Part shown: piece after piece, positions 1 through 64,000 of the stretch | Layout: each line of letters opens with the position of its first letter | How positions within the stretch are numbered: the first letter of the stretch is position 1 | Assembly (NCBI GenBank): GCA_031254115.1 | Contig: JAIRUZ010000032.1 | Location: forward strand, 1 to 64,000 | DNA from: Streptococcaceae bacterium | GTDB lineage: Bacteria; Bacillota; Bacilli; Lactobacillales; Streptococcaceae | Direction: 5' to 3' | Length of the DNA: 64,000 nucleotides | Program-made: the position numbers and the translations under genes | The notes under the pieces: model-generated | Databases searched by the model: none | Seen by the model: the letters and a program-made list of their open reading frames with translations, nothing else | Told to the model about the DNA's origin: nothing

Positions 1-108
1 CGCCTTGTGCGCCTTGTGCGCCTTGTGCGCCTTGTGCGCCTTGTGCGCCTTGTGCGCCTTGTGCGCCTTGTGCGCCTTGTGCGCCTTGTGCGCCTTGTGC
101 GCCTTGCG
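1..108 (-). repeat. 9-bp tandem repeat cgccttgtg (11 perfect units plus 1 variant), encoding collagen-like Gly-Ala-Gln triplets; continues past the left edge
   Basis: Direct reading: units start at 1,10,19...91 and are identical; the last unit, 100-108, is cgccttgcg. Confidence 0.97.
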
Positions 109-3100
109 GACCAGTCGCTAATTCTTTAACGGTGACAACTTGTGTACTAGAAACTGTTTCTGGAAGACCCGTTACTGGATTTGTGTAGCTTAATGTATAG
201 ACAACACCATACGTGCCTACCGTTGTCGTATCTACGTTTGAGCTAACAGAAATCGTGCCTGGGAAGTGAGAAACTGAACCTGTCGATGTCGTTACCGTCG
301 GATAAGTAACTGAAGCTGGTGATGGCGCTGGAGTAAAGCTATCACCTACTGTCAGCACAACATTTGCTGGAGCCGCAATCGTTGGTGCTGTATAAGTTGC
401 TGACTCTGGTGTATCTACTGCTTGTGAACTAGCTGCATTAGTCGTGTAAACATATGTCACGTTGATTGGTGTCGTTTGTGCGCTACCATCTGAGAGCGTT
501 GTCAATTGGAAAGCTTGGTCAGACGTGAGACCCGCAACTTGCACTGCATTGCTTGGTGTCGTTGTCAATGTATAACCAGCAATTGTAAGAGGTGTCGTTG
601 TGTAACCAGCGTTTACATCAGCAACTGGGAGTGTCGTTTGAGGTGCAATTACTGCGCCATTTGCATCAACATAGTTGACGAGGACAGTTCCTGGAACAGG
701 AAGAACGACTGCTGGGTTCGAGATAATTGTTGGAATTGCAAGTGAAACGCTTGCCATGTTAGAAGCTGTCACCGAGCGAGCAAGTGGGCTTGCAGCAAGT
801 GCCGTCGAAGTTGTAGAAACTGGTGAGAAACTGTAATGTGCTTGCAATGTTACGTTTTGAAGGTTTGTACCGTCAAATGTCACAACTGAATTTGCATACA
901 AGTTACCAAGGCTATCAACTGATGATTGCACCGTAACAGGAGAGCCAACAAAAGCACCTGTATCTTTATTAACCAATTGAATCGTCAGGTTTTGTTTCGT
1001 GCCAGCATCAGCAACGTCATTTTCAACGTGTACTTCAACAATCGCTTTCTGGTTTGGTGATGCGTTGAAGCTGCCCCCACCGCTGTAGAAGTTCAGCAAT
1101 TGACCAACTCCCTGCGCCACGTGTACCACATTCGTTGACGTCACTGTGTTACCTGCGGCGTCTGTATACGTATAAACAGCGCTTTGGTCGCTTGGAGCTG
1201 TTGTTGGAACATTAGAGATTGTGACTGCGTTTGCATTACCGGCTGTGCCGTCAGTGTTGACAACAGATGTCACACCATTTGCGGCTGCAACTGTGCTACC
1301 TACCCAAACTGTTTGTGGTTTTGTTGTCAGTGACAACTGATTTTGTACTGGCGCTGCATTGACTGTAACAACGACGAAGTTAGATGCTCCTACTTTACCT
1401 GAAACAGGATCTTTATAGTAGTAAGCCACATTGTACTGACCAGCTGTTGTCGCCTTGCCGCTTGCATCAAGTGGAAGGGCGCTGTAATCAGCAACGAGGT
1501 TTGGATTGCCCCAAGTGACTGCATTGCCTTCTGAGTCTGTGCCTGAAACGTAGTTACCTGCTGGATTATACCATTGGCCTACTGTCATTACTGTGTTTTG
1601 AGCTGTCAGCACTGGAGAAGCAACATCATTTACTGTAACAACTGCAACATTGGAAGCAATCGGATTGCCCGCAGAGTCTTTAATTGTGTAGTAAACGTTG
1701 TATTGGTTAGGATTAAGTGAGCCTGATCCGCCAGAAGTCAACGCCGCTGCAGTCACATTACCGTTTGCATCAACTGGGATGAATTGGAACGCGCCTGTCG
1801 TGTTGTTGACCATGTTAGTATTTGGATTTGCTGCGTCAAAACCGACTGGTGTTACTTGATTAAGTGTGATTGTTGTGCCATCGCTGTTGACACCACCAAC
1901 AAAGCTGTTCTTGATAGCGTCAGCAAGAGCTTCGCCAACTTTCAGCGTTGAATTTGTAGCTGTCAGCGTGGCTGTATCAGGGGCTGCGACTACATTCACG
2001 AGAGCTACGTTTGATGAAATGCGGTTGCCGGCTGAATCAACAACATTGTATGACACTTGGTAAGAGCCAACTGTTGTTGCTTTTCCGTCAGCCGTCTGTG
2101 GAATAGCGCTGAAGCCAACTGGGTTGACTTGCGTCACTGTCAGCGCGTGGCCAAGTGTATTTTGTCCGCTGACAAAGTTTGCAGCTGGATCAATTGTGTC
2201 ACCTACTTGGATAGTGACGTCTTTAGCTACGAGATTAGCCGTATCTACGTTGTCAGCATACTGGTAAACAACCGTAGTGTTTTGAGTTGCTTGCGGTACA
2301 CCGTTGACAAGCGATGGCGTTACAGCAAATGTTTCAGGAACATACATACCATTTGCCTCAGCGCCTGTAACCGCTGGTTGGCCTGCGTAGTAGTAGTTCT
2401 CTTTGGCAAGGTTAGTTGCGATTTCAGTTGATGGATCTTGAGCCGTAAAGCCAACTGTTACAGAAGCGCGGCCTGTGTAAGTGAAGTTGATTGGGCTTGC
2501 TTGGATAAGCGTACCAACAGCTGAAGAAATGCCATTTGCAAGTCCTTTGACTGTATCAATCACGCCTGTTCCGACAGCACTTACAGTCTTGTTCCAGTTG
2601 CTAACAATACCGTAAACTGTATTCTGAACAAAACCAACTACACCATTCAAAACACCTGTTACAACGCCACCAATGATTGAGCTGTTAGAAAGCCAATCCA
2701 GATTTTGATAAGGCTTGAACAAGTCCACAAGTGAGCTTGGCAGCGTTACCATTTCTTGGAGCGTTACGACAAGTTTCGTTGTCAACGCATTGACTTTACG
2801 TGCAATATCGTTTGTCAGCGCTGTCGCGTTTCCGTGAGCGCCGCCATTGATGGTGTATTGACCGTTAGAACCTGTTGTAACAGGAGCTAGGAAGTTTTCA
2901 GTCCAAGCACCGCTGAACATGTTGCCTGCATCTGACAAGTTGTGTGCAATATCAGCTGCGATTTGGCCTGCTGCAGATGCATTTTTAGCGTATTCGCTAA
3001 CGATGTTTGTCAGCGTGTCAAGTGTTCCTTGGAGCATTTGTCCAAATTGATCCAAGCCGCTAATCAAGCTGCTTGTGAAGTTAGCGCCGCCAAGCCATTG

Positions 3101-4582
3101 ACCGATTGTCTGTCCCAAAATGTTAATAGAAAGAACTGAGCCAACCGCATCTGCAAGAATTGTACCTGTACCGTTCAAGAATGCGCTGAGAGACAAATTG
3201 CCGTCGCCAGTTCCCACATGTCTATCCGCAAGGAAACCGTGAATAACGCCTGCGACCATATCTGTGACCGAGCTGATATTAATCAGACCGCCAGTCACAG
3301 TGCTCACAGCGTCAGCAATGCCGTTAGCAATAAAGCTAACAACGTCACCATTGAGCAGGTTTGTTACGCCGTTCAACAAATCAGCAAAGGCATTGTTGAT
3401 TACTTTAACAACATCCGCAACAGCAGCATCAAGGTTACCCACGACGCTAGCAATTGCATTTTTCACAGCTGACGTTGCGCTTGGATTAAGCGTGTACTGG
3501 ATAGAAACGAGCGCATTGTTGCCAGGTGCAGTTCCTGTGATATAACCAGCCGTATTGCCGTCGCCAGCATTGAAGTTCGCTTGAAGCGTTGAAATAGCAG
3601 CAGCAACATTTGCCATTTCTGCCTGTGCGCTGATCATCGTTGCCAAATCAGCATAAGAATGCGTTTGGTTGTAAGCCGCTGATGCAGCTGATGCTGCGTT
3701 TGAGAGACCTGCAATCTGAACGCTGTAAGATGAAGCAGCTGAGATCATTGAGCTGTAAGCAGATGCTACCTCGCTCGTTGATGCAAAGCTAGAGCTTGTC
3801 AATGTTGGTGTGTTTTCATTCAAGACGATGAATGAGCCGCCTGCTGTTTGGGCTGCCGCTTCGCCTTGGTTGACAACAACATTTCCGCCGCCATCTTTAG
3901 CTGCTTGATACGTGACTGCAACACTTGCAATCGAAAGACCAGCCGTTGTCAAATCGCCAGGAGCTTGAACTGTCCATTGATAGCCATTGCCTGTTGTTTC
4001 AAGAAGCGTGCCTGTAAGTGAGTTAATCTGTTTAACGTCAAACGCTGCAGATGATGTAGCACCAGAACCCGCTTGAATAGCGCCATTGCTGTTGAGCAAT
4101 GTTGAGCTTGTCGTGCTGAGGTTCCATTGCGCTGCAGTTGATGAATCAACTGTGTTTGATACAGTTGCATTAACCGCGTAAGAGCCGTTCGTGTTTTCTG
4201 TATTGTTTGTCTCAGCTGTCCCGTTGCTGAGGGTCGTGCCGTCTTGCAAAAGTGCTTCTGACGTGAGGGACGTGTTGACAGAATCAGAAATAGCATTGTT
4301 TGAAGCTGCTACTGAGTTGGCATAAGATGCATTATCCGTACCTGCGGCTGCGTCTGATCCGAGGCTACCCGTTGCGGTATTGTTCGTTCCGACAACATTG
4401 GCGTCCCCTGCAGCTGCAGTTTGTTGTGACAAAATTTGACCATCAGCATTCGCTGTGACTGTTGAAAGTGCTGCGCCACCGGCAACAGCTGCTACTAACG
4501 CAGATGCGTAGAGCCAGCTTTTACCCGATTTCCATGAACGGAAATTGGCGTTTTTTGTCTGGTTTTCATTTTTGTTAACCAT
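1..4582 (-). CDS. Large cell-surface adhesin, N-terminal part (C-terminus lies beyond the left edge): KxYKxGKxW-like signal, Ser/Ala/Thr-rich region, tandem bacterial Ig-like repeats, MucBP-like region, collagen-like (GAQ)n
   Basis: Open frame from ATG at 4582 (AAGGAGAG upstream): [46 protein letters not shown]... The frame (first codon base = 1 mod 3) was checked at about 3238, 679 and 130 and reads ...[38 protein letters not shown]... and ...[15 protein letters not shown]... to the edge. Absent from the ORF track because it has no stop in the window. Confidence 0.9.
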
Positions 4583-4627
4583 AAACTCTCCTTTTTGTGA
4601 TGTTTACAAATAAACTTTACGAAGTCA

Positions 4628-4656
4628 ATTTTAACACCTTTTAAAATTAATGTCAA
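4628..4656 (-). promoter_or_regulatory. Candidate sigma-A promoter of the adhesin: TTGACA-17 bp-TAAAAT
   Basis: Minus strand TTGACA (4656-4651), 17-nt spacer, TAAAAT (4633-4628), about 45 bp upstream of the ATG at 4582. Confidence 0.75.
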
Positions 4657-4664
4657 CACTTTTA

Positions 4665-4689
4665 AGTTACTTTTATGTTAAAAGTAACT
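4665..4689. repeat. Perfect 10-bp inverted repeat AGTTACTTTT-atgtt-AAAAGTAACT just upstream of the adhesin -35
   Basis: Direct reading. Confidence 0.85.
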
Positions 4690-4812
4690 AAAGCGTTTTT
4701 GTACATTTCCTTTTATTTTGTTCAATTTCCTTTAAAAGAGGCGAAATCCGCATGCTGACAACTAAAAAATCCGATTAGCCATGCTGCCGTTCGGAATTTT
4801 TTAATTTTCTAT

Positions 4813-4832
4813 TTCTGTCAGCGCTGACAGAA
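4813..4832. repeat. Iterated palindrome, extended to 20 bp TTCTGTCAGCGCTGACAGAA, immediately after a GT stop codon
   Basis: Direct reading; one of 16 exact TGTCAGCGCTGACA sites. Confidence 0.95.
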
Positions 4833-4833
4833 T

Positions 4834-6477
4834 TTATTTTTGAGGCATTTGGTTGCCAAGACCTTCGGTCACGTCAGGCGTGTAGTGAATCGCTTTTTTC
4901 TTGGCGTCATCAAGCAATTGCCGCCACGCTTTCCAGACATTTTTCTCCGAATAACGCTCTGACAGCTCGTAAGACTTGTCAGACATCGCTTGCAGCTTGT
5001 CAGCGTCCTTGAAAAGTTCCACGAAATACGCCGCCATCTTCTCAATCAGCGGCTCAATCTCCGCCGTATTTTTTCCGTAAGGAATGATATAGCCATTTTC
5101 GCCGTCAACCGTCAGCTCGTTCGGCCCGTAATTCACGTCCCACGTCACGCCAACCATACCGTGCGAATACGCCTCCATCATCGACAAATTGAAACCTTCC
5201 ATAATAGAAGCAAGCGCATAAATCTGGTGATTGGCCTGAACGTCGCCTGGATTTGCCGTGTAATCATGCTGCTCAATCGCGTCTTTGAGGCCGTATTTTT
5301 CAATCGCTTCATTAATTTTCTTCATGGCAATATCATTGTCACGGTGATCCACATAACCGTAAATCGTCAAATTAATGTCAGGAATTTCTTTTTTCGCAAT
5401 CCCGACCGCCATTGCAATCTCGCCAATGCGTTTTTCAGGCGCGACACGCGCGGTAACGAGCACGCTGTGTTGCTTGCGCGCTGACATCGGCAAGCGCTCT
5501 TCTTCAAAAACAGCATTTGGAATGACGCCAACAGGAATGGTAAACATTTTTGTTTGAGGTGCAAATCGCGCCTTGACATCTTGTGTTTGCTTCTCTGTCG
5601 CAGAAACGATGGCATCATAACGATTGGCATTTGTCAGCCCATATTCATAGAAATTATTCATGACGGAATGCATCGTGTCTTGTGCATCGCCCGCGTGCGA
5701 ATTGTGCAAATGATAAACACTGTAAATCGGACGCTCCATCACGGTCACTGCCCAATCCGCAAGGTGCGAACGATCCAGTACAAAAACGCTCAGCTTCTTG
5801 TCATCCCAATAATCCGCGTTGATACGATTGAGGAAATGCAGCGTCAGCTCTTCTATGGTAGAAAACGTATAAACCGCTTGGTCTTCTATCAGCCGCCAGC
5901 CCGCTTTGTCATATTTTCCATTGTTGTAAAAGCGGTTGTACGTCTCAAGCACGGGCTTTCCGTCAATATCCCACCAAATTTCTGAGCCGATTTTGTTGTC
6001 TGGTGTGTAAAATTGCGACAGCGTCATAAAGCCACGAAAATCGTAATGATCCACGCGGTAAAGATTGCCAAAGCCATCAAACTTCTCGACCATTGACACG
6101 CGCTCATGTTCATCTTCCGTAAACCAGCGCACACGTGCCAAAAAGACATCGCGCTCGCCCACTTTTCGCAGCACTTGATACAATTTTTCTTGCTCATTTT
6201 TGCTGTAAATCACGTTGGGATAAGAAAAATCAAGGTCTACGACGCGCACGATTTTGTCTTCAACTTGCTCTGTTTTTTGGAAATAATCAAACATAGCAAG
6301 CGTTTCTGAGGGGCTCACGCCCACTTTATTCAGCCAAAAATGCAGGCGCGGATTCCACTCGCGAAAGACGAGCTTAAACGGCTCATTGTTGTCACGGAAA
6401 AGTTCTGCACGCTTAAGCTGTGCGTGCTCAATTCCTGAATTTTTTTCGTTAAACGACGAATTGATAAAAAAGTTCAT
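4834..6477 (-). CDS. Glycosyltransferase, GtfA/TarM-like (poly(glycerol-phosphate) alpha-glucosyltransferase-type) family
   Basis: 547 aa; MNFFINSSFNEKNSGIEHAQLKRAELFRDN N-terminus; GT4-type motif LASIMEGFNLSMMEAYSHGMVGVTWDVNYGPNE; next to the adhesin. Confidence 0.8.
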   Translation of the reverse strand: MNFFINSSFNEKNSGIEHAQLKRAELFRDNNEPFKLVFREWNPRLHFWLNKVGVSPSETLAMFDYFQKTEQVEDKIVRVVDLDFSYPNVIYSKNEQEKLYQVLRKVGERDVFLARVRWFTEDEHERVSMVEKFDGFGNLYRVDHYDFRGFMTLSQFYTPDNKIGSEIWWDIDGKPVLETYNRFYNNGKYDKAGWRLIEDQAVYTFSTIEELTLHFLNRINADYWDDKKLSVFVLDRSHLADWAVTVMERPIYSVYHLHNSHAGDAQDTMHSVMNNFYEYGLTNANRYDAIVSATEKQTQDVKARFAPQTKMFTIPVGVIPNAVFEEERLPMSARKQHSVLVTARVAPEKRIGEIAMAVGIAKKEIPDINLTIYGYVDHRDNDIAMKKINEAIEKYGLKDAIEQHDYTANPGDVQANHQIYALASIMEGFNLSMMEAYSHGMVGVTWDVNYGPNELTVDGENGYIIPYGKNTAEIEPLIEKMAAYFVELFKDADKLQAMSDKSYELSERYSEKNVWKAWRQLLDDAKKKAIHYTPDVTEGLGNQMPQK

Positions 6478-6486
6478 AGTGGCTCC

Positions 6487-7995
6487 TTAATCTACAAAGA
6501 GATTTCCTGCAAATGCGTGCGCGGCTTGCCATTTTTCCCACGCATTGTCCGCGTCAAATGTTTTCGCTTTCTCGTAAGCGCCTGTCGAATAATGCGCCAA
6601 ATCGTCTAAAATGGCAAGTGCGGCGTCGGCTGCTTTTTGAGACGCGCCCAATTGCACGAGAGCACCATTTACACCATTTTCAATTTGCTCACGCAAGCCA
6701 TATTTAACATCGTAAGCAACAACAGGAACGCCTGCCGAAAGTGCGTCAAGAACCGTCATACCGAACGCTTCGCCGACAGACGTTGAAAGCGCAAGCGCAG
6801 CACTCTCGAGCTCTGCCTTGTAAACGGCTGGATTGACATAGCCTGCAAATTCAATGAAATCACGCACCTTTTCTTTGGTCGCCAGTTCTTCGATTTTTTG
6901 TTGGCTGTCAGCTGGCGACGCATAGCCCAAGAATTTCAGGCGTGCATTCGGACGTTTTTGATGAATTTTTGCAAAAATCTTGATGACTTCGCTCGTATTT
7001 TTGTCATCCGCCATTCGTCCAAGATAAACAAGCTTGTCAGGCGTGCGTTTGTCAGCGCTGACAGGTTTGTCTACCTCAGAAAACGTATCAGGCACCACAA
7101 GCACATTTTTAAATTTGCTGCCGAGCGCATAAATATCTGCCTGTTGCGCCTCAGTCGGCACCAAAACGCCGTCAAAATGAACGGCCAGTGAATCAAAAAT
7201 AGGCTTCATGTAAGGCGCGACTTGCTTTGGCGCGCCATTTGCTGCATGCGTGGCGTGAAGAAATTGCCATTTGCCGCGAGCGCCTTGAACCATTGAAAAC
7301 GCGGGCGCAAGCGACGGGCGATCATTGATGAAAACAGCGTCTTCCCGAGCTGCAAGCTCGTTGAGAAAGAAAACAAACAGCTGATCCTCGCTGTCAAATT
7401 GCCAGCTTTTCCCTTTGTAATCCAAAACTTTATACATTGACGGCAATACTTGCCCGTTCACATTCATGCGCGCAATTTCAAGGCGCGGCTTACCTGTGCG
7501 GTCAAAGAAAAGCTGCGCGCCGGGCGTGCCATCTGGATGAAAATACTGCGTCGATGATTTGAACCCACGACGATCCCAAATATCTTTCGCTGAAATGCCC
7601 ATCAGATCATTGTAATAGTCAATACTGCCGACAATGCCAACCGTGGCAGGCGCAATCTGCACTTCGGCAATAACTTTGCCCGCATGCCTTACGACTGAAC
7701 GATTGGCATCGATACCCTCGATATGATAGGTATTTTTGTCAATCGCTTCGGCATAGCGCACATCAATGTCCGCCTCGGGCACCTCGACAGTTTCCTGAAA
7801 AAAGTCGTACATGTTCATCACATCTGTCTGCAGAAGCCCCACGCGTCCCGCGTCTCCTCTGAGTTGCGACGAATAATTGCGCGTGAGGATTTTTGCGGGA
7901 ATCCCGTGCGCCTTAAAAAGCTCAAGGCGTTTTAAGGCTGAGAACTCGGTCCCTGAATTGAGCGTGAAAATATTTTCGTTTAAAAAGTAATTCAT
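6487..7995 (-). CDS. Glycosyltransferase, GtfA/TarM-like family (paralogue of the neighbouring gene)
   Basis: 502 aa; MNYFLNENIFTLNSGTEFSALKRLELFKAHGIPAKILTRNY; STSVGEAFGMTVLDALSAGVPVVAYDVKYGLREQI. Confidence 0.8.
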   Translation of the reverse strand: MNYFLNENIFTLNSGTEFSALKRLELFKAHGIPAKILTRNYSSQLRGDAGRVGLLQTDVMNMYDFFQETVEVPEADIDVRYAEAIDKNTYHIEGIDANRSVVRHAGKVIAEVQIAPATVGIVGSIDYYNDLMGISAKDIWDRRGFKSSTQYFHPDGTPGAQLFFDRTGKPRLEIARMNVNGQVLPSMYKVLDYKGKSWQFDSEDQLFVFFLNELAAREDAVFINDRPSLAPAFSMVQGARGKWQFLHATHAANGAPKQVAPYMKPIFDSLAVHFDGVLVPTEAQQADIYALGSKFKNVLVVPDTFSEVDKPVSADKRTPDKLVYLGRMADDKNTSEVIKIFAKIHQKRPNARLKFLGYASPADSQQKIEELATKEKVRDFIEFAGYVNPAVYKAELESAALALSTSVGEAFGMTVLDALSAGVPVVAYDVKYGLREQIENGVNGALVQLGASQKAADAALAILDDLAHYSTGAYEKAKTFDADNAWEKWQAAHAFAGNLFVD

Positions 7996-8068
7996 ACTGC
8001 TTCCTTCTGAAATTGAATTTATTATATTTTATCAAATTTTGCCCGCATTGACAATCATACCAACTGCC

Positions 8069-8776
8069 TTATTTCTCGTGCAAAAACTGTTTTAACGTCA
8101 TTTTTTGTGCATTATATTTGACATACATACCGTTTGAGGCGCGCTTAATCAGCGTCGGCACCGTTTTAACCCCGTACTTCTCACGAATCGGATGCGCCGC
8201 GTCGCTGCCTTCTGTATTTACAAAATACAGCGGCGTTTTGAGCTCTGGAAATTGTTGCGCCATGTGACGCGACCACGGGCACGTTCGACGCCCAAAGAAA
8301 ATAACGGCCGGCTCAAGCAGCGATTCAACGTCCTCAAATTTGAGCGGAAAAAGTCCAGCAACATGGTCATCAAATGCGGCCATATTTTCTGGTGTATCCG
8401 GCACATCAACTTTTTCTCCCATCAGCGTAAATTGATTGCCATCCAAATCCGCGAAGACAAACACATACTGATCGCCGTAAGGCATCAAATCGCTCACCTC
8501 AGGAGCCACAGCTTTTGCCTTTTCGTACAGCTCATCAATGACGCTCGCGCTAAAAAGCAAAACAGGTTTTTTCTCTGCCTGATCTGGCTGCGTTTGGCGA
8601 ATGAAATCAATGTCGTAAAGCTGAAGCGCAGCGCCCGTTTCTCCGTACATAAGCAGCGACGTTTCCGTTCCGCCCAGATCTTCGCGCATGGCTTCTTCAA
8701 AGCCCAATGCCTGCCAAAACTTGCTTGAAGCGTCCACATTTTTGACATAGAGCATGATGGTCATGTCTGTAATCAT
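8069..8776 (-). CDS. VOC/glyoxalase-like domain fused to a thioredoxin-like domain (monothiol CPWS)
   Basis: N-terminus MITDMTIMLYVKNVDASSKFWQALGFEE...DLDGNQFTLMGEK (VOC); C-terminus EPAVIFFGRRTCPWSRHM...IREKYGVKTVPTLIKR (Trx-like). Confidence 0.75.
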   Translation of the reverse strand: MITDMTIMLYVKNVDASSKFWQALGFEEAMREDLGGTETSLLMYGETGAALQLYDIDFIRQTQPDQAEKKPVLLFSASVIDELYEKAKAVAPEVSDLMPYGDQYVFVFADLDGNQFTLMGEKVDVPDTPENMAAFDDHVAGLFPLKFEDVESLLEPAVIFFGRRTCPWSRHMAQQFPELKTPLYFVNTEGSDAAHPIREKYGVKTVPTLIKRASNGMYVKYNAQKMTLKQFLHEK

Positions 8777-8800
8777 AAATTTACTCCTTTCAAACCTTTC

Positions 8801-9598
8801 TCACACATATTGCCAAGCAATAAGTGCTGCGGCAACAACGACGAGGCTTAGAACTAATAATGTATCTCGTTTTTTCCATTTGAGGAGGCGATAGCGCGTG
8901 CGGCCGTCGCCGCCTTGGTAGCCGCGAGATTCCATGGCAATCGCGAGATCGTCCGCACGTCTGAACGAACTGACAAACAGCGGAATCAAAATCGGGATGA
9001 CCGATCGAATTTTTTGAATCAAATTGCCTTCGCCGAAATCCATCCCACGCGCTTTTTGCGCATTCATAATCATTGTCGTGTCGTCCATCAGCGTTGGAAT
9101 AAAGCGTAAGCTGATAGAGAGCATCAGCCCGAGCTCGTGCACAGGAACTTTGATTTTTTTGAGCGGCGCAAGGCCTGTCTCAATGCCGTCCGCAAGCGTC
9201 AGAGGCGGGGTTGTCAGCGTTAAGAGCGTTGACATGAAAATAATCAAGACAAAACGAAAGAAAATGTAAATGGCATTGATAATCGAAGACCTGGAAACAG
9301 TTAAAATCCAGAAATGCCAGAGCACAGGCGTTCCAGGCGTAAATAGCATTTGAAAAAGCACCGTGAAGAGAATCAAGCCAATCATCGGTCTGAGCCCTCT
9401 CAAAAAATAAGTCATGCGAATTTTCGAGAGCAAAACGCCCAGAAATGTATACGCAATCAGCAATGCGTAGCCGACCCAGTCAGTTGCCAGAAAAATCACG
9501 AAGACAAACGCAATCATCACGAGGAGTTTTGCGCGCGGATCCATGCGGTGCAGCAACGAATCGCCTGGAATATAGCGGCCCATCAGCATATTTTGCAT
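8801..9598 (-). CDS. ecfT: ECF transporter transmembrane protein EcfT
   Basis: 265 aa; MQNMLMGRYIPGDSLLHRMDPRAKLL; AxARG-type motif AQKARGMDFGEG; follows two ECF ATPases. Confidence 0.93.
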   Translation of the reverse strand: MQNMLMGRYIPGDSLLHRMDPRAKLLVMIAFVFVIFLATDWVGYALLIAYTFLGVLLSKIRMTYFLRGLRPMIGLILFTVLFQMLFTPGTPVLWHFWILTVSRSSIINAIYIFFRFVLIIFMSTLLTLTTPPLTLADGIETGLAPLKKIKVPVHELGLMLSISLRFIPTLMDDTTMIMNAQKARGMDFGEGNLIQKIRSVIPILIPLFVSSFRRADDLAIAMESRGYQGGDGRTRYRLLKWKKRDTLLVLSLVVVAAALIAWQYV

Positions 9599-9599
9599 C

Positions 9600-10460
9600 T
9601 TAACGCCCTCCTTTCAGCGCGATGAGCTGCGTCACGAGCTCCGCGCGCGTAATCGGAAGTTTGTCAAAGCTGACAGAGCCACCTGACGCTTCTGTCAGCG
9701 CTGACGCAAATTCGGTGGCTTTCGGAATGCCCAATTGATGCGCTTTTAGGAAAGCAACCTCTTGAAAAACAGCGCTCGGAACGCCCGATTTTATCAGCTG
9801 ACCTTTTTCAACGACATAAACAAAGTCTGCATAATCCGCCACATCGTCCATATTGTGCGTGACGAGAACAAGCGTCGTGCCGCGCGCATGAATTTTTGAG
9901 AAAAGCTGCATCATTTCAAGGCGCGCCTTGGGATCGAGCCCTGCCGTGGGCTCATCAAGCACCAAAACTTCGGGCTGCATCGCGAGAATGCCCGCAATCG
10001 CCACGCGACGCATTTGCCCGCCTGAAAGCTCAAACGGCGATTTTTCCCAAAATTCTTCGGGGAGACCGACAAGTGACAATTTCTCGCGTGCCGTGACGCG
10101 CGCTTCTTCCTCAGAAATGCCAAAATTTTGTGGCCCAAAAGCGACATCTTTGAGCACCGTCTCGTCAAATAATTGCGCCTCTGGAAACTGGAAAACGACG
10201 CCCACACGCTTGCGGACGGGCTTGATTTCTTTTTGCTTGCTGTCTGTGCGAATCACAATATCGCCCACAACCACTTCGCCCGCCGTCGGCTGCAAAAGCC
10301 CATTCAAGTGCTGAATAATCGTTGATTTGCCGCTGCCCGTATGCCCGATCAGCGCCGTGTAACTGCCTTCTTTGATGTCAAGCAAAATATCAAAAAGCGC
10401 TTGACTTGCAAACGGCGTGTTCGGCTGGTAGGCGAAATCTACATGGTTAAATCGAATCAC
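9600..10460 (-). CDS. ecfA2: ECF transporter ATPase EcfA2
   Basis: Walker [36 protein letters not shown]. Confidence 0.93.
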
Positions 10461-11280
10461 GTGCCACCCACCATTCTATCAGTTCTTCTTCGGTTAAATA
10501 GCCTGCCGGCAATGAAAAGCCCGCCGCGCGCAAATCACGCATCAAATTTGACGAAAAAGGCGCGTCCAAACCGATTTCTATCATGTCGTCAGTCGACGCA
10601 AAAAGCGCAGCAGGCGCGGCTTCCCGTATAATTTTTCCGTCAGCCATGACAAAAATCCTGTCAGCGCTTGCAGCTTCTTCAAGGTCATGCGTGATAGACA
10701 AAACCGTCAAATTAAACTTCTTTTTGACCTCACGAATCACGCGCATAATCTCTGCACGCCCCGTCGGATCAAGCATTGACGTTGCTTCATCAAGAATCAT
10801 AATCTCAGGTCGCAGCGCGATAATGCCGGCAAGCGCGACGCGTTGCTTCTGACCGCCCGACAAACGCGCGGGCTCACGCGTTTTAAACGCCTGCATCCCA
10901 ACAAATTCAAGCGCCTCATCCACACGGCGAATCATTTCGTCGCGCGCAATCCCCTGATTTTCCAGACCAAACGCGACATCGTCCTCAACCGTGCTCCCGA
11001 CAAACTGATTGTCAGGATTCTGAAAAACCATTCCGATTTTCCGGCGCAGCGTCCACACATTATCAGCCGCGAGCAATTCTCCGTCAATCCTCACTTCCCC
11101 GTCAAAGTGCTCCATCAGCCCATCTATCACGCGCGCAGTCGTTGATTTCCCTGAGCCATTTTTCCCGACAATCGACACCCATTCCCCGCGCGCCACGGCA
11201 AAAGACACGCCATCAAGCGTGTTCTTCTCCGATTCTTTATCATATTTGAATCTTACATTTCTAACTTCGAGAATACACAT
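10447..11280 (-). CDS. ecfA1: ECF transporter ATPase EcfA1
   Basis: Walker [36 protein letters not shown]. Confidence 0.93.
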
Positions 11281-11329
11281 CGCCCTATTATATCACAAAC
11301 CGCAAGCTGACAACGATTAGAACCACTTA

Positions 11330-11347
11330 TTTGTCAGCGCTGACAAA
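11330..11347. repeat. Iterated palindrome, intergenic, 18-bp TTTGTCAGCGCTGACAAA
   Basis: Direct reading. Confidence 0.95.
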
Positions 11348-11376
11348 CCCTTTTTCTGGTGACAAGCGAAACAGAG

Positions 11377-13362
11377 TCATTTTCTTTTCTTGTTTTTCTT
11401 TATTGCGTCCAGCGTTATCGCGCCAAATGGAACCGCAAAGCCAGAATTTTTGGAACGTTCATTTTCTCTGCTTTCACTCAAAACGCCAAGTGACACGGCA
11501 TCTGAAATCGCGCTATTTTCGCTTTCAGAAGTAACAACAGACCAAGCTTTCATTTTCTGCTGGCTTTCGCGCGCCTGATGCTCAGACTCCTGAGCAGAAT
11601 GCGTGGCTTCGCTCATGCTGGCGTATAAGCTCAATGCGCCTGAGTTTCTAAGGCTTTCAGACTCGCTCAAACTCTCAGAAGAACGATTGTTTTCAGCCAT
11701 TCGCTCAAGCAACGACTCACTCGTACTCACAAATTCTGAACGCCTGCTTGATACCATCAAACTCTCATAGACGTAGTCGCTAAACGAATGACTGGCCGAG
11801 TAAAACCGGTAGACACTTTCAGAAATGCTGTCACTGTAGTATTTTCTTTCTGAACTTTTCGCGCTGACGACTTCTGCGAACGCCTGTTGAGCGTGCGAAA
11901 CAATTGGCGCCCGCTCACTTTCATTCACTAAATCAGCTTGCCACACATTCTCAGAATGCACATTTTCGTGGGCAATCGGCTCCGCTTCAAGCGTTTGCCG
12001 CGCGTGTCTTGCTGGAGATGCCTTTGAATCGGTTATACCAAACAAGAAACCAACACTTTCACGCATGAGCACGCCCACTTTTTCAGTTACAACGCCCCGA
12101 GAAAGAGAATAAATCACGAGCAAAATCAAGCTGAAAAAAGGATAAATAATACTTCTCCCACCAGAAGCAACAACCGTTGGTGAAAATCCAATAATCGTGC
12201 CTAATACAATTCCCGTACCGCCAATGAACACAGGTATAATAGACTTTGTTAAAAGTATTACTCCTAAAATCAAACACACAAAAAGACTCATTGCCAAGAG
12301 ATTTTGATTCGATTGCAACAGCTGCCTTTCAACACTCTGTAAATTCGAGCCCGTCGCATTAAGAAGAGGCCCTTGTGCTCCCCCAAAAATGACCCTATAA
12401 ACAGGATAAGCTAACAAGAGACACGCCCAAAGTTTGCCCCTAGCAATCGACAGTACAAACAAAATAACCACGCACAGTGTCGGAATCAGATAACCCGCTT
12501 GCCAAACAGAATACGACAGAAATGAAAACCCTTGCTGAATCTTATCGCCCGTCTGCAAATCAGCAAAACCAGGATACCACGATTTGATTTCTGACTGCAT
12601 CCGAAACGCTTGACCTGGGTTCAATAAGATAAACAACATAGAGCCAACAGAAATAACGCTGTAAGCGATAATCGGAATGATCCATCCGTGACGACGCGTA
12701 AACAAAATAATGCCAAATAAAAAAGCCGATAAGAAAACCGAGACAACCGACAATTGCTCCGAATTTGAGCCAATGTTTAAGAGAGGAATCCCTAAAACGA
12801 AAGAGCCAATAGAAACAGCGCGCGGCGTTGCCAGATTTTGCGCCCCGCGCACGAGCGGGAGCCATGCAAGCATAAACGTGCCAAGCGGCACAATATAATT
12901 AACGGTCGCATTCAAAACGCCACTTGACAAATAAAAACCCATTGGAAAAAGTAAAATTAAGCTGGTCGTAGCAAGCATCAAGACGCTTTGCGGCAATCGT
13001 GTCTTGAACCAATAAGCAGGAGCAATCGCCGCGGCAGAAAACGACAGCGTCATCAACCACTTCCAAAGCAAAATCTGATGCGGCATAAAAAACATTAACC
13101 CTTCAGCAACAAAACGCGCACTCCAATGCGTCAAACGATAACTGACATAATTGAGCACATTACCGTCAAACATCTTCTGAGTTTCATTGAACCAGATATC
13201 GTCATTGTACAAAGGGGATGTTTTAAAAGAACTGACATAAAGCCAAAAAATCCAGATAATCACCAGGGCTGTGACAATCTGACTTGCAACTTTTAACTTT
13301 CCTCTATTTCTCCCCAATAAATTCATTATTGGTACTTTATTTCTAACATATAAACCGCTCAT
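11377..13362 (-). CDS. Polytopic membrane protein (DUF6056-like) with long serine-rich C-terminal tail
   Basis: Start re-assigned from the track (13566) to ATG 13362 (MSGLYVRNKVPIMNLL), with AGAGGAG upstream and ATGA overlap with the preceding gene. Many TM helices, then a Ser/Glu-rich tail SESLSESESLRNSG... Confidence 0.7.
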   Translation of the reverse strand: MSGLYVRNKVPIMNLLGRNRGKLKVASQIVTALVIIWIFWLYVSSFKTSPLYNDDIWFNETQKMFDGNVLNYVSYRLTHWSARFVAEGLMFFMPHQILLWKWLMTLSFSAAAIAPAYWFKTRLPQSVLMLATTSLILLFPMGFYLSSGVLNATVNYIVPLGTFMLAWLPLVRGAQNLATPRAVSIGSFVLGIPLLNIGSNSEQLSVVSVFLSAFLFGIILFTRRHGWIIPIIAYSVISVGSMLFILLNPGQAFRMQSEIKSWYPGFADLQTGDKIQQGFSFLSYSVWQAGYLIPTLCVVILFVLSIARGKLWACLLLAYPVYRVIFGGAQGPLLNATGSNLQSVERQLLQSNQNLLAMSLFVCLILGVILLTKSIIPVFIGGTGIVLGTIIGFSPTVVASGGRSIIYPFFSLILLVIYSLSRGVVTEKVGVLMRESVGFLFGITDSKASPARHARQTLEAEPIAHENVHSENVWQADLVNESERAPIVSHAQQAFAEVVSAKSSERKYYSDSISESVYRFYSASHSFSDYVYESLMVSSRRSEFVSTSESLLERMAENNRSSESLSESESLRNSGALSLYASMSEATHSAQESEHQARESQQKMKAWSVVTSESENSAISDAVSLGVLSESRENERSKNSGFAVPFGAITLDAIKKNKKRK

Positions 13363-14801
13363 CTCCTCTTTAAATGTCCCATATACTCCCCGATAAAGGG
13401 CCGCATGACTTGTATAAAAGGTGCTCTTAGCACAAAAATCAAACCAACATACACAGCACAGCCCACAATCGCCTGAAAAAGATAGTCGACAAGGCTCGGG
13501 CTTATCGTGGTATTTAGATAAAGCAACACACTGACTGTACAAGCGCCCGCGAGCACATATTTCCAAAAACCAGCCAGCAGCTGACGCAGATGAAATGCCT
13601 TACGAACAAAAAAAAGTTGAGAAAGCGTGACAGAAAGCTCCGTCGCTATCAGCGCAATCACAGCGCCCAACGCATCAAAGCTCGAAATAAATATAAAATT
13701 AAGCGGAATACTGACAAATAATCCCAAAAATACAGAGAATGCAAATTCTTTATTTTTCTTCGTCGCAAGTAAAAACTGCGAGCCTATAACGCTTGATATA
13801 GAAATGATAACGATATTGACAGGGAAAATAAGAAGCAATTTTCCCGCTTCTTGAAACGACGACCCAAAAAAGAAGACAGCAAATGTACTTGAAACTCCAA
13901 TAATTCCCGACGCTAAGAGAATTGAAAATGCCAGATTGACTTGCATTATTTTTTGGGTCAATGCCTCGATTTTCGCGTGTTCTTGCTCGGAAAACAGATT
14001 TGCCAAATGCGGCAAAAGGGCACTATTGAGACCGCCAATCAGCCCCAAAGTTGTACTGACAATCACATAACTTTGATAAAAATAACCCGTTTGTGTGACG
14101 CCTGACAAAGCCCCCAATATGGTTTTATTCGTCGTCACATAGACTGAAATCGCAACTTGCGGCAAAAATAAGACAGCTGTCAGCTTAAAATGCTGCCAAA
14201 TATTAGAAAATTTAGGCCATACCGCTGGGACAAGTTCGCGCCGTAACAAGGGCCAAATACTCAAACTTCCTAAAAGAGGCGCACCTGCCAGAAGAAAAAT
14301 ATACTTCACCAAATCACCTGGCTGCTTCACGAAAATAAAAATACAAACAAGCATCAAAATTTGGATGGCCGTATTTCTCAAAACGATAATTTTATATTTT
14401 TCAAGCCCCATGAAAAACCACGAAACATCAAAAAACACATTGACGATACTTAAACCCTGAACGAGGTAAAAAATCTGCCATTTTCTTTGAAGCGACACCA
14501 TGATAAGAAATAAGGTGCCCGAAATAAAAAACATAATGGCCTTTAGAACGAGCAATTCATAAAAAATTTTACTGCGCTCTTCTTTATTATTTTGATGATA
14601 CGCGATTTCTCTATTTCCGTATAAATTAATGCCTAAACCACATAACAAAACAAAATAAGTGTTGACTGAAGAAACAATCGCATTGATGCCGATATTGTCA
14701 GCTCCTAAAACTCTTGAAATATAAGGGGCTGTTATCAACGGCAAAATAACCAATAAAACTTGGTAAAATGAGTTATAGGCCATATTCTTGAGCAACTTCA
14801 T
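13359..14801 (-). CDS. Polysaccharide flippase (Wzx/MATE-like oligosaccharide exporter)
   Basis: 480 aa, about 12-14 TM; MKLLKNMAYNSFYQVLLVILPLITAPYISRVLGADNIG. Confidence 0.88.
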   Translation of the reverse strand: MKLLKNMAYNSFYQVLLVILPLITAPYISRVLGADNIGINAIVSSVNTYFVLLCGLGINLYGNREIAYHQNNKEERSKIFYELLVLKAIMFFISGTLFLIMVSLQRKWQIFYLVQGLSIVNVFFDVSWFFMGLEKYKIIVLRNTAIQILMLVCIFIFVKQPGDLVKYIFLLAGAPLLGSLSIWPLLRRELVPAVWPKFSNIWQHFKLTAVLFLPQVAISVYVTTNKTILGALSGVTQTGYFYQSYVIVSTTLGLIGGLNSALLPHLANLFSEQEHAKIEALTQKIMQVNLAFSILLASGIIGVSSTFAVFFFGSSFQEAGKLLLIFPVNIVIISISSVIGSQFLLATKKNKEFAFSVFLGLFVSIPLNFIFISSFDALGAVIALIATELSVTLSQLFFVRKAFHLRQLLAGFWKYVLAGACTVSVLLYLNTTISPSLVDYLFQAIVGCAVYVGLIFVLRAPFIQVMRPFIGEYMGHLKRR

Positions 14802-14842
14802 TACAGGATATTATACCATAACGGTGGATTATTCAACAGAAC

Positions 14843-15883
14843 TCAAAGAAGTTCCAAAGCAGCCGAAAGATAAGCACCCTGAGATAGCTTTGAAGCAACG
14901 CGCCAAACATTTCTTTGCATCATCTCATAGTCTTCTTTTGTCAGCGCTTGGATTTTCTCATCAAGCTCTCCCAAATGGTTAATGGAAAATCCAATCCCTT
15001 CACGCTCAACAAAGTCGTCAAGTGCCGCTTCTCTCCAAATGATAATTGGAAAACCTGCGACAAGGTATAAAGAAGCTTTGTGCGGACTGTTATAGCGCTG
15101 ATAATGCCCATTTTCTCCGTGCCCACCTTCTGCCGTTTCAGAGTCCCAAATCAAGCCAAACGAGCCTGAAATTTTCTCAGGAATTTCATCTGGAGAAAAA
15201 CTCCCCATGTAATGTAACTGCGTGCCCGCTGACTTTTCCGCGTTAAAATTTGGCCCATACAGCTTGTAGTTGATTGCCTGATTTTCAGGCAATGTTTCTA
15301 AAAATCCGACTTTTTCAGGTGAAAGATTTCCCGCCACAATCACTTCATTCCCAAAATGGCCCCCTAGCCGAGGCGTTGAAAAAAGATAATCAAAAATCTC
15401 TAAAACGCTGATTTTCTGGGAATCAAAGCCTTTCTCAACCAACCAAGTTTTCATTTTGCTCGTATGAGCAATCACAGCATCTGCCAGAAACAGAGCTTTT
15501 AAGCTATGAAAGTAAGGCACACACCCCTTTTTTCCCAGCGCTCGCTCGCCGCCACGTAACTCTTCAATATCATGAATTAAAAAAATGACGTTTAAATTTT
15601 TCTTCTCTTTCTGCTTAAAAAGCTTCTCATAGATAAAAGCTTCACCAAAATGTTCAGCCGGAAAATTGAGAATAAAATCACTATTTTTGATAAACGGGAG
15701 CTTGAACAGGGCAAAAAAGATGTAACAGAGCTCAACAACTCGAAGATTTTTTATTTTTGGCGGAACAAGATTGATTTTTTTGTAGCCATTTTTCTCAAAA
15801 ATGCGATTTGCGTCCTCTTTTGCCTTGCTTCCCGCGTGATGATTTGTTTGATAAACAAATCCAAAATACCGTTTAATCCTCAT
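14843..15883 (-). CDS. Glycosyltransferase, galactofuranosyltransferase-like
   Basis: 346 aa; MRIKRYFGFVYQTNHHAGSKAKEDANRIFEKNGYKKI; NVIFLIHDIEELR; YNSPHKASLYLVAGFPIIIW. Confidence 0.65.
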   Translation of the reverse strand: MRIKRYFGFVYQTNHHAGSKAKEDANRIFEKNGYKKINLVPPKIKNLRVVELCYIFFALFKLPFIKNSDFILNFPAEHFGEAFIYEKLFKQKEKKNLNVIFLIHDIEELRGGERALGKKGCVPYFHSLKALFLADAVIAHTSKMKTWLVEKGFDSQKISVLEIFDYLFSTPRLGGHFGNEVIVAGNLSPEKVGFLETLPENQAINYKLYGPNFNAEKSAGTQLHYMGSFSPDEIPEKISGSFGLIWDSETAEGGHGENGHYQRYNSPHKASLYLVAGFPIIIWREAALDDFVEREGIGFSINHLGELDEKIQALTKEDYEMMQRNVWRVASKLSQGAYLSAALELL

Positions 15884-16973
15884 TTAAAAGCCTGTCCCAT
15901 TCTTGAATAATCTGGTGCATCTCAAAGTCTTTAACCCGTTGTAATGATTTCTGCTGGTAAAGCGCGCGCATTTTTGAATCTTCGATTAGTTTTTTTAGTT
16001 GGCAAAAAAGTGCATGGACATCTCCATTTGGTGCAAGCAATCCATAATCACCGTTTTCAAGAACCTCAGAGCTTCCGCTCTGCTCAAACGCAACGATTGG
16101 AAGACCAAAACTCATGGCTTCAATGAGTACCAGTGGAAGACCTTCCCACCTTGATGTCATGAGATAAATCGAACTTTCTCCGTAATGTTTTTTCAACGCT
16201 TCTCCCGTCAAGCTTCCACGGTAACTGATTTTATCCTCCACTTTAAATCTACGCACCCATTTACGAAAGAGGGGCAAATTACCTTTTCCAGCGACAGAAA
16301 TTCGCCACCCCTCAGGAAGTAAGGAAGCAATCTCAGCAAGATAATCAAGTCCTTTGTGAGGATTATCCAGTCGTCCCGTCCAGGAAATAACAGGTGCAAC
16401 CAGATCGGAGACCTTATCGGCCTTTATCGTTATTGGATTATGGAGGACAGAGATGTTGGCATTAAATCGGGAAAAGGCCGTCATATCTTGCGAAGTCAAG
16501 CAAATGACTTTATCTGCCTGACACAATCCGTCTGTCAAAAATTCTGTTGTGTACCTAAAATAACCGCCAAGATAACGCGTTGCACTGTTGTGGCACCAAG
16601 CAATGAGCTTTGTTTTCCCACGATTTTTTATAAATGGAATCAGCAAAATAGCAGGCCCACTAAAAATAACGGTATCGTACGTCGTTTTTGAAATTTTTTG
16701 TTCTACAAATTTGCTTTGCCGCTGAATAAAAAAACGAACCATGGCTTTAAGCTTCAGCAAACCGCTAAGACCCGCCAGTCGTAAAAACCACTGATATTGC
16801 GCAGTTGATTTACCTTCAAGATTTACAGAAGAATGAAAAAGACTTTTGTCAGGCGTGGAGAGTGTCACTAGATCGACTGCATAATTTTTTGAAAGTGCTT
16901 CAGCAACTGCTACATTTACCTTTTCAGTCCCGCCCAAATTCCAAGTCGGGACAACAAATAAGAGTTTTTTCAT
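15873..16973 (-). CDS. Glycosyltransferase family 4
   Basis: MKKLLFVVPTWNLGGTEKVNVAVAEAL; SRWEGLPLVLIEAMSFGLPIVAFEQSGSSEVL. Confidence 0.85.
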   Translation of the reverse strand: MKKLLFVVPTWNLGGTEKVNVAVAEALSKNYAVDLVTLSTPDKSLFHSSVNLEGKSTAQYQWFLRLAGLSGLLKLKAMVRFFIQRQSKFVEQKISKTTYDTVIFSGPAILLIPFIKNRGKTKLIAWCHNSATRYLGGYFRYTTEFLTDGLCQADKVICLTSQDMTAFSRFNANISVLHNPITIKADKVSDLVAPVISWTGRLDNPHKGLDYLAEIASLLPEGWRISVAGKGNLPLFRKWVRRFKVEDKISYRGSLTGEALKKHYGESSIYLMTSRWEGLPLVLIEAMSFGLPIVAFEQSGSSEVLENGDYGLLAPNGDVHALFCQLKKLIEDSKMRALYQQKSLQRVKDFEMHQIIQEWDRLLNED

Positions 16974-17998
16974 TTTTCAAACTCACTTTTTTGAGGAAAT
17001 TTTTCCTGCAATGCGTGATTGAGTCTTTCTTTTTCACCCTTAAAATCAGGGAGCGTTTGACTGGAACCATCGTTGATACAAAGTATTTTCAAGCGTGAAG
17101 CAAACAACTTTGTATAATTGGTTTTTGGAGCCATTTGAATTAATTGACCAAATTTAAAGGAATTATGAGGAACAAATTGACCCGTCGCACGCATATAATC
17201 CAGTACAAACCAGATATTGGGTAAGTCAAGGTCGCGAAACCGACTTTCTGAAATCGCCTCAAAATACTGCGGCGCTAACTCTCTTAATTCTCTCACAATC
17301 TTTTTTGTAAAAGGTTGCGCAAGATGATCAGGACGATAGCCTAAAAATTTCTTCATGTATAAAAAAATAGGCACCATTAAGAGATTGGCTGCAACTACAA
17401 ACAGTCCATTTCTGAGGGAATAATTTTTGAGTTGAAACAGCTTTTTTTTATCCGTTGGAAGTTCGTTGAGTGCTAGAATATTGTTAAACAAAATAACATT
17501 GAAGGCCTCGCTCGGCAAAATAGGCGTTGCCATACTCTGTAGAACGGGGAGATCTTGCTTAAAAAAATCATCGGGAGAAACGGGTGCATTTAAGAAAAGG
17601 TCATCATTGAAATTCACAAATCTCTCGGATAAATCGGGGATTTTGTCCATATTTATCTCAAGTGCGTTGCTGTTGAATGTTGGCAGGTAGTTTTGAGCCA
17701 TGTAATCTGTATGTTTGACAATCTGCAGCTTGGGATGAGCGGTATTAAGCCAGCTCGGGAGGTGCCCATAAGTTACAACATGAATCTTGTTGACCCACGG
17801 CGCGTAACGCTCGACTGCTCTGAACCAATACTCAAAATTATCCATATTGCGAAAGCGAGCTTCATCATTGCCTAATAAATCATCACTTTCATGGCTGTAT
17901 TTAGCTTTTTCTTTAAGCCAGTCAGGGTCTGTCCCATCAAGATAGGTAACGACAAAATCTATTTTTTCATCCTTATTTTTCTTCATTTTTTGCTCCAA
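16970..17998 (-). CDS. Stealth-family sugar-phosphate transferase (CpsY-like)
   Basis: KIDFVVTYLDGTDPDWLKEK (CR1), RFRNMDNFEYWFRAVERYAPWVNKIHVVTYGHLPSWL (CR2), NDDLFLNAPVSPDDFF. Confidence 0.85.
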   Translation of the reverse strand: MEQKMKKNKDEKIDFVVTYLDGTDPDWLKEKAKYSHESDDLLGNDEARFRNMDNFEYWFRAVERYAPWVNKIHVVTYGHLPSWLNTAHPKLQIVKHTDYMAQNYLPTFNSNALEINMDKIPDLSERFVNFNDDLFLNAPVSPDDFFKQDLPVLQSMATPILPSEAFNVILFNNILALNELPTDKKKLFQLKNYSLRNGLFVVAANLLMVPIFLYMKKFLGYRPDHLAQPFTKKIVRELRELAPQYFEAISESRFRDLDLPNIWFVLDYMRATGQFVPHNSFKFGQLIQMAPKTNYTKLFASRLKILCINDGSSQTLPDFKGEKERLNHALQEKFPQKSEFEK

Positions 17999-19130
17999 AT
18001 ATATCTTTTAGAATAACCTTTGCGACAGATTCTGTTGAATATTTTTCGCTTACTTTCTTCTGGAGATTTATTCCCAAACTTTCTCTAAGCGCTTGATTTT
18101 TAAGAGCTTCCTGAAGTTTTTCTTTCAATTCCAAAACGTTCCCTTTTTCAACCAAAAGCCCGTCTTTTCCACTCTCAATAATCTCCTCAATACCCGGAAC
18201 CGCTGTTGCAATAACGCAACAACCAGCCGCGCCCGCCTCGAGCACAACGCTGTTCAGCCCTTCAGGGTAATCAATTGTCGGAACTACGACAATATCGATC
18301 CTCTGATAACGCGCTTGTATCTCGTGTTGTTTCAATCTTCCAATGAAATGAATGTTAGCCGATTGGTAGATTTTGGACAGTTCTCCGAAATCTGAACCTG
18401 TCCCAATGATTTGTAAATCTGTCTTTTGTTTCAACGGTTCTGACAGCATGTTAAAAGCCTGCAATAAAAGTTCAACGCCCTTTGGCTTTATCACGCGACC
18501 AACATAGGCGATTTTTAACGTGTCGTTTGAGAGCTGTCGCGTTGCGTTTTGTGCTAGCGTGACATTATTGTGCCAAATACCTGAAACAGACAACTTTAAA
18601 TCTTTTTCAAGATGCCTTTGGGCTGCTTTTGAAACTACATAAAAGTTGACTGGGTAGCGTTTGATTTTTTGGGTAAAACAATTTTCAACAGCATGCAACG
18701 GAAGATCGAGAATAGGGTGCGAAAGAGTCAAAGGAGCTGAGCCGTGCTCAACTACAAAAACTTGTCGATTCAACTTTTTTCCCATTTTTACACCGAGAAG
18801 GGTGGTTGGGTAAAAGCGGGCATTACAAATAAGCGCATCGATTTTTTCATTGTGAAGCTGATTGACGAGAGAGCGATAGAGCTTGTTTTTCTTAAAGACA
18901 GGATAACGGTTGCTAATTTTCTCGTAAACGGGAAGATAATAGTGAATGATTCCGAGCTCATCTCTCTCTTTTCCAGGGCTGTGGTCTACCGCGCTCGAAA
19001 CACAGATGACTTGGATGCCGTCTTTGGTTAATTCCCGCGCTAATCGGTCGGTGTAACCCTCAACGCCTCCAACATGCGGAAGAGAATAGCCTGAAAAGAA
19101 AGTAAGTGTTTTTTTATATGAGTCGCTCAT
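17973..19130 (-). CDS. Glycosyltransferase family 4
   Basis: SGYSLPHVGGVEGYTDRLAREL; VPTIDYPEGLNSVVLEAGAAGCCVIATAVPGIEE. Confidence 0.85.
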   Translation of the reverse strand: MSDSYKKTLTFFSGYSLPHVGGVEGYTDRLARELTKDGIQVICVSSAVDHSPGKERDELGIIHYYLPVYEKISNRYPVFKKNKLYRSLVNQLHNEKIDALICNARFYPTTLLGVKMGKKLNRQVFVVEHGSAPLTLSHPILDLPLHAVENCFTQKIKRYPVNFYVVSKAAQRHLEKDLKLSVSGIWHNNVTLAQNATRQLSNDTLKIAYVGRVIKPKGVELLLQAFNMLSEPLKQKTDLQIIGTGSDFGELSKIYQSANIHFIGRLKQHEIQARYQRIDIVVVPTIDYPEGLNSVVLEAGAAGCCVIATAVPGIEEIIESGKDGLLVEKGNVLELKEKLQEALKNQALRESLGINLQKKVSEKYSTESVAKVILKDIFGAKNEEK

Positions 19131-20058
19131 GGTTTAAATAATTTGCCATCCCATTTTCTATCGTTTGACGCGGCTGAAAGTTTAATGCTTTGAGCTCAGA
19201 AATATCACTTAAAGAGTCCTTGATATCTCCTGAGCGAGCAGCTTTAAATTTTACACTTGCTTTTCTGTGTGAAATTTCTTCTGCTACATGAACCAAGTCA
19301 TTTAGCGTTGTTGCAATGCCTGTTCCGACATTGTAAACTTGGCCGCGAGAGGTTTCTGATACGGCAAGTAATAAAAGAGCAGCAACAACATCATCGACAT
19401 ACACAAAATCGCGTGACTGATTGCCATCGCCATAAATGGTTAGCTCCTGATTGCTTTTTAACTTATCCACCAAAATCGAAATGAAACCCGAATAGGGAGA
19501 TGCTGGATTCTGAGCGGGGCCATAGACATTAAAAAAGCGCGCCATTGTTGTGGGTATTTTGTAAAGCTCATTATAAATGGCACACATGCGCTCGGACGCA
19601 AATTTGTCAACGGCATACGGAGACAACGGCTTGATAGAGGAAGTTTCTTTTTTCGGAAATTCGGGGGCGTTGCCGTAAACTGCAGCGCTTGATGAAAAGA
19701 TAAAACGTTTGAGCGGCTTTTGGCTTTGGCGAATTATTTCGAGGAGTTGAAGGGTGCTGTCATAATTGACGGCGTGAGTCTCAACGGGGCGGGCAATGGA
19801 ATCTGCCACCGAGGCAATGGCTGCGAGATGAAAAATATAGTCAAACGCATGCTCATGAACGAGTTGCCAGAGGAGAGAGTGGTTGGTGACAGAGCCTTCA
19901 ATTTTTGTTAAATTGGGGGAGTCAATCAAATTGTCCCAAGTTCCCATGGACAAATCGTCAAGAACAACGACCTGATTGTCTGAAAGGAGTGCGTTGGCAA
20001 GTGTCGAGCCAATGAAACCCGCGCCTCCTGTGATAAGAATCGTACTATTTTTTATCAT
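19114..20058 (-). CDS. NAD-dependent sugar epimerase/dehydratase (UDP-glucose 4-epimerase-like)
   Basis: ILITGGAGFIGSTLANALL; SSSAAVYGNAPEFPKKE; YAVDKFASE. Confidence 0.88.
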   Translation of the reverse strand: MIKNSTILITGGAGFIGSTLANALLSDNQVVVLDDLSMGTWDNLIDSPNLTKIEGSVTNHSLLWQLVHEHAFDYIFHLAAIASVADSIARPVETHAVNYDSTLQLLEIIRQSQKPLKRFIFSSSAAVYGNAPEFPKKETSSIKPLSPYAVDKFASERMCAIYNELYKIPTTMARFFNVYGPAQNPASPYSGFISILVDKLKSNQELTIYGDGNQSRDFVYVDDVVAALLLLAVSETSRGQVYNVGTGIATTLNDLVHVAEEISHRKASVKFKAARSGDIKDSLSDISELKALNFQPRQTIENGMANYLNHERLI

Positions 20059-20401
20059 CGGACTTCTCCTGATTTTTTTGCTTGAGGAGAGAGACTTCTT
20101 GCGTCAAGATAAAAATTTGTTTTTCTGCTTTTATAAGGGTGAGCTGAAAGCGAAAGCTGATGAGTAGCAAGATGAGCACCAAAAGGAAAATGACAAAATA
20201 GGCGTAAGAGGTTAAACCAACAAAATGAGCCACATAAGTTCCAACATTTGAGAAAATGGCGCCTAGAAGCATGATAATTGATAAAAATAACCATTTTCTG
20301 ACTTGTCCAAATTCCGCTTTTTCTTTTCTGACGTAAGAAAAAACATAATAGAGAAAAACAAGGGCTATAAAAATTGCGACAATTCTAAGTTGTAGAGTCA
20401 T
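20045..20401 (-). CDS. DUF2304 membrane protein
   Basis: 118 aa, 3 TM, next to a DPM1-like GT2, the usual DUF2304 context. Confidence 0.75.
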   Translation of the reverse strand: MTLQLRIVAIFIALVFLYYVFSYVRKEKAEFGQVRKWLFLSIIMLLGAIFSNVGTYVAHFVGLTSYAYFVIFLLVLILLLISFRFQLTLIKAEKQIFILTQEVSLLKQKNQEKSDDKK

Positions 20402-20403
20402 TT

Positions 20404-21123
20404 TTAGTCTCCTTTTTGAAATAATGCGACGTAGATGACGGCTGCGCTGACGCTAAACATGTACGCGATGCCTTTAAGCGGACTGATGCTCGATTTCCCT
20501 GTTGTGCGCTCAAACATTGTAACGCCGACTTCTTTGATGCGAAAGCCTTTTTTATTGAGATAGACATAGGTTTCTGCTTCGAGACGAAGGTTGGAATAGC
20601 CTTTCACGAGACGCTCAAAAACGTCTCTTTTTGCCGCGGTGTAGCCGCTTGTAATGTCTTTGATTTCGATTTTCGAAATAGCTTTGACAAGCGTTGTGAG
20701 AAGTTTCATGCCCACCTGACGCGCGGCGCTGGATTTAAAAGCAGACGGACTGTCGCTTGTATAGCGGGAGCCGACGGTGTAATCTGCTTTATTTGTAAGG
20801 AGCGGCTCAATAAGAGCGGGAAGTGAGTGAATATCGTGCTGACCGTCGCCGTCATATTGAACGGCAATGTCAAAATTATTTTCAAGCGCATAGCGGTAAC
20901 CCGTCAAAAGCGCACCTGTCAACCCTAAATTTTGGACTAATTCGATGTGTTGAATCTCATTTTCTTGCAAGATCTGCTCTTCTTTGTCAGTCGAGCCGTC
21001 ATTGATGACAATATAATCAAGCGCGTAATGACTTGTGGCAATATATGTTTTAACCGTTTGTACAACAGAGGCAATTCCCTCGGATTCATTATATGCTGGG
21101 ATAATTAACAGGATTTTACACAT
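20404..21123 (-). CDS. Glycosyltransferase family 2 (dolichol-phosphate mannosyltransferase-like)
   Basis: MCKILLIIPAYNESEGIASVV; DYIVINDGSTD; YDGDGQHD; ITSGYTAAKRDVFERL. Start moved in from 21174. Confidence 0.85.
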   Translation of the reverse strand: MCKILLIIPAYNESEGIASVVQTVKTYIATSHYALDYIVINDGSTDKEEQILQENEIQHIELVQNLGLTGALLTGYRYALENNFDIAVQYDGDGQHDIHSLPALIEPLLTNKADYTVGSRYTSDSPSAFKSSAARQVGMKLLTTLVKAISKIEIKDITSGYTAAKRDVFERLVKGYSNLRLEAETYVYLNKKGFRIKEVGVTMFERTTGKSSISPLKGIAYMFSVSAAVIYVALFQKGD

Positions 21124-21173
21124 AACTGTGGCAAAGGCCCCTTTCGTAAGTCTTTGTCTTAGATTATAACACA

Positions 21174-21195
21174 AAAACCTGCGTGTGCAGGTTTT
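21174..21195 (-). terminator. Rho-independent terminator-like hairpin AAAACCTGC-gtgt-GCAGGTTTT
   Basis: Perfect 9-bp arms between the liaY-like gene and the polysaccharide cluster. Confidence 0.75.
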
Positions 21196-21212
21196 CTCTG
21201 GATTTGACTGGG

Positions 21213-21536
21213 TTACCAGCCATAATCGTCTGTATCGTGTTTGTCAGCGCTGACAGAATCTGATTTGTTTGCGGACGGGATGACAAGCAGCAAAATGAGA
21301 TAGAGCAACGCACCTGGAAAGCCCGCGGAGAACACGGAGAGGACGGCATAACCGATGCGCAACAAGGTAATCTGGCTGTCAGTCCAGCCAAGATATTCGC
21401 CGATGCCAGCGAGCGTGCCTGACAGCAATTTGTTGGACGCCGATTTTGTCAATTTTTTTTGCACAATATTAAAGCTCACTTCCTGAAATAGTATTGTCTT
21501 TGAGCCAAATTGTGCCCGTTTTTGTCTCCAGATCAA
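21213..21536 (-). CDS. PspC-domain membrane protein (LiaY-like); true start probably within the overlap, about 21450-21485
   Basis: LTKSASNKLLSGTLAGIGEYLGWTDSQITLLRIGYAVLSVFSAGFPGALLYLILLLVIP. Confidence 0.85.
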   Translation of the reverse strand: MIWRQKRAQFGSKTILFQEVSFNIVQKKLTKSASNKLLSGTLAGIGEYLGWTDSQITLLRIGYAVLSVFSAGFPGALLYLILLLVIPSANKSDSVSADKHDTDDYGW

Positions 21537-22557
21537 AGGTCAGCGTTTCCTCGCCATTTCGGACAATTGCGCCGCCATTTTTGCCAAATTCGGGGCTTTG
21601 AAGCAGATTAAGACGCGTTTTGTATCCGCCAAATGTAGCGCGTGCGTGTCCAACAAGTCCGAGATTTTCTGGCACTGAAAGCTTCACGTCACCGTGCGCA
21701 ACGCTGGCTGACAACTTGCGCGCACGCGCGTCACGCTGCGTCAGAAGAATGCTGCCATTGATCAGACTCGCGTCAGCTTCTTCAAAACTGCCGTCAAATT
21801 TAATCGTACCATTGACAAGCTTCAGCGAGAGTTTATTAACGTGCTCGGGCAACGCGAGAATGTTGCCATTTTTGCTGTCCACAGAAAGCTCCGAGGCTGT
21901 AAGCTCTTCCAAGCGCACTTCGCCGTGCAAAAGCGTCACGGAAATCCTGTCAGCGCTGACAGATTTGACATCAATTTTTCCTGACAAAGCGTTGATTTTT
22001 AGCTCTTCGTATTGTTTTTCAGGCAGCCACAGCTCAAACTTCGCGCCGACGCGCTTGCTGTCAGCTGACAGCGTCAGCACATCTTGCCAAACGGTAGACG
22101 TCGTGTGTGTGGCAAGGAAATTCTCAACACTGCCGTCAATGCCGCCGTAAATCTTGTACGTACCTTTGAGATGCGCGTTTTCGCCAGGGCGAATCGTGAG
22201 CAAAACGTGGGAGAGATCGACCTCAATCGCGTTGAAATCGCCCTCTAAGTCTTTTTCAATGTCAAAGCTCGTCGCGCGCACTTTAGGAAAGCCTTGCGAG
22301 AAATCAACATTTTCGTCCACGCCGCGCTTAATCGATTTGGCAACGTTTTTGAGCGAATCGCCAAGGCCAGAAAATGCCGATTTGAGCGCTTCGCCTGCGT
22401 CCACATTTTGCGTGCGATAGCCAGCGTTATCAAACGCTTCTTCGCCAACGCCATCGCCACTAATGCCTGCTTTTTCAAGCAATTCGAGCGCTTCGTCTTG
22501 CGTAATCACACCGTCGCGCATCAGTTTCAAAATCCGTTCTTTTTTGTTATCAGCCAT
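21469..22557 (-). CDS. LiaX-like protein (N-terminal SHOCT-like helix region, C-terminal DUF4097 beta-repeat)
   Basis: MADNKKERILKLMRDGVITQDEALELLEKAG; DUF4097-like beta region; paired with a PspC gene as in enterococcal liaXYZ. Confidence 0.75.
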   Translation of the reverse strand: MADNKKERILKLMRDGVITQDEALELLEKAGISGDGVGEEAFDNAGYRTQNVDAGEALKSAFSGLGDSLKNVAKSIKRGVDENVDFSQGFPKVRATSFDIEKDLEGDFNAIEVDLSHVLLTIRPGENAHLKGTYKIYGGIDGSVENFLATHTTSTVWQDVLTLSADSKRVGAKFELWLPEKQYEELKINALSGKIDVKSVSADRISVTLLHGEVRLEELTASELSVDSKNGNILALPEHVNKLSLKLVNGTIKFDGSFEEADASLINGSILLTQRDARARKLSASVAHGDVKLSVPENLGLVGHARATFGGYKTRLNLLQSPEFGKNGGAIVRNGEETLTFDLETKTGTIWLKDNTISGSEL

Positions 22558-22659
22558 GATAATCTCCTTTTCATTTTTACGGCGTCCTGTTTTCGCCGTA
22601 ACTTTACGGTCTTATTTTCTCACAGTTTTTGCAATTAAAAATCAGTCCAAAGACCGATT

Positions 22660-24003
22660 TTAACTATTGCTCGCTTTTCTTGCTTCGCGTTTTTTGCGCG
22701 CAGTTTTCGTTTTCTCGGCGCGGCGGCGCTTTTTATTTTCTTCTTCCATCACCCAGCGCGCATTGCGCTTGTAGCCTGGCTTGACGTGTTTTTTCCCTTT
22801 GGCAAGGAGACCTTTGACATTGCCAGACATGCCATCATTTGTTTTCGCACGCTTTTCGCGGCGTGCACGGTCGTATGTATCGACAATCTCGCCTTTTTTG
22901 ATGACTTTAGGAACAAACTCGACACCCATTTTTTCGATTTCGACAATGGCCGAGTCGTCCGACGGCGCATAAAGCGTAATCGCCGTGCCGGAGAGGCCAT
23001 TGCGCCCTGTGCGCCCAACGCGGTGCACGAAAAAGGTCAAATCTTTGGGAATTTCGTCGTTGATCACGTGCGAAACACCTTCAATATCAATCCCGCGCGC
23101 GGCAATGTCTGTCGCAACCACATATTGATAGTCCAAATTTCGCAAGCCGCTCATCACGCGTTTACGCTCACGCGGCTCAATTCCGCCGTGAATTTTTGCG
23201 ATTTTCACGCCATTATTGCGCAGAAAATCAGCGATTTCATTGACGCGCTCTTTCGTATTGGCAAAAATCATCGCGACGTAGGGATTTAAAATCTTTGTCA
23301 GCGCAAGCAGCTGATCGTTGCGATTTTGTCCTTTCGTCGAAATCAGCCAATTGTCAATCGTGTCAGAAACAATCGTTTTCGTTGCGATTTTTTCCGTCAC
23401 AGGATTGTGCAGATATTTTTTCAAAAACGGCTGAAGCTTTTGCGGAATTGTCGCGCTGAAAACAAGCGTTTGCACGCGATTTCCTAGGCGACTTGCGATT
23501 TTGTCAACGTCCGCGAGAAAGCCCATATCAAGCGTCATGTCCGCTTCGTCAACGACAAAAGTCGCCGCCGTATGAATTTTGAGGCTGTCAGAGCCGACAA
23601 GATCGAGAATCCGCCCTGGCGTGCCAATCACAATATGCGGCTGTCCTTGCTCTAATTTTCTGAGCTGACGGGCTTTGTCCGTGCCGCCCACAAAATTAGA
23701 CACACGAATGCGGCTGTCAGCTGCAACAAATGCCTTTGCCGCCTCAAAAATTTGCGTCGCAAGCTCGCGCGACGGCGCTGTGATAACCGCCTGAACTTCA
23801 TTTTTTGTTGGCTCCAAGTTCTCAAAAATCGGCAACAAAAACGTGTGCGTTTTCCCCGAGCCCGTCTTTGATTCCCCAATCAAATCACGCCCGCGCAGCA
23901 CAATCGGAATCAGCTTCTCTTGCACCTCAGTCGGCTCATTAAAACGAATCGTCTGGAGCGTCTCGCAAATAAACGGCTTAAAACTAAACTCTGTAAATTT
24001 CAT
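22660..24003 (-). CDS. cshB: DEAD-box RNA helicase CshB-type
   Basis: SKTGSGKTHTF, VVDEADMTLDMGF, SATIP, HRVGRTGRNG; basic C-terminus. Confidence 0.88.
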   Translation of the reverse strand: MKFTEFSFKPFICETLQTIRFNEPTEVQEKLIPIVLRGRDLIGESKTGSGKTHTFLLPIFENLEPTKNEVQAVITAPSRELATQIFEAAKAFVAADSRIRVSNFVGGTDKARQLRKLEQGQPHIVIGTPGRILDLVGSDSLKIHTAATFVVDEADMTLDMGFLADVDKIASRLGNRVQTLVFSATIPQKLQPFLKKYLHNPVTEKIATKTIVSDTIDNWLISTKGQNRNDQLLALTKILNPYVAMIFANTKERVNEIADFLRNNGVKIAKIHGGIEPRERKRVMSGLRNLDYQYVVATDIAARGIDIEGVSHVINDEIPKDLTFFVHRVGRTGRNGLSGTAITLYAPSDDSAIVEIEKMGVEFVPKVIKKGEIVDTYDRARREKRAKTNDGMSGNVKGLLAKGKKHVKPGYKRNARWVMEEENKKRRRAEKTKTARKKREARKASNS

Positions 24004-24062
24004 TATTTTATTATAACATAATATAAAATCGACGATATTTCGCTCTAAAGAATGCCAATAAG

Positions 24063-24128
24063 AAAGCTAGGAAGTCCGCCATAGCAGCTTTCGTCTGAGC
24101 ACTCCTGACTTGTAGGTTACGGGAAGTG
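24063..24128 (-). repeat. Dispersed intergenic repeat, copy A
   Basis: Reverse complement CCGTAACCTACAAGTCAGGAGTGCTCAGACGAAAGCTGCTATGGCGGACTTCCTAGCTTTCTTATTGG aligns with copy B at 30221-30288. Confidence 0.75.
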
Positions 24129-24130
24129 TT

Positions 24131-25021
24131 TTATACCATACGTCTGCGCAGGGTTAGGACTTGCCCAACGATAAAAATCAGAACGCCAGCGACAATAAAG
24201 AGCACGCTGTAAAATTCGCCTTGCGTCATGACTTCGCCTAGCACCGTGACGGAAATCAGGAGCGAAATCGTGGGATTGAGATATTGAATGAAGCCGACGA
24301 CGCTGAAGTTTGCGCGTTTGATGGCTTCGGCAAAGAGCAGGAGCGGTACCGCGGTAATCGGCCCCGAGGCCGCGAGCAAGAGCTGCGTCACCCAGTCGTA
24401 TTCAAAAAATGAATGGCCCGTAAAGAATAGCAAGTAAAGCACGACAAACGGCAGTAAGACAAGGCTTTCTTGAATCATTGCCACGTCTGACGATAGCCGA
24501 TAAAATTTCTTCAAGAGGCCGTAAATCGGGAAGCAGACCGACATGACGGCAATCAGAATCGGAAAGCTGCCGTTTAGCACAATCATGACCGCCACGCCGA
24601 TGAAAGCGAGCACAATTGCCACCACCGAGGGTCGATCCAAATGCTCGTGCAAGAAAATCAATGCGAGCAAAATCTGCACTAGCGGCATAATGAAATTTGC
24701 GATGGAGGCTTCTGTGGCCTGATGAATCGACACCGAGTAGATGAAGACGAGCCAATTGGCGCCGAGAAAGAGGCTAGCAACGAGCGACAACACACGTGAT
24801 TTTTTGTCAGCTATAAGAGCGACGAGCTCTGTTTTCAGACGTTTCGTTTGACGCGTCACGAGGAAATAAATCCCCATCGCAAGCACCGTGAACACAATGC
24901 GGTAGCTGAAAACTTCGGTGGAGGGCACGTGCGCGAGTAGATGCCAATACCAGACCAAAAGTCCCCAAGAAATATAGGCGCCTACCGCAAGCAGCAAACC
25001 CAAAACACGCTGATTTTTCAT
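24131..25021 (-). CDS. rarD: EamA/RarD-family transporter
   Basis: 296 aa, 10 TM; MKNQRVLGLLLAVGAYISWGLLVWYWHLLAHVPSTEVFSYRI. Confidence 0.88.
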   Translation of the reverse strand: MKNQRVLGLLLAVGAYISWGLLVWYWHLLAHVPSTEVFSYRIVFTVLAMGIYFLVTRQTKRLKTELVALIADKKSRVLSLVASLFLGANWLVFIYSVSIHQATEASIANFIMPLVQILLALIFLHEHLDRPSVVAIVLAFIGVAVMIVLNGSFPILIAVMSVCFPIYGLLKKFYRLSSDVAMIQESLVLLPFVVLYLLFFTGHSFFEYDWVTQLLLAASGPITAVPLLLFAEAIKRANFSVVGFIQYLNPTISLLISVTVLGEVMTQGEFYSVLFIVAGVLIFIVGQVLTLRRRMV

Positions 25022-25038
25022 CTCTCTATTGTATCAAA

Positions 25039-25057
25039 AAAGCCCGCGACGGGCTTT
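25039..25057 (-). terminator. sodA terminator hairpin AAAGCCCG-cga-CGGGCTTT
   Basis: GC stem just downstream of sodA, T-rich on the minus strand. Confidence 0.8.
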
Positions 25058-25068
25058 CTATTTTTGCA

Positions 25069-25671
25069 TTATTTGCTGTAGAGTTCGTTGACATAGTCCC
25101 AATTGACGAGATTCCAGAAGGCATCAATGTAGTCGGGGCGCACGTTGCGATAGCTGAGGTAGTAAGCGTGCTCCCAAACGTCGAGGCCAAGGACAGGCGT
25201 CAAACCGTCAGAAATCGGTGCGTCTTGATTGGCTGTGGACACAATTTTAAGCGTGTCGCCCTCTTTGACAAGAAAGGCCCAGCCAGAGCCAAAACGCCCT
25301 GTAGCTGCCGTTTTAAAGGCGGCCTTGAAAGCATCAAATGAGCCAAATGCGCCGTCAATCGCTGACGCAATCGCGCCTGTTGGCGCGCCGCCCGCATTTG
25401 GCGCAAGCCAATTCCAGAATTGACTGTGATTGAGGTGCCCGCCGCCATTATTTCTGACCGCCGTGCGAATATCTTCTGGCAGCGCTGACAGCGTCGTCAA
25501 GAGCTCCTCAAGGCTTTTGTCAGCCAGCTCAGGGTGCTTGTCAAGCGCCGCGTTCAAGTTTGTCACGTACGTGTTGTGGTGCTTGTCGTGATGTAAGTGC
25601 ATCGTTTCCGCATCAATGTAGGGCTCAAGCGCCTCGTAAGCATAAGGTAGCTCTGGTAAAGTAAATGTCAT
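25069..25671 (-). CDS. sodA: Superoxide dismutase (Mn/Fe)
   Basis: [55 protein letters not shown]. Confidence 0.97.
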
Positions 25672-25856
25672 GATTCTCTCCTTTTAATTTGATAACCCGA
25701 TTATATCAAGCGCAGCTGACAGAAAGCTAAAATCAGCTCACACGGGCTGATAAGTTTGCAAAACAGTCAATTTTTCACTTCATTCCACGCAACGCCCTCG
25801 TCCTTCCAACCGACCGAAACAAACTATTTTTTTCATTGACATCTGTTTTCTTTTTG

Positions 25857-26777
25857 TTAAACAAAATTCTTTTTCCAGTGTGCCAGGGTTTCGATTGTTT
25901 TTTCTAGGCCAGTGTTTGTCAGCGCTGACAGAACAAATCCAGCCGCTGAGGTGAGGCTGGCACCAGCTGACAAAAAACGCGCAATATCAGCGGGCGATGA
26001 AATGCCGCCTGTCGCAATGAGCGGCTTTGTGATAGCTGACAGACGAGCATTTTCAAGACTTTCGAGCGTTGTCAGCCCAAAATTAGTGAAATCCATGCCG
26101 TTAGGATTGCGACGATGTTCAATCCAGCCAAAATCCGTGCCGCCGCGGCCGCCCACATTAATCGCCGCGACGTGCGTTTCTTGCAGCGCTTCCAAAAGTG
26201 CGCGCGGCATGCCAAAACCGACTTCTTTTGCAATCACGGGAACATCAAGATCCGCAGCGATTCGGTCAATAGTTTCAAGCCATTCTGAAAAATCTCTATC
26301 GCCTTCATCCTCGCGCATGCCAAGCTCTTGGTACATATTCATGTGAATCTCAAGCGCGTTCGCTTCAATCATGTCCACCGCGCGACGAGCGTCGCTCATT
26401 TCACTTCCAGCGCCAATATTGGCAAATAAAAAGCCTTTGGGAGTCGCCGCGCGTACGGCGCGAAAGCCTTTTTCTAGCTCTGGATAATGCAGTGCAATGG
26501 ATTGCGAGCCGACGGCAAGCGCAAGATTGAGCGATTTTGCAATTTCTGCAAGCTGCAAATTTAGCGCATCGCCGCGCGCGGATCCGCCTGTCATCGCTTC
26601 GATATAAAACGGAAACTCAAATGTGTGCCCAAAAAGCGCGACGGGCGCGGCATTTTCAGCATGCACAACTTCGTCATCTTCAATCGCGTGTTTCTCTTTC
26701 CAATAGCTGAGCGCAAGCGACAAATGCGCGTCTTTTCGGTGTTGATGCGCGTCTTTACTCATATTTTGTCTCCGCAA
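25857..26777 (-). CDS. fni: Type 2 isopentenyl-diphosphate delta-isomerase
   Basis: RKDAHLSLAL; FYIEAMTGGS; INVGGRGGTDFGWIEHRR. Confidence 0.93.
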   Translation of the reverse strand: MRRQNMSKDAHQHRKDAHLSLALSYWKEKHAIEDDEVVHAENAAPVALFGHTFEFPFYIEAMTGGSARGDALNLQLAEIAKSLNLALAVGSQSIALHYPELEKGFRAVRAATPKGFLFANIGAGSEMSDARRAVDMIEANALEIHMNMYQELGMREDEGDRDFSEWLETIDRIAADLDVPVIAKEVGFGMPRALLEALQETHVAAINVGGRGGTDFGWIEHRRNPNGMDFTNFGLTTLESLENARLSAITKPLIATGGISSPADIARFLSAGASLTSAAGFVLSALTNTGLEKTIETLAHWKKNFV

Positions 26778-27702
26778 GTTCTACTTTTTCAAAAATCATG
26801 CCCGCAAGTTCCAGCTTCAACTTGACTTCTTGAAGCACCGTTTTTCCTGCGCCATGATCAAAAACAATGATATTTTCGCCAAAACCGCTGCCCGAAATTT
26901 TCGCTGCAAGCTTGTCATAGCCGCGAATGGTAGACATCGCGAGCTCCAAATCGTCCGTCATGTAACCTTCAGGAAGATTCGTCAAGAGCAAAAATTGATT
27001 GGCGTCTAGGTCACGCTTGAATTCTTCAAAATTTTTCGTTTTGGCGAGCCGCAAAACAATCTCATCGCTCATTTGATAAAAGTCATCGGGCAGCGAAAGC
27101 GCTAGCTTTTCACCAGTTTTAACAGCCGCGCCTGTGCGCACGACATAGATATTTTTCCACGGAAAATTCAACGGAATAATCTGCGCGCCTGGCGACTGAT
27201 ACAAAATCACACCGCCAGCCGTAATCGCCGCGACATCGCCCATTGAGCCCGAGCCCTGCACTTTTTGGTGCGCATTCGCCGCCATTTTGAAGCGCCTATT
27301 TTCCGACAAACCGAGCTCAAAAAACGCATTGACCGCGTCAATCACGCCGACCACGACCGAGGCTGACGAGCCGTAGCCTTTTTTGTTCGCGCCAAAACCG
27401 AGCCGCGACTCGATGTGAATCGCGATTTCTTGCTTGGCAAATAAATTCATTTCACAAAGCGCAGATAGCGCAAACGCCCACTCGCTGTCAGCCGGCACCG
27501 TCAGCTGCTGCAAGCTAAATGAAAAATCCGGCAGATCCACATTTGTTGTCAGCGCTGACAGACCGCTCGTTTCCGTGACAGTCACGGTGAAATCCGTCTT
27601 AATGGCCGCAACCATGGCCCACGAGCCGGGCCGCGTCACCGCATATTCGCCCGCAACAAACAATTTGCCTGGCACGCCAACACTCACCTCATGTTTAATC
27701 AA
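26755..27702 (-). CDS. mvaK2: Phosphomevalonate kinase; likely TTG start at 27702
   Basis: VGVPGKLFVAGEYAVTRPG; GYGSSASVVVGV. TTG at 27702 preceded by GGAGGCGTACAAA and overlapping the mvaD stop; the track start (27795) would overlap mvaD by about 100 bp. Confidence 0.88.
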   Translation of the reverse strand: MIKHEVSVGVPGKLFVAGEYAVTRPGSWAMVAAIKTDFTVTVTETSGLSALTTNVDLPDFSFSLQQLTVPADSEWAFALSALCEMNLFAKQEIAIHIESRLGFGANKKGYGSSASVVVGVIDAVNAFFELGLSENRRFKMAANAHQKVQGSGSMGDVAAITAGGVILYQSPGAQIIPLNFPWKNIYVVRTGAAVKTGEKLALSLPDDFYQMSDEIVLRLAKTKNFEEFKRDLDANQFLLLTNLPEGYMTDDLELAMSTIRGYDKLAAKISGSGFGENIIVFDHGAGKTVLQEVKLKLELAGMIFEKVELAETKYE

Positions 27703-28654
27703 TTTGTACGCCTCCTCCTGCGCGACACACGTCAAACGCCAATTCAGGGAAATTTTCCTGACATTTTTTGAGCAATTTTTGCGCGTCTTGCGCATTTGTG
27801 ATTATTTTCACGTTTGGCCCCGCATCCAGCGTCACAAATGCCAAAAGCCCTGATTTGTAGCAGCTTTCCACAAAAGCGATTAACGCGCGCGTCTCGTCTG
27901 TAAAATAATCAAACGGCGTGCTGCAGCTGCGATTCAGTGCGTGCATCGAAAGCGCGTTTTCTTGCGCAATCAGCCCAATTTGCTCGCTATCAGCTGACAC
28001 AATCGCACGTTTCATGTCTGTCAGCTGACGCGCCGAATGCTCGACCCATTTTCCGTACAGAGGCGACGTTTGCGCGCGCTGCATGCCAAGCGTTGAGCTG
28101 ATTTTCTTTTCGCTGCCACTCACGTGCGCCGCAATCATCGTCAGGCCAATATCGTCGTCATAAAAGCTCTCAGCAAATGAGCTTGCATCGTCTGTACCCG
28201 CGTGCCATTCGGCAAAATTTCCAAACAGCGAACGAGACGCTGAGCCCGAGCCGCGTCGTGCCAAACGCGAGAGGTCTGTCAGCCCCAAATCAAGTGATAA
28301 GAGCCCGTTCATTGCAGCAGCAAGCGCCGCAAAGCTCGAGGCTGAACTCGCAAGGCCAGCAGCCGTTGGGACGTGATTTTCGGACGTGACAGCAACCGCT
28401 GGAAAATCACCAAATTGGCCGCGAAAAAGCTCCAGAAAGCTGTGAATGCGCGCGCTGTCAGCGGACGCACCATTCAAAATCAGCTCATCAGAAGCCTTCG
28501 AGTGCTCAAAACGAACCGTCGTTGTCGTATAAAATTTGTCGAGCGTCAATGAAAGGCTTGACGTCGTCGGAAGATTGAGCGCCACGTCGCGCTTGCCCCA
28601 ATATTTAATCAGTGCAATATTTGTATGCGCCGTTGCCGTGATTTGATTTGCCAT
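27695..28654 (-). CDS. mvaD: Diphosphomevalonate decarboxylase
   Basis: TAHTNIALIKYWGKRD; PTAAGLASSASSFAAL; GTDDASSFAE. Confidence 0.95.
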   Translation of the reverse strand: MANQITATAHTNIALIKYWGKRDVALNLPTTSSLSLTLDKFYTTTTVRFEHSKASDELILNGASADSARIHSFLELFRGQFGDFPAVAVTSENHVPTAAGLASSASSFAALAAAMNGLLSLDLGLTDLSRLARRGSGSASRSLFGNFAEWHAGTDDASSFAESFYDDDIGLTMIAAHVSGSEKKISSTLGMQRAQTSPLYGKWVEHSARQLTDMKRAIVSADSEQIGLIAQENALSMHALNRSCSTPFDYFTDETRALIAFVESCYKSGLLAFVTLDAGPNVKIITNAQDAQKLLKKCQENFPELAFDVCRAGGGVQID

Positions 28655-28744
28655 TCTTTTAATTATAGCACAAACGTATGCCTAATTTTCGAGAGTATCC
28701 CAGATGTCAATGGACTTCATTTTTACGTCAAAAGAACGCATTTT

Positions 28745-30091
28745 TTAGAAAAATGCGTGGTAAAGTGCTTGGACGGCTTTTTCTTCGTCAACGGATTTGA
28801 CGACAAACATAATGGCGTATTCGCTCGCGCCTTGCGAGAGCATTTTGATATTGACGCGGCTGTCAGACAGGGCTTTTGCCGCGCGCGCCGTGACGCCGAT
28901 ATGTGCGCGCATACCTTCGCCCACCAGCATGACAATTGACAACTGGTGCTCAAAATTCAACACATCAGGATGCAGTGTTTCAGCGAGTTTATTCAAAATC
29001 GCACGCTCATTTTCCTTGCCCAAAAAGACATCGCGAATAATAATCGAAATATCGTCAATGCCTGTTGGCATGTGCTCAAAGCGAACGCCGAGCTCCTCAA
29101 ACGCCGAGAGCATTTTTCGACCGAAACCGACTTCTCGGTTCAGCAGATATTTGCTCAGATTGAGCGTTGAAAAACCGCCGTCTGATGCAATGCCAACGAC
29201 TGGCGTGACATTTTTTGTGTGCTCAACAACAATCCGCGTGCCAGGATGCGTCGGATTATTTGTATTTTTGATAACAATCGGAATTTTGGCGCGCAAAGCG
29301 GGCACAAGCGCTTCGTCATGAAGAACGGAAAAACCGCTATATGCAAGCTCGCGCATCTCGCGAAAAGTCACTTCGTCAATCGGCTGCGGATGGGGAATTA
29401 TTTTAGGATTGACTGCAAAAATGCCGTCGACATCTGTGAAATTTTCATAGAGATCGGCTTTCACGCCCGCCGCAATGATAGAGCCCGAAATATCCGAGCC
29501 TCCGCGGCTGAACGTGCAGATGGCATCCTTTTTCGTGACGCCAAAAAAACCAGGGATAATCAGCGTTTCTGGCAATTCATTGAGATAATTTATCGCTTCG
29601 TAAGACTCGGGGAGTAAGCGCGCATTGCCAGGTTCCTCGCTGACAAGAATACCCGCGTCTTTCGGAGAAACGTAGCGCGTGTCAAGCCCTGACTGCGCAA
29701 AAAAAGCCGCGACGAGCTTCGCGCAATTGTTTTCACCCGCAGCAAGAAACGTATCGTACGTGAAGGTATCCGTCTTGTCAAGCGTTGCAAGCTCGTGGAT
29801 ATGATAGGCAATCTCACGCATGACAGCCGAATCAAGTGCGAGCTCTTCTGAAATCTCAGCATAACGCGCCACAATCGCATCTTGCGTATCGCGCACGGAT
29901 TTTCCTGATTGATAGGCTTTGTAATAGGCAATCAGTAAATCCGTCACTTTGGTGTCGTCTGGCGTGCGTTTTCCTGGCGCACTGACAATGACAAATTTAC
30001 GCGCGGGGTCCATTTGGACGATGTCAAAGATTTTTTTTATCTGATCGGCAGACGCTACGGACGAGCCGCCGAATTTCACTACTTTCTTCAT
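28745..30091 (-). CDS. Aspartate kinase
   Basis: MKKVVKFGGSSVASADQIKK; FSRGGSDISGSI; C-terminal ACT-type region. Confidence 0.95.
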   Translation of the reverse strand: MKKVVKFGGSSVASADQIKKIFDIVQMDPARKFVIVSAPGKRTPDDTKVTDLLIAYYKAYQSGKSVRDTQDAIVARYAEISEELALDSAVMREIAYHIHELATLDKTDTFTYDTFLAAGENNCAKLVAAFFAQSGLDTRYVSPKDAGILVSEEPGNARLLPESYEAINYLNELPETLIIPGFFGVTKKDAICTFSRGGSDISGSIIAAGVKADLYENFTDVDGIFAVNPKIIPHPQPIDEVTFREMRELAYSGFSVLHDEALVPALRAKIPIVIKNTNNPTHPGTRIVVEHTKNVTPVVGIASDGGFSTLNLSKYLLNREVGFGRKMLSAFEELGVRFEHMPTGIDDISIIIRDVFLGKENERAILNKLAETLHPDVLNFEHQLSIVMLVGEGMRAHIGVTARAAKALSDSRVNIKMLSQGASEYAIMFVVKSVDEEKAVQALYHAFF

Positions 30092-30220
30092 AGCCTAGAT
30101 TTTATAGTATTTTCAGAAAATTTTCAAGTCAAAATGCGATAAAAGCAATGGCCGTATCTTCGCTGACGTTGTCAGTTACGCTGTCCTTTCTCGCTATATC
30201 GCTAAAGCGATAAGTCGAAA

Positions 30221-30288
30221 GGCAACCCGACAAGTCGCTAATGGTCACACGAAAAGCGCTAGGGCGCATTTCCTAGCTTTCCCATTGG
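30221..30288 (+). repeat. Dispersed intergenic repeat, copy B
   Basis: GGCAACCCGACAAGTCGCTAATGGTCACACGAAAAGCGCTAGGGCGCATTTCCTAGCTTTCCCATTGG aligns with the reverse complement of copy A. Confidence 0.75.
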
Positions 30289-30324
30289 TAAAATGTTGCA
30301 AATAGTATCGTTTGCAACATTTTA
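30289..30324. promoter_or_regulatory. Perfect 14-bp inverted repeat TAAAATGTTGCAAA-tagtatcg-TTTGCAACATTTTA upstream of hom (candidate operator)
   Basis: Direct reading; followed by TATAAT at 30328-30333. Confidence 0.8.
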
Positions 30325-30339
30325 CGTTATAATAAGCCT

Positions 30340-31632
30340 ATGAAATCAATTCAGATAGCCCTTTTGGGATGCGGCACGGTGGGCGCTGGTGTCGCCCAGA
30401 TTTTGCGGCAAAACCAAGCGATTATCCGTGTAAAAACGGGGGTGGCGCTTGAAATTGCGGCCGTTCTCGTGCGTGACAAAACGAAAAATTATCCGGTTGC
30501 CCCTGAACTTTTGACGACGGATTTTGAGGCGATTTTGAACGCGCCCGAAATCAAGCTCGTGGTTGAGCTGACAAATGGAATTGAGCCCGCGTCAAGCTTT
30601 ATGCTGCGCGCGATGGCGGCTGGCAAACATGTGATTTCGGCAAATAAAGCGGCCGTGGTGGCAAATTATGCGGCGCTGATGGCGGCGTCCGCCCGAAATC
30701 ACGTCATGTTCCGCTACGAGGCGGCGGTTGCTGGCGGCATTCCGATTTTGGACGCGTTGCAAGCGCCACTCAACTCAAACGACATTGAAGAAATTAACGG
30801 CATTATCAACGGCACGACGAATTTCATTTTGACGCAAATGACTGAAAATGGCTGGAGTTACGAGCAAGCGCTCATTGAGGCGCAAAAGCTCGGATTTGCC
30901 GAAGCTGATCCGACGGCGGACGTGGCTGGCATTGATGCGGCAAATAAGCTCGCGATACTAGCTGCTATTGCGTTTGGAAAGTTGCTTGACGTCAGTGACA
31001 TTCCGACAGCTGGCATTCACACGATTACGGCGGACGATATCGCCGTGGCGGACGAACTTGGCTACACGATTAAATTACTTGCTACGGTTAAAAAGTCAGA
31101 AAATAAGTTGCAATTTTCTGTCAGTCCGACTTTGGTGCCGAAAAAACACTTGCTCGCAAATGTGCGCAACGAGATGAACGCTGTTTTTGTGCGCGGCAAT
31201 GCGGTCGGCGAGCTTATTTTTTACGGCGCGGGCGCAGGCGGTTTGCCGACAGGATCGGCTGTGGTGGGCGACGCGATTGAGATTGCAAATGCCCTAGACA
31301 AAGGCGCCGCATTTGACAGCTATGTCAATCAGCTCGCTAGTACGCCGCTTGTGTCGCTTGGCGAAGGCGAAAACAAGTATTACATTCGACTTGTTGGCAA
31401 AAACAAGCCCGGCGTTCTCGGAAAGATTGCAACGATGCTGGGCGAATTTGGCGTGCTCATCACGGGCGTGGTGCAGCCTGAAACGACGGCGGCGCGTGCG
31501 ACGATGATTTTTACCGTTGGGCAATGCGAGCGCGCGCAGCTTGACGCGGCGCTTCGTCAGCTACAGCTTGTCACAAGTGAGCTTACTGATGGCGCGGAAA
31601 TTGACGTGAAAGAAATTATGAGAATATTATGA
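30340..31632 (+). CDS. hom: Homoserine dehydrogenase
   Basis: IALLGCGTVGAGVAQIL; NGIINGTTNFIL; C-terminal ACT region. Confidence 0.96.
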   Translation: MKSIQIALLGCGTVGAGVAQILRQNQAIIRVKTGVALEIAAVLVRDKTKNYPVAPELLTTDFEAILNAPEIKLVVELTNGIEPASSFMLRAMAAGKHVISANKAAVVANYAALMAASARNHVMFRYEAAVAGGIPILDALQAPLNSNDIEEINGIINGTTNFILTQMTENGWSYEQALIEAQKLGFAEADPTADVAGIDAANKLAILAAIAFGKLLDVSDIPTAGIHTITADDIAVADELGYTIKLLATVKKSENKLQFSVSPTLVPKKHLLANVRNEMNAVFVRGNAVGELIFYGAGAGGLPTGSAVVGDAIEIANALDKGAAFDSYVNQLASTPLVSLGEGENKYYIRLVGKNKPGVLGKIATMLGEFGVLITGVVQPETTAARATMIFTVGQCERAQLDAALRQLQLVTSELTDGAEIDVKEIMRIL

Positions 31633-33056
31633 AATTTACAAGCACACGAAATGAAAAGTTGCAGCTGACAGCGGCCGAAGCGATTGTCAAAGGGCTGTCA
31701 GACGACGGCGGGCTCTTTGTGCCCGTCAGTTTTCCGGCTATCAGCGCTGACGAATTTTTAGGGCGCTCCTATTTTGAAATCGCAGAGATTGTCCTCGGAA
31801 AATTTTTAGACGCGGATTTTTCGGCGGACGAAATCGCGGCTTTTGTCCACGCGGCGTATGACGACGCGTTGCCGGCCGCTCTGTCAGCGCTGACAGAGAC
31901 CGAAAGCGTGCTCGAGCTGTTTCACGGGCACACGGCGGCGTTCAAAGACGTGGCTTTGCAGCTTTTGCCGCATTTACTCAGCGCGAGTTTGCAAAAGCTC
32001 GGCGAAAAACGGCGCGCGGTGATTTTGACTGCCACATCAGGCGACACAGGAAGCGCCGTGATGTCAGGCTTTGCGGAGGTTGCACAAACCGAAGTGATTG
32101 TATTTTATCCCGCTAAGGGCATTTCTGATATTCAGCGCCTGCAAATGACGACGCAAAGCGCCGAAAATGTCCATGCTGTGGCGCTTCGCGGCAATTTTGA
32201 CGATGCGCAGCAAGCGGTCAAAGCGATTTTTCAGGACACAGAATTTGTCGAAAAATTTTCGGCCGACTCTTTTTTCACCAGCGCAAATTCGATTAATTTC
32301 GGGCGGCTTTTGCCCCAAATCGTCTATTATTTCTGGGCGTACAGCGCGCTTGCTACTTCTGGGCGCATAAAGCCTGACGAAGCCATTGATTTTAGCGTTC
32401 CCACGGGAAATTTTGGCAATATTCTCGCCGGATTTTACGCCAAAAAAATGGGCTTGCCTGTAAGCAAGCTGATTTGCGCGACCAATAAAAATGCCGTGCT
32501 TTTTGACTTTTTTGAAACGGGAATTTATGACCGCAACCGCGCGTTTCACGTGACAAATTCACCGTCGATGGACATTCTTGTGAGTTCAAATTTTGAGCGG
32601 CTCATTCACGCATTTGGTGGGGAAAAAATGGTGCTTAAGACCCAAGCTGCGCTTGAAAAAACGGGCCGTTACGAGGTGCCCGCTGACATTCTCGGCAAAA
32701 TGAAAGAAACATTTGTGAGCTACACGCTGGATGATTTGGCAACGTCTGCGCTGATTGCCGACGCTGCCGAAAATCACGCGTATGTGCTGGATCCGCATAC
32801 GGCCGTGGCTTACGGCAGCGTCGCTTACGAGCGCGCCATGACGGACGTGCCCCATCACGCGGTGATTCTTGCGACCGCGTCCCCGTATAAGTTTGACGAA
32901 ACGGTCGCGCGTGCGCTGGGGCGAACACTTCCCGCAGTTCAAGCGCCAAGCTCTCTGTCAGGGCTGACAGAACGCGCCGTCACGCAAACGCGGCAGATTG
33001 ATAAAACAGACGTTCGTGCCGTGATACAGGAGGTTTTAAGCCATGATGAATTTTAG
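31629..33056 (+). CDS. thrC: Threonine synthase
   Basis: MKFTSTRNEKLQLTAAEAIVKGLSDDGGLFVP; FHGHTAAFKDVALQLLP; LTATSGDTGSAV. Confidence 0.96.
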   Translation: MKFTSTRNEKLQLTAAEAIVKGLSDDGGLFVPVSFPAISADEFLGRSYFEIAEIVLGKFLDADFSADEIAAFVHAAYDDALPAALSALTETESVLELFHGHTAAFKDVALQLLPHLLSASLQKLGEKRRAVILTATSGDTGSAVMSGFAEVAQTEVIVFYPAKGISDIQRLQMTTQSAENVHAVALRGNFDDAQQAVKAIFQDTEFVEKFSADSFFTSANSINFGRLLPQIVYYFWAYSALATSGRIKPDEAIDFSVPTGNFGNILAGFYAKKMGLPVSKLICATNKNAVLFDFFETGIYDRNRAFHVTNSPSMDILVSSNFERLIHAFGGEKMVLKTQAALEKTGRYEVPADILGKMKETFVSYTLDDLATSALIADAAENHAYVLDPHTAVAYGSVAYERAMTDVPHHAVILATASPYKFDETVARALGRTLPAVQAPSSLSGLTERAVTQTRQIDKTDVRAVIQEVLSHDEF

Positions 33057-34002
33057 CGCGCAAGGCGAAAGTGCCAAGCTCGGATTTGACGACGTGCTGG
33101 GCGAAGTTGAGAAAAAGCCTGCTTTTTTTGGCACGCTTTCTGGGCGAAAAATCCGCGTGCCAGCGACTTCGGCAAATCTTGGCTGCGGCTTTGACAGCCT
33201 CGGGCTCGCACTTACGCTTTATTTGACCGTTGAAATCGGCGCGGTGTCTGACGTTTGGGAAGTCGTGCACGATTTTGGCGCGGCGATTCCGTCTGACGCA
33301 ACGAATCTTATCGTTGCGAGCGCGCTCAAGCTCTCAAACACGCTTTTGCCACATATTCTTTATGTCACGTCTGACATTCCGCTTGAGCACGGGCTTGGCA
33401 GCTCGTCGTCTGCGATTGTGGCAGGAATTGAACTCGCCAATTTGCTGGCACAATTGCGACTGACAACAGACGAAAAATTGCGCCTCGCATGTGCGTTTGA
33501 AGGTCACCCTGATAATGTCGCGCCTGCACTTTTAGGCGGGCTCATCGTCGCGAGCTACAACGCGGAAAGCCTGACGCATCAGACGTTGCCCGCGCCCACT
33601 TGTGCGCTGATTGTCGTGGTTCCGCCTTACAATGTTTCAACAAAAAAAGCGCGCGACGTGCTGCCTGAAACTTACAGCCGCGCGCACGCAGCTATTGCCT
33701 CGGCGAATGCGAATGTTCTGGTTGCAAGTCTCGCAAAGGGCGATTTGACACTGGCCGGCCGCCTCATGGAGCAAGATTTATTTCACGAAACTTATCGCGC
33801 CGCGCTTATTCCCGATCTCAAAAAAGTCCGCGCGATTGCCCATGACAACGCGGCTTACGGCACGTATCTTTCGGGTGCTGGATCAACTATCATGACGCTC
33901 ACGTCAGCTGACAAGGCGCCACAGCTTCTGTCAGCGCTGACAAAACATTACACGGACGTCCGTCAGCTGGCGGTTGACACAGCTGGCGCTACGACTTACT
34001 AG
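33043..34002 (+). CDS. thrB: Homoserine kinase
   Basis: IRVPATSANLGCGFDSLGLAL; LEHGLGSSSSAIVAG; ALLGGLIVA. Confidence 0.95.
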   Translation: MMNFSAQGESAKLGFDDVLGEVEKKPAFFGTLSGRKIRVPATSANLGCGFDSLGLALTLYLTVEIGAVSDVWEVVHDFGAAIPSDATNLIVASALKLSNTLLPHILYVTSDIPLEHGLGSSSSAIVAGIELANLLAQLRLTTDEKLRLACAFEGHPDNVAPALLGGLIVASYNAESLTHQTLPAPTCALIVVVPPYNVSTKKARDVLPETYSRAHAAIASANANVLVASLAKGDLTLAGRLMEQDLFHETYRAALIPDLKKVRAIAHDNAAYGTYLSGAGSTIMTLTSADKAPQLLSALTKHYTDVRQLAVDTAGATTY

Positions 34003-34021
34003 ACTTGTTTCAATAAAAAAA

Positions 34022-34966
34022 ATGACAGTTAAAACTTTTCTCAATTTCACGCGCATTCAGACGTTGCCCGCCGGGCTTCTTGCACCGCTTGCAGGCGTTA
34101 TGTACAGCCTCTGGCGCTTTCACAGTTTTCATGCGCTCACGAGCCTCCTTTTTTTCATCGGCATGATTGCCATCAATCTTTTTGTTTCCGCGTGGAACAA
34201 TCTCATGGATTTCAGGAAGGCCAAGGATCCCGAGTACAAGGCGCACGAAAATATTCTTGCGACGCGCCATATTCCCGAACGGCTGGCGTGGCAGATTTGT
34301 CTGGGGCTTTTGGCGCTTGATTTGGTAATCGGGCTTGTTGTGAGCGCGCTCACAAATCTTGCGATTTTGCCCGTTGGCGGCGTCGCGTTTCTCATCGCGG
34401 TTTTCTATACTTACGGCCCGTTTGCCTTTTCGCGTTTTCCGCTCGGCGAAGTGCTTGCAGGTCTTTGCGAGGGCGCGCTTTCATTTTTCATGGCAATTTA
34501 TGTCAATTCTTTTCAAATGGCTTATTTCGCGATTTATTTTGACGGCTGGAAAATGACGTGGAATTGGGATTTCAGCGTCCTTTTGCCAATTGTGCTGGTT
34601 GCGATTGGCTGTTTTGCGCAAAATTTCAACGTCATGTTCTCTGATAATATCTGCGACCTCGCGCAGGACGTGCGAAATGAGCGCTTTACCTTACCATTTT
34701 ATCTAACAAAAGCGCGCGCGCTGCGGCTTTTCTGGGTTCCTTATAGCGTTGCGGCTCTGTCAGCGCTGACAGCCATTCTTTTAGGCATTTTGCCGATTTT
34801 TTCGCTGCTGATGGCGCTCATCATTCCTTTCGTTTGGCGCAATACGCGCCGCTTTCGTGCAAATCCTGTCAAATCTGAAACGTTCACCCTGCAAGTCAAC
34901 ACGCTCATGCTTTTTAACGGCGCACTTGCAGCCACACTACTTTTAGGAGTACTTTTTCATGGATAA
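34022..34966 (+). CDS. menA: UbiA-family prenyltransferase, MenA-like
   Basis: SAWNNLMDFRKAKDP and FSDNICDLAQDVRNERFTLPF aspartate-rich motifs. Start moved in from 33974. Confidence 0.85.
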   Translation: MTVKTFLNFTRIQTLPAGLLAPLAGVMYSLWRFHSFHALTSLLFFIGMIAINLFVSAWNNLMDFRKAKDPEYKAHENILATRHIPERLAWQICLGLLALDLVIGLVVSALTNLAILPVGGVAFLIAVFYTYGPFAFSRFPLGEVLAGLCEGALSFFMAIYVNSFQMAYFAIYFDGWKMTWNWDFSVLLPIVLVAIGCFAQNFNVMFSDNICDLAQDVRNERFTLPFYLTKARALRLFWVPYSVAALSALTAILLGILPIFSLLMALIIPFVWRNTRRFRANPVKSETFTLQVNTLMLFNGALAATLLLGVLFHG

Positions 34967-35957
34967 TCAAACACTCACGTGCCGCCTCGCGAGCCACGGG
35001 CTTCTGTCAGCTGACAAGACGGCTCTTGAAGCGATCGAAAATACGGTCGGCATTCAGGCGCAAGAACAGGCGCACGCAGCTGCAATCAGCATTTTTTTGC
35101 GCAGCGGCTGCACGCAAGAAGAGCTTGCCCACCTGTACGCCCAGCAAAAAGTCGTCCTCAGTTGGGCCAATCGCTGGACGCTGCACCTGTTTACCTACGA
35201 CGACTGGGAATTGCTCATCAACGCGCGCCAAGGCGAAAACCTGCCGTACAGCTATTTTCAGGGCTATGGCGAGCATGCCGAAGCAATTTTGGACGATGTC
35301 AATGCGGCGCTCATCAGGCGCGGCGCACTCACCAAAAGCGAGATTGTGGACATTATTCGCACGCATCTCCCTGATTTTTCGACGCAATCGTATCTGCATT
35401 ATGCGATTATGCACAGCGTCGCGCGCACAGGGCTTGCCTACATTGACGCGGCTTCTCCCGTCACCAATCGGCGATTTGTTTACGCGAAAAATTTCAAGCG
35501 AATTTCGGCAAACGAAGCGATCGAAAAGCTGATTCCGCGCTATCTCGCAGGTTTTGGTCCCGCAACTTTTGACGATTTTTGCAAATGGGCGGGGCTCAAA
35601 AAAACGACAGTCAAGCCGTTTGCAAAGCTCTTTGAAAATGTTGCAAATCCTGTCGCAGAGCCGCGTGCGCTGACAAAAAATCGCGTCATTTTGGGCGCGC
35701 GATTTGACAGTTTGATGACGGGTTATTTCGACAAAACGTGGCTCGTGCCCGCTGACAAGATTGCCACCATGTGGACGAAAAATGGCTTTCTGCTCGCGCC
35801 GATTCTCTACGACGGCCAGCTCGTCGGCCATTGGAATTACAAAATGGTCGGAAAAAATGTCACTTTCACCACCGAAATCTGGGGCGCGTGCGACACCGCA
35901 CAACTCAAGCAAAAATTTGACGCCGTCGCAAATTTCCTCCAAAAAACAAGAAAATGA
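34959..35957 (+). CDS. Winged-helix DNA-binding protein, AlkZ/HTH_42-like
   Basis: IENTVGIQAQEQAHAAAISIFLRS; LSWANRWTLHLF. Confidence 0.75.
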   Translation: MDNQTLTCRLASHGLLSADKTALEAIENTVGIQAQEQAHAAAISIFLRSGCTQEELAHLYAQQKVVLSWANRWTLHLFTYDDWELLINARQGENLPYSYFQGYGEHAEAILDDVNAALIRRGALTKSEIVDIIRTHLPDFSTQSYLHYAIMHSVARTGLAYIDAASPVTNRRFVYAKNFKRISANEAIEKLIPRYLAGFGPATFDDFCKWAGLKKTTVKPFAKLFENVANPVAEPRALTKNRVILGARFDSLMTGYFDKTWLVPADKIATMWTKNGFLLAPILYDGQLVGHWNYKMVGKNVTFTTEIWGACDTAQLKQKFDAVANFLQKTRK

Positions 35958-35972
35958 GCACTGGGCTCATTT

Positions 35973-36515
35973 TTAATTTTCTAGTAGCTCAGGGCTTTCT
36001 TCTTTGATTCTGCGCAGGTTGTACAGCTTTTCAAGCGGCCAAAGCAGTAAAAACGTCAGCAAAATATTCACGAGCAAGGTTGGCGCAAGCTGATACGTCA
36101 CAAAATGCGCGAGCGACACGTGCGCAAGGCCAAAAAGCACTTCAAGCGTTGGCAGCAATGTTTCAAAAACGAAAACGACGATAATGCCGCTGACGACGCG
36201 CGTCCACCGCGAATGATAAACAATTTCTCGGATTTCATAGAGAAAAAGCGCCGCGAGCGGAAATAATGCGCTTGCGAGCCCCAATACGCCGATAAAATAG
36301 GAATCATAAATCAGGCCCAAAGCCACCGTCACGCTCATCAAGAACGGCAGTCGGTGTTTTGTCACGCTGTACATCAAGACAATCAGCGACAAATGCGTCA
36401 CAGGCATCAGCAAATTTCCCGTCAGCGCTGACAGAAACTGGCTCAGATGGCTGTCAGCTAGCAACAACAAAAACAGTAAAATCGGGTCGAGAAATTCAAA
36501 GGTGTAGCGCTGCAT
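35973..36515 (-). CDS. mreD: Rod shape-determining protein MreD
   Basis: 180 aa hydrophobic, directly downstream of mreC. Confidence 0.88.
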   Translation of the reverse strand: MQRYTFEFLDPILLFLLLLADSHLSQFLSALTGNLLMPVTHLSLIVLMYSVTKHRLPFLMSVTVALGLIYDSYFIGVLGLASALFPLAALFLYEIREIVYHSRWTRVVSGIIVVFVFETLLPTLEVLFGLAHVSLAHFVTYQLAPTLLVNILLTFLLLWPLEKLYNLRRIKEESPELLEN

Positions 36516-37360
36516 CAGCTTCCCGCTCCTTGGCTCAAAACGACGCTCACAAAGCGAACATTGTAAAAGCTGGCCGCTGGCTTCACGTAAATCTTGCGGC
36601 TCGCGTCAGACGCTTGCCCAGATGTCGAAATCACGGTTCCAAGCAAAAGCGCGCTGGGCCAATTTCCGCCGAGGCCTGACGTGACGACTTTATCGCCCAC
36701 GCTAAAGCTTCCGGTCGCCGTCATATTGCTCACCACATACTGATTTTTTGCCGCATCGTAGCTGGCCAAAAGCCCGTAGTCATTGTCAATTTCAGCAGGC
36801 ACCTTGTCAGCTAGACCATTTGCGCCTGTCAGCAGCTCAACTTTCGAGTTTGTGCTGTTGACTTGCGTGACGCGGCCAATAACACCGCCATCAGCGAGCA
36901 CCGCCATACCCGTTTTGAGCCCCGAATCGGTTCCTGCATCAATCACGAGCGTGTCGTTCCACGACGACGGAGCGCGCGTAATCACCGTCGCATTCAGCGT
37001 TTTAAAATTCGCAAGCGATCCCTGCAAATTGAGCGCTTTTCTGAGCGCCGCATTTTCTTTTTCGAGCGCTGACAGTTGCGAATCTTGCGTGTTTTGCGCC
37101 ACAAGCTTTTTCTTCAACGCCGCATTTTGATCCGCCGCATTGATCTGATTTTGGTACGCCGACAATTTATCGTCAAACCAAGCGCCAGGCTTTGTAAAAA
37201 GTTGATCCACCGTGCCCGTGCCGTCGTTGAGCACGTGCATGAGTGTGTTGGGACGTTGCCCACTCAGATACGCGCGCCCCGTCAAACTGATCGCCGAAAA
37301 GCTCGCGATGATGATGAGCAGGGCGATAATGATAATTTTACTGACATTGATATGTTTCAT
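36515..37360 (-). CDS. mreC: Rod shape-determining protein MreC
   Basis: N-terminal TM, coiled-coil, GTDSGLKTGMAVLADGGVIGRVTQV. Confidence 0.93.
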   Translation of the reverse strand: MKHINVSKIIIIALLIIIASFSAISLTGRAYLSGQRPNTLMHVLNDGTGTVDQLFTKPGAWFDDKLSAYQNQINAADQNAALKKKLVAQNTQDSQLSALEKENAALRKALNLQGSLANFKTLNATVITRAPSSWNDTLVIDAGTDSGLKTGMAVLADGGVIGRVTQVNSTNSKVELLTGANGLADKVPAEIDNDYGLLASYDAAKNQYVVSNMTATGSFSVGDKVVTSGLGGNWPSALLLGTVISTSGQASDASRKIYVKPAASFYNVRFVSVVLSQGAGS

Positions 37361-37397
37361 ACTTCCTTTATTTTATCAAATTTGGTAAGATAACGCT

Positions 37398-37862
37398 ATG
37401 ACTAAAGAAAATCGTGACATTCCGACATTTGGCCAAAAAGAGCCGTCAGCCGCTTACGAAACGCGCGTCGGCGTTCACGCCATTGTTGCAAGCGCTGACA
37501 AACAAAAAATTTGCCTCTTACAAACGCCAAACGGCGCTTATTATTTGCCCGGCGGCGAAATTGAACCTGGCGAAACTCACGAAACCGCGCTCGCACGCGA
37601 GCTGATGGAAGAAATCGGCGCGACCGCTGAACTCGGCGATTATCTCGGGCAAGCTGACGAATACTATTATAGCAGCCACCGCGCGCAACACTATTACAAT
37701 CCGATTCACGCTTACGACGTTGCACACGTCGCTATGAACCACGCCCCGACCGAATCTGGCAACCACATCCGCTGGTTCAGCCTCCCAGACGCCCTTGGCG
37801 CCCTCAAACGTCCCAGCCACAAATGGGCACTCATGCGCTGGCAACACAAAAACGGCTTATAA
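37398..37862 (+). CDS. NUDIX hydrolase
   Basis: Nudix box GGEIEPGETHETALARELMEEIGA. Confidence 0.93.
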   Translation: MTKENRDIPTFGQKEPSAAYETRVGVHAIVASADKQKICLLQTPNGAYYLPGGEIEPGETHETALARELMEEIGATAELGDYLGQADEYYYSSHRAQHYYNPIHAYDVAHVAMNHAPTESGNHIRWFSLPDALGALKRPSHKWALMRWQHKNGL

Positions 37863-37871
37863 GCCGTTTTT
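37848..37871 (+). terminator. 24-bp perfect palindrome terminator AAAAACGGCTTATAAGCCGTTTTT overlapping the NUDIX stop
   Basis: Direct reading; followed by a T-run. Confidence 0.85.
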
Positions 37872-37966
37872 GAGAAATTAAAAAATTCCGTTCAACCGCG
37901 TCGCTGTTTGGAATTTTTGTTCGACAAATTCTGAATTCTAGGCAAAAATTCCATTGTAGAAATGCC

Positions 37967-38284
37967 TTATCTCATTATAAAAAGTTGAATAAGGAAAAAA
38001 CTAGTTCCTATTAGCACTATAACGTTCAAAAAGATGAAAAGATACTTTAATACAGGGTTAAAATATCTCGAAGAATATTTTAACCCCCCTGAAGCGACTA
38101 ACATAGAAACAGGTAATGCTAAAATATTGAACTTACTTCCAGAAGTTGGTTGACTCGTAAGGATAAATCCAAAATTTATTTTTATTGTTTCTGGCAAAAA
38201 TAGCAACAATAAAACGAAAGATAAGCCAAATTCTAAAATAGTCCACCCGATAAAAAAATCGGTAATATCATATTTCTTAGTCAC
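37967..38284 (-). CDS. Small 3-TM membrane protein; candidate immunity protein of the LXG islet
   Basis: 105 aa; position at the end of the LXG gene set. Confidence 0.5.
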   Translation of the reverse strand: MTKKYDITDFFIGWTILEFGLSFVLLLLFLPETIKINFGFILTSQPTSGSKFNILALPVSMLVASGGLKYSSRYFNPVLKYLFIFLNVIVLIGTSFFLIQLFIMR

Positions 38285-38317
38285 GCATGCTCCTTATCTT
38301 AACTATATGTTAATTTT

Positions 38318-38797
38318 TCATTTTAAATACTTTGTTGAGTAGTATTTATAATCAGGCCGTGAATTCTTGTTCATTGCATATACCATTTTACCCTGCAACA
38401 GCTCAGTTTCTACTGAGTAAGATGAGGCTGATGTTTTTATCAATATAGCGGTCTTTTTATCATTACTATTTGGGATGGCAATCGTATAAAGATTATTATC
38501 TTGGGTGGTAATTGCATAAGCATAAATATCCTGTTGTTTTAAATTGAAAATTCCTAAGTCATTGCCTACTTTTGCTGAAGCCCTACCATCCGTCGATACA
38601 TTTTCACTGCCGTTATATTTATAAGTTTGAATTGCGTCACCAATTTTTATTGTGCTATTCGTTATAGTGATAGTAATATTTTTTCCATTCGCATCCTGAG
38701 CCTTCCATGTGCCTGTCATATCTGAAGATTGATGACACGCAGATAGCAGAAAAATTGACGAAACACATACTATGATAAACAATATCTTTTTTATCAT
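38318..38797 (-). CDS. Putative lipoprotein; candidate accessory/immunity protein
   Basis: MIKKILFIIVCVSSIFLLSACHQSS: lipobox LSAC. Confidence 0.75.
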   Translation of the reverse strand: MIKKILFIIVCVSSIFLLSACHQSSDMTGTWKAQDANGKNITITITNSTIKIGDAIQTYKYNGSENVSTDGRASAKVGNDLGIFNLKQQDIYAYAITTQDNNLYTIAIPNSNDKKTAILIKTSASSYSVETELLQGKMVYAMNKNSRPDYKYYSTKYLK

Positions 38798-38804
38798 CTA
38801 AAGT

Positions 38805-39125
38805 CTAATCCTCCAAAATCCCATTTATTGCCATTCTTTTATATTCGACTTTTGAAATAATTTCATCATAATGTCCCATAAATTCTTGAAATCTGGCATC
38901 AACATAACCGAGATAAATGATGTTTTCTATATTTTCTCTATTGAAAAAAATAAGATCTTCACTTGCCAGACCCGTGGGTAAAGTCGCAGCACCAAATTCA
39001 AAATATCCTTTTTCCCCTTTAATTTCTGCCACAGGAAGTAGACTGATAATCACAAGATTCTGATTGCTTCCCTTTAAGGTAACTACTGTACCTATTGGTA
39101 AAGATTTAGCACTGTTATTTTCCAT
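38805..39125 (-). CDS. DUF4176-family protein (T7SS-associated)
   Basis: SLPIGTVVTLKGSNQNLVIISLLPV...DLIFFNRENIENIIYLGYVDARFQEF. Confidence 0.8.
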   Translation of the reverse strand: MENNSAKSLPIGTVVTLKGSNQNLVIISLLPVAEIKGEKGYFEFGAATLPTGLASEDLIFFNRENIENIIYLGYVDARFQEFMGHYDEIISKVEYKRMAINGILED

Positions 39126-39916
39126 TTTCTTCCTCCAAGTATTTTTTAGCCTCTTTTACAAAATAAATCTTTGCATCATTTGTTGATAATTCCTGAAAGT
39201 ATTCTTTACTTTTTATTTCATTATTTTTAAGCCGTTCATTCAAAGCCTGAAAATACATTTTTTCAAGTAAATTTATTTTACCTCCAGGGTACTGCGGCCT
39301 CCAACTGTCAATGAGTTCACTGCTTTTCTCCAAAACTAAAATTTCTTGCATCATATGACAGAAATTCAATGTATTTTGTCTCCATTTTTCTTTTGAGGCA
39401 TTCTTAAAATTAATTTTCTCTAATTCCAAACGAGATTGTTCCATTAATTTTTCATTTTTAGTCATAACTGCACATTTATACAAGCAAATCAGTGTAAAAA
39501 ATTTGTATGAATCATTTTTTGCCTGAATAATTAATATCTGATTGGAGGTAAGTTTGTTTATGTTATTTTCAAAATCACCTTTATAATAACTTATCAATGC
39601 AGAAACAGCGATATTAGCTATGCTCTTTCTTTTAGTTATGTATCTATTTAATTCAGCCCACTTACCTAAATTCATTTTTTCATAAAAAACATATTGCATA
39701 CTTGCATTAACTACCTGTAAAAAAATAAATCCTAAAATGAAAATTACAATTAAAATAATCAGATGAACTATAAACTCAGAAATAGTATTTGCATTAATCA
39801 GTAGTATTACACCGAAAATTATTAATGCTACTACGATGAATCTAGTTAGTATACCTAAACGATAAATGTTTTTAGCTTGTAGTTCACTTATAGCTTTAAC
39901 CGTTTTTTTTTACCAT
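39115..39916 (-). pseudogene. Frameshifted (or slippage-dependent) gene: two N-terminal TM helices plus helical C-terminal domain; A9 tract after codon 2
   Basis: ATG 39916 with AAGGAGAG; A9 (plus-strand T9, 39903-39911) puts the start out of frame. With 8 A it reads MVKKTVKAISELQAKNIYRLGILTRFIVVALIIFGVILLINANTISEFIVHLIILIVIFILGFIFLQVVNASMQYV..., joining the track ORF 39115-39699. Confidence 0.8.
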
Positions 39917-39932
39917 CTACTTTCTACTCTCC

Positions 39933-41273
39933 TTAAAATGCTGTGCTCAAAGCACCAATGGCAGTTATTATTCCTGCTTGTATTCCCTCTCCAGCCCCAA
40001 CTGCATCTAATGGGGCCACAGCAACAAAAGCTACTGCTAATCCTGCTATTGCAACTCCTGCAACTGCTTGCTTCCCATTGACCCATTTTCTTCCAATCTC
40101 ATTGCTAGTACTTGTTGAAACATCTTCTTGTTTCACAGTATTTGTTTGCCCCCCATAAACCGCAATAAGTCCATTAGTCAAGTCTGATGTCGTGTTAAAG
40201 CCTACATCCGTTGTGTGTTTATTATTCCCAAGACTTAAAGTACCACCGATGCCATGCTCACCAACTGATTCAGAGCCACCTAATGTTACTCCTCCTATAG
40301 ATACATCTTGGCTAGCTTGCAGATCTCCATCTCCAATATCAATACTGGAATGATAAAAGCCAAGGTTAATAGAAAATCCAGAAAAATTTCCATTATCAAA
40401 ATCAAAATTGAAAATACCCGTTCCCTCTTTACGAGTTTCAACTGAAGTCTTTGTCCAACCAATACCATTTTCTGATTTCACACTCTCGCTAAACGAAACA
40501 TTGCTTACTCCGAATAGCTTTCCCAAAATTTCATTTGGACTTGAGATAATAAAACCATGTACAGATTGGAGGTCTCTTTTCTCAACTTTACAAAGATTAG
40601 AATTAAACTTAATCCCCTCCATGTTCTTTAACCACGATTTATCATAACTTGATGGCACACTGCCATCTGAATTTAGAACCATACCATTAAGACTTGTTAC
40701 ACCCTGCATAGCATCCTGCAAGGCAGTTAAGTTATCCCTAAATAACGGAGAAGTTTGATCTGAGAATTGATACAAAGTTTTCAACTTCTCTTGGAGTTTT
40801 TTGATATCTTCATCTAGTGATTGAGATAAATTCTCTAACTGATGACTTGCACCCGTGAGTGTATCTATCAATGATGCTACAGGATTCGTCGCTATTGCTA
40901 TCCGATAAGTGTCCAGCAAAGCATTGGCCGCAAATTGTTGCATTTTCTTTTCATTTATTTGATTGTTCAGATTATCCTCGTCCAGTACTCCATAATGGTT
41001 CACTTGTCCATCTGCTGACTTATAAGTATTCAAATCATTCTCAACATCATCCAGAGCTTGAGAAACTTTATTCTCCGCTGGTGTGATGATGCTCTCAAAA
41101 AGCGTATGCCCCGCATTAAAAGTCACACCATTTAAGGAACCTCCAACTAAGGCTGAGGTAAGATATTGTGTCCCCGATTGAATCCCTGTACTTGCTTGCT
41201 TAGCAATTCCCAAGTTGTTCTCCATCGCAGTGATAATCTGAGACGATTCATCACTATTATATTTTAAGCCCAT
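39933..41273 (-). CDS. LXG-family type VII secretion effector (putative toxin) with hydrophobic Gly/Ala-rich C-terminus
   Basis: N-terminus MGLKYNSDESSQIITAMENNLGIAKQASTGIQSGTQYLTSALVGGSLNGVTFNAGHTLFESIITPAENKVSQALDDVENDLNTYKSADG...; C-terminus GKQAVAGVAIAGLAVAFVAVAPLDAVGAGEGIQAGIITAIGALSTAF. Confidence 0.75.
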   Translation of the reverse strand: MGLKYNSDESSQIITAMENNLGIAKQASTGIQSGTQYLTSALVGGSLNGVTFNAGHTLFESIITPAENKVSQALDDVENDLNTYKSADGQVNHYGVLDEDNLNNQINEKKMQQFAANALLDTYRIAIATNPVASLIDTLTGASHQLENLSQSLDEDIKKLQEKLKTLYQFSDQTSPLFRDNLTALQDAMQGVTSLNGMVLNSDGSVPSSYDKSWLKNMEGIKFNSNLCKVEKRDLQSVHGFIISSPNEILGKLFGVSNVSFSESVKSENGIGWTKTSVETRKEGTGIFNFDFDNGNFSGFSINLGFYHSSIDIGDGDLQASQDVSIGGVTLGGSESVGEHGIGGTLSLGNNKHTTDVGFNTTSDLTNGLIAVYGGQTNTVKQEDVSTSTSNEIGRKWVNGKQAVAGVAIAGLAVAFVAVAPLDAVGAGEGIQAGIITAIGALSTAF

Positions 41274-41446
41274 ACATATATCCCTCCCTTTAGTTAATAA
41301 TATTATGAGTTGATATTAAGTCTATTATCTGCTTACGATAACTATACAGTCTTTTAGTGTTCTTATTAAAGTCGTTCTCACTATCTTGAATACCATTTAC
41401 TTCCTATCTACTTCACTATAGTGATAGATAATTTTTAGTGTGGTAT

Positions 41447-41884
41447 TTAATATCCACCAACTTGTCTCCATCTATCACCTTGTGACAACCACTCATTGAC
41501 ACTTGTAAATAAGAGACTATTTTTCTGATTTGTAATATATACTTTCATTTTTTTACTAACTCGGGTGTAATAGTAAATATAACCGGTTGGACCGTCAGAA
41601 CTGTTAGAATTTTCAGAAAAATAAATATTCTGTGGCACCAACAATTTTCCATCTGAGTCATAAACTTTAACTTTGATATTTCTAACCTGATTTTTTCCAA
41701 CCTCTACATAGAATAGATTCTTTTCTGGATTAGAAATATTGATAATTTTAGTTTCATTTGGCAAATATACCAGAGTATCATTTCTGAAAACTGCGAAGAA
41801 AAGCACTAATAAAACACAAAATAAGGAGATAAGGCTCGCCAAAATAATAAGGGAAACTTTTTTAGTGTGATTTTTTGTAATCAT
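41447..41884 (-). CDS. Hypothetical single-pass membrane protein
   Basis: 145 aa; one N-terminal TM followed by an extracytoplasmic beta-rich region; AT-rich islet. Confidence 0.55.
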   Translation of the reverse strand: MITKNHTKKVSLIILASLISLFCVLLVLFFAVFRNDTLVYLPNETKIINISNPEKNLFYVEVGKNQVRNIKVKVYDSDGKLLVPQNIYFSENSNSSDGPTGYIYYYTRVSKKMKVYITNQKNSLLFTSVNEWLSQGDRWRQVGGY

Positions 41885-42010
41885 TTATACCATCCTGAAT
41901 GTCATTCTTATCTCCTGAATTGCCCTCTTTTTCCAATCAGTTTTTATCAGGCGGTGCTTGTATTATATCACATACTTAATCCTTAGTATTAGTTGCAATT
42001 AATGCCCAAA

Positions 42011-42037
42011 AAAGCACCAACATCTCGCTGGTGCTTT
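42011..42037 (-). terminator. rpsI terminator AAAGCACCA-acatctcgc-TGGTGCTTT
   Basis: Perfect 9-bp arms. Confidence 0.75.
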
Positions 42038-42085
42038 AGAACCACTAAAATAGTAACGATAAACGTTGATACAGAGCGATTCTGA

Positions 42086-42478
42086 TTAACGTTTTGAGAA
42101 CTGGCTGGCTTTGCGTGCTTTCTTGAGGCCGGCTTTTTTACGCTCAACCATACGAGCGTCACGCGTCAAGAGACCTGCGCGTTTGAGAGCAGGACGGAAG
42201 TCAGGATCTACTTCGAGCAATGCGCGCGCGATTCCGTGGCGAATAGCGCCGGCTTGACCTGAGATACCACCACCGACAACATTGACAAACGCATCGTATG
42301 CACCTTCAGTCTGCGTTGCAGCAAACGGTTGGTTGATAATCAAACGTTGCACTGCAGATGGAATATGAACTTCTACTTCACGACCATTGACCGTGATTTT
42401 GCCTGTGCCAGGAACGAGACGAACTCGTGCCACGGCGTTTTTACGACGGCCTGTGCCGGCATATTGTACTTGTGCCAT
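42086..42478 (-). CDS. rpsI: 30S ribosomal protein S9
   Basis: [31 protein letters not shown]...[12 protein letters not shown]. Confidence 0.98.
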
Positions 42479-42493
42479 TTTTCAATCTCCTCC

Positions 42494-42943
42494 TTAAATC
42501 AATCCTGTGATATCAAGCATCTCAGGCTGTTGAGCTGCATGATTGTGTTCTGCGCCCGCATAAACGTGAAGCTTCATGCCTTGTGCGCGACCAAGCGTAT
42601 TCTTTGGAAGCATGCCCTTAACAGACGTTTCAACCAAACGGACAGGATTATTTGCGAGAAGTTCACCAGCAGTCGTAGACTTGATGCCGCCCTCCCAGCC
42701 AGAAACACGGTAATAGCGCTTATCTGTCGCTTTTTTACCTGTCAATACAATCTGTGATGCGTTGATGACAATAACAAAGTCGCCCGCGTCCGCATGCGGT
42801 GTATAAGTTGGTTTCATCTTGCCGCGCAAGATAGAAGCTACAACAGATGAGAGACGTCCCAGCGGGATTCCCGCAGCGTCCACAACCACCCATTTGCGAT
42901 CTACGTTTTGCGCATTCGCCATAAATGTCGTTTTATTAATCAT
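42494..42943 (-). CDS. rplM: 50S ribosomal protein L13
   Basis: [33 protein letters not shown]. Start moved in from 42988 (AAAGGAA upstream). Confidence 0.97.
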
Positions 42944-42965
42944 TTCGATTTCCTTTAGAATTGTT

Positions 42966-43038
42966 TTGTTTACAAGCGCGCTATGCATTCACACGCAGGT
43001 ATTTTTGGGTTCCGGGGCCACAAAAATGGGGTAAACAA
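42966..43038 (-). promoter_or_regulatory. Ribosomal protein L13 leader-like structured 5'UTR
   Basis: Minus strand outer stem TTGTTTAC (43038-43031)/GTAAACAA (42973-42966) enclosing an inner stem ATTTTTG/CAAAAAT, directly upstream of rplM. Confidence 0.65.
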
Positions 43039-43113
43039 TACCGTTTATCATCTTACCACAAAGAGAGTGTGTTTGTCAAGGGGAAGACGCTTTTTACTCT
43101 CGCTAGTGAGCTT

Positions 43114-43497
43114 TTATCTTTCATAAGCAGCAACGACTACCAAATATTCTTCTTTTTGTGTTTTATGCCCCATCACTTTCTTGTTGACCATAAACTTATA
43201 AACTTGCCCATCTGTCTCTTTGATTGTTAAATTATACGTCATTCCCATCATGGACGTTTTAGATGAAACTTCAGCGACAGCCTCTTTCTCAAGAAAAGCG
43301 ACCTCTCCCGAGAGCTTCCCCATGCCTGTAACCCCAAGCAAATAAAGACCTTTTTGATTGGATACAATCCAAAAATAGTTTGCACTCGCCACAGGTTTCA
43401 TGGCGCCATAAAATATTTTTTCTGTGCCATCAAGCGCCTCGCGCTCTTTTAATCCCTGTAAAACTTCGTCCCGTGTCATTAATAATCCCATTTTCAC
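43114..43497 (-). CDS. Hypothetical protein (PH-like?)
   Basis: Intact 127-aa ORF, standalone; family uncertain. Confidence 0.55.
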   Translation of the reverse strand: MKMGLLMTRDEVLQGLKEREALDGTEKIFYGAMKPVASANYFWIVSNQKGLYLLGVTGMGKLSGEVAFLEKEAVAEVSSKTSMMGMTYNLTIKETDGQVYKFMVNKKVMGHKTQKEEYLVVVAAYER

Positions 43498-43609
43498 TCC
43501 ATTTATTCCCTTATTATCAATAAAATCGCTAAATTTTACCCTAAATAGTATAACCTATTTCGCTGTGTATTGCAATTTCTAATTTGGCCAAAGTGTGTTA
43601 AAATGATGT

Positions 43610-44038
43610 ATGCAAACTTTTGAGATGTACACGGACGGGAGTTACAATGCAAAAACGGGCGTGTATGGCGGTGCTTACAGCGTGAGCGGATTGCTCGAAG
43701 ACGCTGTCAGCGGACGCGATCCCGAGCTTGCAAGCAGCCGAAATGTTGCAGGCGAGTGTCTCGCCGTCATCGAGGGCGCGAAGGCTCTATCAGCTGCCAC
43801 ACAGCTTTTTGCGGGCGACAAAATCGTCATTTTTCACGATTACACAGGGCTTGCCGATTGGGCGGAAGGTCGTTGGCGCGCAAAAACGCCCGTTGCCAAG
43901 CGTTATGTCAAGAGCGTCGAGATTTTACGTGATAAGTTCGGGCTCGTCCTTGAATTTCGCAAAGTTCCCGCACACAGCGGCGTCGCAGGCAATGAGCGCG
44001 TCGATCAATTAGCCAAAAAAGCCGTCGGGCTTCTATGA
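43610..44038 (+). CDS. Ribonuclease HI-like protein
   Basis: FEMYTDGSYNAKTGVYGGAYSV...RKVPAHSGVAGNERVDQLAKKAVG. Confidence 0.88.
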   Translation: MQTFEMYTDGSYNAKTGVYGGAYSVSGLLEDAVSGRDPELASSRNVAGECLAVIEGAKALSAATQLFAGDKIVIFHDYTGLADWAEGRWRAKTPVAKRYVKSVEILRDKFGLVLEFRKVPAHSGVAGNERVDQLAKKAVGLL

Positions 44039-44076
44039 AATAAACTAAAATTTTCTAAAAGAAAAAGGAATCGTAT

Positions 44077-44775
44077 ATGAAATTTTTGAAAGAATGGGGC
44101 ATTTTCCTCATTATCGTCATCGCTGCTCTTGTGCATTTCGGCTCAACTCTTCTGGCACCCAACGCGCCGATGAATTCGACGGCTGGCACGATTCAGCTGT
44201 GGAACAATGCGCGTGTGGATGGCAATTCGATGGATCCAACACTTGCCGACGGACAGCGTCTTTTCATGTCAAAAACGGGCACACTGCACCGCTTTGATGT
44301 CATTGTGGCGAAAGAAACAACCGAGCAAACACAGAAAAATGACCCCAGCGCAACCAGCGGCGTTACGATTGTCAAGCGCATCATCGGCATGCCAGGCGAC
44401 ACAATTACTTACAAAAATGACGTTTTGTACATCAACGGTACCAAAACAGACGAGCCTTATCTTGCAAGCTATCTGAAACTTTTTGAGGCGAATCAGCTCG
44501 CTGATCATTATGCGAGCCTTCCGCTGACAGGCAATCTCAGCGATGCACAGCGTGCGGGCTTCGTCCAGCTTGCAAAAAATTCCAACGCTTTCACGACTGA
44601 CAACACGGGCAATCCAAACTTCACGGTCACCGTGCCAGCCGGCCACTATTTCCTCATCGGGGATGACCGCGTTGTCAGCGCTGACAGCCGAAAAGTTGGC
44701 AGTTTCAGCGCTGATCAAATCCTCGGCAAAGTCATGTTCCGATTCTGGCCGCTCAATCGATTTGGTGGCATCTAA
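44077..44775 (+). CDS. lepB: Signal peptidase I
   Basis: VDGNSMDPTLADGQRL; VKRIIGMPGDTI; GHYFLIGDDRVVSADSRKVG. Confidence 0.94.
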   Translation: MKFLKEWGIFLIIVIAALVHFGSTLLAPNAPMNSTAGTIQLWNNARVDGNSMDPTLADGQRLFMSKTGTLHRFDVIVAKETTEQTQKNDPSATSGVTIVKRIIGMPGDTITYKNDVLYINGTKTDEPYLASYLKLFEANQLADHYASLPLTGNLSDAQRAGFVQLAKNSNAFTTDNTGNPNFTVTVPAGHYFLIGDDRVVSADSRKVGSFSADQILGKVMFRFWPLNRFGGI

Positions 44776-44781
44776 CAAATA

Positions 44782-44810
44782 AAAACTCCGGAATTAACTT
44801 TCGGAGTTTT
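44782..44810. terminator. Bidirectional terminator AAAACTCCG-N11-CGGAGTTTT between lepB and purR
   Basis: Perfect 9-bp arms with A/T flanks. Confidence 0.85.
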
Positions 44811-45630
44811 AAAATAGTTTCTCTTCAAAAATATTGCCAAATTCAGCATCAATCGTATGATTGGCAAGGTCAATCTTATCGACGCGCAAAATACTACGGT
44901 AATCTGTCAGCGGCCGCGACCCATGAAAAGGTCCCTCAACGAAAACGCCGACGCCTGCCACACGACAATCCAACTCTTCAACCAGCGCTTTCATGCCATT
45001 TAACGTGCCGCCGCCCTTCATGAAATCATCAACAATCAGCACGCGCTGCCCAATGCTAAATGCGCGCTTTGAGACGGTCATATTCTCGACTTTTGAGCTC
45101 GAGCCCGACATATAATTCACATTAATCATCGCACCCTCAGTTACCTTCGGATCACGCCTGACCACAGCAAACGGCACATTTAGAATCTCGGCCACCATCT
45201 GCGCAATCGGAATGCCTTTCGTTGCAATCGTCATGACCGCGTCCACGCGACTGTCCGCAAATTCATGCGCCAAAATCTGCCCAATTTTTTTCAAATGCTC
45301 AGGCGTCCCCAAAATATCACTCAAATACAAATAGCCGCCTGGCAAAATGCGGTCTTCTTCCGCCATCAGCCGCAAAATGTCCTTGGCAAGCACGAGCGCC
45401 TGTGTATTCGAAATCGCAGGCGTAAACTTCAGACCGCCAGACGCACCTGGAAATGTCGCCAAGCTGCCAATATTTTGCCGCTCAAAAATCGCGCGAACAA
45501 TTTCCAAATCCTCGGAAATCGTTGATTTCGAGCTTTCGTAGCGTGCCACGAAAAACTTCAAGTTGATCAACTGATACGGATTTTCTAGCAAATAATGCGT
45601 CAAATCTACTAAACGTTCACTTCGTCTCAT
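44809..45630 (-). CDS. purR: Pur operon repressor
   Basis: MRRSERLVDLTHYLLENPYQLINLKFF; VLIVDDFMKGGGTLNGM PRPP motif. Confidence 0.96.
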   Translation of the reverse strand: MRRSERLVDLTHYLLENPYQLINLKFFVARYESSKSTISEDLEIVRAIFERQNIGSLATFPGASGGLKFTPAISNTQALVLAKDILRLMAEEDRILPGGYLYLSDILGTPEHLKKIGQILAHEFADSRVDAVMTIATKGIPIAQMVAEILNVPFAVVRRDPKVTEGAMINVNYMSGSSSKVENMTVSKRAFSIGQRVLIVDDFMKGGGTLNGMKALVEELDCRVAGVGVFVEGPFHGSRPLTDYRSILRVDKIDLANHTIDAEFGNIFEEKLF

Positions 45631-45690
45631 GCGTACATTTTACCACAAAAACAAAACATTGAGTCGGCTTTTGAATTTTCGGGGCTACTT

Positions 45691-46155
45691 TCAGTGTGGA
45701 GGAAGCCCGATTTCCGCCGAAATCAGCCAAACTTGCTTTTGGAAATAGGACAAACCGTCCGTCAAGAGACTTGCCGTGACCTCTTCTTCCTCATTGACCG
45801 ACGTGTAAATGCCGCCCTGATAGAGATTCACCATGTAACGAAAGGCCTCAACCAACTTTTCCAAGCGCTCAGATACAGGCAAATCATAATCCGCGTGATC
45901 CATCTCAATCTTAGAATGCTCATCAAATTCTAATAAAGTTGAATACGGCGCGCCGCCGAGAGCAATCAAGCGCTCAGCCACTTCATCAAGCTGCTTTTCC
46001 ACTTCGCCTCGCATCTCATCCATTTTTTCATGTAACGCTAAAAATCCATTTCCGCGCATATACCAATGCACTTGATGTATCAGCGCTGACAGCTCCGCCA
46101 AGTCTGCAACCACCTGATTTAAAAGTTTTTTTGTCTTTGGAAATTGTTCTTGCAT
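45691..46155 (-). CDS. dps: Dps/ferritin-like protein
   Basis: LNQVVADLAELSALIHQVHWYMRGNGFLALHEKMDEM. Confidence 0.9.
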   Translation of the reverse strand: MQEQFPKTKKLLNQVVADLAELSALIHQVHWYMRGNGFLALHEKMDEMRGEVEKQLDEVAERLIALGGAPYSTLLEFDEHSKIEMDHADYDLPVSERLEKLVEAFRYMVNLYQGGIYTSVNEEEEVTASLLTDGLSYFQKQVWLISAEIGLPPH

Positions 46156-46220
46156 AGAAAACCTTCTTTCTTTTAGTTTTCATTATTTTATCATTATTTT
46201 CTTAATAAAAACAAAAACAA

Positions 46221-46248
46221 AAATTCCTGTCAGCGCTGACAGGAATTT
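46221..46248 (-). terminator. 28-bp perfect palindrome AAATTCCTGTCAGCGCTGACAGGAATTT containing the iterated core; likely fusA terminator
   Basis: Direct reading; 8 bp after the fusA stop; T-rich on the minus strand. Confidence 0.85.
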
Positions 46249-46255
46249 ATTCTTA

Positions 46256-48358
46256 TTAGTCTTCAACAATGGCGTTCTTTGGTCCGCCGTTTTTCTTGAT
46301 GATTTCTTCTTGAACAGATTTTGGAACGTCCTCGTAGTGGTCAAAAACCATCATGAACGTGCCGCGTCCTTGTGTTGCCGAGCGCAAAATGGTTGCGTAG
46401 CCGAACATTTCTGCAAGCGGCACAATCGCGTGCACGATTTGCGTATTGCCATTTGCTTCCATACCCTCAACACGTCCACGACGTGAATTGACGTGGCCCA
46501 TCGCGTCGCCAAGATTTTCCTCAGGCACCGTAATTGTGACCTTCATCATAGGCTCCAAGATAACAGCTTTGGCCGTTTTAGAAGCTTCACGAAGCGCGTA
46601 ACTTGCAGCGACCTTGAAAGCCGTCTCTGATGAATCGACATCGTGGTAGCTCCCATCGTAGAGTTTTGCTTTGATGTCAACGAGCGGATAACCAGCGAGG
46701 ACACCGTTTGCCATAGACTCTTCGAGACCTTTTTGAACGGCTGGAATAAATTCGCGCGGAACTACACCACCAACGATGGCATTTTCAAACTCAAAGCCTT
46801 TACCTTCTTCATTTGGCGTGAACTCAATCCAAACATCACCGTATTGACCTTTACCGCCAGACTGGCGCTTGAAGAAACCGCGGGCTTGTGTCATTGGCGA
46901 GCGGAATGTTTCACGGTATGAAACTTGTGGCGCACCGACATTGGCATCCACATTATGCTCACGACGCAAGCGGTCAACGAGGACATCCAAGTGAAGCTCG
47001 CCCATACCAGAAATGACCGTTTCGCCCGTCTCAACATTTGTCTCCACACGGAATGATGGATCCTCTTCAGCCAATTTTTGGAGACCAACGCCCATTTTAT
47101 CTTGATCAGCTTTTGATTTAGGCTCAATCGCGATTTGGATAACAGGCTCTGGGAAGACGATAGACTCAAGGATAACTGGTGATTTTTCATCTGTTAATGT
47201 GTCGCCCGTTGTCGTGTTTTTGAAGCCAATCGCCGCTGCAATATCACCCGAATACACTTTGTCAATCTCAGTACGTGTATTGGCGTGCATCTGAACGATA
47301 CGACCAATACGCTCGCGCTTGTCTTTTGTGGCATTGAGCACGTAAGAACCAGACTCGATTGTCCCTGAGTACACGCGGAAGAACGTGAGTTTGCCGACAA
47401 ATGGATCCGTCATAATCTTAAACGCAATTGCTGAGAACGGTGCATCATCCGACGCTGGGCGTTCAAGCTCTTCGCCTGTATCAGGGTTGACACCCTTGAT
47501 GGCAGGCACGTCAAGCGGGCTCGGCAGATAATCAATAACCGAATCCAACATGAATTTAACACCCATGTTGTGATAGGCAGAACCGCCCATCATTGGGAAG
47601 ATTTCAGCAGCAATTGTCCCTTTACGCAAAGCCGCCTTTATTTCCTCTTGTGTTGGCTCTTCGCCTTCGAGGAATTTCATCATCAAATCTTCATCAAAAT
47701 CAGCAGCAGCTTCAATCATTTTCTCACGCCACTCATTTGCAAGATCGAGCATATCCGCTGGAATCTCGATTTCTTTGGCTTCTTCTTCAGGCTTTCCGTC
47801 GTACTCAAAAGCTTTCATTGTCACCAAGTCAATCATACCGTGCAAATCATCTTCGGCACCGATTGGGATTTGGATAGGCACTGCGCGCGCTTGAAGGCGG
47901 TCGTACAATGACTGAACAGAATGGAAATAATCCGCGCCCGTCTTGTCCATTTTATTTGAGAAAACGATACGCGGCACACCGTATTCAGACGCTTGACGCC
48001 AAACGGTCTCCGTTTGCGGTTCAACGCCTGTTTGTGAGTCGAGAACGGTTACAGCGCCATCAAGCACGCGAAGAGAACGCTGAACTTCAATCGTGAAGTC
48101 CACGTGACCTGGGGTGTCGATGATATTAACACGGACGTGTTTCCAGAAAGCGGTTGTCGCTGCTGATGTAATCGTGATGCCGCGCTCTTGCTCCTGCGCC
48201 ATCCAGTCCATCTGAGAAGCGCCATCGTGCGTTTCTCCGATTTTGTGAATTTTATGCGTGTGGTAGAGCACGCGCTCTGTTGTTGTTGTTTTTCCAGCAT
48301 CGACGTGCGCCATGATACCGATATTACGTGTGTGTTCAAGTGAATATTCACGAGCCAT
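46256..48358 (-). CDS. fusA: Elongation factor G
   Basis: [42 protein letters not shown]. Confidence 0.99.
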
Positions 48359-48469
48359 GAGTTTTGTTTCTCCTTAGATTAGTTAAAATTCGTGCTTATA
48401 CATTATAACACAAAAGCTTAAATTTTGCTTGCGAGAGCCGACAGAAACGAAAAGAGAGCGCTAACTCTC

Positions 48470-48796
48470 TTAAATTTTCTCAATCCATTTTTCTTCGTTT
48501 TCGAGGTGCGCGAGATAGAGCGCGAGGCGCTCAGACAGATGATCCGCGTCTGGGAACGCGTCTGTCAGCGCTGACAGAATTTCTGAGACCGTTTTTTCAC
48601 CGTCAATTTGTCGAAAAACAAAGCTGCCATAGCTATCGAGCTCGCGGTACGTTTGCGCTGGAATTTTGAGCCCGATTTTGCGAAGCGCGCGCTGCGACCA
48701 ATGATTCTGAGCTTTGACAATGCGAACATTGCCGTCTTCGCCGCCGTTGTCAGCGCTGACAGACGGCTTGCGCCTGTAAATCACATTATTTTTCAT
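48470..48796 (-). CDS. PqqD-family (RRE-like) protein
   Basis: YGSFVFRQIDGEKTVSEILSALTDAFPDADHLSERLALYLAHLENEEKWIEKI. Confidence 0.7.
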   Translation of the reverse strand: MKNNVIYRRKPSVSADNGGEDGNVRIVKAQNHWSQRALRKIGLKIPAQTYRELDSYGSFVFRQIDGEKTVSEILSALTDAFPDADHLSERLALYLAHLENEEKWIEKI

Positions 48797-50738
48797 CCGA
48801 ATGAACTTTTTTGATGGACATCAGCGGAACAACCATCGCCACAATCAGTACCGCAAGCAAAAGCCACGCCATCCAATTTGACGCAAGGAAGCCTGTCGGC
48901 ACGCCGACTTTGATTGCGCCTGAAACCTGAAGAATAATGCCCAAAAGGCCAATAATAGACGCGCCCGCAACGAGCCCTGACGAAAGCGAAACACCCGACG
49001 ACATGCGCTCTTCTTGCACTTCTTTTTCTGCGCGTTTACTCAGTTGCTCAACAAGAATGCGCACCAACGCGCCGACCAAAATGATAGACGATGTCGAAAT
49101 TGGCAAATAAAAGCCAATAGCAAAGGTCATCACAGGCACTTTTATCATATAAAGCACAACGCCGAGCACAACGCCGACAATGACCATGTGCCACGGCAAC
49201 GCACCGCCCAAAATTCCTTTTGTCAGCGCTGCCATGAGATTCGCTTGCGGAATCGCAAATGTTGCCGCATCGCCCTGAACAGCCAGTTGATCCTTAAGCA
49301 GCAAGATAACACCCGTCACCGTCACAACGCCAACCAGCGCCGCAACAATATAATATTTGCGAATTTCATTGAAATTACCACCAACAACGTGCGTGACTTT
49401 TTGCGTTTGCGCATAACCACCCGCAATCGAAATCGCAACAACAATAAACGTGCCAAACAGAAGCAAATCCGCGAGCTGCGTCTGGCTCTTCCAACCCATC
49501 ACGAGAAAAACAAGCGTCAAAATCACGAGCGCAGCAATTGTCATGCCAGAAACGGGCAAATTGGACGTGCCAATCGTTCCTGTCAGCCGTCCCGACACAA
49601 TGACAAACAAAACCGACAAAAGAATCGACAAGCTGCCCGCAATCAGCGCAATGACGATGTCGCCTGTCATAATCCAGCTGCCGACAAATGTCACGACAAT
49701 GCCGACTAAGAGCGCAATAATGCCCACGGCATCTTGCGTTTGTCCCTCAGCCGATTTGCGCCCCGCAAGCGTCGCTTTAATTGAGCTGATAATCGTTGGA
49801 ATCAGACGAATCGCGCCAATCAGCCCGCCTGAAATCATCATGCCTGCGCCGACATATTTGACATACGAGCCAGAAATATTGGCAAATTGCATCTGATTGA
49901 TGGCAACAGCTGGATTATTCCACACAGAATGCCCCGTTTTCGCCATTTCCGAGAAATAACCGATGAGTGGCGCCACGCCAAAGTTTGCGAGAATCGAGCC
50001 CGCAAACATCATGATGGCAATGTCAAGACCCACGATAAAGCCAATCGCTGACAGCATCGGATTGATTTCCATCTCAAATTTCCATTTGTAAAAAGTCTCG
50101 TTGACATAGCTGATGACATTGTTCGCAAAGCCGAAAACACTCGTCGTTACCGCCGTGATAATGCCGCCAATGCCGAAGCCAATTCCCATAAATTTGAGCG
50201 CATTGCCGCCTGCATCTGACGCGACAAGCGTCTCAGAAATTGCCATGGACTCAGGAAACATCAGCTTTCCGTGCTCTTCAATCAAAAGATAATCCTGCAC
50301 AAACGCGATAAAACCAATGGAAACAAGCACCGCAGCGCCACCAACCAGCACACCTTGCCAAAAATTAATCTTGCTGCCAATGAGAATAATCGCCGGCAAC
50401 ACATAAATCAAGCCACCCGCGACCGATTCGCCGGCTGACGACATCCCTTGTAAAATATTCTTTGACAAAAACTTCGTGTTCTTGCGCATCACAAGCGTCA
50501 AAATTCCCGAGCCCAAAATAGCGCCTGGAATCCCCGCTGCCACCGTCATACCCGCTTTCATGCCCGAGTAAGCCGTCGACGCCGCGAACACAATCGTCAA
50601 AACAAGACCAATAATAAGAACAATAGGTCCTCCAGCTTTCGCTGTTCGCCCCTCTTGATAAGGCTTGTAAGCCTTGCCGTCAACGCCACCATAGGCATCT
50701 TTCGATAGTTTTTCCATGTAGAAAAAGCTCCTTTTCAT
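48786..50738 (-). CDS. OPT-family oligopeptide transporter
   Basis: 650 aa, polytopic; DAYGGVDGKAYKPYQEG; MLFPESMAISETLVASDAGGNALKFMG. Confidence 0.88.
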   Translation of the reverse strand: MKRSFFYMEKLSKDAYGGVDGKAYKPYQEGRTAKAGGPIVLIIGLVLTIVFAASTAYSGMKAGMTVAAGIPGAILGSGILTLVMRKNTKFLSKNILQGMSSAGESVAGGLIYVLPAIILIGSKINFWQGVLVGGAAVLVSIGFIAFVQDYLLIEEHGKLMFPESMAISETLVASDAGGNALKFMGIGFGIGGIITAVTTSVFGFANNVISYVNETFYKWKFEMEINPMLSAIGFIVGLDIAIMMFAGSILANFGVAPLIGYFSEMAKTGHSVWNNPAVAINQMQFANISGSYVKYVGAGMMISGGLIGAIRLIPTIISSIKATLAGRKSAEGQTQDAVGIIALLVGIVVTFVGSWIMTGDIVIALIAGSLSILLSVLFVIVSGRLTGTIGTSNLPVSGMTIAALVILTLVFLVMGWKSQTQLADLLLFGTFIVVAISIAGGYAQTQKVTHVVGGNFNEIRKYYIVAALVGVVTVTGVILLLKDQLAVQGDAATFAIPQANLMAALTKGILGGALPWHMVIVGVVLGVVLYMIKVPVMTFAIGFYLPISTSSIILVGALVRILVEQLSKRAEKEVQEERMSSGVSLSSGLVAGASIIGLLGIILQVSGAIKVGVPTGFLASNWMAWLLLAVLIVAMVVPLMSIKKVHSDEK

Positions 50739-50852
50739 AAGTTACTATAAGTTCGTTGCTATTTTACCTTTTTTTGATACAATTCGCAACATTTATTTAT
50801 AAGCACTTATCTTTTAAAAAAACCAAAGATAAATCTCTGGTTCTCGTGCCGC

Positions 50853-51494
50853 TTATTGGCCTATATGAAAAACAAAATCACATTGCTCAACAACTTCGGG
50901 ATCATGCGTGACGACAATAACCGTTTTCCCCAGATTAGCATCGCCTCTAAGCAACTTCATTATTTCGTTTCTATTTGTCTTATCAACCGAACCCGTAGGC
51001 TCGTCAGCCAGCAGCAAATCACTGCTTTTGAGTAATGACCGCGCCACAGCAACCCGCTGCTTTTCACCTCCTGAGAGAGAATAAATGCGCGTCGACAGTG
51101 AATGCGCTACATTGACTTTTTCTAAAACTTCCTTCATCTTTTTGCGCTTCTCGGCGCGACTTAACTTGCTATAAAGCATCGCCACATTTAAATTTTTTTC
51201 AATCGTCTCATCTTCAAACAAGGCAAAATTTTGGAATAAATAAGAAATTTTTTCACGACGAAGCAACAAAGCACCCTTGCTATTCGCCTTTGGAATCTTC
51301 TTCCCAAATAATTTTATTTCGCCCGCATCAAAATCTTCAAGCATCCCAATAATATTAAGAAAAGTCGTTTTTCCAGAGCCACTATTTCCCTGAATGGCGA
51401 CCATCGTCCCCGAGTCAATCGTCACATTCACACCTTCAAACAAAAGCCGCTTTTTGAAACTCTTTTTAAGATTTTTTATTTCAAGTAATTTCAT
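50853..51494 (-). CDS. ABC transporter ATPase (bacteriocin export, lactococcin-972-group-like)
   Basis: GNSGSGKTTFLNIIGMLEDFD; LSGGEKQRVAVARSLL; LLADEPTGSVD. Confidence 0.85.
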   Translation of the reverse strand: MKLLEIKNLKKSFKKRLLFEGVNVTIDSGTMVAIQGNSGSGKTTFLNIIGMLEDFDAGEIKLFGKKIPKANSKGALLLRREKISYLFQNFALFEDETIEKNLNVAMLYSKLSRAEKRKKMKEVLEKVNVAHSLSTRIYSLSGGEKQRVAVARSLLKSSDLLLADEPTGSVDKTNRNEIMKLLRGDANLGKTVIVVTHDPEVVEQCDFVFHIGQ

Positions 51495-53572
51495 TATTCT
51501 CCTTTCAAAACACTCACCAACATCTGCTTTTCAAGCTTCCTTATCAAACTCAATAAGATGAACAGCTCAAACACAAAATAAATAATAAATAGCTCAACAA
51601 TGAGTGGATTGAAGCCCGTCAGAATCGAATAACTAAAGTATAAAATGTACTGAGCAACAATAGCCCCCATCAAGAGACCATGCGTTTTAATCCACGAAGC
51701 GCCATTCAGACGTTTAATCGCAATGTTTTTTCTATACGTGTTAAAATAAGCAGCAATTGTAGCCACAATCATCGCCAAGAACAAGATGAATGCAAACAAA
51801 TTCATGAATACCCATTCCCACAGGTCACCAATCAAGAAAAGAGCATTTGTTTTCGCAATCTCTGACGTTGAAACAAATGAGATTTCAGAGCCTGCATTTG
51901 CATCAGCCTCGAGAGCTGGTAGTAAGCTTTTATACGTCTTACTTAACGAGTGATCAATCAAAGGATAGAGCATGTCCACAGGGCTGTCGCCATGATAGAC
52001 CTCTTCACCAAAGACACCTGACGCGTTTTGCGCAGTATAAACTTCAACGACTTCTGGCGACATGTAGGCAAGATTCGCATTCGTGAGCTCGGTTGCATTG
52101 CTCGCTGTAAAATAGGCCACTTTTTGGTCCGACTTTATCCAATAAAACTTCAATTGCGCCGTCTTAAACCCATTGACTGAATCAGCATCTTTTAACGCAG
52201 CGATGTATTGTGACTCGATTTGCTCTTTTTTTGATTTTAAGTTTTCGTTTAATAAAATAACACCTTCAGTTTCATTGTTACTTACCCTGATTTGTTTGCC
52301 CGTATCGTCAATAACCGCAAATTTATCTAAATAATTGGCATTGACTTGTAAACAAGTCAAATTTGAAAATTGTCCCGAGAGCGGTGCTTGCGATGGCGCT
52401 GCGGTAATCGCCCCATGCGTATTCGCGTAATAAAGGGAGTTTTCCATGCGATACGTATTAGTTAGATTTATTGAATAACCCGTTACAGCTTCATATAACA
52501 CCCCATAATTAGCGAGTTTAGAGTTTGATAAAGAACCCATTCCCGTATTCAAAATTAAGACAATTCCCATCGCAGTCGCAACACTTGCCGCAAAGATATA
52601 AACCTTGACGCCATAAATGACCCGTTGAAACTTTTTTAAAAAGGGTTTATTATTGATATGATTGGCGATAGAGTGCCCGCTCATTGCCCCGACTGGCACA
52701 CACGATACAAGCGCTATTCCAAGAAAACCAAGGAGGCTCCAAAACGTAAACTCCAAACTCAATCCATGGGTAATCACAAAACTTGAAATGAGGTAAACAC
52801 TGAAAAATATAATCGAAAACTCTTTCATGAATAGTTGGCTCACTATTTTTAAATCACTTGCTCCATTTAGCTTGTAAATGGCGACCTTTGAGTGGTTCGA
52901 CGCGAGCCAAATAAACAAGAAGACGAGAAAAAAGACGACTGAAATTTTGATAAAGAAAATGTATAAATCGTTTGTTCTCCCATTTACTGGAATTTCCCAA
53001 TACCAGTCGGGCTGCTTTGTCAGGCTTTGTGGTGTTGTGTGCATTGAAAACTTTGCATTTATCTTCTGCGAAAGAAGGGAAAGAACTTGATCTTTATTCC
53101 CATTATTTTCAAAGAAAATAGAGGCTCCCTGATATTCTTCGTTGGTTATCTCTGAGAGTGGCTTTACCGCAAAAGTTGACTTTTGTCCGTGATCCCAGTA
53201 AGTATCAAAGTTTTCATTTTTATAGTGCGTTTCAAAAAATGTCGTGACCGAGATGGGAGCCAACCAATTCACATTGCCATTCCCGTCGTTTTCCCTACCC
53301 ACATAATAACTCCGTATTATAAAAGGTGTGTCTGTTGTTTTTGACACACCTTCGATAATGCTGACTAGCGTCTCCTTATCTACCAAGGTGCTAGTTGTAA
53401 CGGAATGACTGATATTATATGCGGGCTGGTAGATTTGAACAGAAGACCAAGGCAACGCGTAATTTTTTTCAATCGCACGTAATTGATCATCGTTGTAAGC
53501 CATGTTAGCAAGCATAAACATAATAATGCTTAGCAAGAAATACATGATAACTTTCATCAACCTGTTAATCAT
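51494..53572 (-). CDS. Bacteriocin-associated integral membrane protein (DUF1430-like)
   Basis: 692 aa; TM arrangement and MINRLMKVIMYFLLSIIMFMLANMAYNDDQLRAIEKNYALPWSSVQIYQP; coupled to the ATPase. Confidence 0.75.
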   Translation of the reverse strand: MINRLMKVIMYFLLSIIMFMLANMAYNDDQLRAIEKNYALPWSSVQIYQPAYNISHSVTTSTLVDKETLVSIIEGVSKTTDTPFIIRSYYVGRENDGNGNVNWLAPISVTTFFETHYKNENFDTYWDHGQKSTFAVKPLSEITNEEYQGASIFFENNGNKDQVLSLLSQKINAKFSMHTTPQSLTKQPDWYWEIPVNGRTNDLYIFFIKISVVFFLVFLFIWLASNHSKVAIYKLNGASDLKIVSQLFMKEFSIIFFSVYLISSFVITHGLSLEFTFWSLLGFLGIALVSCVPVGAMSGHSIANHINNKPFLKKFQRVIYGVKVYIFAASVATAMGIVLILNTGMGSLSNSKLANYGVLYEAVTGYSINLTNTYRMENSLYYANTHGAITAAPSQAPLSGQFSNLTCLQVNANYLDKFAVIDDTGKQIRVSNNETEGVILLNENLKSKKEQIESQYIAALKDADSVNGFKTAQLKFYWIKSDQKVAYFTASNATELTNANLAYMSPEVVEVYTAQNASGVFGEEVYHGDSPVDMLYPLIDHSLSKTYKSLLPALEADANAGSEISFVSTSEIAKTNALFLIGDLWEWVFMNLFAFILFLAMIVATIAAYFNTYRKNIAIKRLNGASWIKTHGLLMGAIVAQYILYFSYSILTGFNPLIVELFIIYFVFELFILLSLIRKLEKQMLVSVLKGE

Positions 53573-53613
53573 CGTTCAACCTTTCTTTTTTGAGATAAAA
53601 CATATAAATAATA

Positions 53614-53638
53614 GTCTATTCTTGTAATAAGAATAGAC
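53614..53638. terminator. Inverted repeat GTCTATTCTT-gtaat-AAGAATAGAC, possible terminator
   Basis: Perfect 10-bp arms between two ABC units. Confidence 0.6.
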
Positions 53639-53701
53639 CTATCGTTTTAGTTTGTCAATAGAAAAAGCCAGAAATTTATTAAGGGTGCTTCTAAAAAATC
53701 T

Positions 53702-54841
53702 TTATTTTTCCATTTTATATGCTAGTGTATAGCGACAACCAAATAGAACAAAAGTAGATAGAGCAAGAACAATTATGCCATTCGATACACTCACAGAAAA
53801 ATTGTTTATTGAATTTGCTAGCTCTCCTGTTGCAGTAGAAACCCCCATCAAATAAGTTGTCGGAAGAAATTCTGCTAGCCTTTGTATAGGCACAATTACG
53901 CGGGTTCCAAACATCATTCCCATAATGAAAAGAACACTTACAAAGAGTGACGCTAGCCTATCTCTTAGGATGTACGTGATTAGAGAAGAAAAAGTACACA
54001 AAAATAAAAGAGAAAACATTTGTAACACCAAACTCGGGCCAATGATATTGGATAGATTTTGAAAGTTCATTTGATGAGTTTCTAGATTGTAAGTAAGAAT
54101 TGGATATCTCCAACTTCCCATTCCATTCAAAGATGAAGATAGCAAAAAACTATAAAGGGTCATCACCATCAATAGAATAATGGAAACACAAAACGAAGTT
54201 GAAAGCGTGGAAAGAAGATTTTTCGATAAACTTCCTGGTAGCAATATATCTCTATTAATTCTACCTGTATAAGGCTCCGAGAAAAAAGAAACCATAATCA
54301 AAATAATACCCAGAACAAAAACGATGGGGAAAATATACTGTATCATCGACAGTGTAAACGTTGTCCCAGAAGTAGGGGTTTGAATCTCCTGATAGTTCAC
54401 TCCCCTCTCTTCAAGAGCCTGATACATGAGGATATCGTGATGAATTGCCTTCATTTCATCAACCGACGCATTTTCCCCTAAGGAATTTTCTAACTCCTTA
54501 TTTTTCTCAAGTAGCAAAGGATAAGCAGCTACCCAGTTCTTGTTGTCCATTGCTGTCAGTACGTCTTCATCATTCTTTAACCAGCGTTCATTTTCTAGAA
54601 GAGCAGCCGTGTTTTCTTTTAAATTTTTACCCGTTTGTCCCTTGAGGTTCTCCTTCTGTTGAGAAACGATACTTTTCAGATTAGTCGTATCTGCTTTGAT
54701 AAAGGCTTTTAACCCTGCATTATCGGCTGCAGCTGCATTCATAAACAAAAAAATTGTAATAATTAGCAACAAAATAACAAATGGAATATAATTAAACGGA
54801 TTTTTAATGATTGTTTTTATTTGAAAATTAATTCTATTCAT
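53702..54841 (-). CDS. ABC-2-type transporter permease
   Basis: 379 aa; N-terminal TM, large extracytoplasmic loop, about 6 TM; coupled to the downstream-listed ATPase. Confidence 0.75.
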   Translation of the reverse strand: MNRINFQIKTIIKNPFNYIPFVILLLIITIFLFMNAAAADNAGLKAFIKADTTNLKSIVSQQKENLKGQTGKNLKENTAALLENERWLKNDEDVLTAMDNKNWVAAYPLLLEKNKELENSLGENASVDEMKAIHHDILMYQALEERGVNYQEIQTPTSGTTFTLSMIQYIFPIVFVLGIILIMVSFFSEPYTGRINRDILLPGSLSKNLLSTLSTSFCVSIILLMVMTLYSFLLSSSLNGMGSWRYPILTYNLETHQMNFQNLSNIIGPSLVLQMFSLLFLCTFSSLITYILRDRLASLFVSVLFIMGMMFGTRVIVPIQRLAEFLPTTYLMGVSTATGELANSINNFSVSVSNGIIVLALSTFVLFGCRYTLAYKMEK

Positions 54842-55452
54842 AAATCTGAAACCAACATTTTTCTATTATCAAGTGTGATAAGAGCATTGCAAATCGGAAG
54901 AATATCTTCCTTGTAGTGTGAGGACATAATAATTATTTTATTTCTTTGAGTATACTCTTTCATAGAAACAAATAATTTTTCACGACTTTCCTCATCAAGT
55001 CCGTTCGTTATTTCGTCCATTAAAAGGACATCTGCTTCACTAATCAAATACATTGAAATAATCAGTCGCTGTTTCATTCCCAAAGAGTATTTCTTTATGG
55101 GAAGATTTATATAATCTCCCATATTCCAATAGGAAATATAGTCCTCAAAAGATTGTTTTGATTGCCATTCACTTTTAATCAGCTTTAAATAGTCCAAACC
55201 TGTTACATTCTTATTCAGCCAAGTTGTATCTTCAAAATAAAAAAAGTTATTTTTTTGACTTCTCAACGGTTTTGAATCCAAAAAAATCCCACCTTTTTTG
55301 TTTATCAAACCCATTACAGCTCGAAAAAATGTTGTTTTTCCAGATCCGTTTGTGGCAATCATTCCATATATTTTCCCTTTTTCAAAAGAATAGGAAAAAT
55401 CATCAAGTATTGGCTCGCGAGTTCTGATTGATAAGTTCTTAATCTCTAACAT
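54838..55452 (-). CDS. ABC transporter ATPase
   Basis: GMIATNGSGKTTFFRAVMGL; YSLGMKQRLIISMYLI; VLLMDEITNGLDEES. Confidence 0.88.
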   Translation of the reverse strand: MLEIKNLSIRTREPILDDFSYSFEKGKIYGMIATNGSGKTTFFRAVMGLINKKGGIFLDSKPLRSQKNNFFYFEDTTWLNKNVTGLDYLKLIKSEWQSKQSFEDYISYWNMGDYINLPIKKYSLGMKQRLIISMYLISEADVLLMDEITNGLDEESREKLFVSMKEYTQRNKIIIMSSHYKEDILPICNALITLDNRKMLVSDL

Positions 55453-55498
55453 TTAATACTCTCCAAAAAGGGCAAGAATAGTATTCTCGCCCTCACTT

Positions 55499-55737
55499 TT
55501 AAACGTGGTAGTAATGACCAACATAATAGTAAACATATTTCTCTGAATATCGTGTATAGTTCCAGCCCCAAGCTGCAACTTCTGGAGACATCAGATAACT
55601 AAACCTTGCATTGTTGTTCACGTTAAAATAACATCCCCTGTAAATCTATTAACGCTGTAATAATACTTCCCCGCAACTGTTTTAGCAGATGCATTTGTTG
55701 TTGCTAATGCGCCCGAAGCAAACTTTTTAAAATTCAT
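55499..55737 (-). pseudogene. Degraded secreted-peptide/bacteriocin-like gene (frameshifted, signal-peptide core missing)
   Basis: AGAAAGGATTAAAC-ATG: MNFKKFASGALATTNASAKTVAGKYYYSVNRFTGDVILT*; other frame continues ...YRGCYFNVNNNARFSYLMSPEVAAWGWNYTRYSEKYVYYYVGHYYHV*. Confidence 0.6.
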
Positions 55738-55814
55738 GTTTAATCCTTTCTTTTTGCATTTTATATCCCACATAACAACCGTTTTTGCGCTATGAAGGTA
55801 TCAAAAAAGAAGCA

Positions 55815-55943
55815 ATGAAGACAAGAACCGAGCAGTTCAAGTCGCAATCGCTTGAAACAATCTGCTCGTGCGCCCAACTAGTATATGCGCTTCTTGCTTC
55901 TTGCTTCTTGCTTCTTGCCATCAGTATAGCGCTTTCATTTTGA
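55815..55943 (+). CDS. Candidate 42-aa hydrophobic small ORF embedded in a strong RNA hairpin
   Basis: MKTRTEQFKSQSLETICSCAQLVYALLASCFLLLAISIALSF*; overlaps the stop of an upstream 8-aa ORF MKVSKKKQ (55792-55818). Confidence 0.4.
   Translation: MKTRTEQFKSQSLETICSCAQLVYALLASCFLLLAISIALSF
55889..55916. repeat. 4x tandem heptamer GCTTCTT
   Basis: Direct reading: gcttcttgcttcttgcttcttgcttctt. Confidence 0.95.
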
Positions 55944-56002
55944 TTTGTCAAGCAAAAGATTCATTTTATCAATTTTTTCATCATTTAAGTTTTGAATGAA
56001 AA

Positions 56003-56207
56003 AACGCCTAAAATAGGCGTTAGGCTGTAATTTTATGAAATTTCACAATAGATAAACTCATTTTATTTATAAGTGAAGCGTAGAAAATTTAAAGAAAAAG
56101 CCGGTGCGAGTAGGAAATTCGCTTGCGGCCAGCACGGCTTTTCTTTAAATTTTTGTAGTGAAACAGACTTTGTCTTCACTCTGACGCCTAAAATATAAAA
56201 TAGGCGT
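56003..56207. repeat. Nested inverted-repeat element (two AACGCCTA/TAGGCGTT-type hairpins flanking a long AT/GC stem)
   Basis: AACGCCTA-aaa-TAGGCGTT (56003-56021); AAAATTTAAAGAAAAAGCCG...CGGCTTTTCTTTAAATTTT (56084-56153); ACGCCTA-N10-TAGGCGT (56184-56207). Confidence 0.8.
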
Positions 56208-56213
56208 TAAATG

Positions 56214-56555
56214 TCAATTTTTTCTTTCATCTTTGTTTACTCTCCAGAGCCAAGCTATCACAAAGCCAAGTAGAATAAAGCGTAAGAGCAAACTTAGCAG
56301 AAAGGGCAAATTAATTTTCCAGTCATTGAGCTGCATAATAGCAAGAGGTACACCGCCTAACGCCAAAATCAATACCGCTAATCTGAGGCGCTTCTTCTTT
56401 TCTATCACTCGAAGTGATAAAAGCAAGACGGCACAAAGCCAATAAAATAGGAGGTTTGGCGGCATAATCAGCACGTGGGAATGGCTAGAGGCAGAAGCTA
56501 TAAGAAAGCTTGCAGAAAGGATGCCTGTGACTGAAAGAAGGTCTTTTTTCATCAT
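56214..56555 (-). CDS. Hypothetical small membrane protein
   Basis: 113 aa, about 3-4 TM. Confidence 0.5.
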   Translation of the reverse strand: MMKKDLLSVTGILSASFLIASASSHSHVLIMPPNLLFYWLCAVLLLSLRVIEKKKRLRLAVLILALGGVPLAIMQLNDWKINLPFLLSLLLRFILLGFVIAWLWRVNKDERKN

Positions 56556-56661
56556 CTTTTAAAACTATAGCCTTCTTGTTTTGCTTTGTCAAGTAAAATT
56601 TTTTAAAACAAAAACGAGTATCATAATCTGAAACTCGTTTTGTAAGCTGATGAATCCGAGA

Positions 56662-57129
56662 TTACCAGCGGAAGTGCGCGAATGCACGGTTGGCATCTGC
56701 CATTTTGTGTGTGTCTTCGCGTTTCTTGACTGAAGCACCTGTGCTGTTGCTGGCGTCAAGGATTTCTTTTGCCAAGCGGTCTTTCATGGTGTGCTCGCCA
56801 CGTTTGCGTGACATTTGCACAAGCCAACGAAGGCCAAGCGTTGTACGACGCTCTGGGCGAACTTCAACGGGGACTTGGTAGTTTGAGCCGCCGACACGAC
56901 GTGCGCGAACTTCAAGGACAGGCATGATGTTCTCCATTGCAGCCTCGAAGACTTCAAGTGGATTGTTTCCTGTTGCTTCTTTGATTTGCTCAAAAGCGCC
57001 ATAGACGATTTGCTCTGCGACGCCGCGTTTGCCGTCAAGCATCACGCGGTTAATCAGGCGAGAGACAACGACACTGTTATAAACTGGATCTGCCAAAACT
57101 TCACGTTTTGGTGCACGATTTTTACGCAT
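56662..57129 (-). CDS. rpsG: 30S ribosomal protein S7
   Basis: [39 protein letters not shown]. Confidence 0.99.
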
Positions 57130-57147
57130 ATTCTGTTATCTCCTTTC

Positions 57148-57561
57148 TTAAGCCTTAGGGCGTTTTGCACCGTATTTAGAACGGCTTTGTTTACGATCAC
57201 TCACACCAGCAGTATCAAGCGCACCACGCACGATGTGGTAACGCACACCTGGAAGATCCTTAACACGTCCACCACGAAGCAAGACAACACTGTGTTCTTG
57301 CAAGTTGTGTCCGATACCTGGAATGTAAGCTGTAACTTCCATCAAGTTTGAAAGACGTACACGGGCAAATTTACGAAGCGCTGAGTTAGGCTTCTTAGGT
57401 GTCATTGTTCCAACACGTGTTGCAACGCCACGTTTTTGTGGGCTGGCAAGTTTAGTTTGAACTTTTTTACGGCTGTTGTAGCCGACGTTCATGGCTGGTG
57501 ATTTAGACTTCGTAATTTTTGACTTACGAGGGCTTTTTACCAATTGGTTAATTGTAGGCAT
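57148..57561 (-). CDS. rpsL: 30S ribosomal protein S12
   Basis: [15 protein letters not shown]...[17 protein letters not shown]. Start moved in from 57579. Confidence 0.99.
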
Positions 57562-57728
57562 TTTTGTACCCGATCTCACGCGCGATCACTCGATACAAGC
57601 GGGTTTGCGCTCGAACAGAGCTCTTATCAGCTTGTGAGATCTGCTTTCTATTTTTTTAGACATTGAAATAGTCCGTTGATAATTATACTACAAGTTGGCA
57701 GGAATTGTCAAGTGTGGTATAATTTTGT

Positions 57729-59012
57729 GTGATGAAAAAAGGTGGTGTATGGTTTTTGGTGCTTCTGTCGTGTTTGTCAGCGCTGACAGGATTTTCTGGG
57801 CTTATTGCGTCAGCTGACAGCAGCTTTTCTGTCGCTGCAAAGTCTGCAATTGCGGTTGACGCGGCTTCTGGCAAGATTTTATATGCGCAAAATGCGACTG
57901 ACAGTACGACGCAGATTGCAAGCGTGACGAAGCTCCTCACGGCTTATCTCGTTTACAAAAAAATTGATGCGGGCAAGCTCAAATGGACAGACAAAATCAA
58001 GATTTCTGATTATGCGTATCAGCTGACGCAAAGTCTCGAAGCGTCCAATATTCCGATGGCGCAAGGCGAATCGTTCACCGTGCATGATCTGATGAACGCG
58101 CTTCTTGTCAGCTCTGCAAATTCGGCGGCGGTTGCGCTCGCTGAGCACATTGCGGGGAGCGAGCCAAAATTTGTCGATCAGATGAAAGCGCAGCTCAAAG
58201 ACTGGGGAATTACAGACGAAACGCTTGTCAACAGTTCCGGCTTGCCTAATTCCGTGATTGCAGGACATACATATCCTGGCTCAAGCGCGACGGCGGCAAA
58301 CACGATGTCAGCGGCTGATGTCGCGATTATTTCCATGCACTTGCTTAAAGAATATCCCGAGGTGCTCACCGTCACGAAGCAGACCGATGTGGTGTTTGAC
58401 AAAGGCGGCAAGTCGCAAAACACGCTCTACACGACCAATCAGCTGCTCGCTGGCTTTGCACAAACGCGCAGCGGCGTTGACGGGCTCAAAACAGGCTCGA
58501 CGGGCACCACGATTGATTGTCTAGCCGCAACCACTAACCAAAATGATTTTCGCATCATTACCGTCGTGCTCGGGACAACAGGCACCGACGCCGACCATTC
58601 TGCAACATTTTCGCAAACTAATCTTCTAATGAATCACGTCTATGCCAATTGGCAAGCGCAGGGCATTGCCGCAAAAGGCGAAACGCTCAGCACGCACAAA
58701 ACAATTGCCATCATGGATGCGAAGTCAAATCCTGTGCCGCTCGTGCTCAGTCAGGATTTTTACGTCGTCATGCCGCTTGGTAATTCTGCTTTCAGTATTA
58801 CGTTTACCGATAAAAGTAAAAACCTGTCAGCGCCCATTGCGCCTGGAAAAACAATTGCCACAGCTTCTGTCAGCTATGATGATAAACTTGGTTATTTGAG
58901 CGGCTACCACGCGAGCTCTGTCAATTTGACCGTTGATAAAACGGTCGAGCGCGCAAATCCCTTCGTCGTCCTTTGGGATCATTTTGCAAATTTTGTCAAT
59001 GAAAAATTATAG
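57729..59012 (+). CDS. dacA: D-alanyl-D-alanine carboxypeptidase (S11, DacA-type)
   Basis: IASVTKLLTAYL (SxxK), SSANSAAV, KTGSTGTT. Confidence 0.93.
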   Translation: MMKKGGVWFLVLLSCLSALTGFSGLIASADSSFSVAAKSAIAVDAASGKILYAQNATDSTTQIASVTKLLTAYLVYKKIDAGKLKWTDKIKISDYAYQLTQSLEASNIPMAQGESFTVHDLMNALLVSSANSAAVALAEHIAGSEPKFVDQMKAQLKDWGITDETLVNSSGLPNSVIAGHTYPGSSATAANTMSAADVAIISMHLLKEYPEVLTVTKQTDVVFDKGGKSQNTLYTTNQLLAGFAQTRSGVDGLKTGSTGTTIDCLAATTNQNDFRIITVVLGTTGTDADHSATFSQTNLLMNHVYANWQAQGIAAKGETLSTHKTIAIMDAKSNPVPLVLSQDFYVVMPLGNSAFSITFTDKSKNLSAPIAPGKTIATASVSYDDKLGYLSGYHASSVNLTVDKTVERANPFVVLWDHFANFVNEKL

Positions 59013-59808
59013 AACGTCACCTCTTGTGCGCGCTGGCATTGCGCTCACCGCCGTCGGCTCATTTTTGGTAATTGCGCTGGTCAGCGTCACTGCAAGCACA
59101 ACGCAGCCGCGCTCTGAAACAAGCCAGACAAAAACAGCCGCAATTCCAAAAACTGGTAAAACCATCAATAAGCAAGCTGTTTGGGCTGAAACGCCCAAAA
59201 CGGATCCGCTGCCAGCTGGCGCGCGCCAGTCTGATTGGAATCTCGTGCTTGTCAATCTCGCGCACAAACACATGACTGATTTCCCTGTGCAGCTTAAAGA
59301 TGTCGGAAATGGGCAGCAAGTGGACGCACGCATTGCACCACAACTTTTGGCTTTTCTTGCAGCCGCAAAAACCATCAACACTGACGAGCATTTTATCTCA
59401 GGCTATCGCAGCATCGCTTATCAAACACAGCTCTTTAACGATTATATTAGCAATGAAAAGTCGTCAGGCAAGACGCCCGCTGATGCAGAGGCAGCCGCCA
59501 TGAAATATTCTCAGCCACCTGGAGCCTCCGAGCACATGACAGGGCTTGCGATGGACATGGCTGCTGGCAGCTCGCTCGATTCCAACCAAGCGCCTGACAT
59601 TTCAAAACTCGAAGCCCTCGCGGTAAATTATGGCTTTATTTTGCGTTTTCCAAAAGCGCCTGGAACCAGCAATCCAGATGTTAAAAATCCGTCCACTGGC
59701 ATCGAATACGAATACTGGCACTGGCGTTATGTCGGCGTTGAAAACGCAAAATACATGACCGCGCGCGGGCTGACGCTCGAAGAATACGTTGCCAAATTGC
59801 CCAAATAA
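58999..59808 (+). CDS. VanY-like M15 D-Ala-D-Ala carboxypeptidase
   Basis: SGYRSIAYQTQLFNDYI; GASEHMTGLAMDM; YEYWHWRYVG. Start moved in from 58933. Confidence 0.9.
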   Translation: MKNYRTSPLVRAGIALTAVGSFLVIALVSVTASTTQPRSETSQTKTAAIPKTGKTINKQAVWAETPKTDPLPAGARQSDWNLVLVNLAHKHMTDFPVQLKDVGNGQQVDARIAPQLLAFLAAAKTINTDEHFISGYRSIAYQTQLFNDYISNEKSSGKTPADAEAAAMKYSQPPGASEHMTGLAMDMAAGSSLDSNQAPDISKLEALAVNYGFILRFPKAPGTSNPDVKNPSTGIEYEYWHWRYVGVENAKYMTARGLTLEEYVAKLPK

Positions 59809-59811
59809 AAA

Positions 59812-59832
59812 CCGTTCAGACGTGCTGAACGG
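59812..59832. terminator. Terminator CCGTTCAG-acgtg-CTGAACGG
   Basis: Perfect 8-bp arms flanked by AAAA/TTTT between convergent genes. Confidence 0.8.
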
Positions 59833-59837
59833 AATTT

Positions 59838-60725
59838 TTATTGCGCTTTGACTATGCCCAGCATAATGGCGCCGACGATAAACAAGACAACACCAAGCCA
59901 GACATAACGCATCTCAAGACGCGTTTTCTTTTCACCCAGAAATAAAATGCCGCCAAAAATTGAAATCACGATTCCGAGTTGGCTAAACGTAAACGCAATC
60001 GCGAGCCCGCCTGCACGCGCTGACAGCAAGAAAAACACGTTGCCGACGCCCCACATCAGCCCGACGGGAATATTTTTAGCGACGGCAGCGCCCATTTTCA
60101 CACGCCCGCCAGCAAGCAGCCACGCGCCCACAATCATACCCAGTGACATTGGCAAGAGAATCGTGAGCGTCGTGAACGTCAGATGAAACCAGAGCGCTGA
60201 CAGATTATTAAAGAGCAGCAAATAAAACACATAGCCCAGCGTCGAATACGCCAACGCAATCATGCCACGCACGGGTTCATGTTGCTCTGGCAAGCCCGCC
60301 GTGTTCGCTGGATCACGCTTCGCCGAAAAATAAAAACCAATAAGCAACAGCACCATCGCCGAAAATCCGAGCGCAAACTGAATCGGCTTTGTCCATTCGT
60401 GAAACACGAAAACGCCAATCAGACCACCGAAAACAAGCTGCCCGCCTGATGAAATCGGTGACGCGACCGAAACGCCCAGATATTTCATCGCGTGAAATTG
60501 CCCCGATTGCCCTGCTGACCAAATCAAACCGCCCACAAAGCCAATCACAAAAACAGGCAGCGAAAGCGGCGGCCGCACAACGGCGAAAACGATCGCCGCA
60601 AAGACAAACGCGCCAAACGTCATGCCGAGCGTTTGCTGCTTCGCGTCTCCGCCGATTTTATTGGACACAAAACCAATCGAGCCCCATGCCATAAGCGGCA
60701 CTAAACCATATAATATACCTAACAT
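59838..60725 (-). CDS. GRP-family sugar transporter (GlcU/RbsU-like)
   Basis: 295 aa, 10 TM; LVPLMAWGSIGFVSNKIGGDAKQQTLGMTFGAFVFA. Confidence 0.88.
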   Translation of the reverse strand: MLGILYGLVPLMAWGSIGFVSNKIGGDAKQQTLGMTFGAFVFAAIVFAVVRPPLSLPVFVIGFVGGLIWSAGQSGQFHAMKYLGVSVASPISSGGQLVFGGLIGVFVFHEWTKPIQFALGFSAMVLLLIGFYFSAKRDPANTAGLPEQHEPVRGMIALAYSTLGYVFYLLLFNNLSALWFHLTFTTLTILLPMSLGMIVGAWLLAGGRVKMGAAVAKNIPVGLMWGVGNVFFLLSARAGGLAIAFTFSQLGIVISIFGGILFLGEKKTRLEMRYVWLGVVLFIVGAIMLGIVKAQ

Positions 60726-60777
60726 AAGGGGAGATTATAACATAATTTGCGACAAAAGCAAGTCATTTTTGTGTTCC

Positions 60778-61695
60778 TTACGCTTTGCAGCCTTGAAAAC
60801 TGCCGCGGCGCGCCATCTCATCATCAATCGCATTGAGCACTTCCCATTTTTTGAGTGACCACATCGGTCCAATTAATAACTCACGTGGTGCGTCCCCTGT
60901 CAGCCGGTGAATCACGATTTCTTTTGGAATAATCTCCAGCTGATTGCAAATAATGTCCACATAATCCGCACGCGAGAGCAGCTGCAGCTCGCCTTCATGA
61001 TAATCGCGCACCATTTTTGTCTTGCGCATCAGATGCAACAAATGCAGCTTGATTCCCTGAATATCGGTATCCCGAACCACACGCCGCACATTTTCAAGCA
61101 TCATCTCAGCCGTCTCGCCAGGCAGCCCGTTAATCAAATGCACACAAATATTGAGCCCACGCGCACGACAACGCGCAACCGCGTCCATATACGTCGCATA
61201 ATCATGCGCACGATTGATGCGCACACTCGTTTTCTCAAACGTCGTCTGCAAGCCCAAATCAAGCCACACATCAAAACCGCGCGCCTGAATGTCCGCCAGA
61301 TAAGTAACCACAGCTTCTGGCAAACAATCGGGGCGCGTCCCAATCGCAATTCCGACAACATTTTCCTGCGCGAGCGCTGGCTCAAAGCGTTCTTTGAGCA
61401 ACTCAAGAGGTCCGTGCGTATTCGTAAAATTTTGAAAATAGGCAATATAGTGAGTCGCACCCGGCCACTTTTTGTGAAACTGCGCAATTTCTGCCTGAAA
61501 CTGCGTTTCAATCGGCGCCTCCGGCTCCAAAATCATATCACCCGATCCAGACACGGTGCAAAACGTGCAGCCGCCGTAAGCCACCGTCCCATCACGATTC
61601 GGGCAGTCAAACCCCGCATCAATCGGCACCTTGAACACTTTTCCACCAAATCGCTGGCGCAAATATTCATTCCAAGTCGTATAACGTTTTTCCAT
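60778..61695 (-). CDS. TIGR01212-family radical SAM protein (YtqA-like)
   Basis: MEKRYTTWNEYLRQRFGGKVFKVPIDAGFDCPNRDGTVAYGGCTFC. Start moved in from 61875. Confidence 0.88.
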   Translation of the reverse strand: MEKRYTTWNEYLRQRFGGKVFKVPIDAGFDCPNRDGTVAYGGCTFCTVSGSGDMILEPEAPIETQFQAEIAQFHKKWPGATHYIAYFQNFTNTHGPLELLKERFEPALAQENVVGIAIGTRPDCLPEAVVTYLADIQARGFDVWLDLGLQTTFEKTSVRINRAHDYATYMDAVARCRARGLNICVHLINGLPGETAEMMLENVRRVVRDTDIQGIKLHLLHLMRKTKMVRDYHEGELQLLSRADYVDIICNQLEIIPKEIVIHRLTGDAPRELLIGPMWSLKKWEVLNAIDDEMARRGSFQGCKA

Positions 61696-61807
61696 ACAAC
61701 AAGTATAACAAAACTCAGCCCAGCTGTCAGGCCTCTCTATTGAACACTCTCTTTCGTAAATGAAAGCAGCAAAAAAACACGGTGAAGCATCAGCAAGAAA
61801 CTGATTT

Positions 61808-62743
61808 TCACCGTGTTTGTGTGATGTAGGCCGCGCCAAGAAGACCAGCGTCATTTCTGAGCTGACAGGCGGCAAGCCGCGGCAGAATGCCGTTTTCTTT
61901 CATGCTGTTGAGGCCAAAATGTCGGCTGACAAGTCGCTCAAAGCGATATTTTAGCGCCACCAGAAAGGCTTCACTTGACGAGATGCCACCGCCAATGAGA
62001 ATCAACTTGGGGTCAAACAGCGCTGTGAGATTCATCAGCCCGAGACAGACATCGTCTAAGTAGGTATCAAAGACGTCTTCTGCCAAATTTTCTTCCGCTT
62101 TGACGCGCGCGATGACATCATACGCTTCGGTGAGCGGCACAGCTTTGCCGTGACTGACAGATTTCTGTGCGTCGTTGTAGCGCCGCAATAAACCGTTAAT
62201 CGCCGACGAATGATACTGCTGACTGACATCTTCAAGCTCACCGACGCGCGTGAGACCGTGCGTGAGCATGGAGCCAAATTCGCCTGCCATGCCGTGCGCG
62301 CCCCTGAAAATCTTGCCACCAGAGATAATCCCGCCGCCAACGGCTGTGCCAAGCGTGACGACAAGATAATTATCCACTGCACGCGCAGCGCCAAGCCAGT
62401 GCTCAGCAATCGCAGCACAATTTGCATCATTTTCGACAAAAACGGGCAGCTTGGTCGTGTCTGATAGATTCTCAGCGAGCGGCAAGCCGTAATAATTGTA
62501 CAGCTTGCCAAAGGTCGTCATGACACCGTCAGCCGATACGAGGCCAGGCGCCGAGATGCCGACAGCTGACAGCTCTGGAAATGTTGTTTTGTAAGCCGTG
62601 ACAATTTCTGTCAGCGCTGACAGAAATTCGGTAACGTCCGAAAGCGGCGTCAACAGGCTGTCTTGTGCCAAAATCGTGCCATCGTCAGCCACCGCGCCGT
62701 GTTTGATACGCGTGCCGCCGATGTCAAAGCTTGCAACCGTCAT
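61808..62743 (-). CDS. ROK-family sugar kinase
   Basis: ASFDIGGTRIKHGAVADDG; VVTLGTAVGGGIISGGKIFRGAHGMAGEFG. Confidence 0.9.
   Translation of the reverse strand: MTVASFDIGGTRIKHGAVADDGTILAQDSLLTPLSDVTEFLSALTEIVTAYKTTFPELSAVGISAPGLVSADGVMTTFGKLYNYYGLPLAENLSDTTKLPVFVENDANCAAIAEHWLGAARAVDNYLVVTLGTAVGGGIISGGKIFRGAHGMAGEFGSMLTHGLTRVGELEDVSQQYHSSAINGLLRRYNDAQKSVSHGKAVPLTEAYDVIARVKAEENLAEDVFDTYLDDVCLGLMNLTALFDPKLILIGGGISSSEAFLVALKYRFERLVSRHFGLNSMKENGILPRLAACQLRNDAGLLGAAYITQTR
62603..62628. repeat. Iterated palindrome, intragenic (ROK), 26-bp AATTTCTGTCAGCGCTGACAGAAATT
   Basis: Direct reading. Confidence 0.95.
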
Positions 62744-63591
62744 TTTTCACCGTCCATCCGCACGCCTTGCAGGAAGTAGCCGTTAAAGAAGATATAAAGA
62801 ATGATGATGGGAATAATCGTCATGATAGAGCCTGCCATCACACGATTCCACATTTGCCCGCCTTGATCGGCTGATTGAAGAGACTGAAGGCCGACTGTCA
62901 GCGTGAATTTTGAGGGGTCGTGCAAGTAAAGCATAGGCGAGAGGAAATTATTCCAGAAACCCATGAAGACAAACACGGCTTGTGTCGCGATACTTGGACG
63001 CGCGAGTGGCATGACGATTCTAAAGAAAGTCGCAGTGCGTGACAAGCCGTCAATTGCCGCCGCTTCTTCCACGTCGCTCGGGAATGTCAGGAAGAACTGG
63101 CGCATCATGAAAATATAGCCAATGTTAATCGCCATAGGCAAAATCAGCGCCGCAAACGAATTGAGCAGACCGAGATTTTTGATAATCAGATAGTTAGGAA
63201 TCAAAAGCACTTGCGCGGGCACCATAATCATCGCGATGATACCGTAATAAATGCGTTGCCGGCCTGGAAATGATAGCTTTGCAAGCGCATAACCCGCCAT
63301 TGAATTTAGGAAAACATTAATCGCCGTGCCAATAATCGAGACAATCAGCGAATTAATCGTCCAGTTGATGAATAGCGAGCCCGAGCTCGGATTGAACAGA
63401 TAGATATATTGCTGGGGCGTAAAATGATTGCTCCAGAGCGACATGCCGCCCGCCGTGATTTCTGAAAGTGGTTTGAAACTTGCCGATACCGCGAAAAGAA
63501 ACGGATAAATCGTGATGATGGCGTAGATGATGAGAATCACATAGAGCAACACGCGCAATATTTTTTGTTTGTTTGTTTTACGCAATGCCAT
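62740..63591 (-). CDS. Carbohydrate ABC transporter permease (MalG/MsmG type)
   Basis: 283 aa; EEAAAIDGLSRTATFFRIVMPLARP EAA motif. Confidence 0.93.
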   Translation of the reverse strand: MALRKTNKQKILRVLLYVILIIYAIITIYPFLFAVSASFKPLSEITAGGMSLWSNHFTPQQYIYLFNPSSGSLFINWTINSLIVSIIGTAINVFLNSMAGYALAKLSFPGRQRIYYGIIAMIMVPAQVLLIPNYLIIKNLGLLNSFAALILPMAINIGYIFMMRQFFLTFPSDVEEAAAIDGLSRTATFFRIVMPLARPSIATQAVFVFMGFWNNFLSPMLYLHDPSKFTLTVGLQSLQSADQGGQMWNRVMAGSIMTIIPIIILYIFFNGYFLQGVRMDGEK

Positions 63592-64000
63592 TTCCTCCGT
63601 TCAGTCGTTCTGAAATTCGCGAAACAATAAAGATAATCACCGCAAGCAAAATCGCAATGACCGCCGCGTAGCCCATCTGATTATTTTGCCCAAACGCGTA
63701 CTGGAAAATGAGGAGCGCAACGGTCAGTGTGCTATTGGCAGGTCCGCCCGAGCCGCCTGAAAAAATATAGGCTTGGTCAAACATCTGGAACGTGCCGATA
63801 ATCCCCATCAAGATGACATACGTCGTAATCGGGCGCAGATGCGGCACCGTGATATAGCGCAATTTTTGCAACACATTTGCGCCGTCAATGTCCGCCGCTT
63901 CATAGAGCGACTCTGGCAAATCGACGAGCGACGCCATGTAAATCGTCATGAAATTCGGCACCGTACTCCAGATATTCATGACCATAATCACGCGCAGCGT
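63578..64000 (-). CDS. Sugar ABC transporter permease (MalF/MsmF type), partial; N-terminus lies beyond the right edge
   Basis: ESLYEAADIDGANVLQKLRYITVPHLRP EAA motif; frame continues to the edge. Confidence 0.88.
   Translation of the reverse strand, partial: TLRVIMVMNIWSTVPNFMTIYMASLVDLPESLYEAADIDGANVLQKLRYITVPHLRPITTYVILMGIIGTFQMFDQAYIFSGGSGGPANSTLTVALLIFQYAFGQNNQMGYAAVIAILLAVIIFIVSRISERLNGGNGIA

Follow-up and report, generated by a model that had tools for sequence, protein, structure and literature searches.

The plus-strand reading frame and its hairpin

The locus raises the question of whether a hydrophobic small reading frame, the start of which can pair with its own heptamer repeats, is a gene or whether the hairpin belongs to another element. 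In the window, meaning the whole stretch of 64,000 nucleotides analysed, the elements described by the initial annotation are all present: a 42-codon plus-strand frame (ATG 55815, stop 55941-55943), an 8-codon ATG frame at 55792 that overlaps it, a GCTTCTT tandem repeat (4.3 units, 55889-55918), complementary arms that join the start region to the repeats (55793-55815 and 55901-55923), and an inner stem at 55829-55868. Folding prediction, which had been proposed as a check, found the hairpin far more stable than shuffled sequences, with the plus-strand region folding at -58.1 kcal/mol (z -5.3) and none of 200 shuffles equalling it. The minus strand folds about equally well (-58.4 kcal/mol, z -4.5), so that folding of the window copy alone does not decide the strand.

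55815 to 55943, plus strand: 42-amino-acid reading frame of the initial annotation, judged spurious; antisense to the leader described below and to its promoter

In all, six further copies of the structure were identified: two in the same genome, two in a metagenome-assembled genome (MAG) of the same genus, one in Lactococcus nasutitermitis and one in another Lactococcus. DNA searches of the genome itself and 99 relatives gave the first of these, and by pattern search two of the copies map to contigs of Streptococcaceae bacterium Glo450_bin24, a MAG, and another to L. nasutitermitis. Across 337 Streptococcaceae genomes, a covariance model returned exactly the copies from the DNA searches and, in addition, one diverged copy (G104, E 9.7e-6); a second model that included the latter gave no more copies in its genus. 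No convincing match was obtained in 398 Lactobacillales genomes, two weak matches (E 0.03-0.04) lacking the P2/P3 core described below and being taken as chance, as was a match on contig C9 of genome G003. Plasmids and phages held no copy by blastn; on viral contigs, one pattern match, at a phage lysozyme-like gene, was attributed to chance, and a second pattern gave zero matches.

These copies bear directly on the proposal that the frame encodes a toxin-like or pheromone-like peptide, or a leader peptide, with its start sequestered by its own repeats. The window does contain the frame, with a start region that can pair with the repeats, but the frame is destroyed in all six other copies: from the equivalent ATG, five of them read for only 5, 14, 13, 13 and 13 codons, the ATG motif is missing from the seventh leader copy, and the 42-codon frame is open in the window only. 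The initial annotation would have given up its reading had the frame been destroyed in relatives where the hairpin is not conserved; in the relatives found the frame is lost but the hairpin is kept, with covariation. A protein family profile search gave no match for the 42-residue product, a promoter scan found no plus-strand promoter nearby, and the frame reads across a minus-strand promoter. Its hydrophobic stretch is an automatic outcome of the repeat, as 21 bp of a 7-bp unit encode, whichever frame is read, one and the same cycle of codons without a stop (A S C F L L L). A plus-strand small protein is thus rejected on conservation; judged from sequence comparison, the 42-residue protein is almost certainly not real, and the peptide reading is left with next to no probability. 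The case illustrates how a hydrophobic small frame can arise antisense to a repeat-containing regulatory RNA. The further suggestion that the region is simply a structured RNA was right as to structure, whereas the RNA lies on the minus strand.

A minus-strand promoter and a three-way-junction leader

On the minus strand, a promoter matching the consensus at 11 of 12 positions stops six bases short of the heptamer array, and the hairpin can therefore be read as the 5' leader of the operon that follows. TTGACA with 17-bp spacing precedes six of the seven leader copies, although the promoter sequences differ; the L. nasutitermitis copy has no clear -35 box and no perfect heptamers. Five of the seven copies have their first heptamer 7 bases past the -10 box, which is the usual position of a start site. 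The features of the window leader, in order of predicted transcription, are as follows.

55923 to 55951, minus strand: promoter TTGACA-17-TATACT (promoter scan)
about 55916, minus strand: predicted transcription start, from the position of the first heptamer relative to the -10 box
55889 to 55916, minus strand: four AAGAAGC heptamers, a tandem repeat forming the 5' arm of stem P1
55870 to 55890, minus strand: hairpin P2, with CUAG in its loop; four of seven pairs changed on both sides across copies
55829 to 55868, minus strand: hairpin P3 (CGAGCAG...CTGCTCG), with an AUUGU bulge and a near-invariant upper stem
55807 to 55828, minus strand: 3' arm of stem P1 (GTTCTTGTCTTCATTGCTTCTT), pairing with the heptamers
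55803 to 55808, minus strand: terminator-like U-tract at the foot of P1, present in all copies

The common layout runs from the promoter through a few bases to AAGAAGC-type units, P2 with its CUAG loop and the bulged P3, then through a near-constant strand GUUCUUGUCUUCAU-GCUUCUU into the U-tract, a further hairpin P4, a Shine-Dalgarno hairpin and a secreted-peptide gene. The leader is accordingly a predicted three-way junction closed by P1, the 5' arm of which consists of the AAGAAGC repeats and the 3' arm of which runs into the U-tract. A stem followed by a U-tract stands between promoter and gene in seven of seven copies, with the tract interrupted once in G030 and also able to pair in P4. 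The 3' arm of P1 is near-identical in six copies, with 98.5% of its cells paired. The lower stem of P3 shows changes on both sides in five of its six pairs, P4 is conserved, with double changes in three of its pairs, and the Shine-Dalgarno sequence lies within a short hairpin in five copies but not in G104.

Several other promoter features were observed. The sequence TGACAGCGCTTTCA, which we take to resemble a catabolite (CcpA) operator, overlaps the -35 box in both leader promoters of the same-genus MAG (L031, L032), and a partial version, TGAAAGCGCTATAC, occurs in the window promoter. At L029:3526-3640 (genome G000, contig C44) lies a second promoter, 93% identical to that of the window, without the P2/P3 core; downstream of it, a simple hairpin of terminator-like form immediately precedes the ribosome-binding site of an ABC ATPase gene.

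Covariation and the strand of the RNA

Standard pairs fill 95.3% of the pair cells in the seven distinct sequences. Changes on both sides were counted in 23 cells, against 7.8±2.0 in shuffles, and in 12 pairs, against 5.8±1.4; these counts come from only seven sequences, six of which built the first model, with the alignment fitted to that model and with shuffles that ignore relatedness, and they consequently lean towards structure. Sliding the pairing partners destroys the signal, and double changes are directly visible (CGAGCAG/CUGCUCG, CUAGCUAG/CUAGCUAG and ACGGCCG/CGGCCGU). RNAalifold alone, run on a plain MAFFT alignment, gave 7 pairs with double changes. As minus-strand RNA the structure contains 30 G-U pairs, against 4 on the reverse strand, where pairing falls to 86%; since the G-U pairs fit the minus strand only, the RNA is assigned to it. 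The sense folds of the L. nasutitermitis copy (-30.7 versus -16.6 kcal/mol antisense) and of the G104 copy (-36.3 versus -21.0 kcal/mol) are also the more stable. Compensatory pairing thus lies on the strand of the downstream gene, as expected of a cis-acting structured leader RNA. Comparison of the copies shows a conserved three-way-junction RNA, predicted on the minus strand ahead of small secreted-peptide genes. A peptide encoded within the minus-strand leader was also considered and rejected, as no start codon was seen by eye in a conserved frame.

The downstream operon and the state of the window copy

The genes that follow on the minus strand are listed below.

55618 to 55737, minus strand: broken bacteriocin-precursor-like gene, first frame (ATG 55737), without a hydrophobic signal core
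55499 to 55621, minus strand: second frame of the same gene, a frameshifted continuation ending YYYVGHYYHV
54838 to 55452, minus strand: ABC transporter ATPase (PF00005, E 8e-19)
53702 to 54841, minus strand: ABC-2-like permease (PF12698, E 0.0015, below the curated cut-off)
51494 to 53572, minus strand: bacteriocin-associated integral membrane protein (TIGR01654, E 8.7e-49; 166.6 bits, short of the 189.35 cut-off)
50853 to 51494, minus strand: lactococcin-972-type bacteriocin export ATPase (TIGR03608, 268.5 bits, above the 254.85 cut-off)

From this set, a precursor-like gene, ABC ATPase, permease, TIGR01654-like protein and TIGR03608 ATPase, the operon is identified as lactococcin-972-type. 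All six other leader copies precede a small secreted-peptide gene, followed in five by exporter genes and in the sixth by the end of the contig. The peptide of the C44 copy passes PF09683 (22.7 versus 22 bits), and the C11 and C44 peptides match TIGR01653 below cut-off. A terminator-like hairpin, GGGCGAGAATACTATTCTTGCCCTTTTT, was observed on the minus strand at 55462-55492, in the gap that separates the broken precursor gene from that of the ABC ATPase.

The window copy has lost most of P4 and has no hairpin at the Shine-Dalgarno sequence, and its precursor-like gene is frameshifted. This leader may be a decayed member in a decaying locus, or the frameshift may be an assembly error; the window genome is incomplete (76% complete). 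It is the intact relatives, rather than the window copy, that should be studied.

Other repeats in the window were noted. Positions 1-106, at the start of contig C47, hold 11.8 perfect copies of a 9-bp unit, CGCCTTGTG, an array that may have been cut or collapsed by assembly. At 56084-56153 there is an inverted repeat of two perfect 15-bp arms, 40 bases apart, parts of which have counterparts at two further sites of the genome (C54 and C5; 80-83% identity).

A model for the leader and its rivals

Taken together, the data favour, with reasonable though incomplete confidence, a model in which the hairpin is the minus-strand 5' leader RNA of the lactococcin-972-type operon and has the role of an attenuator of transcription; it probably serves as a transcription brake in the termite-gut relatives of Lactococcus. 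This model proposes that RNA polymerase starts at the first AAGAAGC unit, that the heptamers pair with GUUCUUGUCUUCAUUGCUUCUU to form P1, enclosing P2 and P3, and that the U-tract at the foot of P1 would then release the transcript, a premature terminator being the simplest reading of a U-tract in that position. If P1 were kept open, by a factor on the conserved P2/P3 junction or by too few heptamers, transcription would run on and, in intact copies, meet P4 and the Shine-Dalgarno hairpin. Such a predicted factor or ligand would most naturally bind the loop of P2 and the upper stem of P3, both near-invariant. We infer from this arrangement that transcription is terminated, that a signal controls it and that repeat number may tune it. 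The leader is a candidate RNA regulator of lactococcin-972-type bacteriocins that experiments can test.

The initial annotation had expected changes in repeat number to alter the hairpin and to shift the frame; the number does differ between loci and species, while a frame shift is irrelevant if the frame is not real. The window and C21 copies have four heptamers, C44 one and G104 16, while C67 has five perfect AGGAAGC units, C11 ten plus an AAGGAGC, and G030 none that is perfect. AAGAAGC in three tandem units was found in three of 337 Streptococcaceae genomes, and all listed places are these leaders. When unit number was varied in folding, P1 gained about 18-23 kcal/mol by three units and little more over the next few, so that numbers below three should matter most. 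Even one heptamer can still pair with GCUUCUU, and the one-heptamer C44 copy folds poorly (z -1.8). It is conceivable, if on balance doubtful, that the leader is a repeat-tuned switch, in which slippage of AAGAAGC at the transcript start alters the closing of P1, weaker below about three units, atop sensing by the P2/P3 junction. If so, a clone could raise or lower bacteriocin output without touching promoter or coding sequence.

An alternate scenario would make the leader mainly a processed or stabilising 5' UTR, with P1 as an RNase III target and P4 guarding the new 5' end, or a means of controlling translation through the Shine-Dalgarno hairpin. The long P1 duplex, the compensatory changes in P4 and the hairpin around the Shine-Dalgarno sequence in five copies would all suit it. 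However, it does not account for the U-tract that lies at the base of P1 in all copies; the window has neither of the downstream hairpins, G104 does without that at the Shine-Dalgarno sequence, and this scenario is considered unlikely. Still less probable is a small RNA gene, the terminated leader of which would act in trans on other messages. In its favour, the strand that ends in the U-tract hardly differs from copy to copy, including copies in which its partner varies, but the element always lies directly ahead of a peptide gene, and none stood on its own in the 337 genomes. A small mobile or amplified (MITE-like) DNA element sitting there by chance would account for several copies in one genome, yet it is very improbable, given the common orientation, fixed promoter distance and downstream peptide gene, the lack of any noticed flanking duplication, the compensatory changes that argue for RNA function, and the absence of copies in unrelated places or orientations in its own genome and the 337 genomes.

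Comparison with known systems

Type I toxin-antitoxin loci need a conserved small hydrophobic frame on the expressed strand, which was not found here; as for the antisense RNA that would have to block such a toxin, the only promoter found drives the strand opposite to the proposed toxin. Known lactococcin 972 operons (PF09683, TIGR01653/TIGR01654/TIGR03608) have downstream genes like those seen here, with TIGR01654 proteins in several leader loci. However, other lactococcin-972-type loci in the same genus have different leaders, and several leader-bearing operons encode peptides without a family match, unlike lactococcin 972. In genome G002 the region ahead of the lactococcin-972-like precursors at L090 and L091 has a leader of another type, common to both loci (AGCAGTTGAAGTCAAGGA...CCTTGCGAATG...), so that operons of one kind may be served by several classes of leader within the genus.

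Like phase-variable simple-sequence-repeat regions, the leader carries a perfect 7-bp tandem repeat, numbering 1 to 16 across copies; unlike them, its repeat lies downstream of the promoter and changes neither reading frame nor promoter spacing. Among open-access papers, nothing relevant was found on lactococcin 972 leaders or repeat-controlled bacteriocins, nor any description of a tandem repeat anchored at a predicted transcription start and serving as a terminator-like arm. The closest likeness is to attenuator leaders of the riboswitch, T-box and ribosomal-protein types, which also place a covarying multi-helix RNA between promoter and first gene and end in a final stem followed by a U-tract. 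In contrast to these, the leaders match nothing in Rfam 15 at the curated score, T-box and known riboswitches included, no alternative antiterminator pairing that would compete with P1 was found in the leader, and a tandem repeat running from the predicted transcription start makes up the 5' arm of the terminator-like stem. The best reading is thus that these bacteriocin operons carry a leader RNA not previously described. In general type it belongs with the known structured, attenuator-like leaders; what is unusual is its terminator arm, built of repeats.
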